A DNA stretch of 64,000 nucleotides from Acidobacteriota bacterium (GTDB lineage Bacteria; Acidobacteriota; Polarisedimenticolia; J045), in the NCBI GenBank assembly GCA_025456425.1, contig JALOKP010000017.1, positions 1 to 64,000 on the forward strand, read 5' to 3'. A program made the position numbers and the translations under genes. The stretch's first letter is position 1, and every line of letters begins with the position of its first letter. Shown piece after piece: positions 1-64,000 of the stretch. The notes beneath the pieces were generated by a model. It had not been told where the DNA came from. It did not search any database and saw nothing but the letters and a program-made list of their open reading frames with translations.

Positions 1-155
1 ACAACATCGAGATCCACGGCGGCGGCGGCAAGGGGACCAACTGGACCGACGGCTGCGTGGCGGTGCGCGACCGCGACATGGACCGGCTGTTCCAGCTGAT
101 CGACGCCGGCACCCCCGTGACGATCGTCGGGGCCGCGCGCCTTCCGGGGGACTGA
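1..155 (+). CDS. L,D-transpeptidase (YkuD family), C-terminal part, truncated by window start
   Basis: Frame 2 reads NIEIHGGGGKGTNWTDGCVAVRDRDMDRLFQLIDAGTPVTIVGAARLPGD*; HG...(T)DGCVAV is the YkuD catalytic motif. Confidence 0.85.
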   Translation, partial: NIEIHGGGGKGTNWTDGCVAVRDRDMDRLFQLIDAGTPVTIVGAARLPGD

Positions 156-237
156 GCCCGTCCTCCTCGGCCGCCGAACTTGTCCGCCCGTCGCAGTTGT
201 CGTAGCGTGAGGGCGGTCCGCCCCCCGGAGTTTCCCC

Positions 238-990
238 GTGTCCCAGCCGCCCGACGACGCCCCCGGCACGCCCCTTCCGCCGCCGGCGCCGTCCCCCCTC
301 CCGTCACGCCCGGCCCCCTCGCCCGCCCCCCGGCGGCAGCCCGGCAGCCGGCGGGTGCGCACGCTCCTGTGGGGCCTGGCGGGCTTCCTGGGCGTGCTGG
401 CCGGGGCTGCGGGGATCGCGCTGATCGTCGCCTTCGTGGGTGGCTACGCCTACGCGCCGGCCGCCTCCGCGGCCCTGCCGGAACTGCCGCCCCCGCCCGC
501 GCCCAAGGCGCTGTCTAAGCTCGAGAAGCAGTTCGCGGCGCTCCAGCCCAAGGGGACCTACATCGTGGTCGACGTGGTCGAGCAGAAGGTCTTCCTGCGC
601 CGCGGCGACCAGGTGCTGCGCGAGGCGGTCTGTTCGGCCGGCACGGGCGCGATCCTGCGCGACCCGAAGTCGGGCAAGGAGTGGATCTTCGACACGCCGC
701 GCGGCGTGCGGAAGGTCAAGGAGAAGAAGAAGGACCCGGTCTGGACCAAGCCCGACTGGGCCTTCGTGGAGGAGGGCGAGCCGCTTCCCAGGAAGTGGAG
801 CGAGCGGATCGACGAGGCCACGCTGGGTGAGTACGCGCTCTACCTGGGCGACGGCTACATGATCCACGGCACGCTCTACCAGCGATACCTCGGCCGCCCC
901 GTCACTCACGGCTGCATCCGGCTCGGCGACGACGACCTGGAGGCGGTCTACCAGGCGTCGCCGGTCGGCACGCCGGTGCTGCTGTTCTGA
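238..990 (+). CDS. L,D-transpeptidase (YkuD family), membrane anchored
   Basis: N-terminal TM segment; MIHGTLYQRYLGRPVTHGCIRLGDDDLEAVY catalytic motif. Confidence 0.9.
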   Translation: MSQPPDDAPGTPLPPPAPSPLPSRPAPSPAPRRQPGSRRVRTLLWGLAGFLGVLAGAAGIALIVAFVGGYAYAPAASAALPELPPPPAPKALSKLEKQFAALQPKGTYIVVDVVEQKVFLRRGDQVLREAVCSAGTGAILRDPKSGKEWIFDTPRGVRKVKEKKKDPVWTKPDWAFVEEGEPLPRKWSERIDEATLGEYALYLGDGYMIHGTLYQRYLGRPVTHGCIRLGDDDLEAVYQASPVGTPVLLF

Positions 991-1772
991 TGCGGCGCCC
1001 GGCGCTCGTCGGCGGCCTGCTGGCCGCGCTCGCCCTGGCCGCTGCGGCGATGGCCGCGCTCGCGGGCGGCGACGGTGGCGCGAACGGCGCGGTGCGCGCC
1101 GCCTTCGTGCAGCAGGAGTTCGACGCCGCGAAGGGGCAGAAGTTCTACCTCGTGCTCGACCCCGCGGACCGCACGCTGGACCTGCGCCTGATCGGCGTGA
1201 CCCTCAAGCGCTTCCCGCTCGAGCGGGCGCTGATCGGCGTCTCCCGCCTGCGGGGCGGCGGGACGCCGCAGTGGCCGGCGCTCGCGTACAAGCTGGCCTC
1301 CGAGGTCGACGAGCCGGACCGTCCGGTGATCACGCCGCCGGCCGCAGGGCAGGAACAGGCCTCGGTCCAGGCGGCCAGCGGCGCCGCCCCCGCGGCCGCC
1401 GACGGGGACGCCCCCGGCGACGGCAGCGCGGCCGCCAAGCCGGCTTCGCTGGCCGAGTCGCTCTCCTCGTTCCGCGAGCGGACCTACGCCGGGATCCCGC
1501 CGGTCTATCGCCTGCACTTCGAGCCCGCCCTGGACGTCGTGATCCGCGGTGAGCCGCCGGCGCAGGACTTCCGCAGCCGGATGCGCCGGATGTGGTTCCA
1601 GTTCGAGGAGGGCTGGAGCGGCTTCCAGCACTGGATGAAGGGCCAGCCGATCTCGACCCGCGTGACGCTCTTCATGACGCCGGACGACGCCCGCCGACTC
1701 TACCTGGCGCTCGACCCGGCGATCCCGCTGCTCGTCGAGCCGGCCGGGGCCGGCGTCCCGAGCGGCAGCTGA
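990..1772 (+). CDS. hypothetical secreted/membrane protein
   Basis: ATG overlaps upstream stop; N-terminal signal/TM segment; co-directional with the transpeptidase. Confidence 0.6.
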   Translation: MRRPALVGGLLAALALAAAAMAALAGGDGGANGAVRAAFVQQEFDAAKGQKFYLVLDPADRTLDLRLIGVTLKRFPLERALIGVSRLRGGGTPQWPALAYKLASEVDEPDRPVITPPAAGQEQASVQAASGAAPAAADGDAPGDGSAAAKPASLAESLSSFRERTYAGIPPVYRLHFEPALDVVIRGEPPAQDFRSRMRRMWFQFEEGWSGFQHWMKGQPISTRVTLFMTPDDARRLYLALDPAIPLLVEPAGAGVPSGS

Positions 1773-1786
1773 ACGGGCGGCCCGCG

Positions 1787-2749
1787 GTGACGGCCGGCGG
1801 GGGCGGACGCCTGCAGGCCCTGGGGACCGCGCTGCGGCGCTGGGTCGACAGCCACGCCGGCATCGCGGAGCACGAGGCGGACGGGCCGCTGCGCGTCGAC
1901 TGGCTGCGCGTCGCGCCCTTCCTCGGGCTGCACCTCGCGTGCCTGGCCGTGATCTGGGTCGGTTGGAGCTGGTTCTCGGTCGCGGCCGCGCTGGCGCTCT
2001 ACCTGGTGCGGATGTTCTCGATCACCGGCTTCTACCACCGGTACTTCTCGCACCGGACCTTCAAGACGACGCGCGCCGGGCAGTTCGCGTTCGCGCTGCT
2101 GGGGATGACCAGCGTGCAGCGCGGCCCGCTCTGGTGGGCCGCCCACCACCGGCACCACCACGCGCACGCGGACGAGGACCAGGACGCGCACTCGCCGCGG
2201 CGGCACGGCATGCTCTGGGCCCACGTCGGCTGGATCACCGCGCGGGCCAACTTCCCGACCCGGCTGCGCCTGGTCCCCGACCTGGCGAAGTTCCCCGAGC
2301 TGCGCTTTCTCGACCGCTTCGACGTGCTGGTCCCGGTGCTGTTCGCGGCCGCGCTGTTCGGCCTGGGCGCCGCGCTCGCGGCCTGGGCGCCGGGCCTCGG
2401 CGTGACCGGGCCGCAGCTGCTGGTCTGGGGCTTCTGCATCTCGACCGTCGCGCTGCTGCACGGGACCTTCACGATCAACTCGCTGGCCCACCGGATCGGC
2501 CGGCGGCGTTACCCGACGAAGGACGACAGCCGCAACAGCTGGCTGCTGGCGCTGATCACGCTGGGCGAGGGGTGGCACAACAACCACCACCGCTACCCCG
2601 CCGCGGCGCGCCAGGGGTTCTACTGGTGGGAGTTCGATCCCACCTACTACGGGCTGCTCGTGCTGAAGTGGCTGGGCGTGATCTGGGACCTGAAGCCGGT
2701 GCCGGCGCGGGTCCGGGAGTCCTGGCGGACGGAACGGGCGGCGGCCTGA
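1787..2749 (+). CDS. acyl-CoA / fatty acid desaturase
   Basis: His boxes HRYFSH, HHRHHH, HNNHH; GTG at 1787 is a better start than the track start 1592, which overlaps the previous gene. Confidence 0.9.
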   Translation: MTAGGGGRLQALGTALRRWVDSHAGIAEHEADGPLRVDWLRVAPFLGLHLACLAVIWVGWSWFSVAAALALYLVRMFSITGFYHRYFSHRTFKTTRAGQFAFALLGMTSVQRGPLWWAAHHRHHHAHADEDQDAHSPRRHGMLWAHVGWITARANFPTRLRLVPDLAKFPELRFLDRFDVLVPVLFAAALFGLGAALAAWAPGLGVTGPQLLVWGFCISTVALLHGTFTINSLAHRIGRRRYPTKDDSRNSWLLALITLGEGWHNNHHRYPAAARQGFYWWEFDPTYYGLLVLKWLGVIWDLKPVPARVRESWRTERAAA

Positions 2750-2765
2750 GCCGCGGGGAGGCGGC

Positions 2766-3904
2766 GTGAGGATCGCGGTCGTCGGGGCGGGGATCTCCGG
2801 GCTGCTCGCCGCGTACGTCCTGGGCCGCGAGCACGAGGTCACGCTGTTCGAGGCCGAGGACCGGCTGGGCGGCCACACCCACACCGTCGACGTGACGGAG
2901 CCGGACGGCACGGTGCGCGCCGTCGACACCGGCTTCATCGTCTTCAACGACTGGACCTACCCGACGTTCATCCGCCTGCTCGACCACCTGGGCGTGGCCT
3001 GGCAGCCCTCCGACATGAGCTTCGCGGTCAGCTGCGCGGCGCGGGATCTCGAGTACAACGGGACCAGCCTCGACACGCTCTTCGCCCAGCGCCGCAACCT
3101 GGTCTCGCCGCGCTTCCTGCGGATGGTGCGGGACATCCTGCGCTTCCACCGCGAGGCGCCCCGGGTCCTCGAGCAGCCGGAGGACGGGCAGACGCTGGGG
3201 CAGATGCTCGCCGCAGGCCGCTACTCAGACGGGTTCGTCCAGGACTACATCGTGCCGATGGGGGCCGCGATCTGGTCGGCCGACCCGGCGACGATGTTCG
3301 GCTTCCCCGCGCGCTTCTTCGTCCGCTTCTTCGCCAACCGTCGAGGCGCTGCGCGCACGGTTCCGCGGGCGGGTGCTGGCCGGGACGCCGGTGGCGCGGG
3401 TCGAGCGCTCCGTGACCCACGCGACCGTCACGCCGCGCGGCGCCGAGCCACTGCGTTTCGACGAGGTCGTGCTGGCTTGCCACGCCGACCAGGCGCTGGC
3501 GCTCCTGGCCGACGCCGACCCGGTGGAGCGCGAGGTGCTGTCGGCCTTCCCCTACCCGGAGACCGTCGCGGTGCTGCTGGAACTACCTGCGGCGGGAGGG
3601 GGACGGCGGCGGCCGCCTCGTCCTGACCTACTGGATGAACCGGCTGCAGGCGCTGCCGCGGACCCGCGACTACTTCGTCACGCTCAATGCCGAAGCCGCC
3701 ATCGACCCGGGGGCGGTGCTCCGGCGAATCGTCTATCACCACCCGCGCTACACGCCGGCCTCGATCGCGGCGCAGGCCCGCTGGGAGCAGGTCAACGGCG
3801 TGCGCCGGACCTCGTTCTGCGGGGCGTACTGGGGCTTCGGTTTCCACGAGGACGGGGCGAAGAGCGCGCTCGCGGTGACCGAGCGCTTCGGGTTGACGCT
3901 GTGA
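2766..3904 (+). pseudogene. NAD/FAD-dependent amine-oxidase-like protein (COG2907 type), broken by two internal deletions/frameshifts (~3338 and ~3577)
   Basis: Three consecutive frames encode colinear parts: MRIAVVGAGISGLLAAYVLG...FFVRFFAN / VEALRARFRGRVLAGTPV...ETVAVL / WNYLRREGDGGGRLVLTYWMNRLQAL...TERFGLTL*. Confidence 0.75.
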
Positions 3905-4677
3905 GCCGCGCCAGCGCGATCTACGGCGGGTGGGTCCGGCACCGCCGCTTCCAGCCCCACCCGCACGCCTTCTCGTACCGGATCTTCCTGGCCTACCTGG
4001 ACCTCGACGAGCTGCCGGAGCTGTTCCGCGGGCGCTGGCTCTGGTCGGCGGAGCGGCCGGCGCCGGCGCGCTTCCGCCGCGCCGACCACCTGGGAGACCC
4101 GGCGGTCCCGCTCAAGCAGGCGGTGATCGAGGCGGTGCGCGAGGCGACCGGGCGCGCCCCCGCCGGGCCGATCCGGCTGCTGACGCACCTGGCCTACTTC
4201 GGCTACTGCTTCAACCCGGTGAGCTTCTTCTACTGCTTCGACGCGGACGGGTCGCGGGTCGAGACGATCGTCGCCGAGGTCGACAACACGCCGTGGGGCG
4301 AGCGGCACGTCTACGTGCTCGACCCGGCGCGCGACGAGGGGCGCGACGGCCGCCACCGCTACCGCTTCCCGAAGGCGTTCCACGTCTCCCCCTTCCTGCC
4401 GATGGAGCTCGACTACGACTGGCGCTTCGTCGACCCCGGGCGCTTCCTGGCGGTCCACATGGACTGCAACCGGGGCGGCCGGAAGGTCTTCGACGCGACG
4501 ATGACGCTGAAGCGGCGCGAGATCACGGGCGGCGCGCTGGCCGCGACGCTGGCCTGGCACCCGTTCATGACGGGCAAGGTGCTGGCGGCGATCTACTGGC
4601 AGGCACTCCGGCTCTGGCTGAAGGGGACGCCGTTCTTCACGCACCCGGACAAGCGGGCCGGCGAGGGGCGACCGTGA
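3901..4677 (+). CDS. DUF1365 family protein
   Basis: SAIYGGWVRHRRFQPHPHAFSYRIFLAYLDLDEL...YFGYCFNPVSFFYCFD; the track's 434-aa ORF from 3373 is a chimera with the broken upstream gene. Confidence 0.85.
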   Translation: MSRASAIYGGWVRHRRFQPHPHAFSYRIFLAYLDLDELPELFRGRWLWSAERPAPARFRRADHLGDPAVPLKQAVIEAVREATGRAPAGPIRLLTHLAYFGYCFNPVSFFYCFDADGSRVETIVAEVDNTPWGERHVYVLDPARDEGRDGRHRYRFPKAFHVSPFLPMELDYDWRFVDPGRFLAVHMDCNRGGRKVFDATMTLKRREITGGALAATLAWHPFMTGKVLAAIYWQALRLWLKGTPFFTHPDKRAGEGRP

Positions 4678-5216
4678 TCGAGCGCGTCGCCAACTTCCTG
4701 TTTTTCCAGATCGGCTGGTTCGCGACGGTGGCCGGCGCGGCGCTCGGGTTTCCGTGGGCGGGACCGATCCTCGCCGCGGTGCTCGTCGCCTTCCAGCTGG
4801 CGGTCGCCCCGGACCGAGGGGGGCGCCTCAGGACGATCGTCGCGGTCGCCGCGCTCGGGACGCTGCTCGACACGCTGCTGCGCTGGGCCGGCGTGACCGC
4901 CTTCCCGGACTGGCCGGCGGCCCCCTGGCCCTGCCCGCCGTGGATCACCGCGCTCTGGGCGCTCTACGCCAGCACGCTGGGCTCGTCGATGGCCTGGCTG
5001 CAGGGGCGGCCGGCGGTGGCGGCCCTGCTGGGCGCGGTGAGCGGCCCGCTGTCGTACCTGGCCGCGGAGCGGCTGGGGGCGGTCGTGCTGGCTCCGGATC
5101 CGTTGCGGCGCTGGGGCGTGCTGGCGGTGGCGTGGGCGGTCGCCGTGCCGGTGACGCTGGCGGTGGCGCGGCGCGTATCTACTGCGCCGCCCCGAACAAC
5201 CCCCTCCGCTCCGTGA
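4674..5216 (+). CDS. DUF2878-like membrane protein
   Basis: Multi-TM protein beginning ERVANFLFFQIGWFATVAGAALG; overlaps the DUF1365 stop by 4 bp. Confidence 0.7.
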   Translation: MIERVANFLFFQIGWFATVAGAALGFPWAGPILAAVLVAFQLAVAPDRGGRLRTIVAVAALGTLLDTLLRWAGVTAFPDWPAAPWPCPPWITALWALYASTLGSSMAWLQGRPAVAALLGAVSGPLSYLAAERLGAVVLAPDPLRRWGVLAVAWAVAVPVTLAVARRVSTAPPRTTPSAP

Positions 5217-5520
5217 GCCACGCGCGCCAGCCCGGCGCGCGCCGCGCGCGCAGCAGCAGGTAGACCGCCGTCACCAGGTTCCCCAGCACGAGCAGTAGCG
5301 CGATCGCGACGAACGAAACGCGTCGGTCCGACTCCACCACGCCGATCCAGAGCGCCGCGAAGAACAGGCCGCAGAACAGGTCGATCAGCGTGACCAGGCC
5401 CCATGGATCGCTGCCGATCGCGACCAGCGCGGTCAGGACGTCCTCCTGCCCCGAGGCGATCACGATCGTCACCACCAGCCCGACCGCGAAGAGCGCGAGC
5501 ACCCCCAGCGCCAGCCGCAT
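5179..5520 (-). CDS. small multi-TM membrane protein
   Basis: Hydrophobic 113-aa ORF, about 3 TM segments, convergent 38-bp overlap with the DUF2878 gene. Confidence 0.6.
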   Translation of the reverse strand: MRLALGVLALFAVGLVVTIVIASGQEDVLTALVAIGSDPWGLVTLIDLFCGLFFAALWIGVVESDRRVSFVAIALLLVLGNLVTAVYLLLRARRAPGWRAWLTERRGLFGAAQ

Positions 5521-5534
5521 CGTTCACCTCTCCC

Positions 5535-5578
5535 GAAAACCGGGGACAGCTACCGTGAAAACCGGGGACAGCTACCGT
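5535..5578 (+). repeat. 22-bp direct tandem repeat x2 (gaaaaccggggacagctaccgt)
   Basis: Exact duplication at 5535-5556 and 5557-5578. Confidence 0.95.
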
Positions 5579-5724
5579 AATTCGGTAAGCCGCGAATTAC
5601 GGGGACAGCATAACCCCGTATCCAGGCACGACGGATCGCTCCCCGCTCCTGGCCCCGTCCCGTTTCGGAGCATGGTGTCCCCGGAATTCGCGGCTTACCG
5701 AATTACGGCAGCTGTCCCCGGTTT
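5558..5724. repeat. BIME-like element: two inverted ~48-bp REP-like arms (5558-5608 and 5676-5724)
   Basis: aaaccggggacagctaccgtaattcggtaagccgcgaattacggggac versus reverse complement of right arm aaaccggggacagctgccgtaattcggtaagccgcgaattccggggac (2 mismatches). Confidence 0.9.
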
Positions 5725-5767
5725 CCGGTTTCGCGGGCCGGCGGAGATGCGCTACGCTGCGCGCTCC

Positions 5768-6565
5768 ATGAGCGCCTCCACCCCCCCGCCGGGCGAGCGC
5801 CCGGGACACGATCCGCTCCGCCCGCACCCGCTGCTCACCGACTACTACGGCGACGAGCAGCAGCGGCGGCGCCAGGTCGACGCCTGGTTCGACGCCTCCG
5901 CGCCGCACTACAACTTCATCACGCAGGCGATGAGCTTCGGCTCGGGCCACTGGTACCGGAAGCAGGCGCTGCTGCGGGCCGGGCTCGCCCCCGGGATGCG
6001 GCTGCTCGACGTCGCCTGCGGCACGGGGGTGATCGCGCACCACGCGCAGGACGTCGTCGGCGAGCAGGGGCTGGCGGTCGGGCTCGACCCCTCGATCGGG
6101 ATGCTGCACGAGTCGCGGGCGCGCGGCGTCCGCGGGCTGGTCCAGGCGCTGGCCGAGGCGCTGCCGTTCCGCACGGCGAAGTTCGACATGCTGAGCATGG
6201 GCTACGCGCTGCGCCACGTCGTCGACCTGCACCGGACCTTCGCCGAGTACCGCCGCGTGCTCAAGCCGGGCGGGAAGCTGCTGATCCTGGAGATCACGCC
6301 GCCGCGCTCGCGGCTCTCCTTCCATCTGCTGAAGTTCTACCTCCGGGGGTTGGTCCCGCTCGTCGCGCGGATCGCCGGCGGCGGGACGGGCTCGCAGACG
6401 CTGATGCAGTACTACTGGGACACGATCGAGCACTGCGTCGCCCCGCCGGTGATCATGAAGGCGCTGGAGGAGGCCGGGTTCCTGCAGGTCTCCCGCTACG
6501 TCGAGCTGGGGATCTTCAGCGAGTACACCGCCATCACTCCGGGGCCTGCGGCCGCCGGCCGATAA
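5768..6565 (+). CDS. UbiE/MenG-like class I SAM-dependent methyltransferase
   Basis: RLLDVACGTGVIAHHAQ, LSMGYALRHVVDLHRTFAEYRRVLKPGGKLLILE; ATG at 5768, track start lies inside the repeat. Confidence 0.85.
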   Translation: MSASTPPPGERPGHDPLRPHPLLTDYYGDEQQRRRQVDAWFDASAPHYNFITQAMSFGSGHWYRKQALLRAGLAPGMRLLDVACGTGVIAHHAQDVVGEQGLAVGLDPSIGMLHESRARGVRGLVQALAEALPFRTAKFDMLSMGYALRHVVDLHRTFAEYRRVLKPGGKLLILEITPPRSRLSFHLLKFYLRGLVPLVARIAGGGTGSQTLMQYYWDTIEHCVAPPVIMKALEEAGFLQVSRYVELGIFSEYTAITPGPAAAGR

Positions 6566-6629
6566 ACCGCCCCGGATCGGCGGCTCCCGGGGGGCGGCCG
6601 CGTTCTGATAAACTCGCCGAGGGGCCGCG

Positions 6630-7685
6630 GTGAGGGCCCGTGGAGGGGCCCGGTTGAGCGCGACGAGCAGCCCGCATCCGGCCGTGCCGGCCGTGCGCCG
6701 GGACGGTTTCGGCTTGTCGCTCGCCCCTCGCGAGGGGCTGGCGGAAGCGGTCCGTCGCCACGCGGGGCGGCTGCTCTTCGCGGTCCGCTACGGGATGCCC
6801 CGCGCGGCACTCTCGGCCGACGCGACACCGGTCCTCGACCTCGCGAACCCCGTGCTCGGCGACGGCCCCTCGATCGAGCTGTGGCTCTCGCCGGAGCCGG
6901 TCCAGGTCCGGCGCGAGGGCCGCTTCCTGTGCGCCGGCAACGGCACGGTGCTGTTCGGGGCCACGGTCTGCCCGCTGGCCGGCGACCTCGAGGGGGAGAC
7001 GCTCGCCGTCTACCGCGAGCTGCTCGATCTCCTGCCGCGCTCGGGCGCAGCGTCGCTGCAGCGGATCTGGAACTACCTCCCCGACATCAACGGCGACCAG
7101 CGCGGCGTCGAGCGCTACAAGCGCTTCTCCGCCGGGCGCGCGCGAGCCTTCGAAGCGGCGTTCGGGGCCCCGGCCGAGCGCCACTTCCCGGCCTCTTCGG
7201 CGATCGGCACGACCGGCGACGCGCTCGTCGTCGCCTTCCTGGCCGCACGCGAGCCGGGCCGCCACGTCGAGAACCCGCGCCAGGTCAGCGCCTTCCGCTA
7301 CCCGCCGCAGTACGGCGAGAAGAGCCCGTCGTTCGCGCGTGGCACGCTCTCCCCGGCGGCCCTGGGCCACGCCTTCCTGCTCTCTGGAACGGCAAGCGTG
7401 GTCGGCCACGAGTCGCGCCACGAGGGGGACGTCCTGCGCCAACTTCATGAGACGCTGCGGAACATCGAGACGCTGGCCGCGTCAGTCGGCGCGGTCTCGA
7501 CCCGCCCGGGGCCGGGCCTCGCGCGGTTCGACTACGTGAAGACCTACCTGCGGCGATCGTCCGACCTGCCGGTGGTCCGGGCCGCGCTGATGCCGCGACT
7601 GGCCCCGACGGCCGCGACGGTATGGCTCGAGGCCGACATCTGCCGGGCCGAACTGCTGCTCGAGATCGAGGGGCTGGCGCTCTAG
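6630..7685 (+). CDS. chorismatase (FkbO/Hyg5/XanB2 family, hydroxybenzoate-forming)
   Basis: LQRIWNYLPDINGDQRGVERYKRFSAGR..., FPASSAIGTTGDALVV, VENPRQVSAFRYPPQYGEKSPSFARG, LLSGTASVVGHESRHEGDVLRQLHETLRN match the family as I know it. Confidence 0.85.
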   Translation: MRARGGARLSATSSPHPAVPAVRRDGFGLSLAPREGLAEAVRRHAGRLLFAVRYGMPRAALSADATPVLDLANPVLGDGPSIELWLSPEPVQVRREGRFLCAGNGTVLFGATVCPLAGDLEGETLAVYRELLDLLPRSGAASLQRIWNYLPDINGDQRGVERYKRFSAGRARAFEAAFGAPAERHFPASSAIGTTGDALVVAFLAAREPGRHVENPRQVSAFRYPPQYGEKSPSFARGTLSPAALGHAFLLSGTASVVGHESRHEGDVLRQLHETLRNIETLAASVGAVSTRPGPGLARFDYVKTYLRRSSDLPVVRAALMPRLAPTAATVWLEADICRAELLLEIEGLAL

Positions 7686-7717
7686 CCCGGCCCGAATCAC
7701 CCCCGGCTCGCCAAGCC

Positions 7718-7753
7718 CGGCCGAGAACGGCCGCCCCGCGGGCCCTCCCGCGG
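7718..7753 (+). terminator. two tandem perfect hairpins downstream of the chorismatase gene (possible terminator)
   Basis: CGGCCG-AGAA-CGGCCG (7718-7733) and CCGCGGG-CCCT-CCCGCGG (7736-7753); no T-tract. Confidence 0.4.
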
Positions 7754-7930
7754 AGACGGGGCCAGCTAACAAGCGGCCTGACCCATGTATCTCTTTCGCC
7801 CGGGCCGCCTCTGGATGTGACGAGCGCACACTCGCTCCCGGGCCCCTCGCAGTACGCTCCGGCCCGGATGCCACGGACATCCCCGCGCCAACCCCGCCCG
7901 GGGGCGCGGTGCTTCGGGAGGGACATCGCC

Positions 7931-10900
7931 ATGCTTCGACGCCCGCTTGCCGCCTGCAGTCTCCTGCTCCTCGCGATCCTGATCCCGTGCACCTCCACCG
8001 TTGCCGCGGAGCGGCTCCCCGCGCGCTGGGTTCCCGGCGACGCCGCGGTCTCGCCAGCCGCGGCCGACCAGTCGGCACCGTCGCTGGCCGCGGGGGGCGG
8101 GATGGTCCTGGCGCTCTGGTCCGACAACCGGGCGAACAGCACCGGCGGCTACGAGGGCGAAACCTCGCGCGACATCTACGCGATGCGCTTCGACGGCAAC
8201 GGCGCGCCGTTGGACGCGGTCCCCTTCGCGGTCACGGCCGCGCGCGCGTCGCAGGAGTTCCCGCGCGCCGCGTTCAACGGGACGAACTGGCTGGTCGTGT
8301 TCGAGAGCTACGACCTGACCGGGACGGGCTACTACTACCAGAAGTCGCTGGCCGCGGTACGCGTCGCTCCCGACGGGAGCGTGCTCGACCCGGTCCCGAT
8401 CCGGATCCTCAACGTCAGCCCGGTCGGGGCGACCTGGGCCGTCGCCTCCGACGGCAGGGACTGGGTCGTCGCGATGCAGGGCTCCGCGACGGGTGGCGAC
8501 CTGACCGCGGCTCGGATCTCGGCGGCCGGCGTCCTGCTCGATCCGAACCCGCGGATCCTGGTGGCGGAGACCTACTACCTGCGCGGCGCGCTGCGCCTGG
8601 CCTTCGCCGGCGGCGTCTACCTGATGACCTTCGACGAGGCGATGACCGGCAGTTCGGAGACCTCGGCGCTGCGCTTCGACGCAACCCTGACGCCGCTCGA
8701 TCCGGCGCCCGTTACCCTCCTGCCCCACCCGATCGGCATGCTCGCCTCGAACGGCTCGGGCTTCTACGCGGTCTGGACCGAGCAGCTTCCCGACTACAGC
8801 GTCGCGGTCCTCGGCACGCGGATCGACACGGCGGGCCACGCGCTCGACGGCACCGGCGTCAACATCTCCGGGCTCAATGCGCCCGTTGCCTACACCTCGA
8901 CGTCAGTGGCATGGGACGGCGCGAACTGGAAGGCGAGCTGGGGCGCGGCGGGCGGGACGCGCCTCGCACGGATCAGCAGCGGCGGCCAGGTCCTCGACCC
9001 GGGCGGCGTCGCCGTCCCGGGCCCGCAGACCGGCCCGACCGCCAGCGTCGGCAACGGCAGCCTGCAGCTCGCCTGGACCGTCTTCGCTGCCAGCACCAAC
9101 GACGTCGTGACGGCCAACGTCTCGTCCTCGAACGTCGCCGGCCCCAACCGCACCGCGTCGACCGGCGCGCCGGCCCAGTCGCAGCCGGACCTCGCGACCG
9201 GCTCGAATGGTTTCATGGTGGCCTACCGCAGCATGACCTCGGCCCGCCACCGGATCCTGGCGCAGCCGCTCGACGCGGCCGGCAACCCGCTGACCGCCGA
9301 GCCGACCGAGCTCGACGCCGGCGACCCGCTGTCGCTGCGGGGGGCCCCGGCGGTCGCCTGGAACGGCAGCACCTACCTGGTCGCGTGGCCCGGGCCGAAC
9401 GGCGTGATGGCCCGCCGCGTGCGCCCCGACGGCTCGCTGGCCGACGCCGCCCCGGCGATCGTGCTGGCCTCCAGCTTCGGCGCGGTCGACACCGAGGCGC
9501 TGGGCGGCGACTTCCTCGTGATCGGCCTGCGTTGCGGTTACACCTGCCAGTACATCAACCCGGTGGCGGCCCGCGTGCGCGGCAGCGACGGCGCGCTGCT
9601 CGACCCCAGCCCGATCGGGCTCTACGGGACCTACAGCAGCAGCCCGCGGCTGACCGTGCTGGGCGGCCGCTGGCTGGCGGCCTGGCAGGACAACTGGAGC
9701 CACGACGATCCAGGCGCCAGCACGGCCGGGGCCTTCATCGACGCGGCCGGAGCGGCCTCCAACAGCTTCAGCATCCACGGCCCGTACTCGACGGCCGGCG
9801 GCAACGGGATCTTCACCCTCGGCCTCGCCTCGAACGGGAGCGTGGCGCTGCTGGTTCAGTCGCAGGAGCTGACCTCCGGCGTCGAGAACGACCTGCTCGG
9901 GGTCTTCGTCCGCCCCGACGGGACGGTCGCCCCGTACTTCAACATCACGCCCTGGGCGGGCAACCAGTACCGGCCGCAGGTGGCCTGGGACGGGTCGCGC
10001 TTCGTCGTCGTCTTCCAGGACCAGAAGGCGCGCGTCACGCGCTGGAGCCTCGAGCAGCTCGACGCGCGCTCGGACCTGTTCGGGATGCGGATCACGCCGT
10101 CCGGGGCGATCCTCGACCCGCAGGGATTCGTCTTCTCGAACAGCGCGGCCGCCGAGGCCTTCCCCAGCGTCACCGCCACCGCGGACGGCCGCACGCTGAT
10201 CGCGGCGGCGGTCGTGCGCAACGAGCCGCCGCTGGTCAACTACCGGATCGGCTACGAGCTGTTCGGCGCCGGCGGGAACGCCTGGCCGGTCGCCGTCGCA
10301 TCCGCAGCGCCGGCGGGCGGCGATGTCCCGCTGGGCGTCTCCTTCAGCTCGGCCGGATCCGGCGACCTCGACGGCACGCTCGCCTCGTATGCCTGGGACT
10401 TCGGTGACGGCGGGACCGCGACCGAGCCGAACCCGACCCACGTCTACGCTGCGGGCGGGCCGTTCCTGGCGACGCTGACGGTCGCCGACACCGCCGGCGC
10501 CCGCACGACGCAGGAGGTCCTGATCGACGCCCGGACCCCTAACGTCGCGCCGGTGGCCCACGCCTCCTCGAACATCGCCTCGGGCCAGGCCCCGCTGGAC
10601 GTCGTCTTCTCCGCGACCGGGTCGTACGACCCGGACGGCTGGCTGGGGAACATCCGCTGGACCTTCGGCGACGGATCCGAGTCCTGGGGCGCCACCGCCT
10701 ACCACACCTTCTACGACGCCGGCACCTTCCACGTGACCCTGACCGTCTACGACGGCAGCGACGCGACGGGGACCGACACCCTCACCGTCACCGTCTCGGC
10801 CGAGACTCCCCCCGCCGCCCCCTCGAACCTGGTCGCGACGGCCGCCTCGACGACGCAGGTCAATCTGACCTGGAAGGACAACTCCGACAACGAGCGCGAC

Positions 10901-11401
10901 TTCTATATCGAGCGCTGCACCGGGACGGCCGCGGTCTGCAACGCCTCGCCCGAGCTGTTCTCGTTCCTCGACTGGCCCGCCGCCAATGCCACGGCCTACA
11001 GCGACTACATGGTCTCCCCCAACACGACCTACAGCTACCGGATCAAGGCCCGCGGCGTCACGGTCGACTCCGGCTGGTCGAACACCGCGCAGGTCACGAC
11101 CTCGGTCGGCCGGCCGGCGGCACCGACGCAGCTGACGGCCACGAGCAGCCTGAAGTTCATGCGCGCGGTGGTCGACCTGCGCTGGAAGGACAACTCCGGC
11201 AACGAGACCGGGTTCGTGGTCGAGCGCTGCAAGGGGAGCGGCTGCACCAACTTCGCGGTCGTCGCGCAGCCCGCGGCGAACGCGGTGAGCTGGCGCGACA
11301 ACGGCGTGGCCCGGCGCGCGATCTACCGCTACCGGGTCAAGGCCCGCAACGGCGCGGGCGATTCGACCTACTCGAACGTCGCGACGGCGATGACGCCGTA
11401 G
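7931..11401 (+). CDS. large secreted protein with two PKD-like and two Fn3-like domains
   Basis: Signal peptide MLRRPLAACSLLLLAILIPCTSTVAAE; PKD motifs YAWDFGDGGTATEPNPTHVYAAGGPF and IRWTFGDGSESWGATAYHTFYDAGTF; Fn3-like APSNLVATAASTTQVNLTWKDNS... Confidence 0.85.
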   Translation: MLRRPLAACSLLLLAILIPCTSTVAAERLPARWVPGDAAVSPAAADQSAPSLAAGGGMVLALWSDNRANSTGGYEGETSRDIYAMRFDGNGAPLDAVPFAVTAARASQEFPRAAFNGTNWLVVFESYDLTGTGYYYQKSLAAVRVAPDGSVLDPVPIRILNVSPVGATWAVASDGRDWVVAMQGSATGGDLTAARISAAGVLLDPNPRILVAETYYLRGALRLAFAGGVYLMTFDEAMTGSSETSALRFDATLTPLDPAPVTLLPHPIGMLASNGSGFYAVWTEQLPDYSVAVLGTRIDTAGHALDGTGVNISGLNAPVAYTSTSVAWDGANWKASWGAAGGTRLARISSGGQVLDPGGVAVPGPQTGPTASVGNGSLQLAWTVFAASTNDVVTANVSSSNVAGPNRTASTGAPAQSQPDLATGSNGFMVAYRSMTSARHRILAQPLDAAGNPLTAEPTELDAGDPLSLRGAPAVAWNGSTYLVAWPGPNGVMARRVRPDGSLADAAPAIVLASSFGAVDTEALGGDFLVIGLRCGYTCQYINPVAARVRGSDGALLDPSPIGLYGTYSSSPRLTVLGGRWLAAWQDNWSHDDPGASTAGAFIDAAGAASNSFSIHGPYSTAGGNGIFTLGLASNGSVALLVQSQELTSGVENDLLGVFVRPDGTVAPYFNITPWAGNQYRPQVAWDGSRFVVVFQDQKARVTRWSLEQLDARSDLFGMRITPSGAILDPQGFVFSNSAAAEAFPSVTATADGRTLIAAAVVRNEPPLVNYRIGYELFGAGGNAWPVAVASAAPAGGDVPLGVSFSSAGSGDLDGTLASYAWDFGDGGTATEPNPTHVYAAGGPFLATLTVADTAGARTTQEVLIDARTPNVAPVAHASSNIASGQAPLDVVFSATGSYDPDGWLGNIRWTFGDGSESWGATAYHTFYDAGTFHVTLTVYDGSDATGTDTLTVTVSAETPPAAPSNLVATAASTTQVNLTWKDNSDNERDFYIERCTGTAAVCNASPELFSFLDWPAANATAYSDYMVSPNTTYSYRIKARGVTVDSGWSNTAQVTTSVGRPAAPTQLTATSSLKFMRAVVDLRWKDNSGNETGFVVERCKGSGCTNFAVVAQPAANAVSWRDNGVARRAIYRYRVKARNGAGDSTYSNVATAMTP

Positions 11402-11428
11402 CGTTCCCGGCGCGGGGGCCCGGCCGGC

Positions 11429-12157
11429 TCAGGCCGAGGTCCCCGCGTCCACGACGACCTCCTGCCCGGTGACGTGACCCGCGTCGCCGGACAGCAGGAA
11501 GTCGATCACCCCCGCCACCCCCGCCGGAGGGACCGGCGCGCGCAGGCACTGGTCGGCGCGCAACTGCGCGCGGCGCGCGTCGGTCAGGTCGGCGGTCATC
11601 GCGGTATCGACCAGCCCCGGCACGACCGCGTTGACGCGCACGCCCGAGCGGCCCAACTCGCGCGCCAGGCAGCGCGTCAGCGCCAGCAGCCCGGCCTTCG
11701 ACGCCGCGTAGGCCGCCTGGCCCGAGACCCCGCGATAGGCCGAGAGCGACGCCACGTTGACGATCGCGCCGCGCTTCGCGGCGATCATCCCGCGCAGCGC
11801 CGCGCGCGCGCAGCGGAAGGCCCCGCCCAGGTTGGCGTCGATCACGGCGTCCCAGTCCTCGTCGCTGCAGAAGCCGACGAGCGCCTCGCGCCGCACCGCG
11901 GCGTTGTTGACGAGCCCGAGCACCGGTCCCAGCGCCGCCTCCGCCGCCTCGACCACGCGCACCGGCGCCGCGCGGTCCAGCAGGTCCATCGGGAAGGCGC
12001 GCACGCCCGGCCCCAGAGCCGACTCCAGCGCGCGGGCCTCGTCCTCGCCGCGGTGGAAGGTGAACGCCACCCGCTCGCCCCGCGCGGCGAGCCGTTCGAC
12101 GAGCGCGCGGCCGATGCCGCGGCTGCCGCCGGTCACAAGGACGACGCCCTGTTCCAC
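11429..12157 (-). CDS. 3-oxoacyl-ACP reductase (FabG-like SDR)
   Basis: VLVTGGSRGIGRALVERLA, LVNNAAVRRE, NVASLSAYRG...AAYAASKAG, VNAVVPGLVDTAM; GTG start at 12157. Confidence 0.9.
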   Translation of the reverse strand: MEQGVVLVTGGSRGIGRALVERLAARGERVAFTFHRGEDEARALESALGPGVRAFPMDLLDRAAPVRVVEAAEAALGPVLGLVNNAAVRREALVGFCSDEDWDAVIDANLGGAFRCARAALRGMIAAKRGAIVNVASLSAYRGVSGQAAYAASKAGLLALTRCLARELGRSGVRVNAVVPGLVDTAMTADLTDARRAQLRADQCLRAPVPPAGVAGVIDFLLSGDAGHVTGQEVVVDAGTSA

Positions 12158-12837
12158 GAGTGGGTCTCCATCCGCGCGCGGATCACGGCGCGGGCGATCC
12201 GCAGGCTGTCGATCAGCGGGCGGTAGTGGCTGGTCGTGCGGCCGTCGGCGCACGCCAGGCGAACCGGCGTGCAGGCGACGGGGAACCCGGCGCGCACCGC
12301 GCGGACGACCACCGCGCTCTCGGCCTCGAAGCGGTCTTCGGGCATCCCGAGCTGGGCGTACAGCGTGCGGGTGTAGAGCCGGAAGCCGGTCTGCACGTCG
12401 GACAGGAGCTGCCCCGCCAGGAACGAGATGCCGCGCGACGACAGGCGGTTGGAGAGCCGCCGCACCCAGAACATCTCGGCGAACAGGTGGTCGCGCACGC
12501 CGAGTACGAGATCCGCCCCCTGCTCCCAGGCGGCGAGCAGCTTCGGGATCTCCTCGGGCGGGTGCTGCGCGTCGGCGTCGACCGTGACGACCGCCTCGAA
12601 GCCGCGCGGGAACAGGTCGTCGAACGCCGTGCGCAGCGCCGCCCCCTTGCCGCGGTTGCGCTCGTGACACAGCACCCGCACGCCGGCGGCGCGCGCGGCC
12701 TCGGCGGTGCCGTCGGTCGAGCCGTCGTCGACGACCAGGACCTGCGGGATCTGCCCCAGCGCGCGGCGCGCGACGTCGGCGATCGTCGGCGCGGCCTGGA
12801 AGGCGGGGATCGCGACGGCGACGCGACGGGCGTTCAT
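12133..12837 (-). CDS. glycosyltransferase family 2
   Basis: VAIPAFQAAPTIADVARRAL..VLVVDDGSTDGTAE..NRGKGAALRTAFD..VVTVDADAQHPPEEIPKL. Confidence 0.9.
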   Translation of the reverse strand: MNARRVAVAIPAFQAAPTIADVARRALGQIPQVLVVDDGSTDGTAEAARAAGVRVLCHERNRGKGAALRTAFDDLFPRGFEAVVTVDADAQHPPEEIPKLLAAWEQGADLVLGVRDHLFAEMFWVRRLSNRLSSRGISFLAGQLLSDVQTGFRLYTRTLYAQLGMPEDRFEAESAVVVRAVRAGFPVACTPVRLACADGRTTSHYRPLIDSLRIARAVIRARMETHSWNRASSL

Positions 12838-12842
12838 CGCGC

Positions 12843-14120
12843 TCAGGCCGGGTCGAGCAGCAGCCAGGCCGCCGCTCCGGCCGCCGCGAGCGTGGAGACC
12901 AGGACCGTCTGCGCCGGCGGCGCGTCGAGCGCGTCGACGGGCACGATCCCGACCCCTTCGTCCTCCTCCTCGAACCAGCGCGGCGCCGCGACCAGCCCCG
13001 ACTCGACCGCCAGCACCGCGGCCCCCGCGAGGAAGCCGCCGTACTCGCCGGTCGCCCCCTTCGGCGCGGTCACCGGCGGCAGGGGCGCCCCTTCCCAGCC
13101 CGCGCGCAGTACCTGCCCCTCGAGCAGGTCGCCGCGCCGCGCTCCGGAAGCGCCGCTGACGACGAGGCCGATCTCCTCGGGCAGCACGCGGTGGCGCGCC
13201 AGGCCGGCGGCCAGCGCCTCGGCCAGCTCGTCGACGCCGCAGCCCCAGCTCGCGGCGGGCGCCGACGGGTCGGTGGCCTGGAACGCGCCGCGCACGCGGG
13301 CGAGGACGCGAGCGCCGCGCGCGGCCGCGCGCTCGGCGCTCTCGAGCAGCAGGACCGTCGCGCCCTCCGCGGCGACGAAGCCGTCGCGGCGCGCGTCGAG
13401 CGGCCGCGCCGCCTCGGGCTGGGCCCCATGCGGCCGCGCCAGCGCGCGGAAGCGGTCGAGCGCGGCGTGCAGCAGCGGCGACAGCTCCTCGACCGCGCCG
13501 GCCAGCGCCCAGTCGGCGCGCCCCAGCCCGATCTCGCGCGCCGCGCCCGCGACCGCGGCCAGGGGGCTGGCCTCGCGCAGCGTCAGCGTGACGTTGGCGC
13601 CGGTGATCCCCAGCGCCAGCGCGACCTGCGCGGTCGGCGCGTTGGCGACCGACTCGGCGAAGCGGAACGGGGAGGCCTGCTCCGGGTCGCGGAAGATCTC
13701 GCCCAGCAGCTGCTCGGAGAAGAGCGCGGAGCCGAACGCCGTCCCCAGGAAGACCGCGCCGCGGGCCGCCAGCTCCGGCGTCACCTGCGCGCGCGGCAGC
13801 CCGCCGTCCTCGAGCGCCATCATCGAGGCCGCGACCGCGAAGCGCGAGGGCAGCCCCATCCGTCGGGCGGCGGCGGGCGGGATCCAGCGCGCGAAGTCCC
13901 GCTCGGTCACCAGCGCGGCGCGGCGCGCCGAGTGGCTGCGGTGGTAGCCGGGCGGCCGCTCGACCGGCGACAGGCGCGGCGCTCCCGAGCGCAGCCCCGC
14001 GGCCAGCGCTTCGCGGCCCGCGCCGAAGGCGCCGAGCGCCCCCAGCCCGGTGACGACGACGTCGCGCAGCCCGGGGTACGGGTCGCGCACGCGGATCGCC
14101 TCGCCGCCCGCGCCGCTCAC
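12843..14120 (-). CDS. beta-ketoacyl synthase-like protein lacking the catalytic Cys (KS-beta / chain-length-factor-like)
   Basis: Thiolase-fold KS with NVTLTLREASPLAAV in place of the Cys motif and KGATGEYGG in place of the KxxxGH region; GTG overlaps stop of 14117-15400. Confidence 0.8.
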   Translation of the reverse strand: MSGAGGEAIRVRDPYPGLRDVVVTGLGALGAFGAGREALAAGLRSGAPRLSPVERPPGYHRSHSARRAALVTERDFARWIPPAAARRMGLPSRFAVAASMMALEDGGLPRAQVTPELAARGAVFLGTAFGSALFSEQLLGEIFRDPEQASPFRFAESVANAPTAQVALALGITGANVTLTLREASPLAAVAGAAREIGLGRADWALAGAVEELSPLLHAALDRFRALARPHGAQPEAARPLDARRDGFVAAEGATVLLLESAERAAARGARVLARVRGAFQATDPSAPAASWGCGVDELAEALAAGLARHRVLPEEIGLVVSGASGARRGDLLEGQVLRAGWEGAPLPPVTAPKGATGEYGGFLAGAAVLAVESGLVAAPRWFEEEDEGVGIVPVDALDAPPAQTVLVSTLAAAGAAAWLLLDPA

Positions 14121-15400
14121 GCCGGCTCCCCGGCGCGCTCGAAGACGAGCGCGGCATTGGCGCCGCCGAAGCCGAAGTTCACCGACAGCGCGTAGCGCGC
14201 CCCCGGGACCACGAGCGGACCGTCGAGCCCGATCCGCACCGGCGTCCGCGACGACGGCGGCTCGGCCGGCGGCCCGCCGCCGGGCGTCGCGTGCAGCGCG
14301 CCGGAGCGCAGCGCGTCGATCGTCACCACCGCCTCGACCGCGCCGGCCGAGCCGAGCAGGTGCCCGATCAGCGCCTTGGTCGAGGCCACCGGGATTTCCC
14401 GCGCGCGCGCGCCGAAGACCGCGCAGAGCGCCGCCCACTCGGCGTCGTCGTTGAGCGGCGTGCCGGTGCCGTGCAGGTTCACGAAGTCGATTTCGTCGGG
14501 GCGCAGCCCGGCGTCGGCCAGCGCGTCGCGCATCGCGCGCACCGCTCCCGCCCCCTCGGGGTGCGGCGCCGTCATGTGCGAGGCGTCGCAGCTGACGCCC
14601 GCGCCGGCCAGGATCGCCAGCGGCGCCGCGCCGCGCGCCGCGGCGTGCTCCCGCGTCTCGAGCACCAGCACGCCGGCGCCCTCTCCCATCGACAGCCCCT
14701 CGCGCCCCTCGCGGAACGGCCGCGTCATCCCGGGATCGACGGCTCGCAGCGCGTTGAAGCCGCCGTAGGTCAGTTGGCAGAGCGAGTCGGAGCCGCCGGC
14801 CAGCGCCAGGTCGCAATCGCCCAGCCGCAGCGCGTCGAGCGCGCGCGCGACCGACATCGCGCCCGAGGCACAGGCGGCCGAGACCGTCTCGCTGGGCCCG
14901 GCCGCGCCAATACGCCGCGCGACCGCCTCGGCCGGGCCGCTGCAGGGCTGCGAGGCCAGGAGGCCGGCGCGCGCGCGGCGGCCGCCGGTCGCGGCCAGCT
15001 CGGCGAAGAAGCGCTCGGCCTCGACCATGTTGCCGGTCGAGCTGGCGAAGTAGACCGCGGCCTCCGGCCCCAGCTCCCGGCGCCCCAGCCCGGCCGCGAC
15101 CAACGCTTCCTCGGCCGCGAAGACGGCGAAGGCGTCGGCGTGCGGCATCCCTTCCAGGGCGAGCGGGCGGCCGGCGGCGGGAACCTCGGCCGCCAGGTGC
15201 GTGCGGTGGCGCGCGGCGTCGAAGCGCCCGATCGCGCGGAAGGCGCGCGCCCCGCGAGCCAGCGCCTCGAACAGCGGCGCCACGCCCCAGCCGAAGCCGG
15301 TGACCGCGCCGGTCCCGGTGACCACAACGAGCGGCCGGGCGGGGGACTTTTCGGGCGGGCTCACGGCGTCTCTCCAGGCCGGGGGCGAGGACCGGAACAC
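14117..15400 (-). CDS. beta-ketoacyl-ACP synthase II-like (FabF-type) with intact C-H-H triad
   Basis: SAACASGAMSVARALD, HGTGTPLNDDAEW, STKALIGHLLGSAGAVEAV. Confidence 0.9.
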   Translation of the reverse strand: MFRSSPPAWRDAVSPPEKSPARPLVVVTGTGAVTGFGWGVAPLFEALARGARAFRAIGRFDAARHRTHLAAEVPAAGRPLALEGMPHADAFAVFAAEEALVAAGLGRRELGPEAAVYFASSTGNMVEAERFFAELAATGGRRARAGLLASQPCSGPAEAVARRIGAAGPSETVSAACASGAMSVARALDALRLGDCDLALAGGSDSLCQLTYGGFNALRAVDPGMTRPFREGREGLSMGEGAGVLVLETREHAAARGAAPLAILAGAGVSCDASHMTAPHPEGAGAVRAMRDALADAGLRPDEIDFVNLHGTGTPLNDDAEWAALCAVFGARAREIPVASTKALIGHLLGSAGAVEAVVTIDALRSGALHATPGGGPPAEPPSSRTPVRIGLDGPLVVPGARYALSVNFGFGGANAALVFERAGEPA

Positions 15401-15457
15401 GATCCGTGGGGCCGGTGACCGGCACTCGCGGATTCCGGTAACCTGTCGGCTAAATCG

Positions 15458-16924
15458 ATGACTAACGCGATCTTACTTGACTGGCGGCGGACGCTTCAAG
15501 CCGCGCCCGACGCGCCCCTCCTGCTGCGTCCCGGCGCGCCGGCGACGACGCGCGCGCTGCTCTCCGTGCTGGCCTCGGGGGCGGCCGCGCGGATCGCCGG
15601 CGCAGCGCTGCCGGAGGGCGCGCTGGTCGTCTTCTCCGCTCCCAACGGCAGCGCCTTCCTGGCCGGGCTGGTCGCGCTCTGGGACCAGGGGCTGGTCCCG
15701 GCGCTGGCCGACAGCGGCGCGCCCGACGAGGAACTGCTCGGCGTCGCGCGCGCGCTCGGCGCGGCGGCGGTGGTGCGCTGTGGCGAGCCCTGGCCGGCCT
15801 CGCTGGCCGAGCCCGGCGCGCTGGCGATCGCCGCGGCGGCGGCGCCGGACGCAGCCCGCGCGGCGGCGGCACGCGCGGCGGTGGCCGGGGCGGCCGCGGT
15901 GAAGCTCTCGTCCGGCACGACCGGCGAGCCCAAGGGGGTGATCGCCAGCGCCGCCGCGCTGATCGCCGACGACGAGCAGTTGACGCGCTCGATGGGGCTG
16001 GTGGCCGAGGACCGGATCGTCGCGGCGATCCCGCTCTCGCATTCCTACGGGCTGTCGTCGGTCGCACTGCCGGCTTTGCGGCGCGGCGCGGCGCTGATCT
16101 TCCCCGGGACCGAGGGGCTGTTCGCGGCGCTCGACGCGGCGCGACAGTTCGACGCGACCTTCCTGCCGACCGTGCCGGCCTTCATCGCCGCGCTGGTCGC
16201 GCTGGGGACGCCGCCATCCTGGCCCCCTTCGCTGCGGCTGGTGATCACCGCCGGGGCCCCGCTGTCGCCGGAGGCGGCCCGCCGCTTCCGCGCGACCTAC
16301 GGCCGCGGCGTGCACGCCTTCTACGGCGCCTCCGAGTGCGGCGGGATCGCCTTCGACCGGCGCGGCGACGCCGCCGAGCGCGGGGCGATCGGCGCGCCCG
16401 TGGACGGCGTGACGCTCGAACTCGTCCCGGAGGACGGGGCGCCGGAGGGGGCGGGGCGCGTCGTCGTCCGCTCGCCGGCGGTGACGACCGGCTACCTGCC
16501 CCTGCCCGACCCGCGCCTCGCCGGCGGCGTCTTCCGCACCGGCGACTGGGGCCGGCTCTCGAGCGGGGAGCTGTGGCTGGCCGGCCGCGCCGACGGCTGG
16601 ATCAACGTGCGCGGCAAGAAGGTCGACCCGGCGGAGGTCGAGCGCGTGATCGCCGCGATGCCGGGGGTGGACGAGGTCGCGATCCTCGCGCTGCGCGACC
16701 CCGCGACCGGGACCGAGCGCGTCGCGGCCGCGATCGCGACGCGCGCCGGGCTGAGCTGGAACGCGGTGCGCGCCTTCTGCGTCGAGCGGCTGGCCGCGCA
16801 CAAGGCGCCGCGCGCGATCGCGTTCTTCGAGGCGCTGCCGCGCAGCGCGCGCGGCAAGCTCGACCGGCGCGCGATCCTGGCGCGCTTCGCGGACGGCGCG
16901 GGGGCGCCGGACCCGGCCGACTGA
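15458..16924 (+). CDS. AMP-dependent acyl/aryl-CoA or ACP ligase (ANL superfamily)
   Basis: VKLSSGTTGEPKGVIAS, YGASECGGIAFDRRG, FRTGDWGRLSSGELWLAGRADGWINVRGKKVDPAEVE, RSARGKLDRRAI. Confidence 0.9.
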   Translation: MTNAILLDWRRTLQAAPDAPLLLRPGAPATTRALLSVLASGAAARIAGAALPEGALVVFSAPNGSAFLAGLVALWDQGLVPALADSGAPDEELLGVARALGAAAVVRCGEPWPASLAEPGALAIAAAAAPDAARAAAARAAVAGAAAVKLSSGTTGEPKGVIASAAALIADDEQLTRSMGLVAEDRIVAAIPLSHSYGLSSVALPALRRGAALIFPGTEGLFAALDAARQFDATFLPTVPAFIAALVALGTPPSWPPSLRLVITAGAPLSPEAARRFRATYGRGVHAFYGASECGGIAFDRRGDAAERGAIGAPVDGVTLELVPEDGAPEGAGRVVVRSPAVTTGYLPLPDPRLAGGVFRTGDWGRLSSGELWLAGRADGWINVRGKKVDPAEVERVIAAMPGVDEVAILALRDPATGTERVAAAIATRAGLSWNAVRAFCVERLAAHKAPRAIAFFEALPRSARGKLDRRAILARFADGAGAPDPAD

Positions 16925-17694
16925 TGGCGCGCTGGCGGCCGTCGCCGTTCCTCTGGGGCTCGGCGGGGCTCCACGGCGGGCTGCTCGGGCTGACCGCGCT
17001 CGCGCCCGCGGCCTGGCCCTGGACGCTGGGCCTGCTCGTCGCCGACCACGCGGCGCTGGCGGCCGCCGGGATGTGGCCGCGCTCGCGCCTGCTGGGCCCG
17101 AACCGGCGCGAGCTGCCGGCCGCCGCCGCCGCGCGCGGCGAGCTGGCGCTGACGTTCGACGACGGCCCGGACCCCGAGGTCACCCCGCGCGTGCTGGACC
17201 TGCTCGACGCGGCGGGGGCGAAGGGCTCGTTCTTCGTGGTGGGCGAGCGGGCCGAGCGGCACCCGCGCCTCGTGGCCGAGGCGGCCCGGCGCGGCCACGC
17301 CGTCGAGAACCACACGCTGCGCCACAGCCCGCACTTCCCGTGGTACGGCGTGCGCCGGCTGACGCGCGAGCTGGCGGCCGCCAACGCGCAGATCGAGTCG
17401 CTGACCGGGCGGCGGCCGGCTTACTTCCGCGCGCCGGCCGGGCTGCGCTCGCCGCTGCTCGATCCGGTGCTGGCGGCGCTCGACCTGTCGCTGGTGTCGT
17501 GGACGCGGCGCGGCTTCGACGCCGTGCGGACCGATCCCGGCGCCGTCTGGCGGCGGCTCGCCCCGGCGGTGCGGCCGGGGGCGATCCTGCTGCTGCACGA
17601 CGGCCCCGGCCAGCGCGCGGTGCTGGAGGTCCTGCCGCGCGTGCTCGACGCGGCCGCGGCGCGCGGCCTGCGGCCGGTGGCGCCGCTCGGCTGA
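16924..17694 (+). CDS. polysaccharide deacetylase (NodB homology)
   Basis: ELALTFDDGPDPEVTPRVLDLL, HAVENHTLRHSPH, YFRAPAGLRSPLL; ATG overlaps upstream stop. Confidence 0.9.
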   Translation: MARWRPSPFLWGSAGLHGGLLGLTALAPAAWPWTLGLLVADHAALAAAGMWPRSRLLGPNRRELPAAAAARGELALTFDDGPDPEVTPRVLDLLDAAGAKGSFFVVGERAERHPRLVAEAARRGHAVENHTLRHSPHFPWYGVRRLTRELAAANAQIESLTGRRPAYFRAPAGLRSPLLDPVLAALDLSLVSWTRRGFDAVRTDPGAVWRRLAPAVRPGAILLLHDGPGQRAVLEVLPRVLDAAAARGLRPVAPLG

Positions 17695-17697
17695 CGG

Positions 17698-18171
17698 TCA
17701 GAGTCCGGTGTGCGCGGCGCGCGGCTCGTGGATCGTCAGCACCGGGCAGGTCGCGTGGCGGATCACCTGCTCCGCGACCGAGCCGAAGACCAGCCGGCGC
17801 CAGCCGGTGCGGCCGTGGGTCGCGATCACGACCAGGTCGGCGTGCTCGCGCTCGGCCGCGGCGACGATCGCGTCGGCCGGGTCGCCGTCGACGACGAGGC
17901 CCCGCACCGCGAGTCCGGTCGTCTGAAGCGTCTCGGCCATCGCGCCGATCATCTGCTCGGCCTGCTCGCGCGCGTGGCGCAGGGTCACCTCCGGCGTGAC
18001 CGCGGCCCCGACCGGGATCTCGACCGCCACCGGGATCGCGACCGGGACCACGACGTTGAGCAGCAGCAGCTCGGCGTGCATCGCGTGCGCCATCTCGCGC
18101 GCGACCTGCAGGGCGGAGTCGGCGGGCTCGCTGAAGTCCGTCGGGCAGAGGATCTTCCTGAAGGGGTACAT
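17698..18171 (-). CDS. universal stress protein (UspA family)
   Basis: MYPFRKILCPTDFSEPADSALQVA...DLVVIATHGRTGWRRLVFGSVAEQVIRHATCPVLTIHE. Confidence 0.9.
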   Translation of the reverse strand: MYPFRKILCPTDFSEPADSALQVAREMAHAMHAELLLLNVVVPVAIPVAVEIPVGAAVTPEVTLRHAREQAEQMIGAMAETLQTTGLAVRGLVVDGDPADAIVAAAEREHADLVVIATHGRTGWRRLVFGSVAEQVIRHATCPVLTIHEPRAAHTGL

Positions 18172-18316
18172 GGACGGCCCTCCCGCGGCTGTTTCACCCG
18201 CGACAGCCGGCGCGAACCAGCGTTTCAACGGCCCGCCCCGCGGGCCGGTCGGGTGCGACCCAAGGGACGTGGACATCTTACTGCGCGGCCCGGAAGCCGG
18301 TTCGAATTCTTTGCGA

Positions 18317-18666
18317 TGGTGGAGGCGGTGGGAATCGAACCCACGTCCGAGGATGGTCCACGACGGGCTTCTACACGCTTAGCCGCTTCATTTGGATCTC
18401 GCCTCGCGCGCTCCGAAGGGCAGGATCGCGTCCGGCCAGCCCGTTGATCTCGCTCTCGGCGGGTGGGCCGCCCACCTCGAGCCAGCCCGCGTTCATTGAC
18501 GCCCTGCCTCCCACCCACGGGCGGATCGGAGAGGACGCACCGCCTTTAGTTAGGCAGCGATTGCGTAGTTGGTGTTGGCGTTTGTAAGCTTCCCGTTTTT
18601 TACGAGGATCGGGAGCCTCGGCGTGCCACCCGCGCTTTCCGAACCCCGTCGAGTCCTTTCGCCCCC
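18317..18666 (-). ncRNA. ssrA: transfer-messenger RNA (tmRNA)
   Basis: 5' GGGGGCGAAAGGACTCGACGGGG; 3' GGACGTGGGTTCGATTCCCACCGCCTCCACCA; 7-bp acceptor GGGGGCG/CGCCTCC; tag ORF ends AACGCCAACACCAACTACGCAATCGCTGCCTAA = ...NANTNYAIAA*. Confidence 0.95.
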
Positions 18667-18688
18667 ACGGGTGCGCGTTGACGAAAAG

Positions 18689-18717
18689 AGAGTAAGACTG
18701 CGGCGCCCCGGTTGCAA
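18689..18717 (-). promoter_or_regulatory. candidate sigma-70-type promoter for tmRNA
   Basis: On the minus strand TTGCAA-17 nt-TACTCT; about 22 nt upstream of the mature 5' end, which would require a processed leader. Confidence 0.4.
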
Positions 18718-18767
18718 GCTGGAGGCTGCCGTCCGGCGCGGGGAGCGCGGCCCGCCATCGCCGGCCC

Positions 18768-19247
18768 TTACTGCGCCACGAACTCGACGAACAGCACCTC
18801 GGCCACGCCGTCGTCCGGCAGCGTTCGGTTGATTTCGCGCCGCAGCTCGTCGCGCAGCGCGTCCCGGGCGCCGGGGCGCGTCACCTCCTCGAAGGTCTTC
18901 GCCGACAGCGCCGAGAGGATCCGGTCGCGGGCACGGGCGCGCATGAGCTCGTCGCGCTGCAGCTCGCGCGCGAGCCGCGGGTCGCTCACCACCGCGCGGA
19001 CCGAGGCCCGCAGGTAGCGCTCGACGCCGGGGTCGGCGAGGTTGACGACGAAGGCGTCGAACGCGACCAGCGACGGCGAGGCCGGCGCGCCGGCCCGGAC
19101 GCCCTGGGCCTCCGCCCGCCCCGCGCCGCCGCGCAGCAGCAGCGCCGTCGTCCCGCCCACGGCGGCGAGAACCAGGAGCGCACCGGCAAGAAACAGCAGC
19201 GGGATCCGGCGGCCGGATCCGTCCTCGGACTGGGCCTGCAGCGACAT
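18768..19247 (-). CDS. fliL: flagellar basal body-associated protein FliL
   Basis: Single TM; FDAFVVNLADPGVERYLRASVRAVVSDP...RDRILSALSAKTFEEVTRPGARDALRDELRREINRTLPD...VLFVEFVAQ. Confidence 0.85.
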   Translation of the reverse strand: MSLQAQSEDGSGRRIPLLFLAGALLVLAAVGGTTALLLRGGAGRAEAQGVRAGAPASPSLVAFDAFVVNLADPGVERYLRASVRAVVSDPRLARELQRDELMRARARDRILSALSAKTFEEVTRPGARDALRDELRREINRTLPDDGVAEVLFVEFVAQ

Positions 19248-19271
19248 CGCGGCTCCTCGCGCGGCAGGCGC

Positions 19272-19985
19272 TCAGGGCCCGGCGCGGAGCAGGATCTCGA
19301 CCCTCCGGTTGCGCTGGCGCCCCTCCTCCGTCGCGTTGTCGCCGACGGGGCGGGTGTCGGCGTGGCCCACCGCCTCGAGCCGCGCCGGGGCCAGGCCGTG
19401 CGCGGCCAGGAACCGGACCACCGCCCCGGCGCGCGCCGCCGACAGCTCCCAGTTGCTCGGGAACGCCGCGCCGCGAACCGGCAGGTTGTCGCTGTGCCCC
19501 TCGACCGTCGCCCGCGCACCGGACTCGCGGACCAGCGCCGCGATCCGCGCCAGCGGCGCGCCGGCCTCCGGCTCCAGCCGCGCGCTGCCCGGGCGGAAGA
19601 GCGGTCCGTTGCTCATCCGGATCCGCACCCCGCGGTCCTCGAGGATCACCTCGGCCCCCAGCTCCGGCGCCGCGCCGCGCAGCGCATCGTGCGCCTGCTC
19701 GAAGATCCGGGCCTTGGCCTCGGCCGGCATCGCGGCCGGCCGGTCGAAGAGCGTCGCGCCCGACAGGGGAGCCTCCGCGCGGCGCTCGGTCTGCGTGCCG
19801 AAGGCGTCGCGGATGTAGCCCGAGACGACCTTGAAGCGCTCGCGCTCCATCGTGCTGAAGGCCAGCAGCATGATGAAGAAGCAGAGCAGCAGCGACATCA
19901 TGTCGCCGTAGGTCAGCATCCAGGCCGGCGCGCCCGGGCGCGGCACGTCCTCTTCCAGCAGCGCCGCCAGGGGCTCGCGCCTCAC
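19272..19985 (-). CDS. motB: flagellar motor protein MotB (OmpA-like)
   Basis: PAWMLTYGDMMSLLLCFFIMLLAFSTM plug/TM; VEGHSDNLPVRGAAFPSNWELSAARAGAVVRFL. Confidence 0.9.
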   Translation of the reverse strand: MRREPLAALLEEDVPRPGAPAWMLTYGDMMSLLLCFFIMLLAFSTMERERFKVVSGYIRDAFGTQTERRAEAPLSGATLFDRPAAMPAEAKARIFEQAHDALRGAAPELGAEVILEDRGVRIRMSNGPLFRPGSARLEPEAGAPLARIAALVRESGARATVEGHSDNLPVRGAAFPSNWELSAARAGAVVRFLAAHGLAPARLEAVGHADTRPVGDNATEEGRQRNRRVEILLRAGP

Positions 19986-20761
19986 GCCGCCTCCGTCCCC
20001 GCGCTTCGCTCGGCGCCCTGCCGCAGCGCGGGCGGGACGTGCGCGGTCAGCTTCTGCCGGACCGACGTCGGGTGGTCCCCCTCGACGATCGCCAGGATCC
20101 CCTCCAGCACCAGCATCCGCGCCGCGACCTCCTCGCGGCTGCGGTTCTTCAGCTTCTCGGCCAGGGGCAGGCAGACCAGGTAGGCGATCAGCGAGCCGTA
20201 GAGCGTGGTCAGGATCGCCAGCGCCATCGCCGGGCCGATCCGCGCCGGCTCGTCGAGCGTCGAGAGCATCTTCACCAGCCCGATCAGGGTCCCGATCATC
20301 CCGAAGGCCGGGGCCGAGGCCGCCATCCCCTCGAGCAGCTCCTGCCCGTAGCGGTGCCGCTGGACCAGCGCTGCGGTTTCGGTCTCGAGCATCTGGCGGA
20401 TCGCGCCGGGCTCGTAGCCGTCGACCGCGAGCGCGACCGCGCGCGCCAGGAAGGGGTCGCGGATCTGGCGGCGCTCGAGCGCCAGCAGGCTCTCGCGGCG
20501 TGCGGTGCGCGCCAGCTCGACCAGCTCGGCGATCAGGTCGTCGGGGCGCGATGCGGTGCGCGTGAAGGCGTTGCGCACGACGGCGAAGGTCGAGAAGACC
20601 CGTCCCAGCGGGTTCTTGATGAAGGTCACGCCGAGCGTGCCGCCCAGCACGATCAGCAACGAGGCCACGTCGACGAACTGCACCGGCCGGTCGCCCAGCG
20701 CCACGGCGGCGCCGATCAGGGCGACGGCCACGATCAGGCCGATGACGGTCGAGGCATCCAC
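19982..20761 (-). CDS. motA: flagellar motor stator protein MotA
   Basis: MDASTVIGLIVAVALIGAAVALG...GVTFIKNPLGRVFSTF...AFGMIGTLIGLVKMLSTLDEPARIGPAMALAILTTLYGSLIAYLVCLPLAEKLKNRS. Confidence 0.9.
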   Translation of the reverse strand: MDASTVIGLIVAVALIGAAVALGDRPVQFVDVASLLIVLGGTLGVTFIKNPLGRVFSTFAVVRNAFTRTASRPDDLIAELVELARTARRESLLALERRQIRDPFLARAVALAVDGYEPGAIRQMLETETAALVQRHRYGQELLEGMAASAPAFGMIGTLIGLVKMLSTLDEPARIGPAMALAILTTLYGSLIAYLVCLPLAEKLKNRSREEVAARMLVLEGILAIVEGDHPTSVRQKLTAHVPPALRQGAERSAGTEAA

Positions 20762-20766
20762 GCGGG

Positions 20767-21033
20767 CTACCTGTCGTCTCCGTTCGAGGACCCGCCGCGG
20801 GGCGCGTGGCGCCGCAGCCGGGCGGCGAGGTCGGCGACCGCCGCGGGGTCGGCCGCCGTCGCGCGGAGGTTGTTGTCGGCGACCTCGCGATGCAGTTCCT
20901 CGCGGACGACGGGCACGTCGTCCGGGGCCTCGAGCCCGAGCCGGACCTGCTGCCCGCGGATCTCGACGACCTTGATCCGGATGTCGTTCCCGATCAGGAG
21001 CGACTGCCCTATCTTGCGGCTGAGGACGAGCAT
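20767..21033 (-). CDS. csrA: carbon storage regulator CsrA with C-terminal extension
   Basis: MLVLSRKIGQSLLIGNDIRIKVVEIRGQQVRLGLEAPDDVPVVREELHREVADNN; 88 aa. Confidence 0.95.
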   Translation of the reverse strand: MLVLSRKIGQSLLIGNDIRIKVVEIRGQQVRLGLEAPDDVPVVREELHREVADNNLRATAADPAAVADLAARLRRHAPRGGSSNGDDR

Positions 21034-21500
21034 GCGGGGGACCTCCCTGTCCCGGAGTGCGCCGCGGCCTGCTCGGGCCGCGCGAACTCGAAGCGGACCG
21101 GCCAATCGCCGTCGTCCAGGATCACCTGCTCCCCGCGCATCGTCTGCGGGTCGATCACCAGCGGGGCGCGGAGGTTCGCGCTGGCCCCCTCAGCTTCGAG
21201 CTGGACCACCACGAGGCACAGGCTGCGGCCCTCGCTCCCCTCCCCCAGGCGGGACCAGACGCCGGACGGGATGGCGGGCGGGTAGCCGGCGAGCAGCAGG
21301 GCAGGGTCCGCGACCGGCAGGGCCAGCTGCGGCTGCTCGACCGAGCGCAGCCAGCGGAGGGGGCGCGTCTCGTCGCGCTCGACCAGCTCCCAGCGGCGCA
21401 GGCCGTCGTACCCGGGCAGGCCCCGGTCGAAGTAGACGACCGTCGGCGCGCTGCGCTGCAGCGCGGACCGGCACTCGCGATCGGCGACGGTGGGGCTCAC
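21009..21500 (-). CDS. fliW: flagellar assembly factor FliW
   Basis: VYFDRGLPGYDGLRRWELVE...PLRWLRSVEQPQLALPVADP...ANLRAPLVIDPQTMRGEQVILDDGDWPVRFEF; GTG start at 21500. Confidence 0.85.
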   Translation of the reverse strand: MSPTVADRECRSALQRSAPTVVYFDRGLPGYDGLRRWELVERDETRPLRWLRSVEQPQLALPVADPALLLAGYPPAIPSGVWSRLGEGSEGRSLCLVVVQLEAEGASANLRAPLVIDPQTMRGEQVILDDGDWPVRFEFARPEQAAAHSGTGRSPACSSSAAR

Positions 21501-21895
21501 GGGAACCTCGTTTCGATGCGGGCGGACATCGTGCGCTCCTCGTCGAGCATCGCCTCCGCGATCCGGCGGCCGTTGGGACGGTAGAGCCCGGCGGCGAGCT
21601 GCGCGCGCAACCGCGCGACCAGCGCCTCGCGCCGATCCGGCGTTGCCGCGAGCGCGGCGCGCAGGGCCGCAAACTCGCGGGCCCGGGCGGGGAGGCCGCG
21701 GCCGTTCTCCGGAAGCGGGGCCGTGGCGCCGGCGCCCGGCGTCCCGGGGGACGCGCCGCGCCACGCGACAGAGAGCTCCCGCTCGGCCCGGTCGAGCCGG
21801 TCGAACAGCCCGTGCAGGGCCCGGACCGGGTTGTCGTGCTGGATCCTCAAGGGGTCCGCCTTCGGGTGCCGCGCCACGGGCCGGGCCCGCGGCAT
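21497..21895 (-). CDS. flgM: FlgM-like anti-sigma-28 factor
   Basis: C-terminal VARLRAQLAAGLYRPNGRRIAEAMLDEE and position between fliW and fliA. Confidence 0.6.
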   Translation of the reverse strand: MPRARPVARHPKADPLRIQHDNPVRALHGLFDRLDRAERELSVAWRGASPGTPGAGATAPLPENGRGLPARAREFAALRAALAATPDRREALVARLRAQLAAGLYRPNGRRIAEAMLDEERTMSARIETRFP

Positions 21896-21964
21896 AGGCC
21901 ACCCCGAGTGGCGTATCGGCCGCCATGGGCGCGGCTTGAGGCCCGGCGGGAGACCACCGCCGCC

Positions 21965-22183
21965 TCAGCCCGCGCGCTGGCGGAACCGCACCAGGCGCCG
22001 TCGCAGGGCCGGCTCCGCTGCCAGCCCCCCGCGACCGGCCCGCGCGGCCGGCCCGCCGAGTCCGTCCCCGGCGGCGGCCCGCGCGCCGCGCGCGCGCTGC
22101 CGCGTGCTGCGCTCCAGCGCCAGCAGGGCGAAAAGCATCGCGAGGTCGAAGGCCAGCTGGACCCACAGCAGCTCGCGCATCAC
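21965..22183 (-). CDS. small membrane protein of unknown function in flagellar operon
   Basis: 72-aa ORF with one TM helix, 4-bp overlap with fliN. Confidence 0.5.
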   Translation of the reverse strand: MMRELLWVQLAFDLAMLFALLALERSTRQRARGARAAAGDGLGGPAARAGRGGLAAEPALRRRLVRFRQRAG

Positions 22184-22488
22184 GGCGTCCCCCCGCGGGC
22201 CAGCTCGCGCACCCGGAAGGCAAAGCGCCCGTCGACCACGACGAGATCGCCGATGGCGACCGGCCGGTCCTGGACGAACAGCGTGACGGTGTCGTCGCCG
22301 TCGAGGCCGACCGGCACGGCGTCGCCGGCCCGCAGCCCGAGCACGCGCTCGAGGCTCCAGACCTGGCGGCCCAGCCGCACCTCGAGCGGCAGCTCGATCC
22401 GATCGAACGGCGAGCCGTCGGCGCCCGGCGCCGCGTCGGCCGCCGCCCCGCCCGGGACCTCGACGTCGTGCAGGTCGTGCAGGTTCAC
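22180..22488 (-). CDS. fliN: flagellar motor switch protein FliN (SpoA domain)
   Basis: LPLEVRLGRQVWSLERVLGLRAGDAVPVGLDGDDTVTLFVQDRPVAIGDLVVVDGRFAFRV. Confidence 0.85.
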   Translation of the reverse strand: MNLHDLHDVEVPGGAAADAAPGADGSPFDRIELPLEVRLGRQVWSLERVLGLRAGDAVPVGLDGDDTVTLFVQDRPVAIGDLVVVDGRFAFRVRELARGGTP

Positions 22489-23435
22489 GGTTCCCTCCCC
22501 TCCGCGCCGGCCGCGGCCGGCACGAACCGGCGGATCTCGAGCACGCGCCGCGTGTCCTGGCGGCGCAGCACCCCTTCCGCGAGCAGCGCCCCGTTGAGGC
22601 GCAGCCCGACCCCTTCCGGATCGGGCAGGTCGAGCTGCAGCACGTGGCCGGGGCGCAACCGCTGCAGGTCGGTGACCCGCAGGCTGGCCCCGGCGAGGAC
22701 CGGCTCGAACGTCACCGGGGCCCGGCGCAGCGCGTCGAGCAGTTCCGGCGCGGCGTCGCGCGCCGACGGCCGCGGCGCGTCCGACGCGAGCCGGCCCGCC
22801 AGGGGCGGCGCCATCAGCAGGCGGCAGACCGCCTCGCCCCCGGGCAGCTCGAGCCGGAACGCCGCCGCGGCGAGCATCCCGCCGCGGCGCACGAGCCGGC
22901 CGAAGTCCGGTTCGGGGTCGAGCCCGCCCGGCTGCAGCGGCGCCAGCGCGGAGCGCTCGCCGAGCGCGCGGGCGAGCCGCTGGAAGGCCTCTTCCAGCAG
23001 GCGCGACTCGACCACCGAGAGCGCGCGCGGCGCGGCCGGCCGCCCCTCGCCCCCCTGCAGCCGATCGACGATCGCCAGCGCCAGCTCGTGCTGGAACGAG
23101 ATCCCGCCGACCACTTCGCCCGCCTCGTCGACGAACAGCCCGAGCGGCTCGCCCTGGACCAGCGTCGCCAGGACCGTTCCCGCCGGCTGCTGGATCAGCC
23201 CGGTGAACTCCGCGCGGAGGGGCGCGCTCGCGGCGAGGATCGTCGTGAACGCGCTGGCGACCTCGCCGGCCAGCCTCTCGCAGGCGGCGTGGACGAGCGA
23301 GAGCCGCTCCCCGGCCAGCAGCAGCGGCGCCCTCAGGTCGTACGGGACCGCGTCGGAACCGGCCGGGCCGGCCTCTTCGGCCCCGAAGGATCGAAGCAGG
23401 GAGTCGACCTCGGCCTGGGACAGCAGGCGGCTCAT
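22485..23435 (-). CDS. fliM: flagellar motor switch protein FliM
   Basis: MSRLLSQAEVDSLLRSF...YDLRAPLLLAGERLSLVHAACERLAGEVASAF...; C-terminal SpoA domain. Confidence 0.9.
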   Translation of the reverse strand: MSRLLSQAEVDSLLRSFGAEEAGPAGSDAVPYDLRAPLLLAGERLSLVHAACERLAGEVASAFTTILAASAPLRAEFTGLIQQPAGTVLATLVQGEPLGLFVDEAGEVVGGISFQHELALAIVDRLQGGEGRPAAPRALSVVESRLLEEAFQRLARALGERSALAPLQPGGLDPEPDFGRLVRRGGMLAAAAFRLELPGGEAVCRLLMAPPLAGRLASDAPRPSARDAAPELLDALRRAPVTFEPVLAGASLRVTDLQRLRPGHVLQLDLPDPEGVGLRLNGALLAEGVLRRQDTRRVLEIRRFVPAAAGAEGREP

Positions 23436-24214
23436 CGCAGCGCCTCCTCCAGGGGGACCGTGAGCCGCTCGCCGACGCGCGCGCGCAGCCGGCTGATGGC
23501 GCGGGTGTGGATCTGGCAGACCCGCGACTCGGTGACGTCGAGCACGGCGCCGATCTCCTTCAGCGTCAGGCCCCGCTCGTAGTAGAGCGACAGGACCATC
23601 CGCTCCCGCTCGGGCAGGTGGTCGATCTCCTGGGCCAGGACCTCGCGCCGCTCCTTCTCCTGGATCGCGAACAGCGGGCTGGCGCCGGGATCGGCCGGGT
23701 CGTTCCCCTCGTCCTCGCCGGCCGGCATGTGGCCGAGCCGGACGCCTCGCGCCTGCTGGTAGAGCGCGTGCAGCTCGTCGACCGAGAGCCCCAGCTCGGA
23801 CGCGATCTCCTCGTCCTCGGCGGGGCGCCGCGTGCGGTGCTCGACCGCGACGATCGCGGTCTCGAGCCGGCGCGCGGCGCGGCGCAGCGAACGGGGGGCC
23901 CAGTCGCGGCAGCGCACGCCGTCGAGGATCGCGCCGCGGATCCGCGCCTCGGCGTAGGTCTTGAACTGCACGCCGTGCGACGGGTCGAAGCGGTCGATCG
24001 CCTCCATCAGCCCCAGGATCCCGTCTCCGACCAGGTCGTCGAAGTCGACCGGGCCGGCCAGCCGCGAGCCGATCCGGTGGGCGAGGTACTTCACCAGCCC
24101 GGTGTGCCCGACGAGCAGGCGCTCGCGGGCGGCAGAACCGGGAACCCGGGCCGCGGCCGCCCATTCGACCGTCGGGTCGACGAGCGGGGCGTCGGTGTGC
24201 GAGGCGCCGCGCAT
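23432..24214 (-). CDS. fliA: RNA polymerase sigma factor for flagellar operon (sigma-28)
   Basis: LVKYLAHRIGSRL..DFDDLVGDGILGLMEAIDRFDPSHGVQFKTYAEARIRGAILDGVRCRDWAPRSLRR...LSLYYERGLTLKEIGAVLDVTESRVCQIHTRAISRLRARV. Confidence 0.95.
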   Translation of the reverse strand: MRGASHTDAPLVDPTVEWAAAARVPGSAARERLLVGHTGLVKYLAHRIGSRLAGPVDFDDLVGDGILGLMEAIDRFDPSHGVQFKTYAEARIRGAILDGVRCRDWAPRSLRRAARRLETAIVAVEHRTRRPAEDEEIASELGLSVDELHALYQQARGVRLGHMPAGEDEGNDPADPGASPLFAIQEKERREVLAQEIDHLPERERMVLSLYYERGLTLKEIGAVLDVTESRVCQIHTRAISRLRARVGERLTVPLEEALR

Positions 24215-25062
24215 CAGTGCTGGAGTCCCGGGTGCGTTGCGTTCCCGTCCCATCGTGGCGACGCTCCGGAGAGGCTGCGCGCGCGGGCGCGCGCGACGAC
24301 CTTGGCGGCCAACCGCTCGAGCGAGCGACTGGCGGGGGCGAGGGGCTGTTCGATCACGAGCGCGGCCTGGCGGCGCGCGGCGTCGGCGACCGCAGGGTCC
24401 TTGAGGACGAAGCCGTCGAAGTCGATCCCGCGGCCCAGGAACTGGCTGGCCGCGGCGACCAGGCGCCGGTGGACGCGGCGGGCCTCGTCCTCGTCGTCGG
24501 CGCCGTTGACGACGAGGCCGATCTCCTGGCCCGGATCGCGCCGCAGCGCGACCTTCAGCGCGGCGTAGGCGTCGACCAGCGCGGCCGGCTCGGGCCAGGT
24601 CACGAGCAGCGTGCGGTCCGCCAGCATCAGCATCCGGGAGACCTGGTCGCCGATCCCGGCCGCGGTGTCGATCAGCAGCACGTCGCAGCACTCGCCGACC
24701 GCGCGCAGCCCCTCGACGAAGTGCAGCATCTCCTCGGGCGGCAGGCTGGCCAGCTCGGGGATCCCGGAGCCGGCGGGGATCAGGCGGATCCCGCCGGGCC
24801 CCTCGATCGCCAGCTCGGTCAGCGGGACGCGCTCGCGGAAGAAGTGCTCGATCGTGCGGGGCGGAGCGAGACCGAGCAGCACGTCGGCGTTGGCCAGCGA
24901 GAGGTCGGCGTCGAGCAGCGTCGTCGCCAGGCCGTTCCGGGCCAGCGCGATCGCCAGGTTGACCGCGACGAAGGTCTTGCCGACACCCCCCTTGCCGGAG
25001 GTGACGGCCAGCACCAGCGCGCGGCGCGCGCGGCGCGGCGGGGGGGCGGCGCGGTCGCTCAT
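24214..25062 (-). CDS. flhG: flagellar number regulator FlhG/FleN (MinD-like ATPase)
   Basis: LAVTSGKGGVGKTFVAVNLAIALARNGLATTLLDADLSLANADVLLGL; DVLLIDTAAGIGDQVSRM; next to flhF. Confidence 0.9.
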   Translation of the reverse strand: MSDRAAPPPRRARRALVLAVTSGKGGVGKTFVAVNLAIALARNGLATTLLDADLSLANADVLLGLAPPRTIEHFFRERVPLTELAIEGPGGIRLIPAGSGIPELASLPPEEMLHFVEGLRAVGECCDVLLIDTAAGIGDQVSRMLMLADRTLLVTWPEPAALVDAYAALKVALRRDPGQEIGLVVNGADDEDEARRVHRRLVAAASQFLGRGIDFDGFVLKDPAVADAARRQAALVIEQPLAPASRSLERLAAKVVARARARSLSGASPRWDGNATHPGLQH

Positions 25063-26072
25063 CGCCCGGTCCCCGCGCCGCGCCAGGGGGCGGCCGGCTC
25101 GCCCGGCAGCGGCACGGCCCACGCCGCGAGGCGGCGCGGATCCGCGATCTCGAGGTCGTCCGGGACGTCGGGGCCGGTCCCGAGGTGGCGCAGCGGCAGT
25201 CCGGCCCGCGCCAGCGCGGTCACCAGGCCGCCCGGCCGCACGGCCTCGTCGATCCGCGTCGCGCCCAGCGCACCGGGGCGCAGCGGGGCGAAGCGTTTGA
25301 CGCTCTCGGTCAGCGAGTCGGCGTCGCGGTCGGCCGCCAGCAGCAGCTCGATCTCCTCGCGCCGCACGCCCGCCAGCAGACCGGCGAGCCCCTCCATCGC
25401 GGCCCGGTCGCCGCGCGGGATCCCCGGCGTGTCGAGCATCAGGAGCGCGCCGCGGCCGGCGCGCTCGCGCGCCCGCTCCAGGTCGCGCCGCTCGCGGACC
25501 GCGACGAAGGGCGCGCCGAGGATCCGTGCGAACGCCTCCATCTGCTCCGCGCCGCCGAGACGCCGGCCGTCGGCCGAGGCCAGGACCACGGGGTGCTCGC
25601 CGCGGCAGATCTCGCGCGCGGCGAGCTTGGCCAGCGTCGTCGTCTTGCCCACGCCGGGGGGGCCGACCAGCGCCAGCACCGCGGGGGCGGGGGCGGGACC
25701 GGCCGGCAGCCAGAGCGCGACCAGCCCGCGCGCGTACGAGAGCGCGGCGATCCGGTCTTCGAGCTGCTCCGCGTCGAGGTTGTGCCGGGCGGCGGCCGCG
25801 ATCCGGGCAGCGAACGGGAGCGAGAACCCCCACGCGACGAGGTCGTCGCGCAGCCGCTCGGCGGCGGCGGGGGGCGCGCCCAGTTCCGCCGCCAGGACCG
25901 GTGCCGCGGGCGCCGCGGCGCCCCACGTCCCCGGCCGTTCCGCGGCCGCGACGACCTCGACGCCGCCGGCGCCGCGGCGCGTCTCGAGCACCGCGGCCCC
26001 GGGGCCGAACTGCTCGCGCACCTGCGCCAGCGCCTCGGCCGCCGTCTTCCCGAAGAAGGTCCGCAGGATCAT
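25059..26072 (-). CDS. flhF: flagellar SRP-like GTPase FlhF
   Basis: MILRTFFGKTAAEALAQVREQFGPGAAVLETRR; ALVGPPGVGKTTTLAKLAARE; MLDTPGIPRGD. Confidence 0.9.
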   Translation of the reverse strand: MILRTFFGKTAAEALAQVREQFGPGAAVLETRRGAGGVEVVAAAERPGTWGAAAPAAPVLAAELGAPPAAAERLRDDLVAWGFSLPFAARIAAAARHNLDAEQLEDRIAALSYARGLVALWLPAGPAPAPAVLALVGPPGVGKTTTLAKLAAREICRGEHPVVLASADGRRLGGAEQMEAFARILGAPFVAVRERRDLERARERAGRGALLMLDTPGIPRGDRAAMEGLAGLLAGVRREEIELLLAADRDADSLTESVKRFAPLRPGALGATRIDEAVRPGGLVTALARAGLPLRHLGTGPDVPDDLEIADPRRLAAWAVPLPGEPAAPWRGAGTGR

Positions 26073-26096
26073 CTCAGCTCACCGCTTCCGGCGCGC

Positions 26097-26384
26097 TCAG
26101 CCACGGTCCTGTCCCAACCGCGTCAGGCGCAACGCGAGCTGCCCCCGGACCTCGACGACCTCCCCGGCCCCGATCACCGCTCCGTCGGCGAGCAGCCGGC
26201 AGGGCTCGCCGACCGGCGTCGTCAGCGGCACCAGCTGGCCGGGCGCCAGCTCGCGCAGCGCGGCGAGGCGCGCGCGCCCGGTGGCGATCCGCGCCGAGAG
26301 CGCGATCGGCAGCGCGGCAAGCTCGGGGCGCAGCAGCCCCGCGTCCGGCGTCCCTCCCGAGCGTCCGTCCCTCGTCCCGGCCAT
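26097..26384 (-). CDS. second FliN-like SpoA-domain protein
   Basis: LPIALSARIATGRARLAALRELAPGQLVPLTTPVGEPCRLLADGAVIGAGEVVEVRGQLALRLTRL. Confidence 0.75.
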   Translation of the reverse strand: MAGTRDGRSGGTPDAGLLRPELAALPIALSARIATGRARLAALRELAPGQLVPLTTPVGEPCRLLADGAVIGAGEVVEVRGQLALRLTRLGQDRG

Positions 26385-26698
26385 CGCCGCGCTCCCGGGG
26401 CGGTCCCGTCGCCGTCGCGGCGGCGGACCGCACCCCTTCCGTGCGAGAGCCTTTTCAGCAAGCCGTGTGCCGCGCGGGGGATGCCGCTATCCGCTTGATC
26501 GAGCGCCAGTTGGTGCGGTTGTCCGGAGATCGGACCCGGGTTTCGCGGCGGGGTGCCGGCAGCCGGCCGTCGGATGCTTGACGGCACGCCGCAGGCGCGG
26601 CGCCGCCCGCCGGCTCAAGCGGCGCCGCGTCCGTCCGAAACGGTCCTCCGAGGAGGGACTCGCCGGCGCGGCGCCGGGGAGCCTCGCGGAGCGAGCGC

Positions 26699-27787
26699 GT
26701 GGACCGGACCCCGCCCAGCGTTCTCGCGCGCATGCTGCGCGGCCACGCCGGCGCGCTCGCGGGTCAGATGCGGGAATCGCTCGAAGCGCTGGTCGGCCGC
26801 TCGGTCCAGCTGGAGCGCCTGCAGGCCGATCACCCCGAGCTACCGCGGCTCTTCGGCCAGCGCGAGCTGTTCCTGTTCCCGTTCGCCGACGGGGACGGCC
26901 GCGCGCTGCCGACATTCCTGGCACTCGACCGGCCCGCGGCGGTGGCGACGGGCGCGGCTTTCGGGCTGATGAACACCGGCGGGGTCCGCGAGGCGGCCGA
27001 CCCCGGCGAGCTGCCGGAGCCGCTGCTCGGCGCGATCCGCGAGGTCGCCGGGATCCTCGGCGGCGCCGCCCGCCGGATGGTCCGCGCGCGGGGCACGGAC
27101 AGGACGTGCGGCTTCGGTTGCGGGCACGAGCTGCGCCGGGTCACGGCGGGCGCCTGGCCGGCGATCGTCGGGGAGATCGACCACGGCGTGCGGTGGGACC
27201 TGCTCGGCTTCCGGCTGCGGATCGACGGGGAGCCGGCGGGCGCGATCCTGCTGGGCTCGAGCGAGCGCTGGGAAGGCCCGCTCGAGACCGATCTCGACGA
27301 GGACGCCGACACGGCCGAGGTCTTCGTCGAGGAGCCGACGCCCGGCAGCGACGAGTACGCCGGAACGGCCGCCGCGCCCGCGCCGTTTCCCGCGAACGCC
27401 GAGGCGGCCGGCCCGCCGCCGCCGATCCCGCAGGGGATTCGGGTGCAGGTCGCTGGGGATCCCAAGGACCGCGCAACGGCCGCGCTGCGAACGGCGCTCG
27501 CCGAGGCCGGCTGCCACGTCCTGCCGGCCTACTCCGCGGGTGGCGCCGGGCCGCAGCCGAGCGTGCTGTTCGTCTTCAGCCGCTCCCCGATCGACCTGAG
27601 GATGCGGCTGGCCGCGTCGCTCGCGAAGCGCCGGGCGGGGCTGATCGTCGCCTGCTCGGACCGCCCCACGGCCGACCTGGTCCGGGCCGCGCACGCCGGC
27701 ACGGCAGACTCGTTCCTCGTCCTGCCCGCGGACAGGCTGCGGCTGCAACGCCTTTTCCAGCGCTTTGCAGAGCTAGCGCCAGCCTGA
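26699..27787 (+). CDS. uncharacterised protein: possible CheX/CheC-like N-terminal region plus pseudo-receiver-like C-terminal region
   Basis: LLGAIREVAGILGGAARRMV helix and GFRLRIDGEPAGAILLG; C-terminal alternating alpha/beta IRVQVAGDPKDRATAALRTALAEAGCHVLPAYS...VLFVFSRSPID...AGLIVACSDRPTADLVRAAHAGTADSFLVLPAD. Confidence 0.5.
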   Translation: MDRTPPSVLARMLRGHAGALAGQMRESLEALVGRSVQLERLQADHPELPRLFGQRELFLFPFADGDGRALPTFLALDRPAAVATGAAFGLMNTGGVREAADPGELPEPLLGAIREVAGILGGAARRMVRARGTDRTCGFGCGHELRRVTAGAWPAIVGEIDHGVRWDLLGFRLRIDGEPAGAILLGSSERWEGPLETDLDEDADTAEVFVEEPTPGSDEYAGTAAAPAPFPANAEAAGPPPPIPQGIRVQVAGDPKDRATAALRTALAEAGCHVLPAYSAGGAGPQPSVLFVFSRSPIDLRMRLAASLAKRRAGLIVACSDRPTADLVRAAHAGTADSFLVLPADRLRLQRLFQRFAELAPA

Positions 27788-27791
27788 CGGA

Positions 27792-27807
27792 CGCCCGGAA
27801 ACGGGCG
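27792..27807 (+). terminator. GAAA-tetraloop hairpin just after the stop of 26699-27787
   Basis: CGCCCG-GAAA-CGGGCG, perfect 6-bp stem; no strong T-tract on plus strand. Confidence 0.4.
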
Positions 27808-27827
27808 CCAGGGCCGGGAAAACGCGG

Positions 27828-27851
27828 GGGGGCGGCCGATCAGCCGCCCCC
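27828..27851 (-). terminator. hairpin between convergent genes, likely terminator of the histone-like gene
   Basis: GGGGGCGGC-cgatca-GCCGCCCCC stem; on minus strand followed by CGCGTTTTCC. Confidence 0.55.
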
Positions 27852-27864
27852 TCGGGACTCCACC

Positions 27865-28101
27865 TCAGACGTAGAAGTCGTAGGGGCGGATCGTCTTGCG
27901 GCCGTTGGCCTGGGCGAGCTTCGCAGCCCGCACACAGAGGTCGTACAGCACCTTGTTCAGCGCCTCGGGGGCGTCGGACGCCACGTTCATCCCGTGGTCG
28001 CGGAGGGCGCCCTTGACCTTGCTCATGACGAGCAGCATCTCGACGGCCTTCGCCTTGCCGGCCTTCGGCGCGGCGGTCTTCTTGGCAGCCTTCTTTGCCA
28101 T
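27865..28101 (-). CDS. bacterial histone-fold protein with Lys/Ala-rich N-terminal tail
   Basis: MAKKAAKKTAAPKAGKAKAVEMLLVMSKVKGALRDHGMNVASDAPEALNKVLYDLCVRAAKLAQANGRKTIRPYDFYV (78 aa); RxTxxxxD histone motif (R68-K-T70-I-R-P-Y-D75); SD-like AGAGAGGAGCC upstream; ATG at 28101 rather than the track start. Confidence 0.85.
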   Translation of the reverse strand: MAKKAAKKTAAPKAGKAKAVEMLLVMSKVKGALRDHGMNVASDAPEALNKVLYDLCVRAAKLAQANGRKTIRPYDFYV

Positions 28102-28307
28102 GTTCTCTGGCTCCTCTCTTTCGTCGATCCGGCGGCACGTCGCGCGCCGCACGCGCGAAAGGACGGGCTATAGGTAGCATTACCGGTGCGGGAGATTCAA
28201 GCGGGAAACGCGTTTTTTTTGGGTCTGGCGGCGGTTTTCTGCCCTTCGGCGCCGGGCCCCCGCGGCGCGCACCGCGGTTTCGGGCTAGCATTCCGGCGCC
28301 TGCCACC

Positions 28308-30491
28308 ATGTCGAAGCGTCGTTCCAGCGCAGCAACAGAGGGGTCCCCGCAGCCCGTTCCGGCCGCGCCGCCGTCGCTTTCCCCGCCGTTTCCCTCCGGC
28401 AAGGCGCTGCTCGCGATCGCCGCACTGGCCTTCTTCGCCTACCTGATGCTCCCCCCCAAGCCGATCATCAGCGACGCGGTGCGGGCCGTGACGCTGAACC
28501 CGGTCGTCCAGGAGAAGCCGCTCTCCGCGGTCTTTTCCAGCGATTTCTGGGGGGCTCCGGCCGACGCCTCCTACGGCACGCGGTCCTACCGCCCGCTCGT
28601 CGCCCTGACCTACGCGATCGAGGCGCGCGCGCTGGGCAACGCGCCGCAGGTCTACCACGTCACCGACATGCTGCTGCACGCCGGGACCGCGGTGCTGGTC
28701 ACGCTGCTGGCCGCTCTGCTGCTGGCGGGCAGCCCGTGGGCGCTCGCGGCGGGCGCGCTGTTCGCGGTTCACCCGGTGGCGACCGAGGCGGTCGCGTCGA
28801 TCGTCGGGCGCGCCGACATCATGGCCGCGGCGGCGCTGCTCGGGGCGCTGATCCTGCACCTGCTCGCCGGGAGCAGGGCCTCACCGTGGGCCTGGGAAGC
28901 GGGGGCGCTGGCGCTGCTCGGCGCCGGGCTGCTCTGCAAGGAGTACGCCGTCGCGTTCCCGTTCATCCTGGCGGCCTGCGACCTGGCGTTCCGCGCCTGC
29001 GGCCGCAGCTCGCGGGCCGACGAGCGGCGGCAGCCCGTGGTCCTCGGCCTGGCGCTGGGGCTGCTGGTGGGCTACCTCGCGCTGCGCTACGCGCTGATCG
29101 GGGCCCTGGGCGGCGTGCCGATGCTGGGCGACGGCGATCAGCCGCTGTACGACCAGCCGCTCGGCGTGAGGCTGGCGACCGCCCTCTGGCTGGTCGTCGT
29201 CTCGGCGCGCTTCATGGTCCTCCCCGTCGCCCACGACTACTTCTACGGCGCGGGAACGATCGCAATCGTGAAGGGGTTCCTCGAGCCGCGCGCGCTGGCC
29301 GGGATCGTGCTGATCGGCCTGCTCGTGGCGTGGGCCGTGCGCTCGATCGCGCGGCGGATGGACCCGGTCCCGGCGCTCGCCGTCGCGCTCTTCCTGCTGC
29401 CGCTCGCGCCCTCGCTCAACACCGTGAGCGTCGCCGGCGTGCTCTACGCCGAGCGCTTCCTCTACCTGCCGCTGGCCGGCTTCGCGCTGGGCGTGGGCTG
29501 GCTGCTGACGCGCTACGCGACCGGGCCGGCGGGCGAGCGCGCCGGCCGGATCGCGATGGCGGGAGCGCTCCTGGTCTGCCTGGTGCTGACGATGAACCGC
29601 GTCGGCGACTGGCGCTCGCAGGAGGCGCTGGCGCGGGCCTCGCTGCGCTGGTACCCGGAGAACTCCCGGGCCTGGTACGAGGTCGGGCTGGCCCACGGGC
29701 AGCGGGCGCAGGAGCTGGAGGCGAAGGGACAGGCCGAGGCCGCGCGCGCCGAACACACCGCCGCGGCGGAGGCGATCCGGCGGTCGCTCGCGGTGGAGAA
29801 CCGCGCGGCGCAGATCTGGCGCGCGTTGGCGCTGGCGGAGAAGCGCCTCGGGCGCTACGGCGAGTCGGTCAAGGCCTACCGCGAGGCGATTCGCAACGCG
29901 CCGACCGAGATCGGGATGCTCTACGCCGGGCTGGGCGAGGCGGAGCTGGAGGACGGCCAGTTCGAGGCCGCGGTGCGCTCGCTGGCACGGGCGCACGAGC
30001 TGATGCCGCGAGAACCGGGCATCGCGGCGCTGCAGGCGCGGGCCCAGGTGCGGCTGGCGCAGAAGCGGCTGCTCGAGGGACACGCCGAGGAGGCGGTCGA
30101 CCTGGCGCAGCGCGGGCTCGACAGCGGCGCGCTGTCGGCCGAGGGGACCTGGACCGCGGGCGAGGTCTTCGCCCGGGCCGGGCATCCGGAATCGGCGGCC
30201 GCCGCGTTCCGACAGGCGGCGGCCCGCGACCCGAACGTGCTGCGCAGCCGGTTCGGCGCCGCGATGCAGCTCGACCAGGCGGGGAAGCACGAGGAAGCGG
30301 CAGCCGCGTTCGCGGCGCTGCTGGTGGCCGATCCCGACCACGTCCCAACGCTCTTCAACCTCGCGCGCAGCCTCGTGCTGCTGCAACGGCCGGCCGAGGC
30401 GGTCCCGCTGCTCGAGCGCGGACTGGCGCTGAAGGAGGACGAGCGGGCGCGGGCGCTGCTGGCGGACGCGCGGCGACAGGCCGCTCGCTGA
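28308..30491 (+). CDS. TMTC-like multi-TM protein (DUF1736/PMT-type) with C-terminal TPR repeats
   Basis: SYRPLVALTYAIEARALGNAPQVYHVTDMLLHAGTAVLV, ALFAVHPVATEAVASIVGRADIMAA, LCKEYAVAFPFIL; TPRs from ~29700. Confidence 0.8.
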   Translation: MSKRRSSAATEGSPQPVPAAPPSLSPPFPSGKALLAIAALAFFAYLMLPPKPIISDAVRAVTLNPVVQEKPLSAVFSSDFWGAPADASYGTRSYRPLVALTYAIEARALGNAPQVYHVTDMLLHAGTAVLVTLLAALLLAGSPWALAAGALFAVHPVATEAVASIVGRADIMAAAALLGALILHLLAGSRASPWAWEAGALALLGAGLLCKEYAVAFPFILAACDLAFRACGRSSRADERRQPVVLGLALGLLVGYLALRYALIGALGGVPMLGDGDQPLYDQPLGVRLATALWLVVVSARFMVLPVAHDYFYGAGTIAIVKGFLEPRALAGIVLIGLLVAWAVRSIARRMDPVPALAVALFLLPLAPSLNTVSVAGVLYAERFLYLPLAGFALGVGWLLTRYATGPAGERAGRIAMAGALLVCLVLTMNRVGDWRSQEALARASLRWYPENSRAWYEVGLAHGQRAQELEAKGQAEAARAEHTAAAEAIRRSLAVENRAAQIWRALALAEKRLGRYGESVKAYREAIRNAPTEIGMLYAGLGEAELEDGQFEAAVRSLARAHELMPREPGIAALQARAQVRLAQKRLLEGHAEEAVDLAQRGLDSGALSAEGTWTAGEVFARAGHPESAAAAFRQAAARDPNVLRSRFGAAMQLDQAGKHEEAAAAFAALLVADPDHVPTLFNLARSLVLLQRPAEAVPLLERGLALKEDERARALLADARRQAAR

Positions 30492-30555
30492 GCCGCGCTG
30501 GCGGGTCTGCGGCGCGATCGTGCGTCCGGGCCCGGATCGTGCGAGGCTGTCCGTC

Positions 30556-31200
30556 ATGATCGACACGCCGACTCCTCCTCCCATCTCCCGCAGCCTGGCG
30601 CTGCTCGCCGCGCTGGTCCTGCTTCCCCTCGCTGCCGCTCGGCCCGCGGCGGGGCAGTCGCCGGCGCCGGACCCGAAACCGGGCGGCGACCCGCCGCCCC
30701 AGTCGCTCAGCCTGGCCGCGCCCGATCTCGCCTCGCGCCCCGACCTGGTCGAGGCGGCGAAGGTGAAGCCGGTGCCGCCCGAGACGCTCGAGCGCGTCCT
30801 CCCGGCGAAAGTCGCGGGACTGTCGCGGACCGGGACGGACAAATCGGTGCAGCCGATCGGCCCGGTCGTGATCTCGGTCGCCACCGGGCGCTACGGCGCG
30901 GCCGGCGCGGCCCGGACGGCCGAGGTCGCCGTGTTCGACCCGGCGGGGCTGCCGAAGATCGGCGAGATCCTCCCCCTTCCGGAGCCGGGGCAGGAAGTGG
31001 AGTTCACCGGGCGCGTGCTGCGCCGGACCGAGATCGGCGGGTTCCCGGCCGTCGTCGCGGACGGAGCGGACGGCCTGCCGAGCCTGCTCCAGGTCATCCC
31101 CGGAGGCCGGATCCGGGTCACGATGCAGGGGAGCGGCGTGAGCGCGAAGGACCTCGCCGCCGCGGCTGCGTCGATGAACCTGGCCAGCCTGGTGCGGTAG
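30556..31200 (+). CDS. hypothetical secreted protein
   Basis: Signal-peptide-like N-terminus LALLAALVLLPLAAARPAAGQ. Confidence 0.6.
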   Translation: MIDTPTPPPISRSLALLAALVLLPLAAARPAAGQSPAPDPKPGGDPPPQSLSLAAPDLASRPDLVEAAKVKPVPPETLERVLPAKVAGLSRTGTDKSVQPIGPVVISVATGRYGAAGAARTAEVAVFDPAGLPKIGEILPLPEPGQEVEFTGRVLRRTEIGGFPAVVADGADGLPSLLQVIPGGRIRVTMQGSGVSAKDLAAAAASMNLASLVR

Positions 31201-31207
31201 GGGCGCG

Positions 31208-31759
31208 CTACCGCCCGCGCGGCCGCTCGGCGCGCGGGCGCTCGCGCTGGCGGCGCTCCAGCAACTGCATCAACTGCACGCGCTGCTCTTTCGTCAGGAC
31301 CTTGGCCACGTCGACGCGCGAGGCGTGGCGCAGCCGCGCCCCCTGGCACTCGGCGTCGACCAGCCGGTCGATCGCCTTCTTCGCTGCGGCGTCGTCGATC
31401 GCGTCGGCGGAGATCACGCGGACCATCTCGAGCCGCGCCTTGTCGATCGCGGCGCGCAGATCGATCATCTTCTCGCCCGAGCCGAACATGATCGACTGGA
31501 TCGCCTTCTCCTGCTCGGGGCTGAGTCCCAACTGCGTCTTGAGCCGCGGCGAGGTCCACCACTCGAAGTCGGGGCCGCCGGGGCCGGGACCGAATCCGCC
31601 CGGACCGCCGGGCCCGGCGCCCGGCTCGTCGTCGCCGGGGGGCGGGGCCTGCGCCGCCGCCGGCAGCGCGAAGAGGGCGAGGAGGGCGAGGAGCAGCGCC
31701 AGCACCGAGGCGGTGCGCGCAGCGCGGTGCGTCGTCGTTCGATTCGTCCTGGGGATCAT
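31208..31759 (-). CDS. Spy/CpxP-like periplasmic protein (LTxxQ-type sensor/chaperone)
   Basis: Signal peptide; LKTQLGLSPEQEKAIQSIMFGSGEKMIDLRAAIDKARLEM...VLTKEQRVQLMQLLERRQRERP. Confidence 0.75.
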   Translation of the reverse strand: MIPRTNRTTTHRAARTASVLALLLALLALFALPAAAQAPPPGDDEPGAGPGGPGGFGPGPGGPDFEWWTSPRLKTQLGLSPEQEKAIQSIMFGSGEKMIDLRAAIDKARLEMVRVISADAIDDAAAKKAIDRLVDAECQGARLRHASRVDVAKVLTKEQRVQLMQLLERRQRERPRAERPRGR

Positions 31760-31770
31760 CAACGGTCCTC

Positions 31771-32148
31771 TCAAGAGAGCGTCTCTTCCCATTCCATGAT
31801 GCCGAGGCTGTCCGTCTCCTCGGCGGGGTCGGTCGCCGCCGGTCCTTCGGGCCACGCGCCAAACGCCTCGAGCGGGTCGGCCACCTCGTTCGCGGGCTCG
31901 GCAAACAGCGGCTCGGCCAGCCACGCCGTGCCGACCACGGGGGCGTCGGGCCCCGCCGTGCCCGCGACGCCCAGCACCGCGACGGCGATCATCGCCGCGG
32001 CGGCCGAGGCCGCGGCCAGCCAGCCGCGCGCGCGGCGCCGCGCCTCGTGAGCCTCGATCCGCGCCATGATCTCGCCCCGCTGGCGCGCGAAGAAGCGCTC
32101 CAGCTCCAGGTCGGCGAGCTCCGGGGCGCCCTGCCGGCCGTCGCTCAT
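31771..32148 (-). CDS. single-TM protein, probable anti-sigma factor
   Basis: About 45-aa cytoplasmic N-terminus then TM GWLAAASAAAAMIAVAVLGVAGTAG; translationally coupled downstream of ECF sigma. Confidence 0.6.
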   Translation of the reverse strand: MSDGRQGAPELADLELERFFARQRGEIMARIEAHEARRRARGWLAAASAAAAMIAVAVLGVAGTAGPDAPVVGTAWLAEPLFAEPANEVADPLEAFGAWPEGPAATDPAEETDSLGIMEWEETLS

Positions 32149-32714
32149 CGCGTCCCCTCCACCGCGCCGCCGAGCAGCCGGCGCAGTTCCCGGGCCCCGC
32201 GGAACAGGTGCACCTTGACGGTCCCGCTGTGCAGCCCGAGGCGCTGGGCGATCTCGTTCACGGGAAGCCCCTCCTCGTAGCGCAGTTGGAAGACCTCGCG
32301 CTGGCGACCGGGCGGCAGCCGGTCCAGCGCGCCCCGCACCGCCGTCGCCAGCTCGTCGGCCACCAGCCGCTCGTCGGCCCCCGGCGCCGGGTCGGCCAGG
32401 ACCTCGGCGAACTGCTCCGCCCCTGGGACCTCGCGGCCCCGGCGGCGGCCGCGGTCGGCGAGGTGGTTGTCGAGGATCCGGAACAGCCACGGGCCGAAGC
32501 GCGCGTCCTCGCGAAAGCGCGGCAGCCCCTGCCACGCCCGGAAGAAGGTCTCCTGCACCGCGTCGTCGGCATCCTCGAGCTTCCTCGTGCTGGCCAGGGC
32601 CCGCCCGGTGAGCGGTCGCTGGTAGCGGGCGACCAGGACGGCGAAGGCCTCGCGGTCGCCGCGCCGGGCGCGTGCCACGAGCTGTTCGTCCGGGAGGTCT
32701 CGCTCGCTCGGCAC
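32145..32714 (-). CDS. ECF-type RNA polymerase sigma factor
   Basis: DEQLVARARRGDREAFAVLVARYQRPL...LEDADDAVQETFFRAWQGLPRF...REVFQLRYEEGLPVNEIAQRLGLHSGTVKVHLFRGARELRRLL. Confidence 0.9.
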   Translation of the reverse strand: MPSERDLPDEQLVARARRGDREAFAVLVARYQRPLTGRALASTRKLEDADDAVQETFFRAWQGLPRFREDARFGPWLFRILDNHLADRGRRRGREVPGAEQFAEVLADPAPGADERLVADELATAVRGALDRLPPGRQREVFQLRYEEGLPVNEIAQRLGLHSGTVKVHLFRGARELRRLLGGAVEGTR

Positions 32715-32839
32715 GGGTCCTCGGCTCCTTCCTGCAAGACGCGGGAGGCGGCGCCGGGTTGACCCGGCGGCAGGCCGGGCCGCGCCGCCGCGGGCCCGCT
32801 CCCTCCTCCCCCCCGCTACAATGCGCGCCCGGAGGACGC

Positions 32840-33403
32840 ATGGCCCGCCTGACCAAGATCTACACCCGAACCGGCGACGACGGCACCACGGGGCTCGCGG
32901 ACGGCCGGCGGGTCGGCAAGGACGACGCCCAGGTCGAGGCCTACGGCACCGTCGACGAGCTGAACTCCGCGCTGGGGCTGGCGCTGGCGCTGGGGCTGTC
33001 GAGCGACGTCGCGGCCTCCCTGACCAGGATCCAGAGCGAACTGCTCAACCTCGGCGGCGAGCTGTCGATGCTCGGGAGCGGGGGCCGACGGCCGCCGCGC
33101 GCGCTGATCGAGCCGCGGCACATCGAGCAGCTCGAGGCCGAGTGCGACCGCTTCAACGCCGAGCTGGGCGCGCTGGCCAACTTCATCCTGCCGGGCGGAA
33201 CGACGGGGGCCTCGCAGCTCCACCTGGCGCGCACGATCTGCCGGCGCGCCGAGCGGCGGACGGTGACTCTGGCGCACGCGACCGAGGTCGCACCGGCGCT
33301 GGTCCAGTACCTCAACCGGCTGTCGGACCTGCTGTTCATCGTGGCGCGCTACGAGAACAAGGTCCGCGGCGCCGGCGACGTGCTCTGGGACACGCGGGTC
33401 TGA
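32840..33403 (+). CDS. cob(I)alamin adenosyltransferase, PduO type
   Basis: MARLTKIYTRTGDDGTTGLADGRRVGKDDAQVEAYGTVDELNSALGLAL...FILPGGTTGASQLHLARTICRRAER. Confidence 0.9.
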   Translation: MARLTKIYTRTGDDGTTGLADGRRVGKDDAQVEAYGTVDELNSALGLALALGLSSDVAASLTRIQSELLNLGGELSMLGSGGRRPPRALIEPRHIEQLEAECDRFNAELGALANFILPGGTTGASQLHLARTICRRAERRTVTLAHATEVAPALVQYLNRLSDLLFIVARYENKVRGAGDVLWDTRV

Positions 33404-34293
33404 TGCACCGGGGGGCCCTGCGGCTCGTCGCGCTGGCCGCGCTGGCGGTCGTCGGCGCCACGGGGGCGGCCGCGGGCGCCGCACCGGCACCGGCCGGGGG
33501 CGGCGGAAAGGGCGCGATTCCGCAGCGGATCTGCTCGGTCAGCCTGATGGGGGACGAGCTGCTCTTCCTGCTCGTGCCGCCCGAGCGCGTGGTCTGCGTC
33601 TCGAGCTTCGCCGACGACGCCGAGGCCAGCAACGTCGCGGGGCGCTACCCGGCATCGGTCCCGCGCCTGGTCGCGCGCACCGAACCGGTGCTCGCGGCCC
33701 GGCCCGACCTGATCGTCGCCGCGCCGTGGAACGACCGGGCCTTCCTCTCCGGGATGAAGGCGCTGGGGGTGCGCTCGCTGACGCTCGACGCGGCCGAGGA
33801 CTTCGAGGGGATCGAGCGCACACTGCTGGCGCTGGGGAAGGCGGTCGGCGCGGACGAGGCGGCCCGCGCGCGCGCCGCGGAGCTGCGGGCGCGGCTGCTC
33901 GGGCTCGAGCGCGCGCTGTCCCGGGCCCAGCCGCTGGTGCGGCCGCGCGTGCTCTCGCTCTCGCACCTCGTGGTGGCCGGCAGCGGGACGACGGTCGACG
34001 CGCTGATCCGCCGCGCCGGCGGGGTCAACGCCGCGGCGGCGATCGAGGGGCACCGCAAGCTCTCGGCCGAGCAGATCCTGGCGCTCGATCCCGACGTGCT
34101 GCTGCTGGGCCAGGGGCTCGACACCGACGCCGTCCGGGTGTTGCGCGCCTACCCGCAGCTCGAGGCCACCCGCGCCGCGAAGACCGGCCGCGTGATCCTG
34201 CTGCCGCCTCGGCTGCTGACGACGGTTACGCCGTTCCTGGTCGAGGGGGCCGAACAGCTCGCGCGGAAGCTGCATCCGGAGGCCTTCCGGTGA
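33403..34293 (+). CDS. periplasmic substrate-binding protein (BtuF/FecB-like)
   Basis: RICSVSLMGDELLFLLVPPERVVCVS...ARPDLIVAAPWNDRAFLSGMKALG...; ATG overlaps PduO stop. Confidence 0.85.
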   Translation: MHRGALRLVALAALAVVGATGAAAGAAPAPAGGGGKGAIPQRICSVSLMGDELLFLLVPPERVVCVSSFADDAEASNVAGRYPASVPRLVARTEPVLAARPDLIVAAPWNDRAFLSGMKALGVRSLTLDAAEDFEGIERTLLALGKAVGADEAARARAAELRARLLGLERALSRAQPLVRPRVLSLSHLVVAGSGTTVDALIRRAGGVNAAAAIEGHRKLSAEQILALDPDVLLLGQGLDTDAVRVLRAYPQLEATRAAKTGRVILLPPRLLTTVTPFLVEGAEQLARKLHPEAFR

Positions 34294-35345
34294 CGGGCAG
34301 CGGCGCGGCGGGTGCGCGCTCAGGCCCGCCCGCGGCCGGGCCGGTCTCGCGCTGGCTCGTGCTGCTCGCGCTGCTCGCGCTGGCGCTCCTGGCGGGGGTC
34401 GCGTTCGGCGGCGCGGCGGGGGTCGGGCCGCTCGACGCGCTGCGCGTGCTGTTCGGCCTGCCGCCGCGGCACGCCGACCCGGCGCTGGTCGAGCCGCTGG
34501 TCTGGGTCTTCCGGCTGCCGCGCGTGCTGATCATGGCGCTGGCCGGTGCGGCCCTCGCGGTGACCGGCGCGGCGCTGCAGGCCTCGCTGCAGAACAGCCT
34601 CGTCGACCCCAGCCTGGTCGGCGTCTCGGGCGGCGCATCGCTGGGCGCGGTGTTGGCCTACACGACGGGGCTGGCGGACCGCTGGCTGTTCAGCGTACCG
34701 CTGGCGGCCTTCGCGGGGGCGCTGGTCGCGGTCGTCGTGGTCTACCTGATCGCCTACGCCGCGGGGCGGCCGACCACCGGCGCACTGCTGCTGACCGGGG
34801 TCGCGGTCGGCAGTCTCGCCGCGGCGCTGGTCTCGGTGCTGATCCTCGCCACCGCGCAGCACCGCGTGCACGAGATCTTCGCCTGGCTGCTCGGCTCGGC
34901 CGAGGGACGGACCTGGCGCGACGTCCGGCTAGCCGCGCTGCCGGTCGCGGGCGGGATCGCGGGGCTGCTCCTGCTGCGGCGGTTGATCGACGCGCTGGCG
35001 CTGGGCGAGGAGCACGCGCTGTCGATCGGCGTCGACCTCTTGCGCGGGCGGGCCACGGTCTTCGCCGCGGTGGCGCTGGCAGCGGGGGGCGCGGTCAGCG
35101 TCACGGGGCCGGTCGCCTTCGTCGGGCTGATGGTCCCGCACATGGTTCGGACCTGGACCGGCCCCTCGGCGCGGACGCTGCTGCCGGCGTCGATGCTGGC
35201 CGGGGCGGCGTTCCTGGTGCTGGCGGACCTGCTGGGGCGCGTGGTGTCGGTGACGGTCGACCTGCCGGTGGGGATCGTGACGACGCTGATGGGGGTGCCG
35301 TTCTTCCTGTTCCTGCTGCACCGGGCGCGGGTGGGGCGGGGGTAG
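34290..35345 (+). CDS. FecCD/BtuC-type ABC transporter permease
   Basis: RLPRVLIMALAGAALAVTGAALQASLQNSLVDPSLVGVSGGASLGAVLA...VSVTGPVAFVGLMVPHMVR; GTG at 34290. Confidence 0.9.
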   Translation: MTGSGAAGARSGPPAAGPVSRWLVLLALLALALLAGVAFGGAAGVGPLDALRVLFGLPPRHADPALVEPLVWVFRLPRVLIMALAGAALAVTGAALQASLQNSLVDPSLVGVSGGASLGAVLAYTTGLADRWLFSVPLAAFAGALVAVVVVYLIAYAAGRPTTGALLLTGVAVGSLAAALVSVLILATAQHRVHEIFAWLLGSAEGRTWRDVRLAALPVAGGIAGLLLLRRLIDALALGEEHALSIGVDLLRGRATVFAAVALAAGGAVSVTGPVAFVGLMVPHMVRTWTGPSARTLLPASMLAGAAFLVLADLLGRVVSVTVDLPVGIVTTLMGVPFFLFLLHRARVGRG

Positions 35346-35387
35346 CCGGGTCGGCCGGGCCCTCCCGCAGGCGGCTCCCGGCTTCGC

Positions 35388-36302
35388 TCACAACCACTGC
35401 AGCAGCGACACCCCGAGGCCGATCGTCGTCTGGCGGTGGTTGTAGTCGATCAGGCTCTCGCCGTACCCGGTGAAGAGCTGCACGTGGCCCTTCAGCTCGC
35501 CGGCGATCGGGAAGTGCCAGTCGAGCTGCAGCGAGCCGTGCGAGCGCTCGTCGAGGCGGAGCGAGTGGCGGCCCGTCAGGTCGATCTCGTGGCCGTGGCC
35601 GCGCCACACGACGAGGACCTCGATCCGCCCGACGAAGTCCTCGATCGCGGGGTTCTCGTCCTGCTCGGCGCTGTCGGGGATCCGCCACCACGGGCGGAGC
35701 TGCACGACCCAGTCGCCGCGCTCGAACCCGGCCATGCCGATCACGCGGTTCCAGCTCCGTGAGAGCGGATCGGCGCGCCCGTTCGACTGGTGGTTCAGGC
35801 TGACGCCCAGCAGTCGCCCGCGGAACCCGAGGAAGGGGAAGTCGGTCGCGAAGCTGAGGATCGCCTCCGGCTCGTAGTTGGACTCCCGGAACGGGCGGGA
35901 GGCGGCCTCGTTGTAGAGCTGCCAGCGCGAGGTCTGCGTGTAGCCCAGCCAGAGGTCACCGTACCGCTTGAACACCCCCTGCCAGATCTTCGTCTTGAAG
36001 CTGAGCTGGAACTCGGCCTCCCAGTCGTCCAGCACGAGCGGCTCCGCCAGCTCGTTCCCCCCGCCCTCGCTGACCGGCAACTCGTTGGGATCGTCGGTCC
36101 AGGTGACGGGGAGGATGTACACCGGCTTGTACGGCCGGATCACGAAGGTGCCGCGCCGCGTCGCCTCGTCGAGTTCCCAGCGGTCGACGTAACCGTGGGT
36201 CGTCAGGCCGAAGACGCTGCCGGTCCGCTCTTCCTCGGCGAGCGCCGTCGTGGGCCCCGCCGCGAGCAGGAGGAGGACGCTGCAGAACTGCCACCTCGCC
36301 AT
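35388..36302 (-). CDS. pldA: outer membrane phospholipase A (PldA family)
   Basis: Signal peptide; active-site GVSLNHQSNGRADPLSRSWNRVIG. Confidence 0.85.
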   Translation of the reverse strand: MARWQFCSVLLLLAAGPTTALAEEERTGSVFGLTTHGYVDRWELDEATRRGTFVIRPYKPVYILPVTWTDDPNELPVSEGGGNELAEPLVLDDWEAEFQLSFKTKIWQGVFKRYGDLWLGYTQTSRWQLYNEAASRPFRESNYEPEAILSFATDFPFLGFRGRLLGVSLNHQSNGRADPLSRSWNRVIGMAGFERGDWVVQLRPWWRIPDSAEQDENPAIEDFVGRIEVLVVWRGHGHEIDLTGRHSLRLDERSHGSLQLDWHFPIAGELKGHVQLFTGYGESLIDYNHRQTTIGLGVSLLQWL

Positions 36303-36416
36303 GTCGGACGTTCTCGCGGGGCGGCGAGCCTGCCGCCACGGCATGATGCCACGCCGGCCGGCGGCCGTGTGTCGACCGACCGATTACGGGCAGCCCCGCG
36401 CCGGCGCCCCTCCGGT

Positions 36417-37775
36417 CTACCCCATGAACCCGACATCCCGGCTGGCGAAGTTCGGGAGCTGAGGGAAGACCGCCGGCAGCGACTCTTCCGCCACGCCGAA
36501 CCAGCGCGCCAGCGTCGCGCCGTACTGGCAGAGGCCCGTGGTCGGGATGAACGCGCCGCGCCCGCCGGTGTCATCCGGGCCGCCGAGCTGCAGCGAGGGG
36601 AAGGTCCCGTACATGTCGCCCCCCAGCACCGCGCCGCCCAGCGCGAGGTGGTGGCCGCCCCAGGCGTGGTCGGTGCCGTTCCCCGAGGGGTTCAGCGTGC
36701 GGCTGAAGTCCGACTCGGTGAAGGCCGTGACCGAGCCCGCCACGCCCAGCTCCTCGGTCGCGCGGTAGAAGGCGGCCATCGCCTCGGAGACCGCCGCGAG
36801 GAGGCCGGCCTGCGAGGGGAGCTGGTCGGAGTGGGTGTCGAAGCCGCCCATCGAGCAGAAGAAGACCTGGCGCCGCAGCCCGTAGACGTCGCGCAGTTGG
36901 ATGAAGCGCGTGACCTCCTTGAGCTGCTGCCCCAGTCCGCTGTTCGGGAACTGCGTCTGCAGCTCCGGCCCGGGCGCCGCGCTGCGCAGCATCTCGTCCA
37001 GCTCGGCGGCCTTGACGCGGGTCTCGTTCGACTTCTGGATCAGCCGCATCCCGCTGTCCATCTGCAGGATCTCCTGGTGCGACTGGGACCGCGCGGCGCG
37101 GTCCTGCTCGTTCGAGACCTTGAGCGCCAGGAGCTCCAGGCTGCCGCTGCCAAGCCCCGCCGAGCCGACCTGCTCGCCGATGCAGAACAGGGCGGAGCCC
37201 GACATCGACAGCGACGGCGGGAAGCCGAGCGTGCCGTTCAGGTCCTGGAGCTGGTCGACGCTGCGACCGCCCCAGCCGGTCGAGGAGTCGCCCGGGATCC
37301 CGGCCTGCATCTGCGCGATCTGGTCCTCGTGCGAGAAGAGCTGGTCGGGGACCGGCACGGTGCGGTCGCGGTACTCGGCGCGCGTGGTCGGGCGGACCAG
37401 GTTGCCGATGTTGGCGACGATCGCCATCCGCCTTTCGGTATAGAGCGTGCGCAGCGCCGACAGGCTGGGGTGCAGCCCGAACTCGCCGGCGGTCGAAGTC
37501 CCGATCGGAAGCACCCCCGTCGACGGCAGCGCCAGCATGCCGCGCCCCCGCCGGTACAGGTCGTAGCGCGCGGCGTCGAGCGGCACGACCAGGTTGTTGG
37601 AGTCGTTGCCGCCGAACATGAAGACGCAGACCAGCGCGCGGTAGTCGCCGGCCTCCTGGGCGTAGGCGTTGAAGCGGCCGAAGCGCTCGAGCGCTCCCAC
37701 CGTGCCCAGCGCCAGCGCCGTGCGGCCGCTGACGCGGAGGAACTCGCGACGCGTCGATTCCCTGCGGGTTCTCAT
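36417..37775 (-). CDS. DUF1501 family secreted (Tat-like) protein
   Basis: RREFLRVSGRTALALGTVGAL; VFMFGGNDSNNLVVPLDAARYDLYRRGRG...; DHAWGGHHLALGGAVLGGDMYG. Confidence 0.9.
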   Translation of the reverse strand: MRTRRESTRREFLRVSGRTALALGTVGALERFGRFNAYAQEAGDYRALVCVFMFGGNDSNNLVVPLDAARYDLYRRGRGMLALPSTGVLPIGTSTAGEFGLHPSLSALRTLYTERRMAIVANIGNLVRPTTRAEYRDRTVPVPDQLFSHEDQIAQMQAGIPGDSSTGWGGRSVDQLQDLNGTLGFPPSLSMSGSALFCIGEQVGSAGLGSGSLELLALKVSNEQDRAARSQSHQEILQMDSGMRLIQKSNETRVKAAELDEMLRSAAPGPELQTQFPNSGLGQQLKEVTRFIQLRDVYGLRRQVFFCSMGGFDTHSDQLPSQAGLLAAVSEAMAAFYRATEELGVAGSVTAFTESDFSRTLNPSGNGTDHAWGGHHLALGGAVLGGDMYGTFPSLQLGGPDDTGGRGAFIPTTGLCQYGATLARWFGVAEESLPAVFPQLPNFASRDVGFMG

Positions 37776-40700
37776 CGTGTCCTCCGGCCGCCGCGTGCTG
37801 GACGAGGTACTCGCCCGAAGAGAGCGCGAGGTAGAGCGCCGTCATCGCGCGGCGCGTGGTGCTGGTGCTGTGGGCGTTCAGCGAGCGCAGCAGCGAGTCG
37901 CGCATCCCGGCCGACATCCGGCCGTAGAAGAAGCGCTCGTCGACCAGGTCGACCAGTTGCGTGGGCTGGCCGGCGACCGCGCGGTAGGGCTCGAGGTCGA
38001 TCGCGATCTCCTTGCGGTAGTTCTCGTTGAGGTAGCGGTAGAGCAGGTTGGCCCGCGAGACCGAGGTCAGCGGGGTGTAGATCTGGAACTCCGGCCCGTA
38101 CAGCCCCTCCTCGACCTGGTGCAGCGGCGAGAAGTAGTTGAAGACCGACGGCGACTCCAGCAGCCGCTGGCCCAGGTCGCGGGTCTCGGTCAGGGTCAGC
38201 GTGCGGTCGGGCTGGACCTGCCCGTCCAGCGCGCGCAGCACGCCGGCCAGGTAGAGGATCGGCTCGCGCAGCTTGCCGGTCTCGGGCGTGAGCTCGGCCG
38301 AGCGCGCCTCGGGGTCGAGCAGCACGGCCTTCAGCACCGCGCGCAGATCGCCGCGCACCCCCTTGCCGTTGTTCTCGAACGCCTGGCTCACGCGCGCGAC
38401 GTAGGCCGGGCTGGGGTTGCTCTTGACCAGGTGACGGATCAGCCGCGTGCCGATGAACGGGCCGACGTTGGGGTGGGCCGCGATGTTGTCCAGCGCCGCC
38501 TCCATGTCGAGCGCCGCGCTGCCGCCGGCGGGGATCGTGAAGCCGTTCAGCAGCACCTTGGAACCGGTGTCGTGGGCCGGGTCGTAGGGGACCATCGGCC
38601 CCGAGTAGTTCTGGCGGGTCGGCCAGCGGAAGGTCTCCCCTTCCGGCACCGGCCAGCCCCAGCCGGTCATCGCGCGGGCCATCTCCAGGATCGTGTCCTG
38701 GGTGTAGGTCGGGACCGGTTTGCCGTCGCCGCCCAGCACCGGCGTCCCGTCGGAGTTCAGTTGGTCCAGGCCGATCGAGAAGAGCTGCAGCACCTCGCGC
38801 GGGTAGTTCTCGTTGGGCTGGCTCGAGCCGTCGGCCGCGGCCTTGGCGCTGTTGGCCAGGTCGAGGTAGCGGCCCATCGTCGGGCTCAGCGTGACCGTCT
38901 CGAGCAGCTCGCGGTAGGTCCCGAAGGCCTGCTGGCTGAGCATCCGCTGCCAGATCAGGAGCTGCTCGGGATCGCCCGTCTTGTTCGCCGAGATCACGAA
39001 GATCTGGCCCAGCGCGAAGATCGTTCGCTGCCGCAGCTGGTCCTCGCCCTGCAGCATCGCGCGGCTGAAGGCCAGGCGGACGTCGACGTCGAGGCACTTC
39101 TCGAGCGGCTCGGGGTACTCCGACTCGGGGAGTGCGAACTGCTCGTCGATCCAGCCCTCGAACCCCAGCTCGCGGACCCGGTCGAGCGTCTCGGCGTCGG
39201 GGCCGAAGGCGGCCTGCTCGAGGAAGCGGCCGGCCTCGGCGGCGGAGACGCGGTAGGTCGTCGTCGAAGGGTCGGAGAGGATCGCCAGCGTCGCCGACGG
39301 CGAGATGGAGCCGCCCGGGTCGGGGTTGACGACCTGGATCGCCGCCTTCCGTCCCGTTTCGCGCGACGCGGTGCCGCGGGCCTCGAGGCGGGTCGGCGAG
39401 ACGTAGGTCACGGCGATGTCGACGCCGTTGTAGAGCACGCGCGAGGTCGGCATGTAGCCGGCGCCGCGCACCGAGATCATGAAGGCGCCCGGCCGCACCG
39501 CGTCCGGGAAGACGCCGGCGATCGTCGGCAGCGGGTTGGTGATCGTGACCACCGACTGCCCGGTGGCGGGGGGGGTGGTCGAGCTGGTCGCGGTGATCGT
39601 CACCACGGGCGGGACGGGTGGCATCGGCGGCGCGGTGTACCAGCCGTCGCCGTTGACCTTGCCGAGCGCGTCGTTGCCGCCCGCGATCCCGTTGACCGCC
39701 CAGGCGAACGGGTGCTCCGGGTCGCCCTGCAGCGTGGCATGGAACTGCATCCCGCTGGCGGCCGGCATCGAGGCGGTGGCCGGGTCGATCGTGACCTTGG
39801 TGTTGACGCCGTACTCGATCGTGACCGTGATCGCGTTGGAGCGGCGCTGCGTCGGCATGCTCTCGACGACGGTCATCGAGGCGCGCGGGACCATCGAGGT
39901 CGGGATCGTGCCGGTGGCGGTCAGGCGCGTCGGCGAGACGAAGGTCGTGGTCAGCGCCAGGCTCCCCAGCGTGGCCTTGCTGGCCGGCGTGAACCCGCTC
40001 CCCTCGAGCGTGAAGCTCGCCGAGCCGGTCGCGACCGTCGACGGCGTGACCGACGAGAGCTGGAGCGGCGCGAGCGCCTCGATCGCGATCCGGTAGGGGG
40101 CCGAGTCGCGGGCCGGGGGGCCGCCGTCGTGCAGCACCAGGTCGGCGCCGGGGGCGAGGCTCTCGGGAACGGTGCCGGTCGCCTGCAGCGAGGTCGCCGA
40201 CAGGAACTTCGTGGTCAGAGGGGTGGTGCCGATCGCGGCCCGCGTGCCGGCGGTGAATCCCGTGCCGGTGATCGCGAAGGTCACCTTGCCCGGGGCGATC
40301 TTGTCGGGCGAGACGGCGGTGACCACCAGCGGCTCGACCGGCGTGACCGGCACGGCCAGCGGGTCCGAGCGCCGCGCCGGCGGGCCCTCGTCGAGCAGCA
40401 CGAGCGAAGCCCCGGGGGCCATCGACTCCGGCACGATGCCCGCCGCGAAGAGCAGCCGGTCCGAGATGAAGGTCGTGGTCAGCGCGACCCCGCCGAGCTG
40501 GACGCGGGTCGTCGGCGTGAAGCCGCTCCCGGTGATCGTCAGTTCGACTGCACCGACGTAAACCGCAGGCGGGGCGACGCTCTCGAGCGCCAGCGGCGTC
40601 ACGCGCTCGATCACGATCGCGAGCGGTGCGGAGCGGCGTTCCGGCGTGCTGGCATCGACCAGCACCAGCGCGGCGCCCGGGACCATCGACTCGGGGACCT

Positions 40701-41790
40701 CGCCCGACGCCGTGAGTTCCGTCGCGGAGTGGACCGTCGTGGCCAGCGCCAGCTCGCCGAGCCGCGCGATCGTGTCCGCCTCGAAGCCGCTGCCGTTGAC
40801 CGTGAAGGTCACGGGCCCGTTGTAGACGCGCTCCGGCTCTGCCGTGTCCAGAACCAGCGGCAGGTGACTGACCGCCAGAGTGAAGGGCGCCGAGCGGCGG
40901 GCCGGGTTGGCGACGTCGACGACGACCAGCGGGGCGCCGGGGATCATCGACTCCGGGACGATGCCGCGGGCCTCGAGCGCGGCCGGCGAGAGCAGCGTCG
41001 TCGCCAGCTCCTGCGCACCGAGCAGGACGCGTGAGGCGGCGTCGAAGCCGCTGCCGGAGATCGCCAGCGTGACCGGCCCGGGGTGGACCGCGGAGGGGGT
41101 CACCGAAGCGATCGCGGGGGGAGGACGGACGGTGATCGCGATCGTCCTGGGCTGGCTGGCGCGGCGCGGCGGACCGGGGTCGACGACGACCAGCTCCGCC
41201 TGCGGTGCGAGCTCGTCCGGGACGACGCCCGTCGCGACCAGTTGCGTCGCCGAGACGAAGCTCGCCGCCAGCTCGACCTTGCCCAGCGCGACGCGGCAGG
41301 CCGGGGTGAAGCCGGTACCGGTGAGCGTCAGGCTCACGGGACCGGACTCGATCGCGGCCGGCGCGACGGCGTCGACGACGAGCGGCGCGCCGCCGGGCAG
41401 GATCTTCACGCGGGCAGAGGCCGTCGCGGCCGGGTCGGCAACGCTGGCCGCCTTCACCGTCACCGTGATCCCGCCACCGCTCCAGGCCGGGGCGCGGTAG
41501 ACGCCGCGCTCGTTGATGGTGCCGACGACCTCGTTTCCGCCCGGAACGCCGTCCACCGTCCAGGTCACCGCCCGGTCGGGGGTGTTCTTGACGCTCGCGG
41601 TGAAGCGCTTGATGCCATCGACCGGCAGCGTCGCAGAGGCCGGCTTGAGCTTGATCAGCACCGGCCCTTTGGACTTGGCGGCCAGCGCGGGGAGCGCCGC
41701 GCCGAGCGCGAGCGCCAGCACGACGGCCAGCGCCAGGCGGCGGCGGATCGAGTCAGAGCGGACGGGAGAGGACGGCCCACGCGTGTTCAT
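37772..41790 (-). CDS. DUF1800 family protein with N-terminal tandem IPT/TIG-like repeats; true C-terminus uncertain (possible frameshift near 37800)
   Basis: Signal peptide at 41790; seven IPT/TIG-like repeats; EAGRFLEQAAFGPDAETLDRVRELGFEGWIDEQFALPESEYPEPLEK, NENYPREVLQLFSIGLDQLNSDGTPV, HDTGSKVLLNGFTIPAGG. Confidence 0.8.
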
Positions 41791-41946
41791 GTCGGATCCC
41801 CCACGATCTCGGGGGCGGGAAATGCAAACGGTGGGCCAGTCCGCGGAAACCCGCTCCGCGCGGTTCGCCGCGGTTCGGGCGGGTTCCCGGGGCGAGCGGC
41901 GCCGCAGGGCGGTGCAGTGCGCCGCGGAGGTCGGATGCGCTTTTCG

Positions 41947-42975
41947 TTACGCGGGTGCCGTGCGACGGTCGTCCGCGAAACCGAGCCGTAAGAGCAGCGC
42001 CTCGGCCTCGCGCCCGGCGTCGCCGCCGAGCCCGCGCGCCGCGCGCAGGGCCAGCCGCTCGGCGGCCGGGATGTACTGCGTGAAGCGCTCGCGGCCCAGC
42101 CGCAGCGCCTGGAAGGCGTAGGTCCCGATCGCCTTGAGATCGCGCTGCAGCGCGACCCAGGCGAAGAGCGGGTCGGCGGCGGGGTTGGGGCCGCCCGCCT
42201 CGGCGACGTAGGCGCGCGCCGCCTCGTCCTCCAGCGCGGGGGCGGGGACGACGTACGGGTCGCGCACCAGCGACGCCAGGTCGTACCAGGCCGGCGCGAG
42301 CAGCGCGTCCTGGTAGTCGACGACACCGAGCAACGGGCCGGGGCGCACCAGCAGGTTGCGGGCGTGGAAGTCGCGGTGCGCCAGCGCCAGGGGGCGCGCG
42401 GTGAGCTGCGCGACGATCGCGCCGGAGAACTCTGCGAGTGCCCGGAGCAGCCCCTGGTCGCAGACGCCGCGCCGGCCAGCCACGTCGTGCACGGCGAAGA
42501 AGGCCAGTTCCATCCGCAGGCGCTCTTTCGCCAGCATCGGCCAGGCCAGCGGGTGCTCGACCTTCACTTCCGGCGTGCCGAGCCGCGCGATCCGCCCCGC
42601 GATCCGGCCGGCCTCGCCGTAGAGCGCGCGCTGCTCGGCGCCGGTCTGCGAGCGCAGCGCGTCGGCCAGCAGCCAGTCGCCCAGGTCCTCCAGCAGCAGC
42701 GCCGGGATCCGGTCGTCGCGATCGAGGATCTCCGCCACCGGGATCTCGATCGCGCGCAGCAGCGCGCACGCGGCCTGCATCCGGTCGAGCGCGGCGGTCC
42801 CGCCGCGGGCGTCGACGCAGGCGACGGCGGTCCCCCCCGCGGTCCGCTCGATCCGCCAGAACTGGCGGACCGAGGCGTCCGCGGCCAGCCGCTCGACGCG
42901 GCGCGCGGGCCCGAAGCGGCGGCGCAGCAGGCGCTCCACGGTGGCGGCGGGGCGGGCTTCCGCGGGCGGCGTCAC
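41947..42975 (-). CDS. amgK: aminoglycoside-phosphotransferase-fold sugar kinase (AmgK-like)
   Basis: LALAHRDFHARNLLVRPGPLLGVVDYQDALLAPAWYDLASLVRDPYV; directly followed by MurU-like gene. Confidence 0.75.
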   Translation of the reverse strand: MTPPAEARPAATVERLLRRRFGPARRVERLAADASVRQFWRIERTAGGTAVACVDARGGTAALDRMQAACALLRAIEIPVAEILDRDDRIPALLLEDLGDWLLADALRSQTGAEQRALYGEAGRIAGRIARLGTPEVKVEHPLAWPMLAKERLRMELAFFAVHDVAGRRGVCDQGLLRALAEFSGAIVAQLTARPLALAHRDFHARNLLVRPGPLLGVVDYQDALLAPAWYDLASLVRDPYVVPAPALEDEAARAYVAEAGGPNPAADPLFAWVALQRDLKAIGTYAFQALRLGRERFTQYIPAAERLALRAARGLGGDAGREAEALLLRLGFADDRRTAPA

Positions 42976-44036
42976 GGCCCCTCCAGGTCGGCGAAGGGGA
43001 CGCAGTGCACGCGCCCGGAGGCGTCGTCCGGGTCCGCGAGGACGACGCCGTCGCGGAACGCCGCGCCGGGCGGGACGCGCGTGCCGGGCATCACGACCGT
43101 CTGCCAGAGCAGCGAACCGGGCGCGGCTTCGGCCCCTTCGAGCAGCACGCTGCCGGTGATCGAGGCCCCGCGGTGCGCCCTCGCGCCGGCCTCCAGCACG
43201 ACGCCGCCGTCGAAGATCGCGCCGGGATCGGCCACCGCGCCGCCGGCCAGCGCGAAGCGCGCTCCCTGCGGCGGACCGGTGCGCGTCACCGATGCGTCGC
43301 CTCCCACCAGGCCGGCGGTCGCGTTCCCGCCCGCGAGCGCCAGCGCGCAGCAGTGCGCGCGGTAGCGGCCCGGCGAGGTGAACTCGATCCACGGTCCGCC
43401 GTACGGGACGACGGCCAGCGTGCCCCCGCCGGCGAGCGCCGGCAGCAGGAGGTCGCGGAACAGCTCGGACGGGCGGCCTGGCGCGACGCGCTCGAGCACC
43501 GCGCGCGCCAGCAGCGCGACGCCCAGGTAGGTCGCCTCCGCTTCGCCGGCGTCGCGCGCCGCACCGAGCCCGAGAAACTGCCCGCCCGCGACCCGCACCG
43601 GGTTGTAGCGCGGGTCGCGGCCCGGGCGGACCAGCAGCGCGCCCAGCGTCGTCCCGGCCGCCGCCTCGCGCAGCGCCGCGACCGGCGCCGCCAGCAGCGT
43701 GTCGCCGTTGTGCAGCAGGAAGTGCGGCGCCTCGGCCAGCCGCGCGGCCGGCGCGGCCAGCGCGCCGCCGGTCCCCATCAGCTCGCGCTCGGGGTACAGC
43801 TCGACGCGGCCCGCCGGCAGCCCGGCCCGCGCGCAGGCTGCGCCGATCGAGTCCGGGGCATGCCAGGCGTTGACGGCGAAGCCGCTCACCCCCTGCCCCG
43901 CGAGGTGCTTCACGATCCGCGCGACCAGCGGGACACCCAGGACCGGCAACGCCGGCTTGGCCCGCGCGGTGGTCAGCGGGCGCATCCGCTCGCCGCGGCC
44001 CGCGGCGAGGATCATCGCGGGCAGCGGGGCCGTCAC
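42972..44036 (-). CDS. murU: nucleotidyltransferase (MurU-like)
   Basis: MTAPLPAMILAAGRGERMRPLTTARAKPALPVLGVPLVARIVKHLAGQG...PHFLLHNGDTL. Confidence 0.75.
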   Translation of the reverse strand: MTAPLPAMILAAGRGERMRPLTTARAKPALPVLGVPLVARIVKHLAGQGVSGFAVNAWHAPDSIGAACARAGLPAGRVELYPERELMGTGGALAAPAARLAEAPHFLLHNGDTLLAAPVAALREAAAGTTLGALLVRPGRDPRYNPVRVAGGQFLGLGAARDAGEAEATYLGVALLARAVLERVAPGRPSELFRDLLLPALAGGGTLAVVPYGGPWIEFTSPGRYRAHCCALALAGGNATAGLVGGDASVTRTGPPQGARFALAGGAVADPGAIFDGGVVLEAGARAHRGASITGSVLLEGAEAAPGSLLWQTVVMPGTRVPPGAAFRDGVVLADPDDASGRVHCVPFADLEGP

Positions 44037-44590
44037 GCCGACTCCGGGAAGACCATGTCGCCGGGCTCCTCGCGGCCGGTGCGGGCCTGGTGCAGTTCGC
44101 GGTAGGTGCGCGTGTCGTAGTCTGCGGGCGAGAACCCCAGCGCGCGCGCGGCCGCGTCGATCGCGTCGGGCGGCCCCTCGAGCTCCAGGAAGTTGCCGAC
44201 CGGCGTCTCGTCCAGCAGCACTTCGATCGCGCCCAGGTGGTAGGGCTGGCGGTACTTCTGGTAGCGCCAGGCCGGCTCGTAGCCGAGCGCGCGCAGCACC
44301 TGGTCGATCGCGCCGGCGTCCGCCACCTCGGTCTCGTACTCGTCGCGGACCTTGTAGCGCGTGTCACCGGGCGTCCCCTCGGGCCGGGCCTTGAAGGTCA
44401 GCACGGTGCGGCCGCCGACGCTGCGCAGGCGGAGCAGGCGGCCTGCGCCCTTCAGCGAGCGTGCGGCGTCGTCGTAGAGCCGGTTGTCCTCGAACGAGCG
44501 TGCGGCCAGGGCGATCGCGCCGGCCGCGCCCAGGCGGCGCCGCGCCTCGTCGGCGTCGTCGATCGCCAGCTTGACCTCGATCTCCTTCAT
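44033..44590 (-). CDS. CYTH domain protein (class IV adenylate cyclase / triphosphatase-like)
   Basis: MKEIEVKLAIDDADEARRRLGAAGA...LLRLRSVGGRTVLTFKARPE...KVRDEYETEVAD...PVGNFLELEGP. Confidence 0.85.
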   Translation of the reverse strand: MKEIEVKLAIDDADEARRRLGAAGAIALAARSFEDNRLYDDAARSLKGAGRLLRLRSVGGRTVLTFKARPEGTPGDTRYKVRDEYETEVADAGAIDQVLRALGYEPAWRYQKYRQPYHLGAIEVLLDETPVGNFLELEGPPDAIDAAARALGFSPADYDTRTYRELHQARTGREEPGDMVFPESA

Positions 44591-44623
44591 CCCGGCCCTC
44601 CCCGGCGCCCGCCCCCGGCGGCG

Positions 44624-45592
44624 CTACGCCATCTCGAAGGCGCGAGCGAACGCGACCGCGAAGGAGAACGACTTGGCCCGGCTGCGGGCCTCGATCGTCT
44701 CGGCCACCCGTTCCAGTCGGGCCGGGATCCCGAGGATCTTCTCCTGGGCCATCCGCCCGGCTTCGTTCAGGCCGGTCAGCCTGTCGATCGCCCAGTAGCG
44801 GACCTGCTCCTCGACGATCTTCAGGTAGTCGCGCGGGCCGTAGATCCCGGCGCGCCGGATCACGTCGGCCATCTCGCGGAAGTGCGGCATGCTGATTCCC
44901 GGCATGTCGATCGCCGGCATGACCTCGGCGGCGGAGGCCAGCGCGCGGTTGGGGTCGCGCGCCAGGATGCGTTCGAAGACCGCCCGGTAGAAGACGAAGT
45001 GGCGCGCCTCCTCCTTGGCGACGTTCGCCAGTACCGTGCCGATCAGCGGTTCGTTCTGCCCGGCCAGCTTGCCGGTGTTCGTGTGGCTGACCTGCGTCGC
45101 CCGCTCCTGCAGGGTGGTGTAGACGAAGACGCGGTAGGGGTCGGCGCTCCAGGCTGGCTCGAAGCCGGCCCGCAGGTATTCGAACTGCATCCGCTCCATC
45201 TCGGGCAGGTCGAGCACGCGCGACTCGCGGGCGTAGTCGTGGAGCACCGCGCCGTGGCGGTCCTCCTCGGCGGTCCAGAGGTTGTTCCAGCGCGACCAGA
45301 AGGAGCCGGGGCCCAGGTACTGCGAGAAGATCCGGTGAAAGTGCGGCAACCCCTCCTCCGTGAGGGTGTTGACGCAGAGCGCGATCCGCGCCGGCAGCGG
45401 GATCCCCTCGGCGCGGGCGCGCAGATCCTGGCGGTGCCGGTCGGGATCGGCGTCCGGGGCCGGGTCGAGCAGCTCGGCCGGGGCCCAGAGCGTGCGCTTG
45501 GACTCGTGCGCGGCCATCAGCTGTTCGACTTCGAGCTCGAGGTCGGCGAGGACCTCGGCCCTTGACTGCGTCTCGCGGGCGGTATCTGTCAT
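44624..45592 (-). CDS. acyl-ACP (stearoyl-ACP type, soluble diiron) desaturase
   Basis: NNLWTAEEDRHGAVLHDY ... NVAKEEARHFVFYRAVFE (E/EExxH diiron motifs). Confidence 0.85.
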   Translation of the reverse strand: MTDTARETQSRAEVLADLELEVEQLMAAHESKRTLWAPAELLDPAPDADPDRHRQDLRARAEGIPLPARIALCVNTLTEEGLPHFHRIFSQYLGPGSFWSRWNNLWTAEEDRHGAVLHDYARESRVLDLPEMERMQFEYLRAGFEPAWSADPYRVFVYTTLQERATQVSHTNTGKLAGQNEPLIGTVLANVAKEEARHFVFYRAVFERILARDPNRALASAAEVMPAIDMPGISMPHFREMADVIRRAGIYGPRDYLKIVEEQVRYWAIDRLTGLNEAGRMAQEKILGIPARLERVAETIEARSRAKSFSFAVAFARAFEMA

Positions 45593-45920
45593 GGCGTCGG
45601 TTCCAGGGGGAGGAGTGCGTCTCGACGGAGGCTATCTCCGGACGGGCCGCGGGGCTACACCCCCCCCTCCGTGGTCGCTGGGACGTGCCGTGCGCTCGGC
45701 TTGATCGACGAGAGCGAACCTGTGAACCGGCGGTCTGCTCGCGTGTCGCGCGATCGCCGCGAATCGCCAGGTGAGTCGATCGATCATCAGCCGTGTTGGG
45801 AGGCTGCGATGCTCGACACGGCCCTGGGCCGCGCGATCGAGGACCTCGGCAGCACGGCGCCGACGCGGATGGAGCAGGGCGCCGAGTGGATCGAGTCGCG
45901 TCTGACCGCGCTCCCCGGCG

Positions 45921-48900
45921 CTAGGGGCATTCCCCGGCCGCCGCGACCTGCCGCGGCCCGGCCGTGGCCGTCCCCCCGGGCCCGGAGCCGGCGCCGTTGG
46001 CGGCGACGACGAGGTACCAGAGGGCGTCACCCGCCGCCGGCGACGGCCCGGAGGGCGCAGCGGTCGCGCTCCCCTGCCAGCGGCGGCAGGAGTCGGCCTC
46101 CGGCGTGAGCAGCTTGGGCAGGTCCGCGATCGCTCCCTCGTGGACGGTGTACCAGGCCGCCCGCGGCGCCGGGTCCCACTCGAGCTGGCGGCCGTTCCGC
46201 CCGCCCCAGCGCAGGTCCGCGACCTCGCCAGGGACCGCCTGCGCACAGGATCCACAGGTCGGCTGGTCGAACACGAGATGCAGCGACCAAGAGTCCAGCG
46301 TGCCGACGCTGCCGTCCAGCGTATCGAGGACTTCGAGCTGCCAGGTGCCCGCTGCGGGCAGGCCGTGAAGCGCCGCGAGGGGCGCCTCCGGGCGCAGTGC
46401 GCAGGGGTTCGGCGGGAAGAACGCGTCGAGCCCGCGCTCGGCCCTATCGTCGAAGGTCGTCCCGGCGAAATCGGTACCGGGGCCGCGGTGCAGGGCCAGC
46501 GGGACGCGCGTCCGGTCCGGCGCGATCAGCGTCAGCTCCAGCGCCTCGACGGCGGGGTGAGAGATCCAGACCGTCACCTGGGCCTCGGCCACGACTCCGG
46601 CCCGCGCGACCGCGATCGACGAGAGCGCGGTCCCGGTGTCGGGGATCGCTGCCGGAAGCCCCTCCGCGCGCCCGGAGAACTCGCCCCCGACGACCAGCGT
46701 GCGCCGCGCGACCGCACTCGCCCCGCCTGCTCCGACCGTCAGCTCGAGCTCGAGCGGCGTCCCGCAGGCGACGCCCGCGTCGATGGTGAAGGCCGGAGGC
46801 GCCGCGCTGCGTCTGCCCCCCGGTCCCGGCACGACGCCGAACGTCGCCGCCGCCCGCGTGATCGTCACGCCCGGCGTGTCGGAGCTGAGCGTGGCCGAGG
46901 TGTCGGCCGCGAGCGAGGCGAGTTGGCCCACGCCGATCTCCAGCAGCACGTCCTCGCCCGGATCGATCACGCCGTCGCCACCCGCGCCGGTCCCGGCGCA
47001 GGCGTCCTCTTCAACGTGCGAGACCCAGGCCGCGGGCGGCCCCTCGACGACCTGCACGAAGAGGTCGTGCGTTCCCGGTGGCGGATTGCCCGGGTCGTCG
47101 GGCACGACGACCAGCGCGTACCGCACCTGGTAGGGCGCCGGCACGAACAGGTCGGCGGGCGGTCCCGCCGCACTGCGCGCAGGCGTGCCGAAGACGGTCG
47201 CGCCCTGCACCGCGGGAAGGAACGAGAGGACCATGGTCCCCGACCCGGGGCCGGCTGTGTCCAGAACCTGCCCCTCCGAGCTGACGATCGAGGCGAGATA
47301 GGGCACGGCGAGATCCACCGTCACCTGCACCTGGTGGCCGGAGAGCAGCTCGGCCGGACCGTCGTGCGGGCCGATCGGGATCGGGAACACCGTCGGGTCG
47401 ATGTCCAGTTCGAAGTGGACCGGAACGTGGAGGCCGGAGAACAGCGCGGCCTGCAGCGTCGTCTGTTCGTCCTCGTCGCAGGCCAGGCCGATCCCGTCGC
47501 CGTCGGCGTCGAGCTGGCTCGCATTCGCCGCGAAGGGGCAGTTGTCCTGGCCGTCGAGCACCCCGTCGTCGTCGTCGTCCACGTCGCACGGGTTCCCTGC
47601 GCCGTCGCCGTCCGGATCGCCGTTGTCGGCCGATGCGACGCCGGGGCACAGGTCGCAGGCGTTGCCCACGCCGTCCCCGTCGGCGTCGGCCTGGGAGGGA
47701 TTGGACTGCCCCGGGCAGTTGTCGGATGCGTTCTCGATGGCGTCGCCGTCCTTGTCCCAGTCGCAGATGTCCCCGACCGCGTCGTGATCGGAGTTCGCCT
47801 GGTCCTTGTTGGCCTGGAGCGGGCAGTTGTCCTTGGTGTCGACGAGCGTGTCGCCATCGAAATCGTCGCAGGCGTCTCCCTTGGGGCTGCCGAAGGAGTT
47901 CTGCTGCCAGGGGTTGGCGACGCTGGGGCAGTTGTCGCTCGTGTCCGGTTCACCGTCGCCGTCGTCGTCCGCGTCGCAGGTGTCCCCCGCGCCGTCCTTG
48001 TCCTGGTCGACTTGACCGGAGTTCCACTGCAATGGGCAGTTGTCCTTCGTGTCCGGCACGCCGTCGTCGTCGTCGTCGTTCTCGATCACGTCTTCGGTCC
48101 CATCGCAGTCGACGTCTCCCGAGCCGAGCCCGACCGCGGCGAACGCATTGCGGACGGTGCAGACGTTACCGGCATTGAAACTGTGCTTCCCGGACTTCGC
48201 GAATGACGCGGCGGCGCTCACGAAGGCGTTGCGGGCGGAGAGGAAACTCGACGAGGAGCTCAGGTACTGCGTCAGGACGGCGTACCAGAGCCGCTGGGTT
48301 TTCGCCTGTCCGATCCCCGGCACCACGTAGCCGCTGTGCGTCCCGCCGGCGCTGACGAGGTAGGCCGCCTTGTTCGGGATTCCGCTGTTGCGGTGCACTC
48401 CGCCGTTGTCGTCGGGCGCACCGTCGTTGTCGAAGTCGAGCGAGCTGTTGTAGTCGCTCCAGTGATCCGGCTGGCCCTGGCTGGGCGGGTCGGACATGTC
48501 GCGCAGCGGTGGGTTGCTGGGCCAGCTCTCGGCCAGCGTCCAGTTCCCGGGGTCGAGGAACTGGCCAAATACGTCGGAGAAGCTCTCGTTGAGCGCGCCG
48601 GGCTGGTACTTGTAGACCAGGTCCGCTTCGTGACGCGTCACCGAGTGGGTGTACTCGTGCCCTACCACGTCGGGCTCGACCGTGCCGCCGCTGAACTGCA
48701 GGAAGTCGCAGATGGAGCTGGACGTGGCCTGCGGGAACCCCTGTTTGCCCCAGCTCGCGGCGGTCCCGACGTGGATCGCCATGTGGATCGTCCCGCCGAA
48801 GTTGTCGTACGAGTCGCGCTGGTGAACGTCCCAGAAGTACGCGTCGGTCGCCTGGATCGCGTTCCAGGCCGCCCAGCCCTCGGCATCGGGGTTGCCGATG

Positions 48901-50759
48901 TTGTAGCCGTGCTCGTCGAACCAGACGGTCAGCGGGAGCCAGCACTTGTATCCCGGCGAGTAGGGGCCGTCGTCGTCGCCGTTCATCAGCCTGAGATCGA
49001 ACCACGATGCGTCGCGCGGCAGCCGCTCCAGGACGGTTCCGCTCGCGGCATCGACGAGGACGATCTCGGCGTCGAGCCGGACGGCCCACGCCAGGCGCGG
49101 CGGGCGGACTCCGCGATCGTCGAGCAGCGCCGGCGCGTAGACGACGAGCCCCGTCCGCGCGAGTTGCTGGAGCGGCGCGCCGGCGTGGCTCGTCGCAATC
49201 GCCTCCGCCTGCGCGGCGCTGAGGCGCGGCTCGGGGTCGAGCGCCAGATCGGGAGCATAGCGGCCGGCGATGCCCACCACGCGGCGCCCCTCCAGGTGAA
49301 CGACCAGCCCGCTCGGGAAGACCGGAATCCCGCCGTGACGCTGTCGGAAGAAGAGGTGCCGGTCGTCCCGGGCGCGCCGCACGAGCTGCCACTCCGTCGC
49401 CGGATCGGGGGTGCGAAGCAGCGCGCGGTACTCGCCCAGGAACCAGCGCGCGCGGGATGCGCCGTCCGGCGCGATCACCGAAGGCGGCTCGAGCTCGAAG
49501 CTCGCGAAGTGGACCCCGCCCGTCGCCTCCTCGGTCAGGAGGCGGACCGGCTCGGTCGACGCGGCGGAGAGCCGTGCGCGGTCGGCCTGCTGCGCCGCGT
49601 CGCGGGCGCTCAGGTCGGGTGGTACCTCGGTCGCTGGCATCGCGCACAGCACGCGTAGCCGGGGCGGCCCGTCCGCGCCGAGCGCTTCGCGGCTGTCGAT
49701 TTCGAGCGTCGTGCCCGGGGTGGGCGTCGCGAGCTGCAGCGACGGCTCGACCTGTCCGGCATTGGCCCACGCGGCTACGAGCGGGGTCACTTCGATCCCG
49801 AGGATCCCCGCCACCAGGGTCGAGGTTCGGCTGGCGTGCACCGGTCCGGCGGCGGGTTGCGACGACCAGCTCACCGTCGCCTCGTTCCAGGCGCCGTCGA
49901 CGCGGCGCACCTCGAGCGTGTAGGGGACGGTTCCGAGCGCAGCGCGGAGCGGCAGTTCCAGCCGCGCGGCCTGCACCGTCGCCCCGACCGGAATGCTGGG
50001 CGTGACGTCGAACCGCAGCAGGGTCCGCGACTCGTCGTCGCCCTGCGCGACGAGCAGCGTGCCGTCGGAGCCGAAGTTCGTGCCCGCCTGGGAGGCCCGC
50101 ACCTCGGCGTCGGCCAGCGCGTCGAACAGGCCGCCGCAGGCGCAGGGAGCGTCGTCCGCTTCGGCGGCACGCCAGCCCGCGGGGACGGTGGGGGCCGCAC
50201 CGACGGGCCACACTGCGCTCGTGCCCGGCCCGAGTGCGTCGGCGTGCTCCACCGCGAGGCGAAACGGAAGGCCGCAGGTTCCGGCCTGCAGGCCGATGAT
50301 CGAGACCCGGAACTCGGCCGACTCCCGCGCGCGTCCGATCTGCACCGCGCCGCTCCAGTGCGGCTCGAGGCCGGGCCGGGGAGCCCACCCGCTTCCGGCC
50401 GGGTCCCCGTGCCGGCTGGCGCGCACACCGCTCTCGACCGCGACCGAAAGGGCGGCGTCGGCGGTTCGGGGCGTCACGCCGCCGTCCCCCTGCGGATCCA
50501 GGTAGAGCGCGATCGTGCGCGATGCCGCGCTCCCCAGCGGCACGTCCACGCAGACCCAGAGCGACGAGCCGTCGTGCTTGAACGAAACGGAGGCCGGCTG
50601 CCCGGCGTCGACGAAGCTCTCGGTCACGCCGTCGCCGTAGTCCCCGCAGTCCCCGTCGAGCGAGGGGGCGGAGCCGGGCGGGACCAGGAGCGGCGGCGTC
50701 TGGGAGAAGGCCACTTCGGCTGACAAACCGATCAGTGCGACGAGCAGCGAGCTGCGCAT
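45921..50759 (-). CDS. large secreted M4-family metalloprotease with DNRLRE-like, FTP-like, TSP3 and P-domain modules
   Basis: Signal peptide MRSSLLVALIGLSAEVAFS; VVGHEYTHSVTRHEADLVYKYQPGALNESFSDVFGQ; D-rich TSP3 repeats DDDGDGEPDTSDNCP...; C-terminal P-domain HPAVEALELTLIAPDRTRVPL...GTWQLEVLD..GTLDSWSL. Confidence 0.9.
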   Translation of the reverse strand: MRSSLLVALIGLSAEVAFSQTPPLLVPPGSAPSLDGDCGDYGDGVTESFVDAGQPASVSFKHDGSSLWVCVDVPLGSAASRTIALYLDPQGDGGVTPRTADAALSVAVESGVRASRHGDPAGSGWAPRPGLEPHWSGAVQIGRARESAEFRVSIIGLQAGTCGLPFRLAVEHADALGPGTSAVWPVGAAPTVPAGWRAAEADDAPCACGGLFDALADAEVRASQAGTNFGSDGTLLVAQGDDESRTLLRFDVTPSIPVGATVQAARLELPLRAALGTVPYTLEVRRVDGAWNEATVSWSSQPAAGPVHASRTSTLVAGILGIEVTPLVAAWANAGQVEPSLQLATPTPGTTLEIDSREALGADGPPRLRVLCAMPATEVPPDLSARDAAQQADRARLSAASTEPVRLLTEEATGGVHFASFELEPPSVIAPDGASRARWFLGEYRALLRTPDPATEWQLVRRARDDRHLFFRQRHGGIPVFPSGLVVHLEGRRVVGIAGRYAPDLALDPEPRLSAAQAEAIATSHAGAPLQQLARTGLVVYAPALLDDRGVRPPRLAWAVRLDAEIVLVDAASGTVLERLPRDASWFDLRLMNGDDDGPYSPGYKCWLPLTVWFDEHGYNIGNPDAEGWAAWNAIQATDAYFWDVHQRDSYDNFGGTIHMAIHVGTAASWGKQGFPQATSSSICDFLQFSGGTVEPDVVGHEYTHSVTRHEADLVYKYQPGALNESFSDVFGQFLDPGNWTLAESWPSNPPLRDMSDPPSQGQPDHWSDYNSSLDFDNDGAPDDNGGVHRNSGIPNKAAYLVSAGGTHSGYVVPGIGQAKTQRLWYAVLTQYLSSSSSFLSARNAFVSAAASFAKSGKHSFNAGNVCTVRNAFAAVGLGSGDVDCDGTEDVIENDDDDDGVPDTKDNCPLQWNSGQVDQDKDGAGDTCDADDDGDGEPDTSDNCPSVANPWQQNSFGSPKGDACDDFDGDTLVDTKDNCPLQANKDQANSDHDAVGDICDWDKDGDAIENASDNCPGQSNPSQADADGDGVGNACDLCPGVASADNGDPDGDGAGNPCDVDDDDDGVLDGQDNCPFAANASQLDADGDGIGLACDEDEQTTLQAALFSGLHVPVHFELDIDPTVFPIPIGPHDGPAELLSGHQVQVTVDLAVPYLASIVSSEGQVLDTAGPGSGTMVLSFLPAVQGATVFGTPARSAAGPPADLFVPAPYQVRYALVVVPDDPGNPPPGTHDLFVQVVEGPPAAWVSHVEEDACAGTGAGGDGVIDPGEDVLLEIGVGQLASLAADTSATLSSDTPGVTITRAAATFGVVPGPGGRRSAAPPAFTIDAGVACGTPLELELTVGAGGASAVARRTLVVGGEFSGRAEGLPAAIPDTGTALSSIAVARAGVVAEAQVTVWISHPAVEALELTLIAPDRTRVPLALHRGPGTDFAGTTFDDRAERGLDAFFPPNPCALRPEAPLAALHGLPAAGTWQLEVLDTLDGSVGTLDSWSLHLVFDQPTCGSCAQAVPGEVADLRWGGRNGRQLEWDPAPRAAWYTVHEGAIADLPKLLTPEADSCRRWQGSATAAPSGPSPAAGDALWYLVVAANGAGSGPGGTATAGPRQVAAAGECP
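47470..48110 (-). repeat. protein-level thrombospondin type-3-like calcium-binding repeats within the metalloprotease gene
   Basis: Repeated DxDxDG...DNCPxxxNxxQxDxDxDGxGDxCDxD units. Confidence 0.85.
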
Positions 50760-50856
50760 GTCCAACCTCCGTGCTCCTAATACGCAAACGGCTCGAAAGC
50801 GGGGTCGCGACAGCGGTATCTTCCCGGCGTAAGGCTCGCGAACGGAGCGCCGGCGC

Positions 50857-51462
50857 GTGGATCCCGGGACGATCACGCAGCAGCTCCTGGCCGCCCGCGA
50901 GGGCGGACGCGAGGAGCGCGATCGCCTGCTGGAGTCGGTCTACGCACAGCTCAAGCAGATCGCCGTCAACAGCCTGCGCGGCGGGCGCGGTTCGGCGACG
51001 CTCGATGCGACCGACCTGCTCCACGAGGCCTACCTGCGAATGATCGACCAGACGCAGGCCGACTGGCGCGACCGCAGCCACTTCTTCGCGGTCGCGGCTC
51101 GCGCGATGCGCCAGATCACGGTCGACCACGCGCGGCGACGTCACGCCGCCAAGCGTGGCGGGCCGGCGCGCCCCGAGACGCTCGACGAAACGCACGCGAG
51201 TTGGAACCCGTCGCCCGAGACCGTTCTGGACGTCGACGCTGCGCTGCGCCGGCTCGAGGCGATCAGTCCGAGGCTGGTCGAGGTGGTCGAACTCTGCTTT
51301 TTCGCCGGAATGACCACCGAGGAAGCGGCCGCCGCGCTCGACGTCAGCCCGCGCACCGTGAAACGCGACTGGCAGAAGGCGCGGACGCTGCTCTACGCGC
51401 TGATTCGTGGCCCCGTTCCCCCGCCGATTGCGTGCTCGGAGCGGGATCGGAGGTCCGGGTGA
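50857..51462 (+). CDS. ECF-like sigma factor (kinase-associated type)
   Basis: DPGTITQQLLAAREGGREERDRLLESVYAQLKQIA...LDATDLLHEAYLRMIDQTQADWRDRSHFFAVAARAMRQITVDHARRRHAAKRGG...TTEEAAAALDVSPRTVKRDWQKARTLLYALI. Confidence 0.9.
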   Translation: MDPGTITQQLLAAREGGREERDRLLESVYAQLKQIAVNSLRGGRGSATLDATDLLHEAYLRMIDQTQADWRDRSHFFAVAARAMRQITVDHARRRHAAKRGGPARPETLDETHASWNPSPETVLDVDAALRRLEAISPRLVEVVELCFFAGMTTEEAAAALDVSPRTVKRDWQKARTLLYALIRGPVPPPIACSERDRRSG

Positions 51463-54400
51463 ACGACGACCTGCTGCGGCTGTGGACGCGCGCAGAGCGG
51501 ATCCTCGACGAGCTGCTCGACCTGGACGCCGACGAACGCGCGGCGAGGGTGGGTCCCGCCTGCGGGGATGACGCCGCGCTGCAGCGCGCGGTGCGGGAAC
51601 TGCTGGACGCCGAGCGCGCCTCCGGGGAGTTCCTCGCCAGGCCCGCGCTCGCCGTGCCGGGGGACGAGCCCGCGGCCTCGTCCGAGATTGGCCGCCGGAT
51701 CGGACCCTACCGCCTGGTCGCCGAGCTGGGGCGCGGCGGGATGGGAATCGTCTACGCCGCGGAGCGCGACGACGGGGAGTTCCAGCAGCGGGTGGCGCTG
51801 AAGCTGCTCGACGCCGGGGTGCGAACTCCCGCCGCGATCGAGCGCTTCCGCCGCGAGCGCGAGATCCTGGCCCGGCTGCAGCACCCGCACGTCGCCCGGC
51901 TCTACGACGGCGGCGTGACCGACGACGGCAACCCCTTCCTGGTGATGGAACTGGTCGAGGGCGCACGGATCGACGAGTACTGCGACGCGCGGGGCCTGTC
52001 GCTCGGCGAGCGGCTGCGGCTGTTCGTGCAGGTTTGCCAGGCGGTCGAGTACGCGCACGGCCGGCTCGTGGTGCACCGCGACATCAAGCCGGCGAACGTC
52101 GTCGTCGACCACGCGGGTGCGGTCCGGCTGCTCGACTTCGGGATCGCGGGCTGGCTCGACGAGATCGGGGAGGCCGCCGGGACGACCGCCACGGCAGCGC
52201 GCGTGCTGACGCCGGCTTACGCTGCCCCCGAGCAGCTGCGCGGCGAGCCGGCGGCGGTCGCGACCGACATCTATCAGCTCGGGCTGCTGCTCTACGAGCT
52301 GATCGCGGGGCGCCGCGCCCACGGCGACTCGCGCTCCTCGCCAGCCGAGCTGATCGACACCGCGCTGCACCGCGACCCGCCGCCGCCAAGCCAGGGCGTG
52401 GCGGCCGACCGGCTCGCGCGCCGGCTGGCCGGGGACCTGGACGCGATCGCCCTCAAGGCGCTGCGCAAGGAGCCGGCCGAGCGCTACGCCACCGCGGAAG
52501 CGCTGCGGCGCGACGTCGAGAGCGTGCTGGCGGATCGGCCGGTCGAGGCCCGGCGCGGCAACGCGCTCTACCGGCTGCGCAAGGGGCTGCGCCGCCATCG
52601 CGTCCCGGTCGCGGCCGCCGCGGCGGCGGGGCTGTCCATCGTGCTCGGCGTCGCCGGCGTGCTGGCCCAGGCGCGGGTCACGGCGCACGAGCGGGACCGC
52701 GCCCGGTCCGCCGAGGCGCGGGCCGCCGCGATCAACGACTTCCTGGTGCAGGAGCTGCTGCTCGGCGCGACGCCGGAAAAGGCGCGCGGGCGCGAGCTGA
52801 CCGTGGCCGAGGTGCTGGGCAACGCCTCGCGCGCCGTCGGCACCGCGCTGGGCTCGCAACCGGCGACCGAGGGGGACGTCCGGCTGGCGCTGGCGCAGAG
52901 CTACGTCGCGCTGGGGAACTACCCCGAGGCCCGGGCCCACGCCGAGGCGGCCATGTCCTGCTTCGCGTCGTCGACGACGGGTGATCGGCTCCGGGCCCGG
53001 CGCCAGCTCGCGGAGCTGACGATGCTCGAGGGACGCGTCCAGGAGGCGCGGGCCGAGGCGGACGCGTTGGTCGCCGCGTGCCTCGGAGGGCTGGGCGAGG
53101 ACCACGGGGAGACGCTCCGAGCGCGGTTGCTGGCGGCGCGCGTCGCCACCTCCGAGGGGCGACCGACCGATGCGGCACAGGCCCTGCAGGCGCTGCTCGA
53201 GGCCCAGTCCCGCATCTCGCCGGGCGACTGGCGCCTCGCGCTGGAGATCCGCGAAGCGCTCATCGACGCGTTGACGCGGGCGCAGCGGGCCGCGGACGCG
53301 GCGGCCCTGGCCGAGCAGACGCTGGGGATCCTGCGCGAGCGGCTCGGCCCCGACCACCCGGCTTCGATCGAGGGGCTGCGTCGGCTCGCGACGGCGAAGT
53401 CGAAGCTGTTGCTGCACCCGCACGCGCTCGCGCTGCACCGCGAGGTGCTGGCGCTCTGCGAACGGACGGCGGGCCCGGAGCACCCCGACACGGCCGACGC
53501 CTGGGTCGACGTCGCGGTCGACCTGAGCCGGCTCAACCGGGCCGAGCCGGCGCGCGAGGCGACCGAGCAGGCCCTCGCGATCTACGAGCCGGCGCTCGGA
53601 GCCGACCACCCGCGGACGATCCGCGCGCTGCGCAACCTGGCTGTGCTGGCCAGCCAGGCCGGGAACTACGAGGACGCCGAGCGGGCCTACGCGCGGGTGC
53701 TCGAGGCGCGAACGCGTCGGCTGGGCGAGTTCCATCCGGACACGATCGGCGCCCGCCGCGACCGGCAGCTGCTGCTGTTGCGGGCCGGCCGGATCGCGGA
53801 GGCCCGCACCGAGGCGCGGACGATCGCGGCCGCGTACGAGCGGCTGGCCTCGGGTGGCACCCCCGATCCGACGCTGCTCGACGCCTACGCCGGATACCTG
53901 CTCGCGGTCGACCCGCCCGACTGCCGCGACCCGCAGCGGGCGCGCGTCCTCGCCGAGCAGGCCGTCGCCGCGACCGGGCGCCGCGAGTTCCTCAAGCTCG
54001 CGACGCTGGCGCGGGCCTGCCGGGCGACCGGTGACGCCGAGGGGGCGATCGCCGCGGCGCGCGAAGCGCTGGCCCTGCCCGAGTCGATCCGCTCCTGGAC
54101 CACCGAGATCCTGATGGTGGAGCTGCTGCAGGAGCACCGGTCGGAGGTCGAGCTGGAGGCGTTTCTGCGCGAGCGCCTGGAGCGGACGCGCGCGCTGCGC
54201 GGCCCCGACGACCCGCTGATCGCCAAGACGCTGCGGCACCTCGCACAGCTCGAGGCGCGTGCCGGGCGTACCGCCGAGGCCGAGCGCCTGCTCGGGGAGT
54301 CCCTGGCTCAGCTGCGCCGAACGCTGCCGGAGAGCGACTGGGAGGTGGGGCGGGCCAAGAGCGAACTGGGCGCGCAGATGCTGGAGCGCGGTGCGCGGGC

Positions 54401-54515
54401 CGAGGCGCTGCCGCTCCTCGTCGACGGCTACGAGACGCTGGCCGCCGACCCCGGGATCGACGCCGCGCTGCTCGCCGCGGCGCGACGACGCGTCGTCGAG
54501 GCGACGGCCCGGTAG
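51459..54515 (+). CDS. transmembrane Ser/Thr protein kinase with C-terminal TPR repeats
   Basis: LVAELGRGGMGIVYAAERDDGEFQQRVALKLL, VVHRDIKPANVVVDHAGAVRLLDFGIA; TM VPVAAAAAAGLSIVLGVAGVLA; TPRs; GTG overlaps sigma stop. Confidence 0.95.
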   Translation: MNDDLLRLWTRAERILDELLDLDADERAARVGPACGDDAALQRAVRELLDAERASGEFLARPALAVPGDEPAASSEIGRRIGPYRLVAELGRGGMGIVYAAERDDGEFQQRVALKLLDAGVRTPAAIERFRREREILARLQHPHVARLYDGGVTDDGNPFLVMELVEGARIDEYCDARGLSLGERLRLFVQVCQAVEYAHGRLVVHRDIKPANVVVDHAGAVRLLDFGIAGWLDEIGEAAGTTATAARVLTPAYAAPEQLRGEPAAVATDIYQLGLLLYELIAGRRAHGDSRSSPAELIDTALHRDPPPPSQGVAADRLARRLAGDLDAIALKALRKEPAERYATAEALRRDVESVLADRPVEARRGNALYRLRKGLRRHRVPVAAAAAAGLSIVLGVAGVLAQARVTAHERDRARSAEARAAAINDFLVQELLLGATPEKARGRELTVAEVLGNASRAVGTALGSQPATEGDVRLALAQSYVALGNYPEARAHAEAAMSCFASSTTGDRLRARRQLAELTMLEGRVQEARAEADALVAACLGGLGEDHGETLRARLLAARVATSEGRPTDAAQALQALLEAQSRISPGDWRLALEIREALIDALTRAQRAADAAALAEQTLGILRERLGPDHPASIEGLRRLATAKSKLLLHPHALALHREVLALCERTAGPEHPDTADAWVDVAVDLSRLNRAEPAREATEQALAIYEPALGADHPRTIRALRNLAVLASQAGNYEDAERAYARVLEARTRRLGEFHPDTIGARRDRQLLLLRAGRIAEARTEARTIAAAYERLASGGTPDPTLLDAYAGYLLAVDPPDCRDPQRARVLAEQAVAATGRREFLKLATLARACRATGDAEGAIAAAREALALPESIRSWTTEILMVELLQEHRSEVELEAFLRERLERTRALRGPDDPLIAKTLRHLAQLEARAGRTAEAERLLGESLAQLRRTLPESDWEVGRAKSELGAQMLERGARAEALPLLVDGYETLAADPGIDAALLAAARRRVVEATAR

Positions 54516-54539
54516 GGGCCGACGAGAGCCGCTGCGCAG

Positions 54540-54617
54540 GTGCTGCTCTCGGTCGCATTCTGGATCGTCGTGCCGACGGCGCTGGGGACGTACCGGCTGC
54601 GACGCGCGGACGTCTAG
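54540..54617 (+). pseudogene. possible remnant of an ABC-2-type permease C-terminus
   Basis: In-frame VLLSVAFWIVVPTALGTYRLRRADV* resembles the end of ABC-2 permeases (WxxVPLALGxxRFRRxDV); no upstream gene body. Confidence 0.4.
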
Positions 54618-54622
54618 GCGCG

Positions 54623-55291
54623 CTACCGCCCCGCCCCCTCGGCCAGCTTCCGCGTCATGTCGACGAGGTGGTCCCACTCCTCGGGCCCGGCCGCCCAGTG
54701 GCTGCCGGCGAAGACCCACGGCCCGACGAAGTCGACCTCGAGCGTCCACGCCGGGCCCCTGTCGTGCTCGAGGAAGGCGCGCTGGACGGCGTCGTTGACC
54801 AGCTCGGCCGCGACGCCCGGCTGCTCGCCCGTGACGATCCACATCGCGCGGAAGTCGGACGACCCGACGTCGAGCCGGTCGGGGGTCATCTTCTCGACCA
54901 GCGGCACGCGGCGGCTGATCGAGATCGGGGTTTCGGCGCGCGGCCCGTCGTGGCGCGCGAGGCAGGCGGTGCCGGTGAGGTCGCTCCGGCTGCCCCGCGT
55001 CCTCCAGTTGAAAGAGAAGAGGTAGAGCGAGCGCGGCGGCCCCTCGACGACGGTCAGCCCCCCGACGACTCGGATCTCCGCCGGCGCAAAGAGCGCGAGC
55101 GCCTCGCGTACTTCGTCCGGCGTCCCGGATGGCATTTCCCAGCCGTGCTTCCGGGCGTACTCCTGGCGCGCCGCTCGGTCCCGCTGCCCCTGCCAGCGTG
55201 CCACCAGGATGAAGACCACCGCGGCCGCGAGGAAGCCGCCGATCGTCAGGATCATCGTGCGGTCCACGGCCCCTCCCTCGCGCGTTCGCAT
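54623..55291 (-). CDS. hypothetical membrane-anchored protein
   Basis: N-terminal TM MILTIGGFLAAAVVFILVARW; start may be 55255. Confidence 0.6.
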   Translation of the reverse strand: MRTREGGAVDRTMILTIGGFLAAAVVFILVARWQGQRDRAARQEYARKHGWEMPSGTPDEVREALALFAPAEIRVVGGLTVVEGPPRSLYLFSFNWRTRGSRSDLTGTACLARHDGPRAETPISISRRVPLVEKMTPDRLDVGSSDFRAMWIVTGEQPGVAAELVNDAVQRAFLEHDRGPAWTLEVDFVGPWVFAGSHWAAGPEEWDHLVDMTRKLAEGAGR

Positions 55292-55307
55292 CGCCGGCGG
55301 TGCGGTC

Positions 55308-55766
55308 TCAGCCGCCGGGCGGTCCCGGCCGCCGGAGCAGCGCCCCGATCATCGAACCGATCGCGGCGACGGTCAGCCCGGTCGAGACGAGCATGAAGAA
55401 GATCGCGAGGATCCCGAAGATCTTGCGGCCCCACACCGGCCCGAAGTCGACCTTCCGCGGATCGTCGCGCAGGTAGGTGATGTGCGTCGTGCCGCCCACG
55501 GAGAGCGAGCGCCAGGCGCGCGAGATGATCTTCACCTCCGCCTCGTGCGGGCGCCCCTGCTCGTCCTCGAAGCGAACCCGTGCGTAGAAGTTCTCGAGCG
55601 GGAAGCCGCCTTCCTTGCGGAACTTCTCGAGGACGACGGCCTGGGCGGTCACGCCGTAGGCCCGGAACTCCCGCCCGCGCGACCAGAACCAGATGCTCCC
55701 GGCCAGCACGGTGATGCCGGCCACCGTCGCGAGGAGCGGCAGCAGCGCCTCGAGTCCCTTGCTCAT
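55308..55766 (-). CDS. DUF3592-like membrane protein
   Basis: Two TM helices flanking a beta-rich domain: ENFYARVRFEDEQGRPHEAEVKIISRAWRSLSVGGTTHITYLRDDPRKVDFGPVW. Confidence 0.7.
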   Translation of the reverse strand: MSKGLEALLPLLATVAGITVLAGSIWFWSRGREFRAYGVTAQAVVLEKFRKEGGFPLENFYARVRFEDEQGRPHEAEVKIISRAWRSLSVGGTTHITYLRDDPRKVDFGPVWGRKIFGILAIFFMLVSTGLTVAAIGSMIGALLRRPGPPGG

Positions 55767-55777
55767 GCCAGCAGGAT

Positions 55778-55855
55778 AACCGGGGACAGCTACCGTAAGT
55801 CGGTAAGCCGAGGGGCTTTCCTCGGCTTACCGACTTACGGTAGCTGTCCCCGGTT
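55778..55855. repeat. perfect 36-bp inverted repeat with 6-nt loop (REP-like element, same family as 5558-5724)
   Basis: aaccggggacagctaccgtaagtcggtaagccgagg-ggcttt-cctcggcttaccgacttacggtagctgtccccggtt. Confidence 0.97.
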
Positions 55856-57094
55856 TGATTTCTTGCGGACGAGGCGGGCGGGCTGCGCGGCGCCGTCGCC
55901 GAACCGCTCGCGTAGCGCGTCGGCCGCGCGCGCGACCTGCCGCGCCCGCTCGCGCTGCTCGTCGGGGAAGAGCGGCGGCGGGACGTCGCGCGCCGCCATC
56001 AGGTCGCGGGCCGCGACCCCCAGCAGGCGCAGCCCCCGCCCGCGGAACTCCTCTGCTGCGCGCCACAGCGCCCGCGCCGTCCCGTAGATCTCCGCCGCCA
56101 GGTCGGTCGGCTCGTCCAGCGTGCGGCTGCGCGTGATCGTGCGGTAGTCCGCATCGCGCAGCTTGACCGCGACGTTGCGCGCCACCAGCTCGCGGCGCCG
56201 CAGTTCGGCCGCGATCCCGTCGGCGCGTGCGAACAGCTCCTGTTCGATCGCCGGCTCGCCGGCCAGGTCCTCGCCGTAGGTCCGCTCCTCGCTGACCTGC
56301 TTGCGCTCGTGCCAGGTCTCGACCGGCGCGTCGTCCTCGCCGTGCGCCCGCTCCTTCAGGAAGTGCGCCGTGGCGGCCCCCAGCTCGCGCCGCAGCAGCC
56401 GCTCGTCGGCGCGCGCCAGGTCACCCACCGTGCGCGCACCGAGCCGGGCCAGGTGCTCCTGCAGCTTCGGCCCGACACCGGGAATGACGCGCACCGAGAG
56501 CGGCCAGAGCACGCGCTCGATGTCCCCCGGCCCGATCGTCACCAGCCCGTCCGGCTTCTCGAGGTCCGACGCGACCTTCGCGAGGAAGCGGCAGGGGGCG
56601 ACCCCCGCGCTGGCGGTCAGCCGCTCGGCCTCGCGGATCGCCGTCTTCAACTGGCGGGCCAGCGCCGCGCCGTCGGCCAGGTCCTTCGCCAAGCCGGTCA
56701 GGTCGCCGTAGGCCTCGTCGATCGAGACCTGCTCGACCACCGGGACGGCCTCTTCGACCAGCGCGAAGATCCGCGTCGAGACCTCGTGGTAGAGGGGAAA
56801 GTCCGGCGGAAGCCAGATCGCGTCGGGGCAGAGCCGCATCGCGCGGACCGACGGTATCGCGGAGCGGACGCCGAACGGCCGGGCCTCGTACGAGCAGGTC
56901 GCGACCACCCCGCGCGGGCCGGGATGGCCGATCAGCACCGGCTTCCCGCGCAGTTCCGGGCGCTCCCGCTGCTCGATCGCGGCGTAGAACGCGTCCATGT
57001 CGAGGTGCAGGATGACGCGGTCGCGCACCGCTGTTTCTCCCGCGCCATTGTCCCACGCCGGTGTCCCCTCCCGTCCGTTCCGCCCCTTCGTCAC
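55835..57094 (-). CDS. dinB: DNA polymerase IV (Y-family)
   Basis: VILHLDMDAFYAAIEQRERPELRGKPVLIG, VATCSYEARPFGVRSAIPS, QVSIDEAYGDLTG; C-terminal NRGQLP* encoded inside the REP-like repeat; start may lie downstream (~57030). Confidence 0.92.
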   Translation of the reverse strand: MTKGRNGREGTPAWDNGAGETAVRDRVILHLDMDAFYAAIEQRERPELRGKPVLIGHPGPRGVVATCSYEARPFGVRSAIPSVRAMRLCPDAIWLPPDFPLYHEVSTRIFALVEEAVPVVEQVSIDEAYGDLTGLAKDLADGAALARQLKTAIREAERLTASAGVAPCRFLAKVASDLEKPDGLVTIGPGDIERVLWPLSVRVIPGVGPKLQEHLARLGARTVGDLARADERLLRRELGAATAHFLKERAHGEDDAPVETWHERKQVSEERTYGEDLAGEPAIEQELFARADGIAAELRRRELVARNVAVKLRDADYRTITRSRTLDEPTDLAAEIYGTARALWRAAEEFRGRGLRLLGVAARDLMAARDVPPPLFPDEQRERARQVARAADALRERFGDGAAQPARLVRKKSNRGQLP

Positions 57095-57141
57095 ACCGCG
57101 GGCCGACCGGCGGCGCTATCCTTGACAGGGAGGGTGCGCGG

Positions 57142-58779
57142 GTGGCCAAGGCACGGATCCCCGGGACGCGCTTCGGCGTCCCGCAGCGGGCCGACGACCC
57201 GGCGTGGCTGGTCTTCCTGGCCGGTCTCGCGCTGGTTGCCGGGTACGCCGCTCTCGCGTGGATCCGTGCGGTCGAGCCGCTTGGGCTGGACCAGGGGCTC
57301 TTCGCGCTGTTCGGCCGGCTCGTTCCCGAGGGCTGGCTCCCCTACCGCGACCTCTGGGACAGCAAGCCGCCGCTGGTGCTCTACACCTACCCGCTGGCCT
57401 TCACCCTGTTCGGGGAGCGGGTCGCCGCGCTCTGGTGGTTCGAGGCCGCGTGGCTCGGCCTGGCCGTGCTGGTCGCCGGGGTGATGGCCTCGCGCTTGTG
57501 GGGACGCTGGGCCGGAATCGCCGCGGCGTTCCTGATGGTCGCCGGGATGTGGGCGCCGGGCTGGGGCGGCTACTGGGCGCGCGCGCAGGCCGAACTGTTC
57601 CTTGCGCTGCCGCTGCTCGGCGCGGGCTGGTTCGCGTGGCTGGGACGCGAGCGGGCCGACGCCCCGTTCTGGTGCGGGGTGCTGACCGGGATCGCGAGTC
57701 TCTACAAGGTCCCGGCCGGGCTCCTGCTCGCAGCCTGGCCGGGGGTCTGGGTCGGCACTCCGAAGGGCGGCCCCTGGTGGCGGAAGCTGGGCGGGATGCT
57801 GCTCGGCGCCGCGATCCCGTGGGCGATCGTGCTGCTCTACTTCCAGCTGCGCGGCGGGCTGCCCGAGATGATCGCCGCGGTCTTCACCTACAACACGGCG
57901 TATGCCGAGCTGATCGCGCGCGGCTCCTCGCTGCCGGCGACGATCCTCGGTGCGCTCAAGGAGCTGACGCGCACGGTCCCGGTGCTGACGATCGCCGGGA
58001 CGATCGGCCTCGCGCTGCTCGTCCTGCGGCGCCGCGCCGAGGCGCTGTGGCTGGTCCCGTGGGTCGTCGCGACGCTGGTCGCGATCGTGCTGCAGCGGCA
58101 GCTCGCGGGGTATCACTTCCTGCTCGCGGTGCCGGGGCTCGCGCTGGCCGCCGCCTACGGGATCGTCGCGATCGGCTTCGCGATCCGGGAGGGGGGCGGG
58201 GCGCGGATCCTGGGCGCGAGCGCCCTGGTCCTGCTGCTGGGGCTCGCGCTGCCGCAGGCCGGGCGCTGGCAGGCGGCCTACGGTCCCGACCTCGACCTGC
58301 GCCGCGGCCGCCTCTCGTCCGAAGCCTACCTGGCGCGCTTCGACTCGAACGGGCCGTTCTCGCCGGCCGCCGAGCTGGCCGCGGCACGCGTCGTCGACGA
58401 CGCCTCGGCCTCGCGCCAGCGCCTGCTGGTCTGGGGGCTTTCGCCCGGGATCTACTTCCACGCCGGGCGCTCGCCGGCGACGCCGTTCGCGTTCCACAAC
58501 GTGCTGCTGACCGACTCGCCGCTCGCGGTGCACTTCGGCGACCTCGCGGCGCGACGCGCGCGGCTGATCGAGGACCTCCAGAAGGACCCGCCCGGCGTGA
58601 TCCTGGTCGGCACGCGCGACGAGAACGGCTTCGAGCGCGAGGACTCGTACACCCAGATGCTGCGCTTCCCCGAGCTGCGGCAGTTCGTCGAGAAGCGCTA
58701 CGCCGAGCAGGACCCGGTCGGCCGCTTCCGCGTCTTCACGCTGAAGCCGGCGTCCGGGGTCCCCTGGGACTCCCGGTGA
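57142..58779 (+). CDS. GT39/ArnT-like membrane glycosyltransferase
   Basis: DQGLFALFGRLVPEGWLPYRDLWDSKPPLVLYTYPLAFTLFGERVAALWWFEA plus multiple TM helices. Confidence 0.8.
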   Translation: MAKARIPGTRFGVPQRADDPAWLVFLAGLALVAGYAALAWIRAVEPLGLDQGLFALFGRLVPEGWLPYRDLWDSKPPLVLYTYPLAFTLFGERVAALWWFEAAWLGLAVLVAGVMASRLWGRWAGIAAAFLMVAGMWAPGWGGYWARAQAELFLALPLLGAGWFAWLGRERADAPFWCGVLTGIASLYKVPAGLLLAAWPGVWVGTPKGGPWWRKLGGMLLGAAIPWAIVLLYFQLRGGLPEMIAAVFTYNTAYAELIARGSSLPATILGALKELTRTVPVLTIAGTIGLALLVLRRRAEALWLVPWVVATLVAIVLQRQLAGYHFLLAVPGLALAAAYGIVAIGFAIREGGGARILGASALVLLLGLALPQAGRWQAAYGPDLDLRRGRLSSEAYLARFDSNGPFSPAAELAAARVVDDASASRQRLLVWGLSPGIYFHAGRSPATPFAFHNVLLTDSPLAVHFGDLAARRARLIEDLQKDPPGVILVGTRDENGFEREDSYTQMLRFPELRQFVEKRYAEQDPVGRFRVFTLKPASGVPWDSR

Positions 58780-59804
58780 GCCCGCCCGCGCGGACGATGA
58801 CGGCGGCGGTGGTCCGCCGGGCGGGAGAGCCGCTCGCGCTCGAGGAGCGGCCGGTCCCGCAGCCCGGCCCGGGCCAGGTGCGGATCCGCGTCGAAGCCTG
58901 CGGGATCTGCGCCGGCGACCTGCACCTGCAGCAGGGGCACCTCGACTTCGCGCGGCTGCCGGTCGTGCCGGGGCACGAGGTCGTCGGGCGCGTCGACGCC
59001 GTCGCGCCGGACGTCGCTGCGTGGGCTTCGGGGGACCGGGTTGGCGTGCCGTGGATCTGGTCGACCTGCGGCCTGTGCGACGCCTGTGTCGCGGGGGACG
59101 ACCCGGGTTGCGCGCAGCAGCAGGTCTGCGGCGTGACCGTCGACGGCGGTTACGCGCCCTACCTCGTCGTGCCGGCGGCCTTCGCGACGCGCGTCTCGGA
59201 CGAGCTCTCGGCGGTCGAGGCGGCGCCGCTCTTCTGCGCCGGCCTCTCGGTCTACGCCGGGCTCCAGGCCGCGGAGGTGACGGCTGGGATGACGGTCGCG
59301 GTGCACGGGATCGGGGGGCTGGGGCATCTCGCGCTGCAGTACGCCAGCGCGCTCGACGCCAAGGTGGTGGCGATCACGCGCGGCACGGACAAGCACGACC
59401 TGGCACGCGAGCTGGGCGCGCTCGAGGTGATCGACGCGCTCGCGACCGACCCGGCCGCGGCGCTGCGCGATCTCGGCGGGGCCGACGTCGTCCTGACCAC
59501 CGCCCCTTCCGGCGCCGCGATGGGCCCGCTCCTCGGCGGGCTGAAGCCGCGCGGCGCGCTGGTCGTCGTCGGCGCCTCGACCGAGAGCTTCCCGGTGGTG
59601 CCGATGGCGCTGCTGGCGGGCCGGCTGCGCGTGATCGGGTCGGCCGCGGGCAGCCGCCGCCAGCTACGCGAGGCGCTCGACCTGGCGGTGCGCCACGCGA
59701 TCCGCCCGGTCGTCGAGACCATCCGGCTGGACGAGGCTCCGGCCGCGCTCGAGCGGCTGGCGCGGCATGAGGTACGCTTGCGCGCGGTGATCGAGTTCCC
59801 GTAG
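58776..59804 (+). CDS. zinc-dependent alcohol dehydrogenase
   Basis: ACGICAGDLHLQQGH...VVPGHEVVGRVDAVAPDV..CGLCDACVAGDDPGC; VHGIGGLGHLALQYASALDAKVVAITR; GTG 58776 or ATG 58797. Confidence 0.9.
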   Translation: MSPPARTMTAAVVRRAGEPLALEERPVPQPGPGQVRIRVEACGICAGDLHLQQGHLDFARLPVVPGHEVVGRVDAVAPDVAAWASGDRVGVPWIWSTCGLCDACVAGDDPGCAQQQVCGVTVDGGYAPYLVVPAAFATRVSDELSAVEAAPLFCAGLSVYAGLQAAEVTAGMTVAVHGIGGLGHLALQYASALDAKVVAITRGTDKHDLARELGALEVIDALATDPAAALRDLGGADVVLTTAPSGAAMGPLLGGLKPRGALVVVGASTESFPVVPMALLAGRLRVIGSAAGSRRQLREALDLAVRHAIRPVVETIRLDEAPAALERLARHEVRLRAVIEFP

Positions 59805-59809
59805 CGGCC

Positions 59810-60391
59810 GTGGCCGGGGAGAACGACGTGTTCCGAGGCTATCGCGACGAGGTCTGGAGGGCGCTGCAGGGGGCGATGAGCGAGGCGGGGCCGTGGGACG
59901 GGCGCGCGGTCCGCGTGCACCACCCGCCCTTCGTGGTGACGATCGACGTCAACGCCCAGCTCGCCGGCTACGCTTCGGAGATCGAGACGCGGCTGCGCGC
60001 CGCCTTCCCCAACCCGCGGAAGATCCGCTTCCGCATGGTGCGGCAGGCCTGGAAGTCCCGGCTGGCCCAGCGCTTCGGCCTCCACGACGTCGAGGTCGGC
60101 GACGCGGACTTCGACGCGGCGTTCTGGATCCGCGCGCAGGACGGCGAGGCGGTGCGCCGACTGCTGGCCGATCCGGCCCTGCGCGACGATCTGGTCCGCA
60201 GCCCGGCCTGGCTGGTCGAGGTCCGAGACGACGACGGCTGGTTCGGCCAGGAATTCCCGGCCGGGGTCGACATGCTGCTGCTCGAGGCCCCGGGGCGCGT
60301 GACCGACCCCGGAGCGATCGGCACGCTGTACGACGCGATGGCCCGGCTGCTCGACGGGCTGGCGGAGCAGGAGGCGGAGGCCTCGGAATAG
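59810..60391 (+). CDS. hypothetical protein
   Basis: 193-aa soluble-looking ORF between the adh and lipA genes. Confidence 0.55.
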   Translation: MAGENDVFRGYRDEVWRALQGAMSEAGPWDGRAVRVHHPPFVVTIDVNAQLAGYASEIETRLRAAFPNPRKIRFRMVRQAWKSRLAQRFGLHDVEVGDADFDAAFWIRAQDGEAVRRLLADPALRDDLVRSPAWLVEVRDDDGWFGQEFPAGVDMLLLEAPGRVTDPGAIGTLYDAMARLLDGLAEQEAEASE

Positions 60392-60434
60392 GCCCGGCTT
60401 GGCGGCCGCGGGGCCAACTCCGTATGCTCCCCGC

Positions 60435-61367
60435 ATGCCCGTCAAGCTCCCCGGCTACTCCCCCTCCCCGCACTCGGCCGCCGGCCGCGCGCGGCTGGGG
60501 GGCGTGAGCGGGCCCAAGCCCGACTGGCTGCGGATCAAGGTCGAGACCGGCCCCGGCTACAACCGCGTGCGCCGGCTGATGCGCGAACTCTCGCTCCACA
60601 CGGTCTGCGAGGAGGCGCGCTGCCCCAACGTCTTCGAGTGCTGGACCCGCGGCACGGCGACGATCATGGTCCTGGGCGACGTCTGCACCCGGCGCTGCGG
60701 CTTCTGCGCGGTGGCGACCGGCCGGCCCGCCGCGCCGCCCGATCCCGCCGAGCCGGACAACGTCGCCCGCGCGGTGGCCGAGCTGGGCCTGAAGCACGTC
60801 GTGATCACCTCGGTCGACCGCGACGACCTGCCGGACGGCGGCGCGGCCCACTTCGCCGCGGTCGTGCGCGCGCTTCACGCCGCGCTGCCGGAGTGCGCGG
60901 TCGAGGTCCTGACCCCGGACTTCAAGCAGGATCCGGAGCGGGCGCTGGAGCTGGTCCTGGCCGAGCGGCCGGCGATCTTCTCGCACAACATCGAGACCGT
61001 GCCGGAGCTGTACCGCGTCGCGCGGCCCGGTTCCCGCTTCGAGCACTCGCTCGACCTGCTGCGGCGGGCCTCGGCGCGCAAGGCCGCGTTCGGCGGCCGG
61101 ACCAAGACCGCGATCATGCTCGGGCTGGGCGAGACCGACGCCCAGGTCCACGGGACGATGCGCGCGGTCCGCGAGGCCGGTGTCGACATCATGGCGATGG
61201 GCCAGTACCTCCGGCCCACCGCGGAGCACCTGCCGGTCCAGCGTTACGTCTCGCCCGCGGAGTTCGCGCGCTTTCGCGACTTCGGCCTGGGGCTGGGGTT
61301 CGCGCACGTGGAAGCGGGACCGCTGGTGCGGTCCAGCTACCACGCGGAGCAGCAGGCGGGGGGCTGA
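60435..61367 (+). CDS. lipA: lipoyl synthase
   Basis: CEEARCPNVFECWTRGTATIMVLGDVCTRRCGFCAVATGRP; HNIETVPELYRVARPGSRFEHSL; MAMGQYLRPTAEHLPVQRYVSP. Confidence 0.96.
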   Translation: MPVKLPGYSPSPHSAAGRARLGGVSGPKPDWLRIKVETGPGYNRVRRLMRELSLHTVCEEARCPNVFECWTRGTATIMVLGDVCTRRCGFCAVATGRPAAPPDPAEPDNVARAVAELGLKHVVITSVDRDDLPDGGAAHFAAVVRALHAALPECAVEVLTPDFKQDPERALELVLAERPAIFSHNIETVPELYRVARPGSRFEHSLDLLRRASARKAAFGGRTKTAIMLGLGETDAQVHGTMRAVREAGVDIMAMGQYLRPTAEHLPVQRYVSPAEFARFRDFGLGLGFAHVEAGPLVRSSYHAEQQAGG

Positions 61368-61374
61368 CGGGGCC

Positions 61375-62676
61375 CTACGCTCCGCGCAAGTCCGACAGGA
61401 TCCGCCTCACCGCGCCCTCCACGCTCCCCGCACGCTCGGCCGTCACCAGCGGCAACTCGGGCCGGATCCGGTGCCAGGTCGCGACCAGCGACGCTTCGGC
61501 CCGCGCCGCCCCGGGCGCGTCGCCCCACGCGCTGAAGATCGCCTCCGCCGCGCGCGCGGCCGCCGTGCGCGCGCGCTTCGGCCCGGCGCGCAGCGCGACC
61601 CGCTCGCGCAGCGCGCCCCCTGCGATCGCGAACAGCACCGCGTCGGGCGCCTTCCCGCCCGGTCCCGCCGGCACGACCAGCACGCCGTCCGGCGCGGGGG
61701 CCAGCCCCGCCGCGCGCCGCGTGTTGAGCGCCGGGGCGAGGCGCCGGATCCAGCGCGCCTCGAGGATCAGCGCGTCCGGGGGCGTGTCGACCGCGTGGGT
61801 CGCCAGCCGCCGGGCCGCGGCGCGGATCGCGCGGTCCTTCTCGTCGCGCGGCGGCCCTGCGAAGTACGAGCCGACCCGCGCGCGCAGCGACGACGACTGG
61901 CCGACGTAGAGCGTCCGCCCCGTGGCGTCCTCGAAGGCGTAGACGCCCGGCCCCTCCGGCAGCTCGGCGAGCGTGGCGAGGTCGAACTCCTTGCCGGCGA
62001 ACTCCGCGGCCTCGAGACGCTCCTCGAGCAGCGCGTCGAGCGCGTCGAGGGTGGCGATCTCCTCCAGCGCCAGCTCGTCGCGCCAGCGCTCCCAGAGCGC
62101 GGCGACCAGCCGGGCGTGCGAGTCGGGCGTCGTCTCCTCCTCGAGGTGCGGCAACCGCAGCGCCTCGGCGATCCGCAGCGGATCGGGGGCGCCGCGGTAG
62201 CCGCGCAGGCGGCGCGCGAACGCGGCGAGCGGCACGACCCGCGCGGGCAGTCTTCGCCCGGTGATCGCCGCGGCGCGGCGGACCTCGGCCGCGCCGCCGG
62301 GCGCGACGGCATAGCACGGTTCGACCGCGACGCCTGCGGCCGCCGCGCCGACGACCCCGCTCGCGATCCCGTGCAGCGCGGCGAACGGGGCGCCGGGCGG
62401 TGCGAAGACGGCGACGAACGGTCCGGCAAGCGTGGCTTCGCCCGGCGCCTGCGCGTTCCCGCCGGAAAGCGGCGCCGCCAGCGCCCATCCCGCCGGCCCG
62501 TGAACGAATCGCGAGTCGTTCGACAGGACCGGCCGAAGCAGTTTGTCCGCCACAGTTTCGTCGAGCAGGCCGAGACCGAGGAACTCGCGCGCGAGGTCGG
62601 CGCTGCTGCGCGGAGCGCCGCGCGCCGTCAGCGCTGCAGCAATCCGCTCAATTAGGGCTGGCGAAGCGCGATCCAT
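61375..62676 (-). CDS. GIY-YIG nuclease-domain protein with N-terminal winged-helix-like region
   Basis: ELPEGPGVYAFEDATGRTLYVGQSSSLRARVGSYF...VDTPPDALILEARWIRRLAPALNTR. Confidence 0.85.
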   Translation of the reverse strand: MDRASPALIERIAAALTARGAPRSSADLAREFLGLGLLDETVADKLLRPVLSNDSRFVHGPAGWALAAPLSGGNAQAPGEATLAGPFVAVFAPPGAPFAALHGIASGVVGAAAAGVAVEPCYAVAPGGAAEVRRAAAITGRRLPARVVPLAAFARRLRGYRGAPDPLRIAEALRLPHLEEETTPDSHARLVAALWERWRDELALEEIATLDALDALLEERLEAAEFAGKEFDLATLAELPEGPGVYAFEDATGRTLYVGQSSSLRARVGSYFAGPPRDEKDRAIRAAARRLATHAVDTPPDALILEARWIRRLAPALNTRRAAGLAPAPDGVLVVPAGPGGKAPDAVLFAIAGGALRERVALRAGPKRARTAAARAAEAIFSAWGDAPGAARAEASLVATWHRIRPELPLVTAERAGSVEGAVRRILSDLRGA

Positions 62677-62790
62677 CGGCGAACCTTCTCCGGCGGAGGA
62701 GGGGGCCGTTCCGGGCGCCGGCAGGCCAGGTGCCTGCGTGCGTCCCCGGCTTGCCTCCGCACCCAGGCGAAAGCACGGTCGCGCGAGATC

Positions 62791-63807
62791 ATGGCCCAGG
62801 CTGGACGGTCCGGTGAAGAGGTGCTCGTCGTCGGCGCGGGACTCGCGGGCGCCGCGATCGCCTGGCTCTGCGCGCGCGCCGGGCGGCCGACCGTGCTGGT
62901 CTCGGTCAACCGCCCCGCCAGCCAGGCCACCGCGATGTCGGCCGGGGTCGTGCTCGGCGCCGGCCCGCCGGGCGCGGCCGCAGAGTGGGGCCAGCTTTCC
63001 GCCGCGGAGATGGAACTCGCGGCCCAGCGCCTCGCGCGCGGCAGCGACCTGCTGTGCGAGGTGCTGCTCGGCAGCGGCGCACCGGTCGGCTTCGCGCGCC
63101 GGCCGCACACCATGGTGCTGGCCGAGGACACCGACCCGGCGTGGCTGGTGCGGATCGAGCGGTTGCTGCGCGACGCAGGCTTCCCGACGAGCCTGTCGCG
63201 CGCCGCGGACGGCCGACCCGCGCTGCGGCGCGAGCGCGACGCGGTGGTGCACGCGCGCCGCCTGGCGTTCGAGCTGCTGCGCCTGGCGCGGGCCCACGGC
63301 GCACGCGTGCACCTCGGCACCGCGCTGCGGCGGATCGTCGAGACCGACGGCGACGGGGTGCTGGTCGACCTCGACGACGGGCCGCGCCGGGTGTCGCGCC
63401 TGTTCTGGGCCGGGGGCCGGCCGCTGCCCAGCGACCCGAGCCGGCCGCAGACGCGGACCCAGATCGTCCTGCACCAGGTCTTCGCCGCCGGCCGGGAGCC
63501 GCTCGAGACGATCTACGCGGGGGGGGATGGGGACATCCTGCTGGCGCCGGCGCCGCTTCGGCCGGGACACGTCGTGCTGGTCCGGATCGCGCGGGAGAAC
63601 CCGGCCGGCGGGTTGTCCTGGCCCGAGCCGCTGCGGGCCTGGGAGGTCCACCGCGGCGTGGTCCGGCGCCAACGGCTGGCCGAGGTCTGCTCCGGGCCGG
63701 CCTTCCCGATCGCCAGCGAGGGGCGGGTCGTGTCCCTCAGCGGGCTCTCGGGCTGGCCGGTCGCGGCGGTGCTTGGCCTCTGCCAGGAGGCGGCCGAGCT
63801 CGATTGA
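62791..63807 (+). CDS. FAD-dependent oxidoreductase (DAO family)
   Basis: EVLVVGAGLAGAAIAWLCARAGRPTVLVSV; C-terminal LSGLSGWPVAAVLGLCQEAAELD. Confidence 0.75.
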   Translation: MAQAGRSGEEVLVVGAGLAGAAIAWLCARAGRPTVLVSVNRPASQATAMSAGVVLGAGPPGAAAEWGQLSAAEMELAAQRLARGSDLLCEVLLGSGAPVGFARRPHTMVLAEDTDPAWLVRIERLLRDAGFPTSLSRAADGRPALRRERDAVVHARRLAFELLRLARAHGARVHLGTALRRIVETDGDGVLVDLDDGPRRVSRLFWAGGRPLPSDPSRPQTRTQIVLHQVFAAGREPLETIYAGGDGDILLAPAPLRPGHVVLVRIARENPAGGLSWPEPLRAWEVHRGVVRRQRLAEVCSGPAFPIASEGRVVSLSGLSGWPVAAVLGLCQEAAELD

Positions 63808-63929
63808 CCGGGTTCAGCCGGCCCCGGCCGCGTTCAGTTTACACCTCGATCCGTTTGATTAATGCGATCTGGCGGTTTGGTATGCTCGCCGTCGCCGGAG
63901 CCGTCGGCCCGGCAGGAGGAGGCGATCCC

Positions 63930-64000
63930 ATGTCGTTCCGCTGGCTCAAGGCTGCCGTGGCAGCTGCGCTCGTGCTCGCCGCGCCGATGGCGCTGGCCTC
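63930..64000 (+). CDS. secreted protein, N-terminus only (truncated by window end)
   Basis: MSFRWLKAAVAAALVLAAPMALA signal peptide after AGGAGG Shine-Dalgarno. Confidence 0.6.
   Translation, partial: MSFRWLKAAVAAALVLAAPMALA

Follow-up and report, generated by a model that had tools for sequence, protein, structure and literature searches.

The histone locus

The window, that is, the whole stretch of 64,000 nucleotides analysed here, carries a small histone gene on its minus strand (Table 1). The reading frame opens with an ATG at 28101 and closes with a stop codon at 27867-27865. An earlier sequence-only reading had described a 78-residue frame with a Shine-Dalgarno site while leaving the strand unstated; the translation is exact and the AGGAG lies where a ribosome-binding site is expected. 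G+C content is 0.62, 0.42 and 0.94 at the first, second and third codon positions, and a third-position value of 0.94 in a genome of 74% G+C is the expected coding pattern. The downstream hairpin of the same reading is present as an inverted repeat but does not convince as a terminator, since its folding surpasses that of shuffled sequences by just 1.6 sd (11 of 200 shuffles were equally good) and no terminator-like site was found there in a minus-strand scan. A consensus scan found no sigma-70 promoter for the gene, and no known RNA was found at the locus, the only one in the window being a tmRNA gene elsewhere (18317-18666, minus strand, Rfam RF00023, 178.7 bits).

Beside the histone lies a flagellar cluster (24214-26384) with a FliN-type C-ring protein and an SRP54-type, FlhF-like GTPase, and by sequence reading also an FlhG-like MinD ATPase and a flagellar-type sigma factor. 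On the other side, and divergent from the histone, a gene at 28308-30491 encodes a membrane protein with C-terminal TPR repeats, homologues of which flank the histone in two genomes of the family.

Table 1. Features of the histone locus, in window coordinates
Feature	Position	Strand	Evidence or remark
Histone gene, 78 aa	27865..28101	minus	Reading frame and exact translation, phmmer, orthologues, codon-position G+C
Shine-Dalgarno AGGAG	28111..28115	minus	9 nt upstream of histone ATG
Lys/Ala-rich N-terminal tail, residues 1-20, predicted disordered	28042..28101	minus	Sequence, pLDDT, relatives
Histone fold, residues 22-78: alpha1 26-34, alpha2 44-65, alpha3 73-76	27868..28038	minus	AlphaFold, Foldseek
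Codon CTC = Leu62, dimer-dimer arginine position (R49 of HLp)	27916..27918	minus	Alignments; role per PMC12701072
G+C-rich inverted repeat 3' of histone stop	27826..27851	minus	Weak as terminator
Metal_resist/LTXXQ protein gene	31208..31924	minus	Neighbour; syntenic with histone in five relatives
ECF sigma factor gene	32145..32714	minus	Neighbour; syntenic with histone in four relatives

An alpha3-truncated histone fold

The protein is a real single histone fold of the alpha3-truncated type. Searched against the PDB with phmmer, it matches HLp of Leptospira perolatii (2.1e-7) and HBb (Bd0055) of Bdellovibrio bacteriovorus (3e-7), and weakly HTkC of Thermococcus kodakarensis and the HMf histones. 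The single sequence scores below the curated Pfam and NCBIfam cut-offs, as divergent bacterial histones can do. A class profile built from eleven orthologues of the class, with the window copy left out, was compared with the aligned stretches of HLp, HBb and HTkC returned by the searches, and gave E values of 1.4e-14 for HLp, 1.2e-13 for the planctomycete face-to-face (FtF) histone L003, 6.2e-8 for HBb and 2.2e-7 for HTkC. The AlphaFold model, a monomer built from a six-row alignment (mean pLDDT 75.7, pTM 0.52), has a low-confidence tail and a four-residue alpha3. With this model Foldseek, a check proposed by the sequence-only reading, placed HLp (9qt0) first, with a TM score of 0.93 by target length (TMt) and an rmsd of 0.9 A, followed by HBb (about 0.82) and HTkC (0.82-0.85), and the best matches are all alpha3 histones; a search of viral structures found no match at E 0.001. 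The agreement of phmmer matches, orthologue conservation, AlphaFold and Foldseek thus confirms a histone-fold pattern far beyond chance, as had been proposed for residues ~22-78.

Alpha3-truncated histones are defined by an alpha3 of 3-4 residues (PMC11390915), together with a shortened alpha2, and the predicted helices agree with this. In archaeal nucleosomal histones alpha3 runs to about 10 residues and alpha2 is longer, unlike in the window protein, and the class profile gave E 10 for an approximate HMfB sequence, while Foldseek gave the nucleosomal HMfB a TMt of 0.59. The short third helix noticed earlier is supported and is to be expected, being the defining trait of alpha3 histones; HLp, equally truncated, wraps DNA (PMC12701072). 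The RxTxxxxD signature, which forms the RD clamp, is present as well (R68-K-T70-IRPY-D75), and its R, T and D are invariant across alignment A1.

Within the alpha3 histones, dimeric HBb-type proteins cluster with HBb and are without Arg and Asn at profile positions 48 and 52; the window protein has the Asn (N66, N53 of HLp) and its class profile matches HLp far better than HBb. The likeness to HBb pointed out earlier holds for the SKVK and GRKT motifs, although the nearest characterised relative is HLp, only marginally by phmmer, and also by class profile and Foldseek. FtF histones are marked by a torus-shaped tetramer, predicted or observed, and by a conserved interface Arg at profile position 48; since this Arg is replaced by Leu62, the window protein is not counted as an established FtF histone. 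An H1-like or HU-tail protein was considered and rejected, the core being a histone fold in AlphaFold and Foldseek, and the HU/IHF copies readable in the same genome have no such tail.

Comparison with characterised histones

Functional residue roles were taken from PMC12701072, PMC11317129 and PMC11390915, and positions were mapped by alignment of the window protein with HLp (roles from PMC12701072). The residues of the fold, the clamp and the DNA-backbone contacts are mostly kept. Among the DNA-contact positions, S14, K15, K17, K21 and T57 of HLp correspond to S27, K28, K30, R34 and T70 and are kept or conservatively replaced, whereas A13, T27, G29 and T56 have become M26, V40, S42 and K69; the resulting K69-T70 matches the KT found in HBb and HMfB. 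The clamp pair R55-D62 is R68-D75, and the dimer core V16, I20, L35, L39, L42, L47 and F63 is represented by V29, L33, L48, L52, L55, A60 and F76. At the tetramer interface N53 and R55 are kept as N66 and R68, and R49, S52 and T61 are changed to L62, A65 and Y74.

The window histone thus resembles HLp, a bacterial FtF histone (9QT0-9QT2; PMC12701072), in fold, truncated alpha3, clamp, the S-K, K and basic contacts of alpha1, and two interface residues, and differs from it in Leu62, in loop 2 (RKT for RTT), in two residues beyond the phenylalanine where HLp ends, and in its 20-residue Lys/Ala tail, the N-terminus of HLp being short and disordered. With HBb (8CMP, 8FVX; PMC10627809, PMC11317129) it has in common the single truncated-alpha3 fold, SKVK, GRKT and the RD clamp, but HBb is a dimer with Asp at the interface Asn position, a weaker profile score and no comparable Lys/Ala tail. 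The archaeal FtF histone HTkC (9F2C; PMC11390915) is similar in fold and in the stretch KRAQAEGRKT (KLAQANGRKT in the window protein), and unlike it keeps the Arg, not the Asn, and has no tail. Tailed planctomycete and Krumholzibacteriota histones (L002, L003, L004, L006, L084, L086) have the same fold and a MAKK... Lys/Ala tail, with the full-length pattern of the window histone in L002 and L084, but all of them keep the interface Arg, and the FtF rows L003, L004 and L006 have just one residue following the Asp.

Distribution and inheritance

A homologue search, as the sequence-only reading had suggested, found histones in 9 of the 12 family genomes (that of the window included), 15 of 41 class genomes and 19 of 396 genomes sampled from the phylum, and also in 128 of 296 sampled Planctomycetota genomes and 50 of 80 in the phylum of the Krumholzibacteriota MAG; all these counts include other alpha3 subtypes. 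The tailed subfamily itself is also present in Planctomycetota and Krumholzibacteriota MAGs. Three family genomes, two of them more than 90% complete, gave no histone. The genome of the window, which is 85% complete, yielded a single histone match, with no second histone found, and four HU/IHF genes.

Seven loci of the family preserve the gene order with the Metal_resist protein, the ECF sigma factor or cobO-btuF-btuC, which indicates that the histone gene is resident and inherited, and dN is below dS. The tree was built from 58 columns and its deep branches are weakly supported, so it is not used to argue for any origin of the tail or for a transfer between phyla.

The N-terminal tail

The basic tail proposed from the sequence is borne out: residues 1-20 hold 7 Lys, have a pLDDT of about 50, and precede a model with no helix before residue 26. 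A Lys/Arg/Ala-rich tail of about 20-35 residues is found in every intact class copy of the tailed subfamily (families f1, f4 and f9), while histones from three genomes of other families of the phylum (G109, G303, G172) have no more than a few residues ahead of the fold and are tailless. Similar tails occur in planctomycete histones and in one Hydrogenedentota histone; the planctomycete histone L109 has an unusually long one, of about 50 residues with KKKATKKK-like repeats.

Positively charged tails have been reported as common in bacterial FtF histones (PMC11390915), and tailed bacterial FtF histones, the truncated alpha3 and DNA wrapping by HLp are likewise published (PMC11390915, PMC12701072). 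What is new here is the clade, the presence and absence of the tail within one phylum, and Leu62. The tailed and tailless members of this phylum are matched natural pairs for testing what a bacterial histone tail does, and the clade adds Lys/Ala-tailed histones, beside HU/IHF, to a phylum probably outside those named for FtF histones in the papers cited here.

Leu62 and the dimer-dimer interface

An Arg occupies the Leu62 position in all 13 other rows of alignment A1, in 7 more rows from the phylum and in every one of the 20 parsed rows from Planctomycetota; of these 20, two also stand in A1 and four are identical proteins. CTC differs from CGC by one base, and Leu62 may therefore be a consensus error. 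On the other hand, the window copy departs from its relatives at the YWYI stretch of alpha2 too, and it evolves faster than any other row of its clade, on the longest branch (0.59), so it may be drifting or specialised. In an archaeal FtF histone this Arg forms a pair with the carboxylate at the C-terminus of the opposite dimer (PMC11390915); C-termini in the window histone's family lie two to four residues beyond the FtF end, so exactly the same pairing is impossible there, also in members that have the Arg. Leucine in place of the Arg, together with the two extra residues, suggests that the window copy may tetramerise less firmly or stay a dimer. HTkC, a real tetramer without one of the two polar interface residues (Glu for Asn), speaks against taking Leu62 as decisive, and a wrapping tetramer and a bending dimer appear about equally probable for this copy.

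Proposed role and alternatives

The evidence points with good probability to a chromosomal, vertically inherited, alpha3-truncated single-fold histone allied to the FtF (HLp-like) type and acting as a DNA-binding nucleoid protein beside HU/IHF. Two chains would form a handshake dimer through alpha2, as the kept core residues V29, L33, L48, L52, L55 and F76 suggest, and dimers would bind the DNA backbone irrespective of sequence, using S27-K28, K30 and R34 (alpha1) together with K69-T70 (loop 2), the contact residues being held by the R68-D75 clamp if the mapping onto HLp applies. The disordered tail most likely adds electrostatic contacts with DNA. For the family as a whole, a tetramer closed from two dimers and wrapping about 60 bp, as in HLp, is probable; the window copy, with N66 and R68 kept, could either do so or bend DNA as a dimer. 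The protein would work alongside the four HU/IHF genes and not as their replacement. Counted against this explanation are Leu62, the changes of HLp T27 and T56 to V40 and K69, and the monomer-only model with its six sequences and pTM of 0.52.

That the frame is spurious or an assembly contaminant could be suspected from the sub-threshold Pfam and NCBIfam scores and the fragmented assembly, but same-family orthologues with common gene order, codon G+C like that of the host and other family-conserved genes on the surrounding 66.6-kb contig leave this reading a negligible probability, and kept synteny has already refuted it in practice. A histone fold serving as a low-abundance or local regulator with no global chromatin role would fit a genome with four HU/IHF genes and a gene that, to judge from the three family genomes mentioned above, is maybe dispensable in some; it is nevertheless improbable, given the kept backbone-contact residues, the basic tail and the fact that the HLp and HBb homologues are abundant cellular proteins (PMC10627809, PMC11390915).

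A stronger contender, with a probability not far below even, is that the window copy has lost tetramerisation and is a tailed dimer bending DNA like HBb, its tail replacing the lost contacts. Leu62 where every aligned clade relative keeps the Arg, a C-terminus reaching past the residue that offers its carboxylate to the Arg (PMC11390915), a tree placing the window copy beside HBb that is not rejected (p-AU 0.47) and the local likeness of YDLCVRAA to QLCLKGV of HBb argue for it, whereas N66 and R68 are present, HTkC forms a crystal tetramer despite its Glu, the best tree and identity (67% to the copy in G008) group the window copy with Arg-bearing class copies, and the Arg persists in family members whose C-terminus is extended in the same way. 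A specific form of this idea, rather unlikely, is that the Arg-to-Leu change with the displaced C-terminus switched off tetramer closure in an FtF-type histone, so that a tailed dimer would remain, bending or coating DNA with the tail as substitute contact surface. If true, the locus would be a natural experiment on the interconversion of wrapping and bending histones. In any case, Leu62 allows tetramer closure to be tested through a single residue.

Other histones encountered

Genome G017, of the same class, carries a second, HBb-like histone (L058, minus strand near 4677-4501, SKLKSYIKANG...HRKTVMDRDF), which groups with HBb in the tree (93/93), plus another alpha3 histone, L021. The latter belongs with L059 and L062 to a distinct subtype, marked by IISKSRTK (alpha1) and LDKKVR (alpha2), that in some cases shares a genome with the tailed subtype (G060). 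A histone-fold frame at L083:4998-5180 (MATSKDILIVGSKAK...) is a relative on a 619-kb, putatively viral contig of a viral collection.
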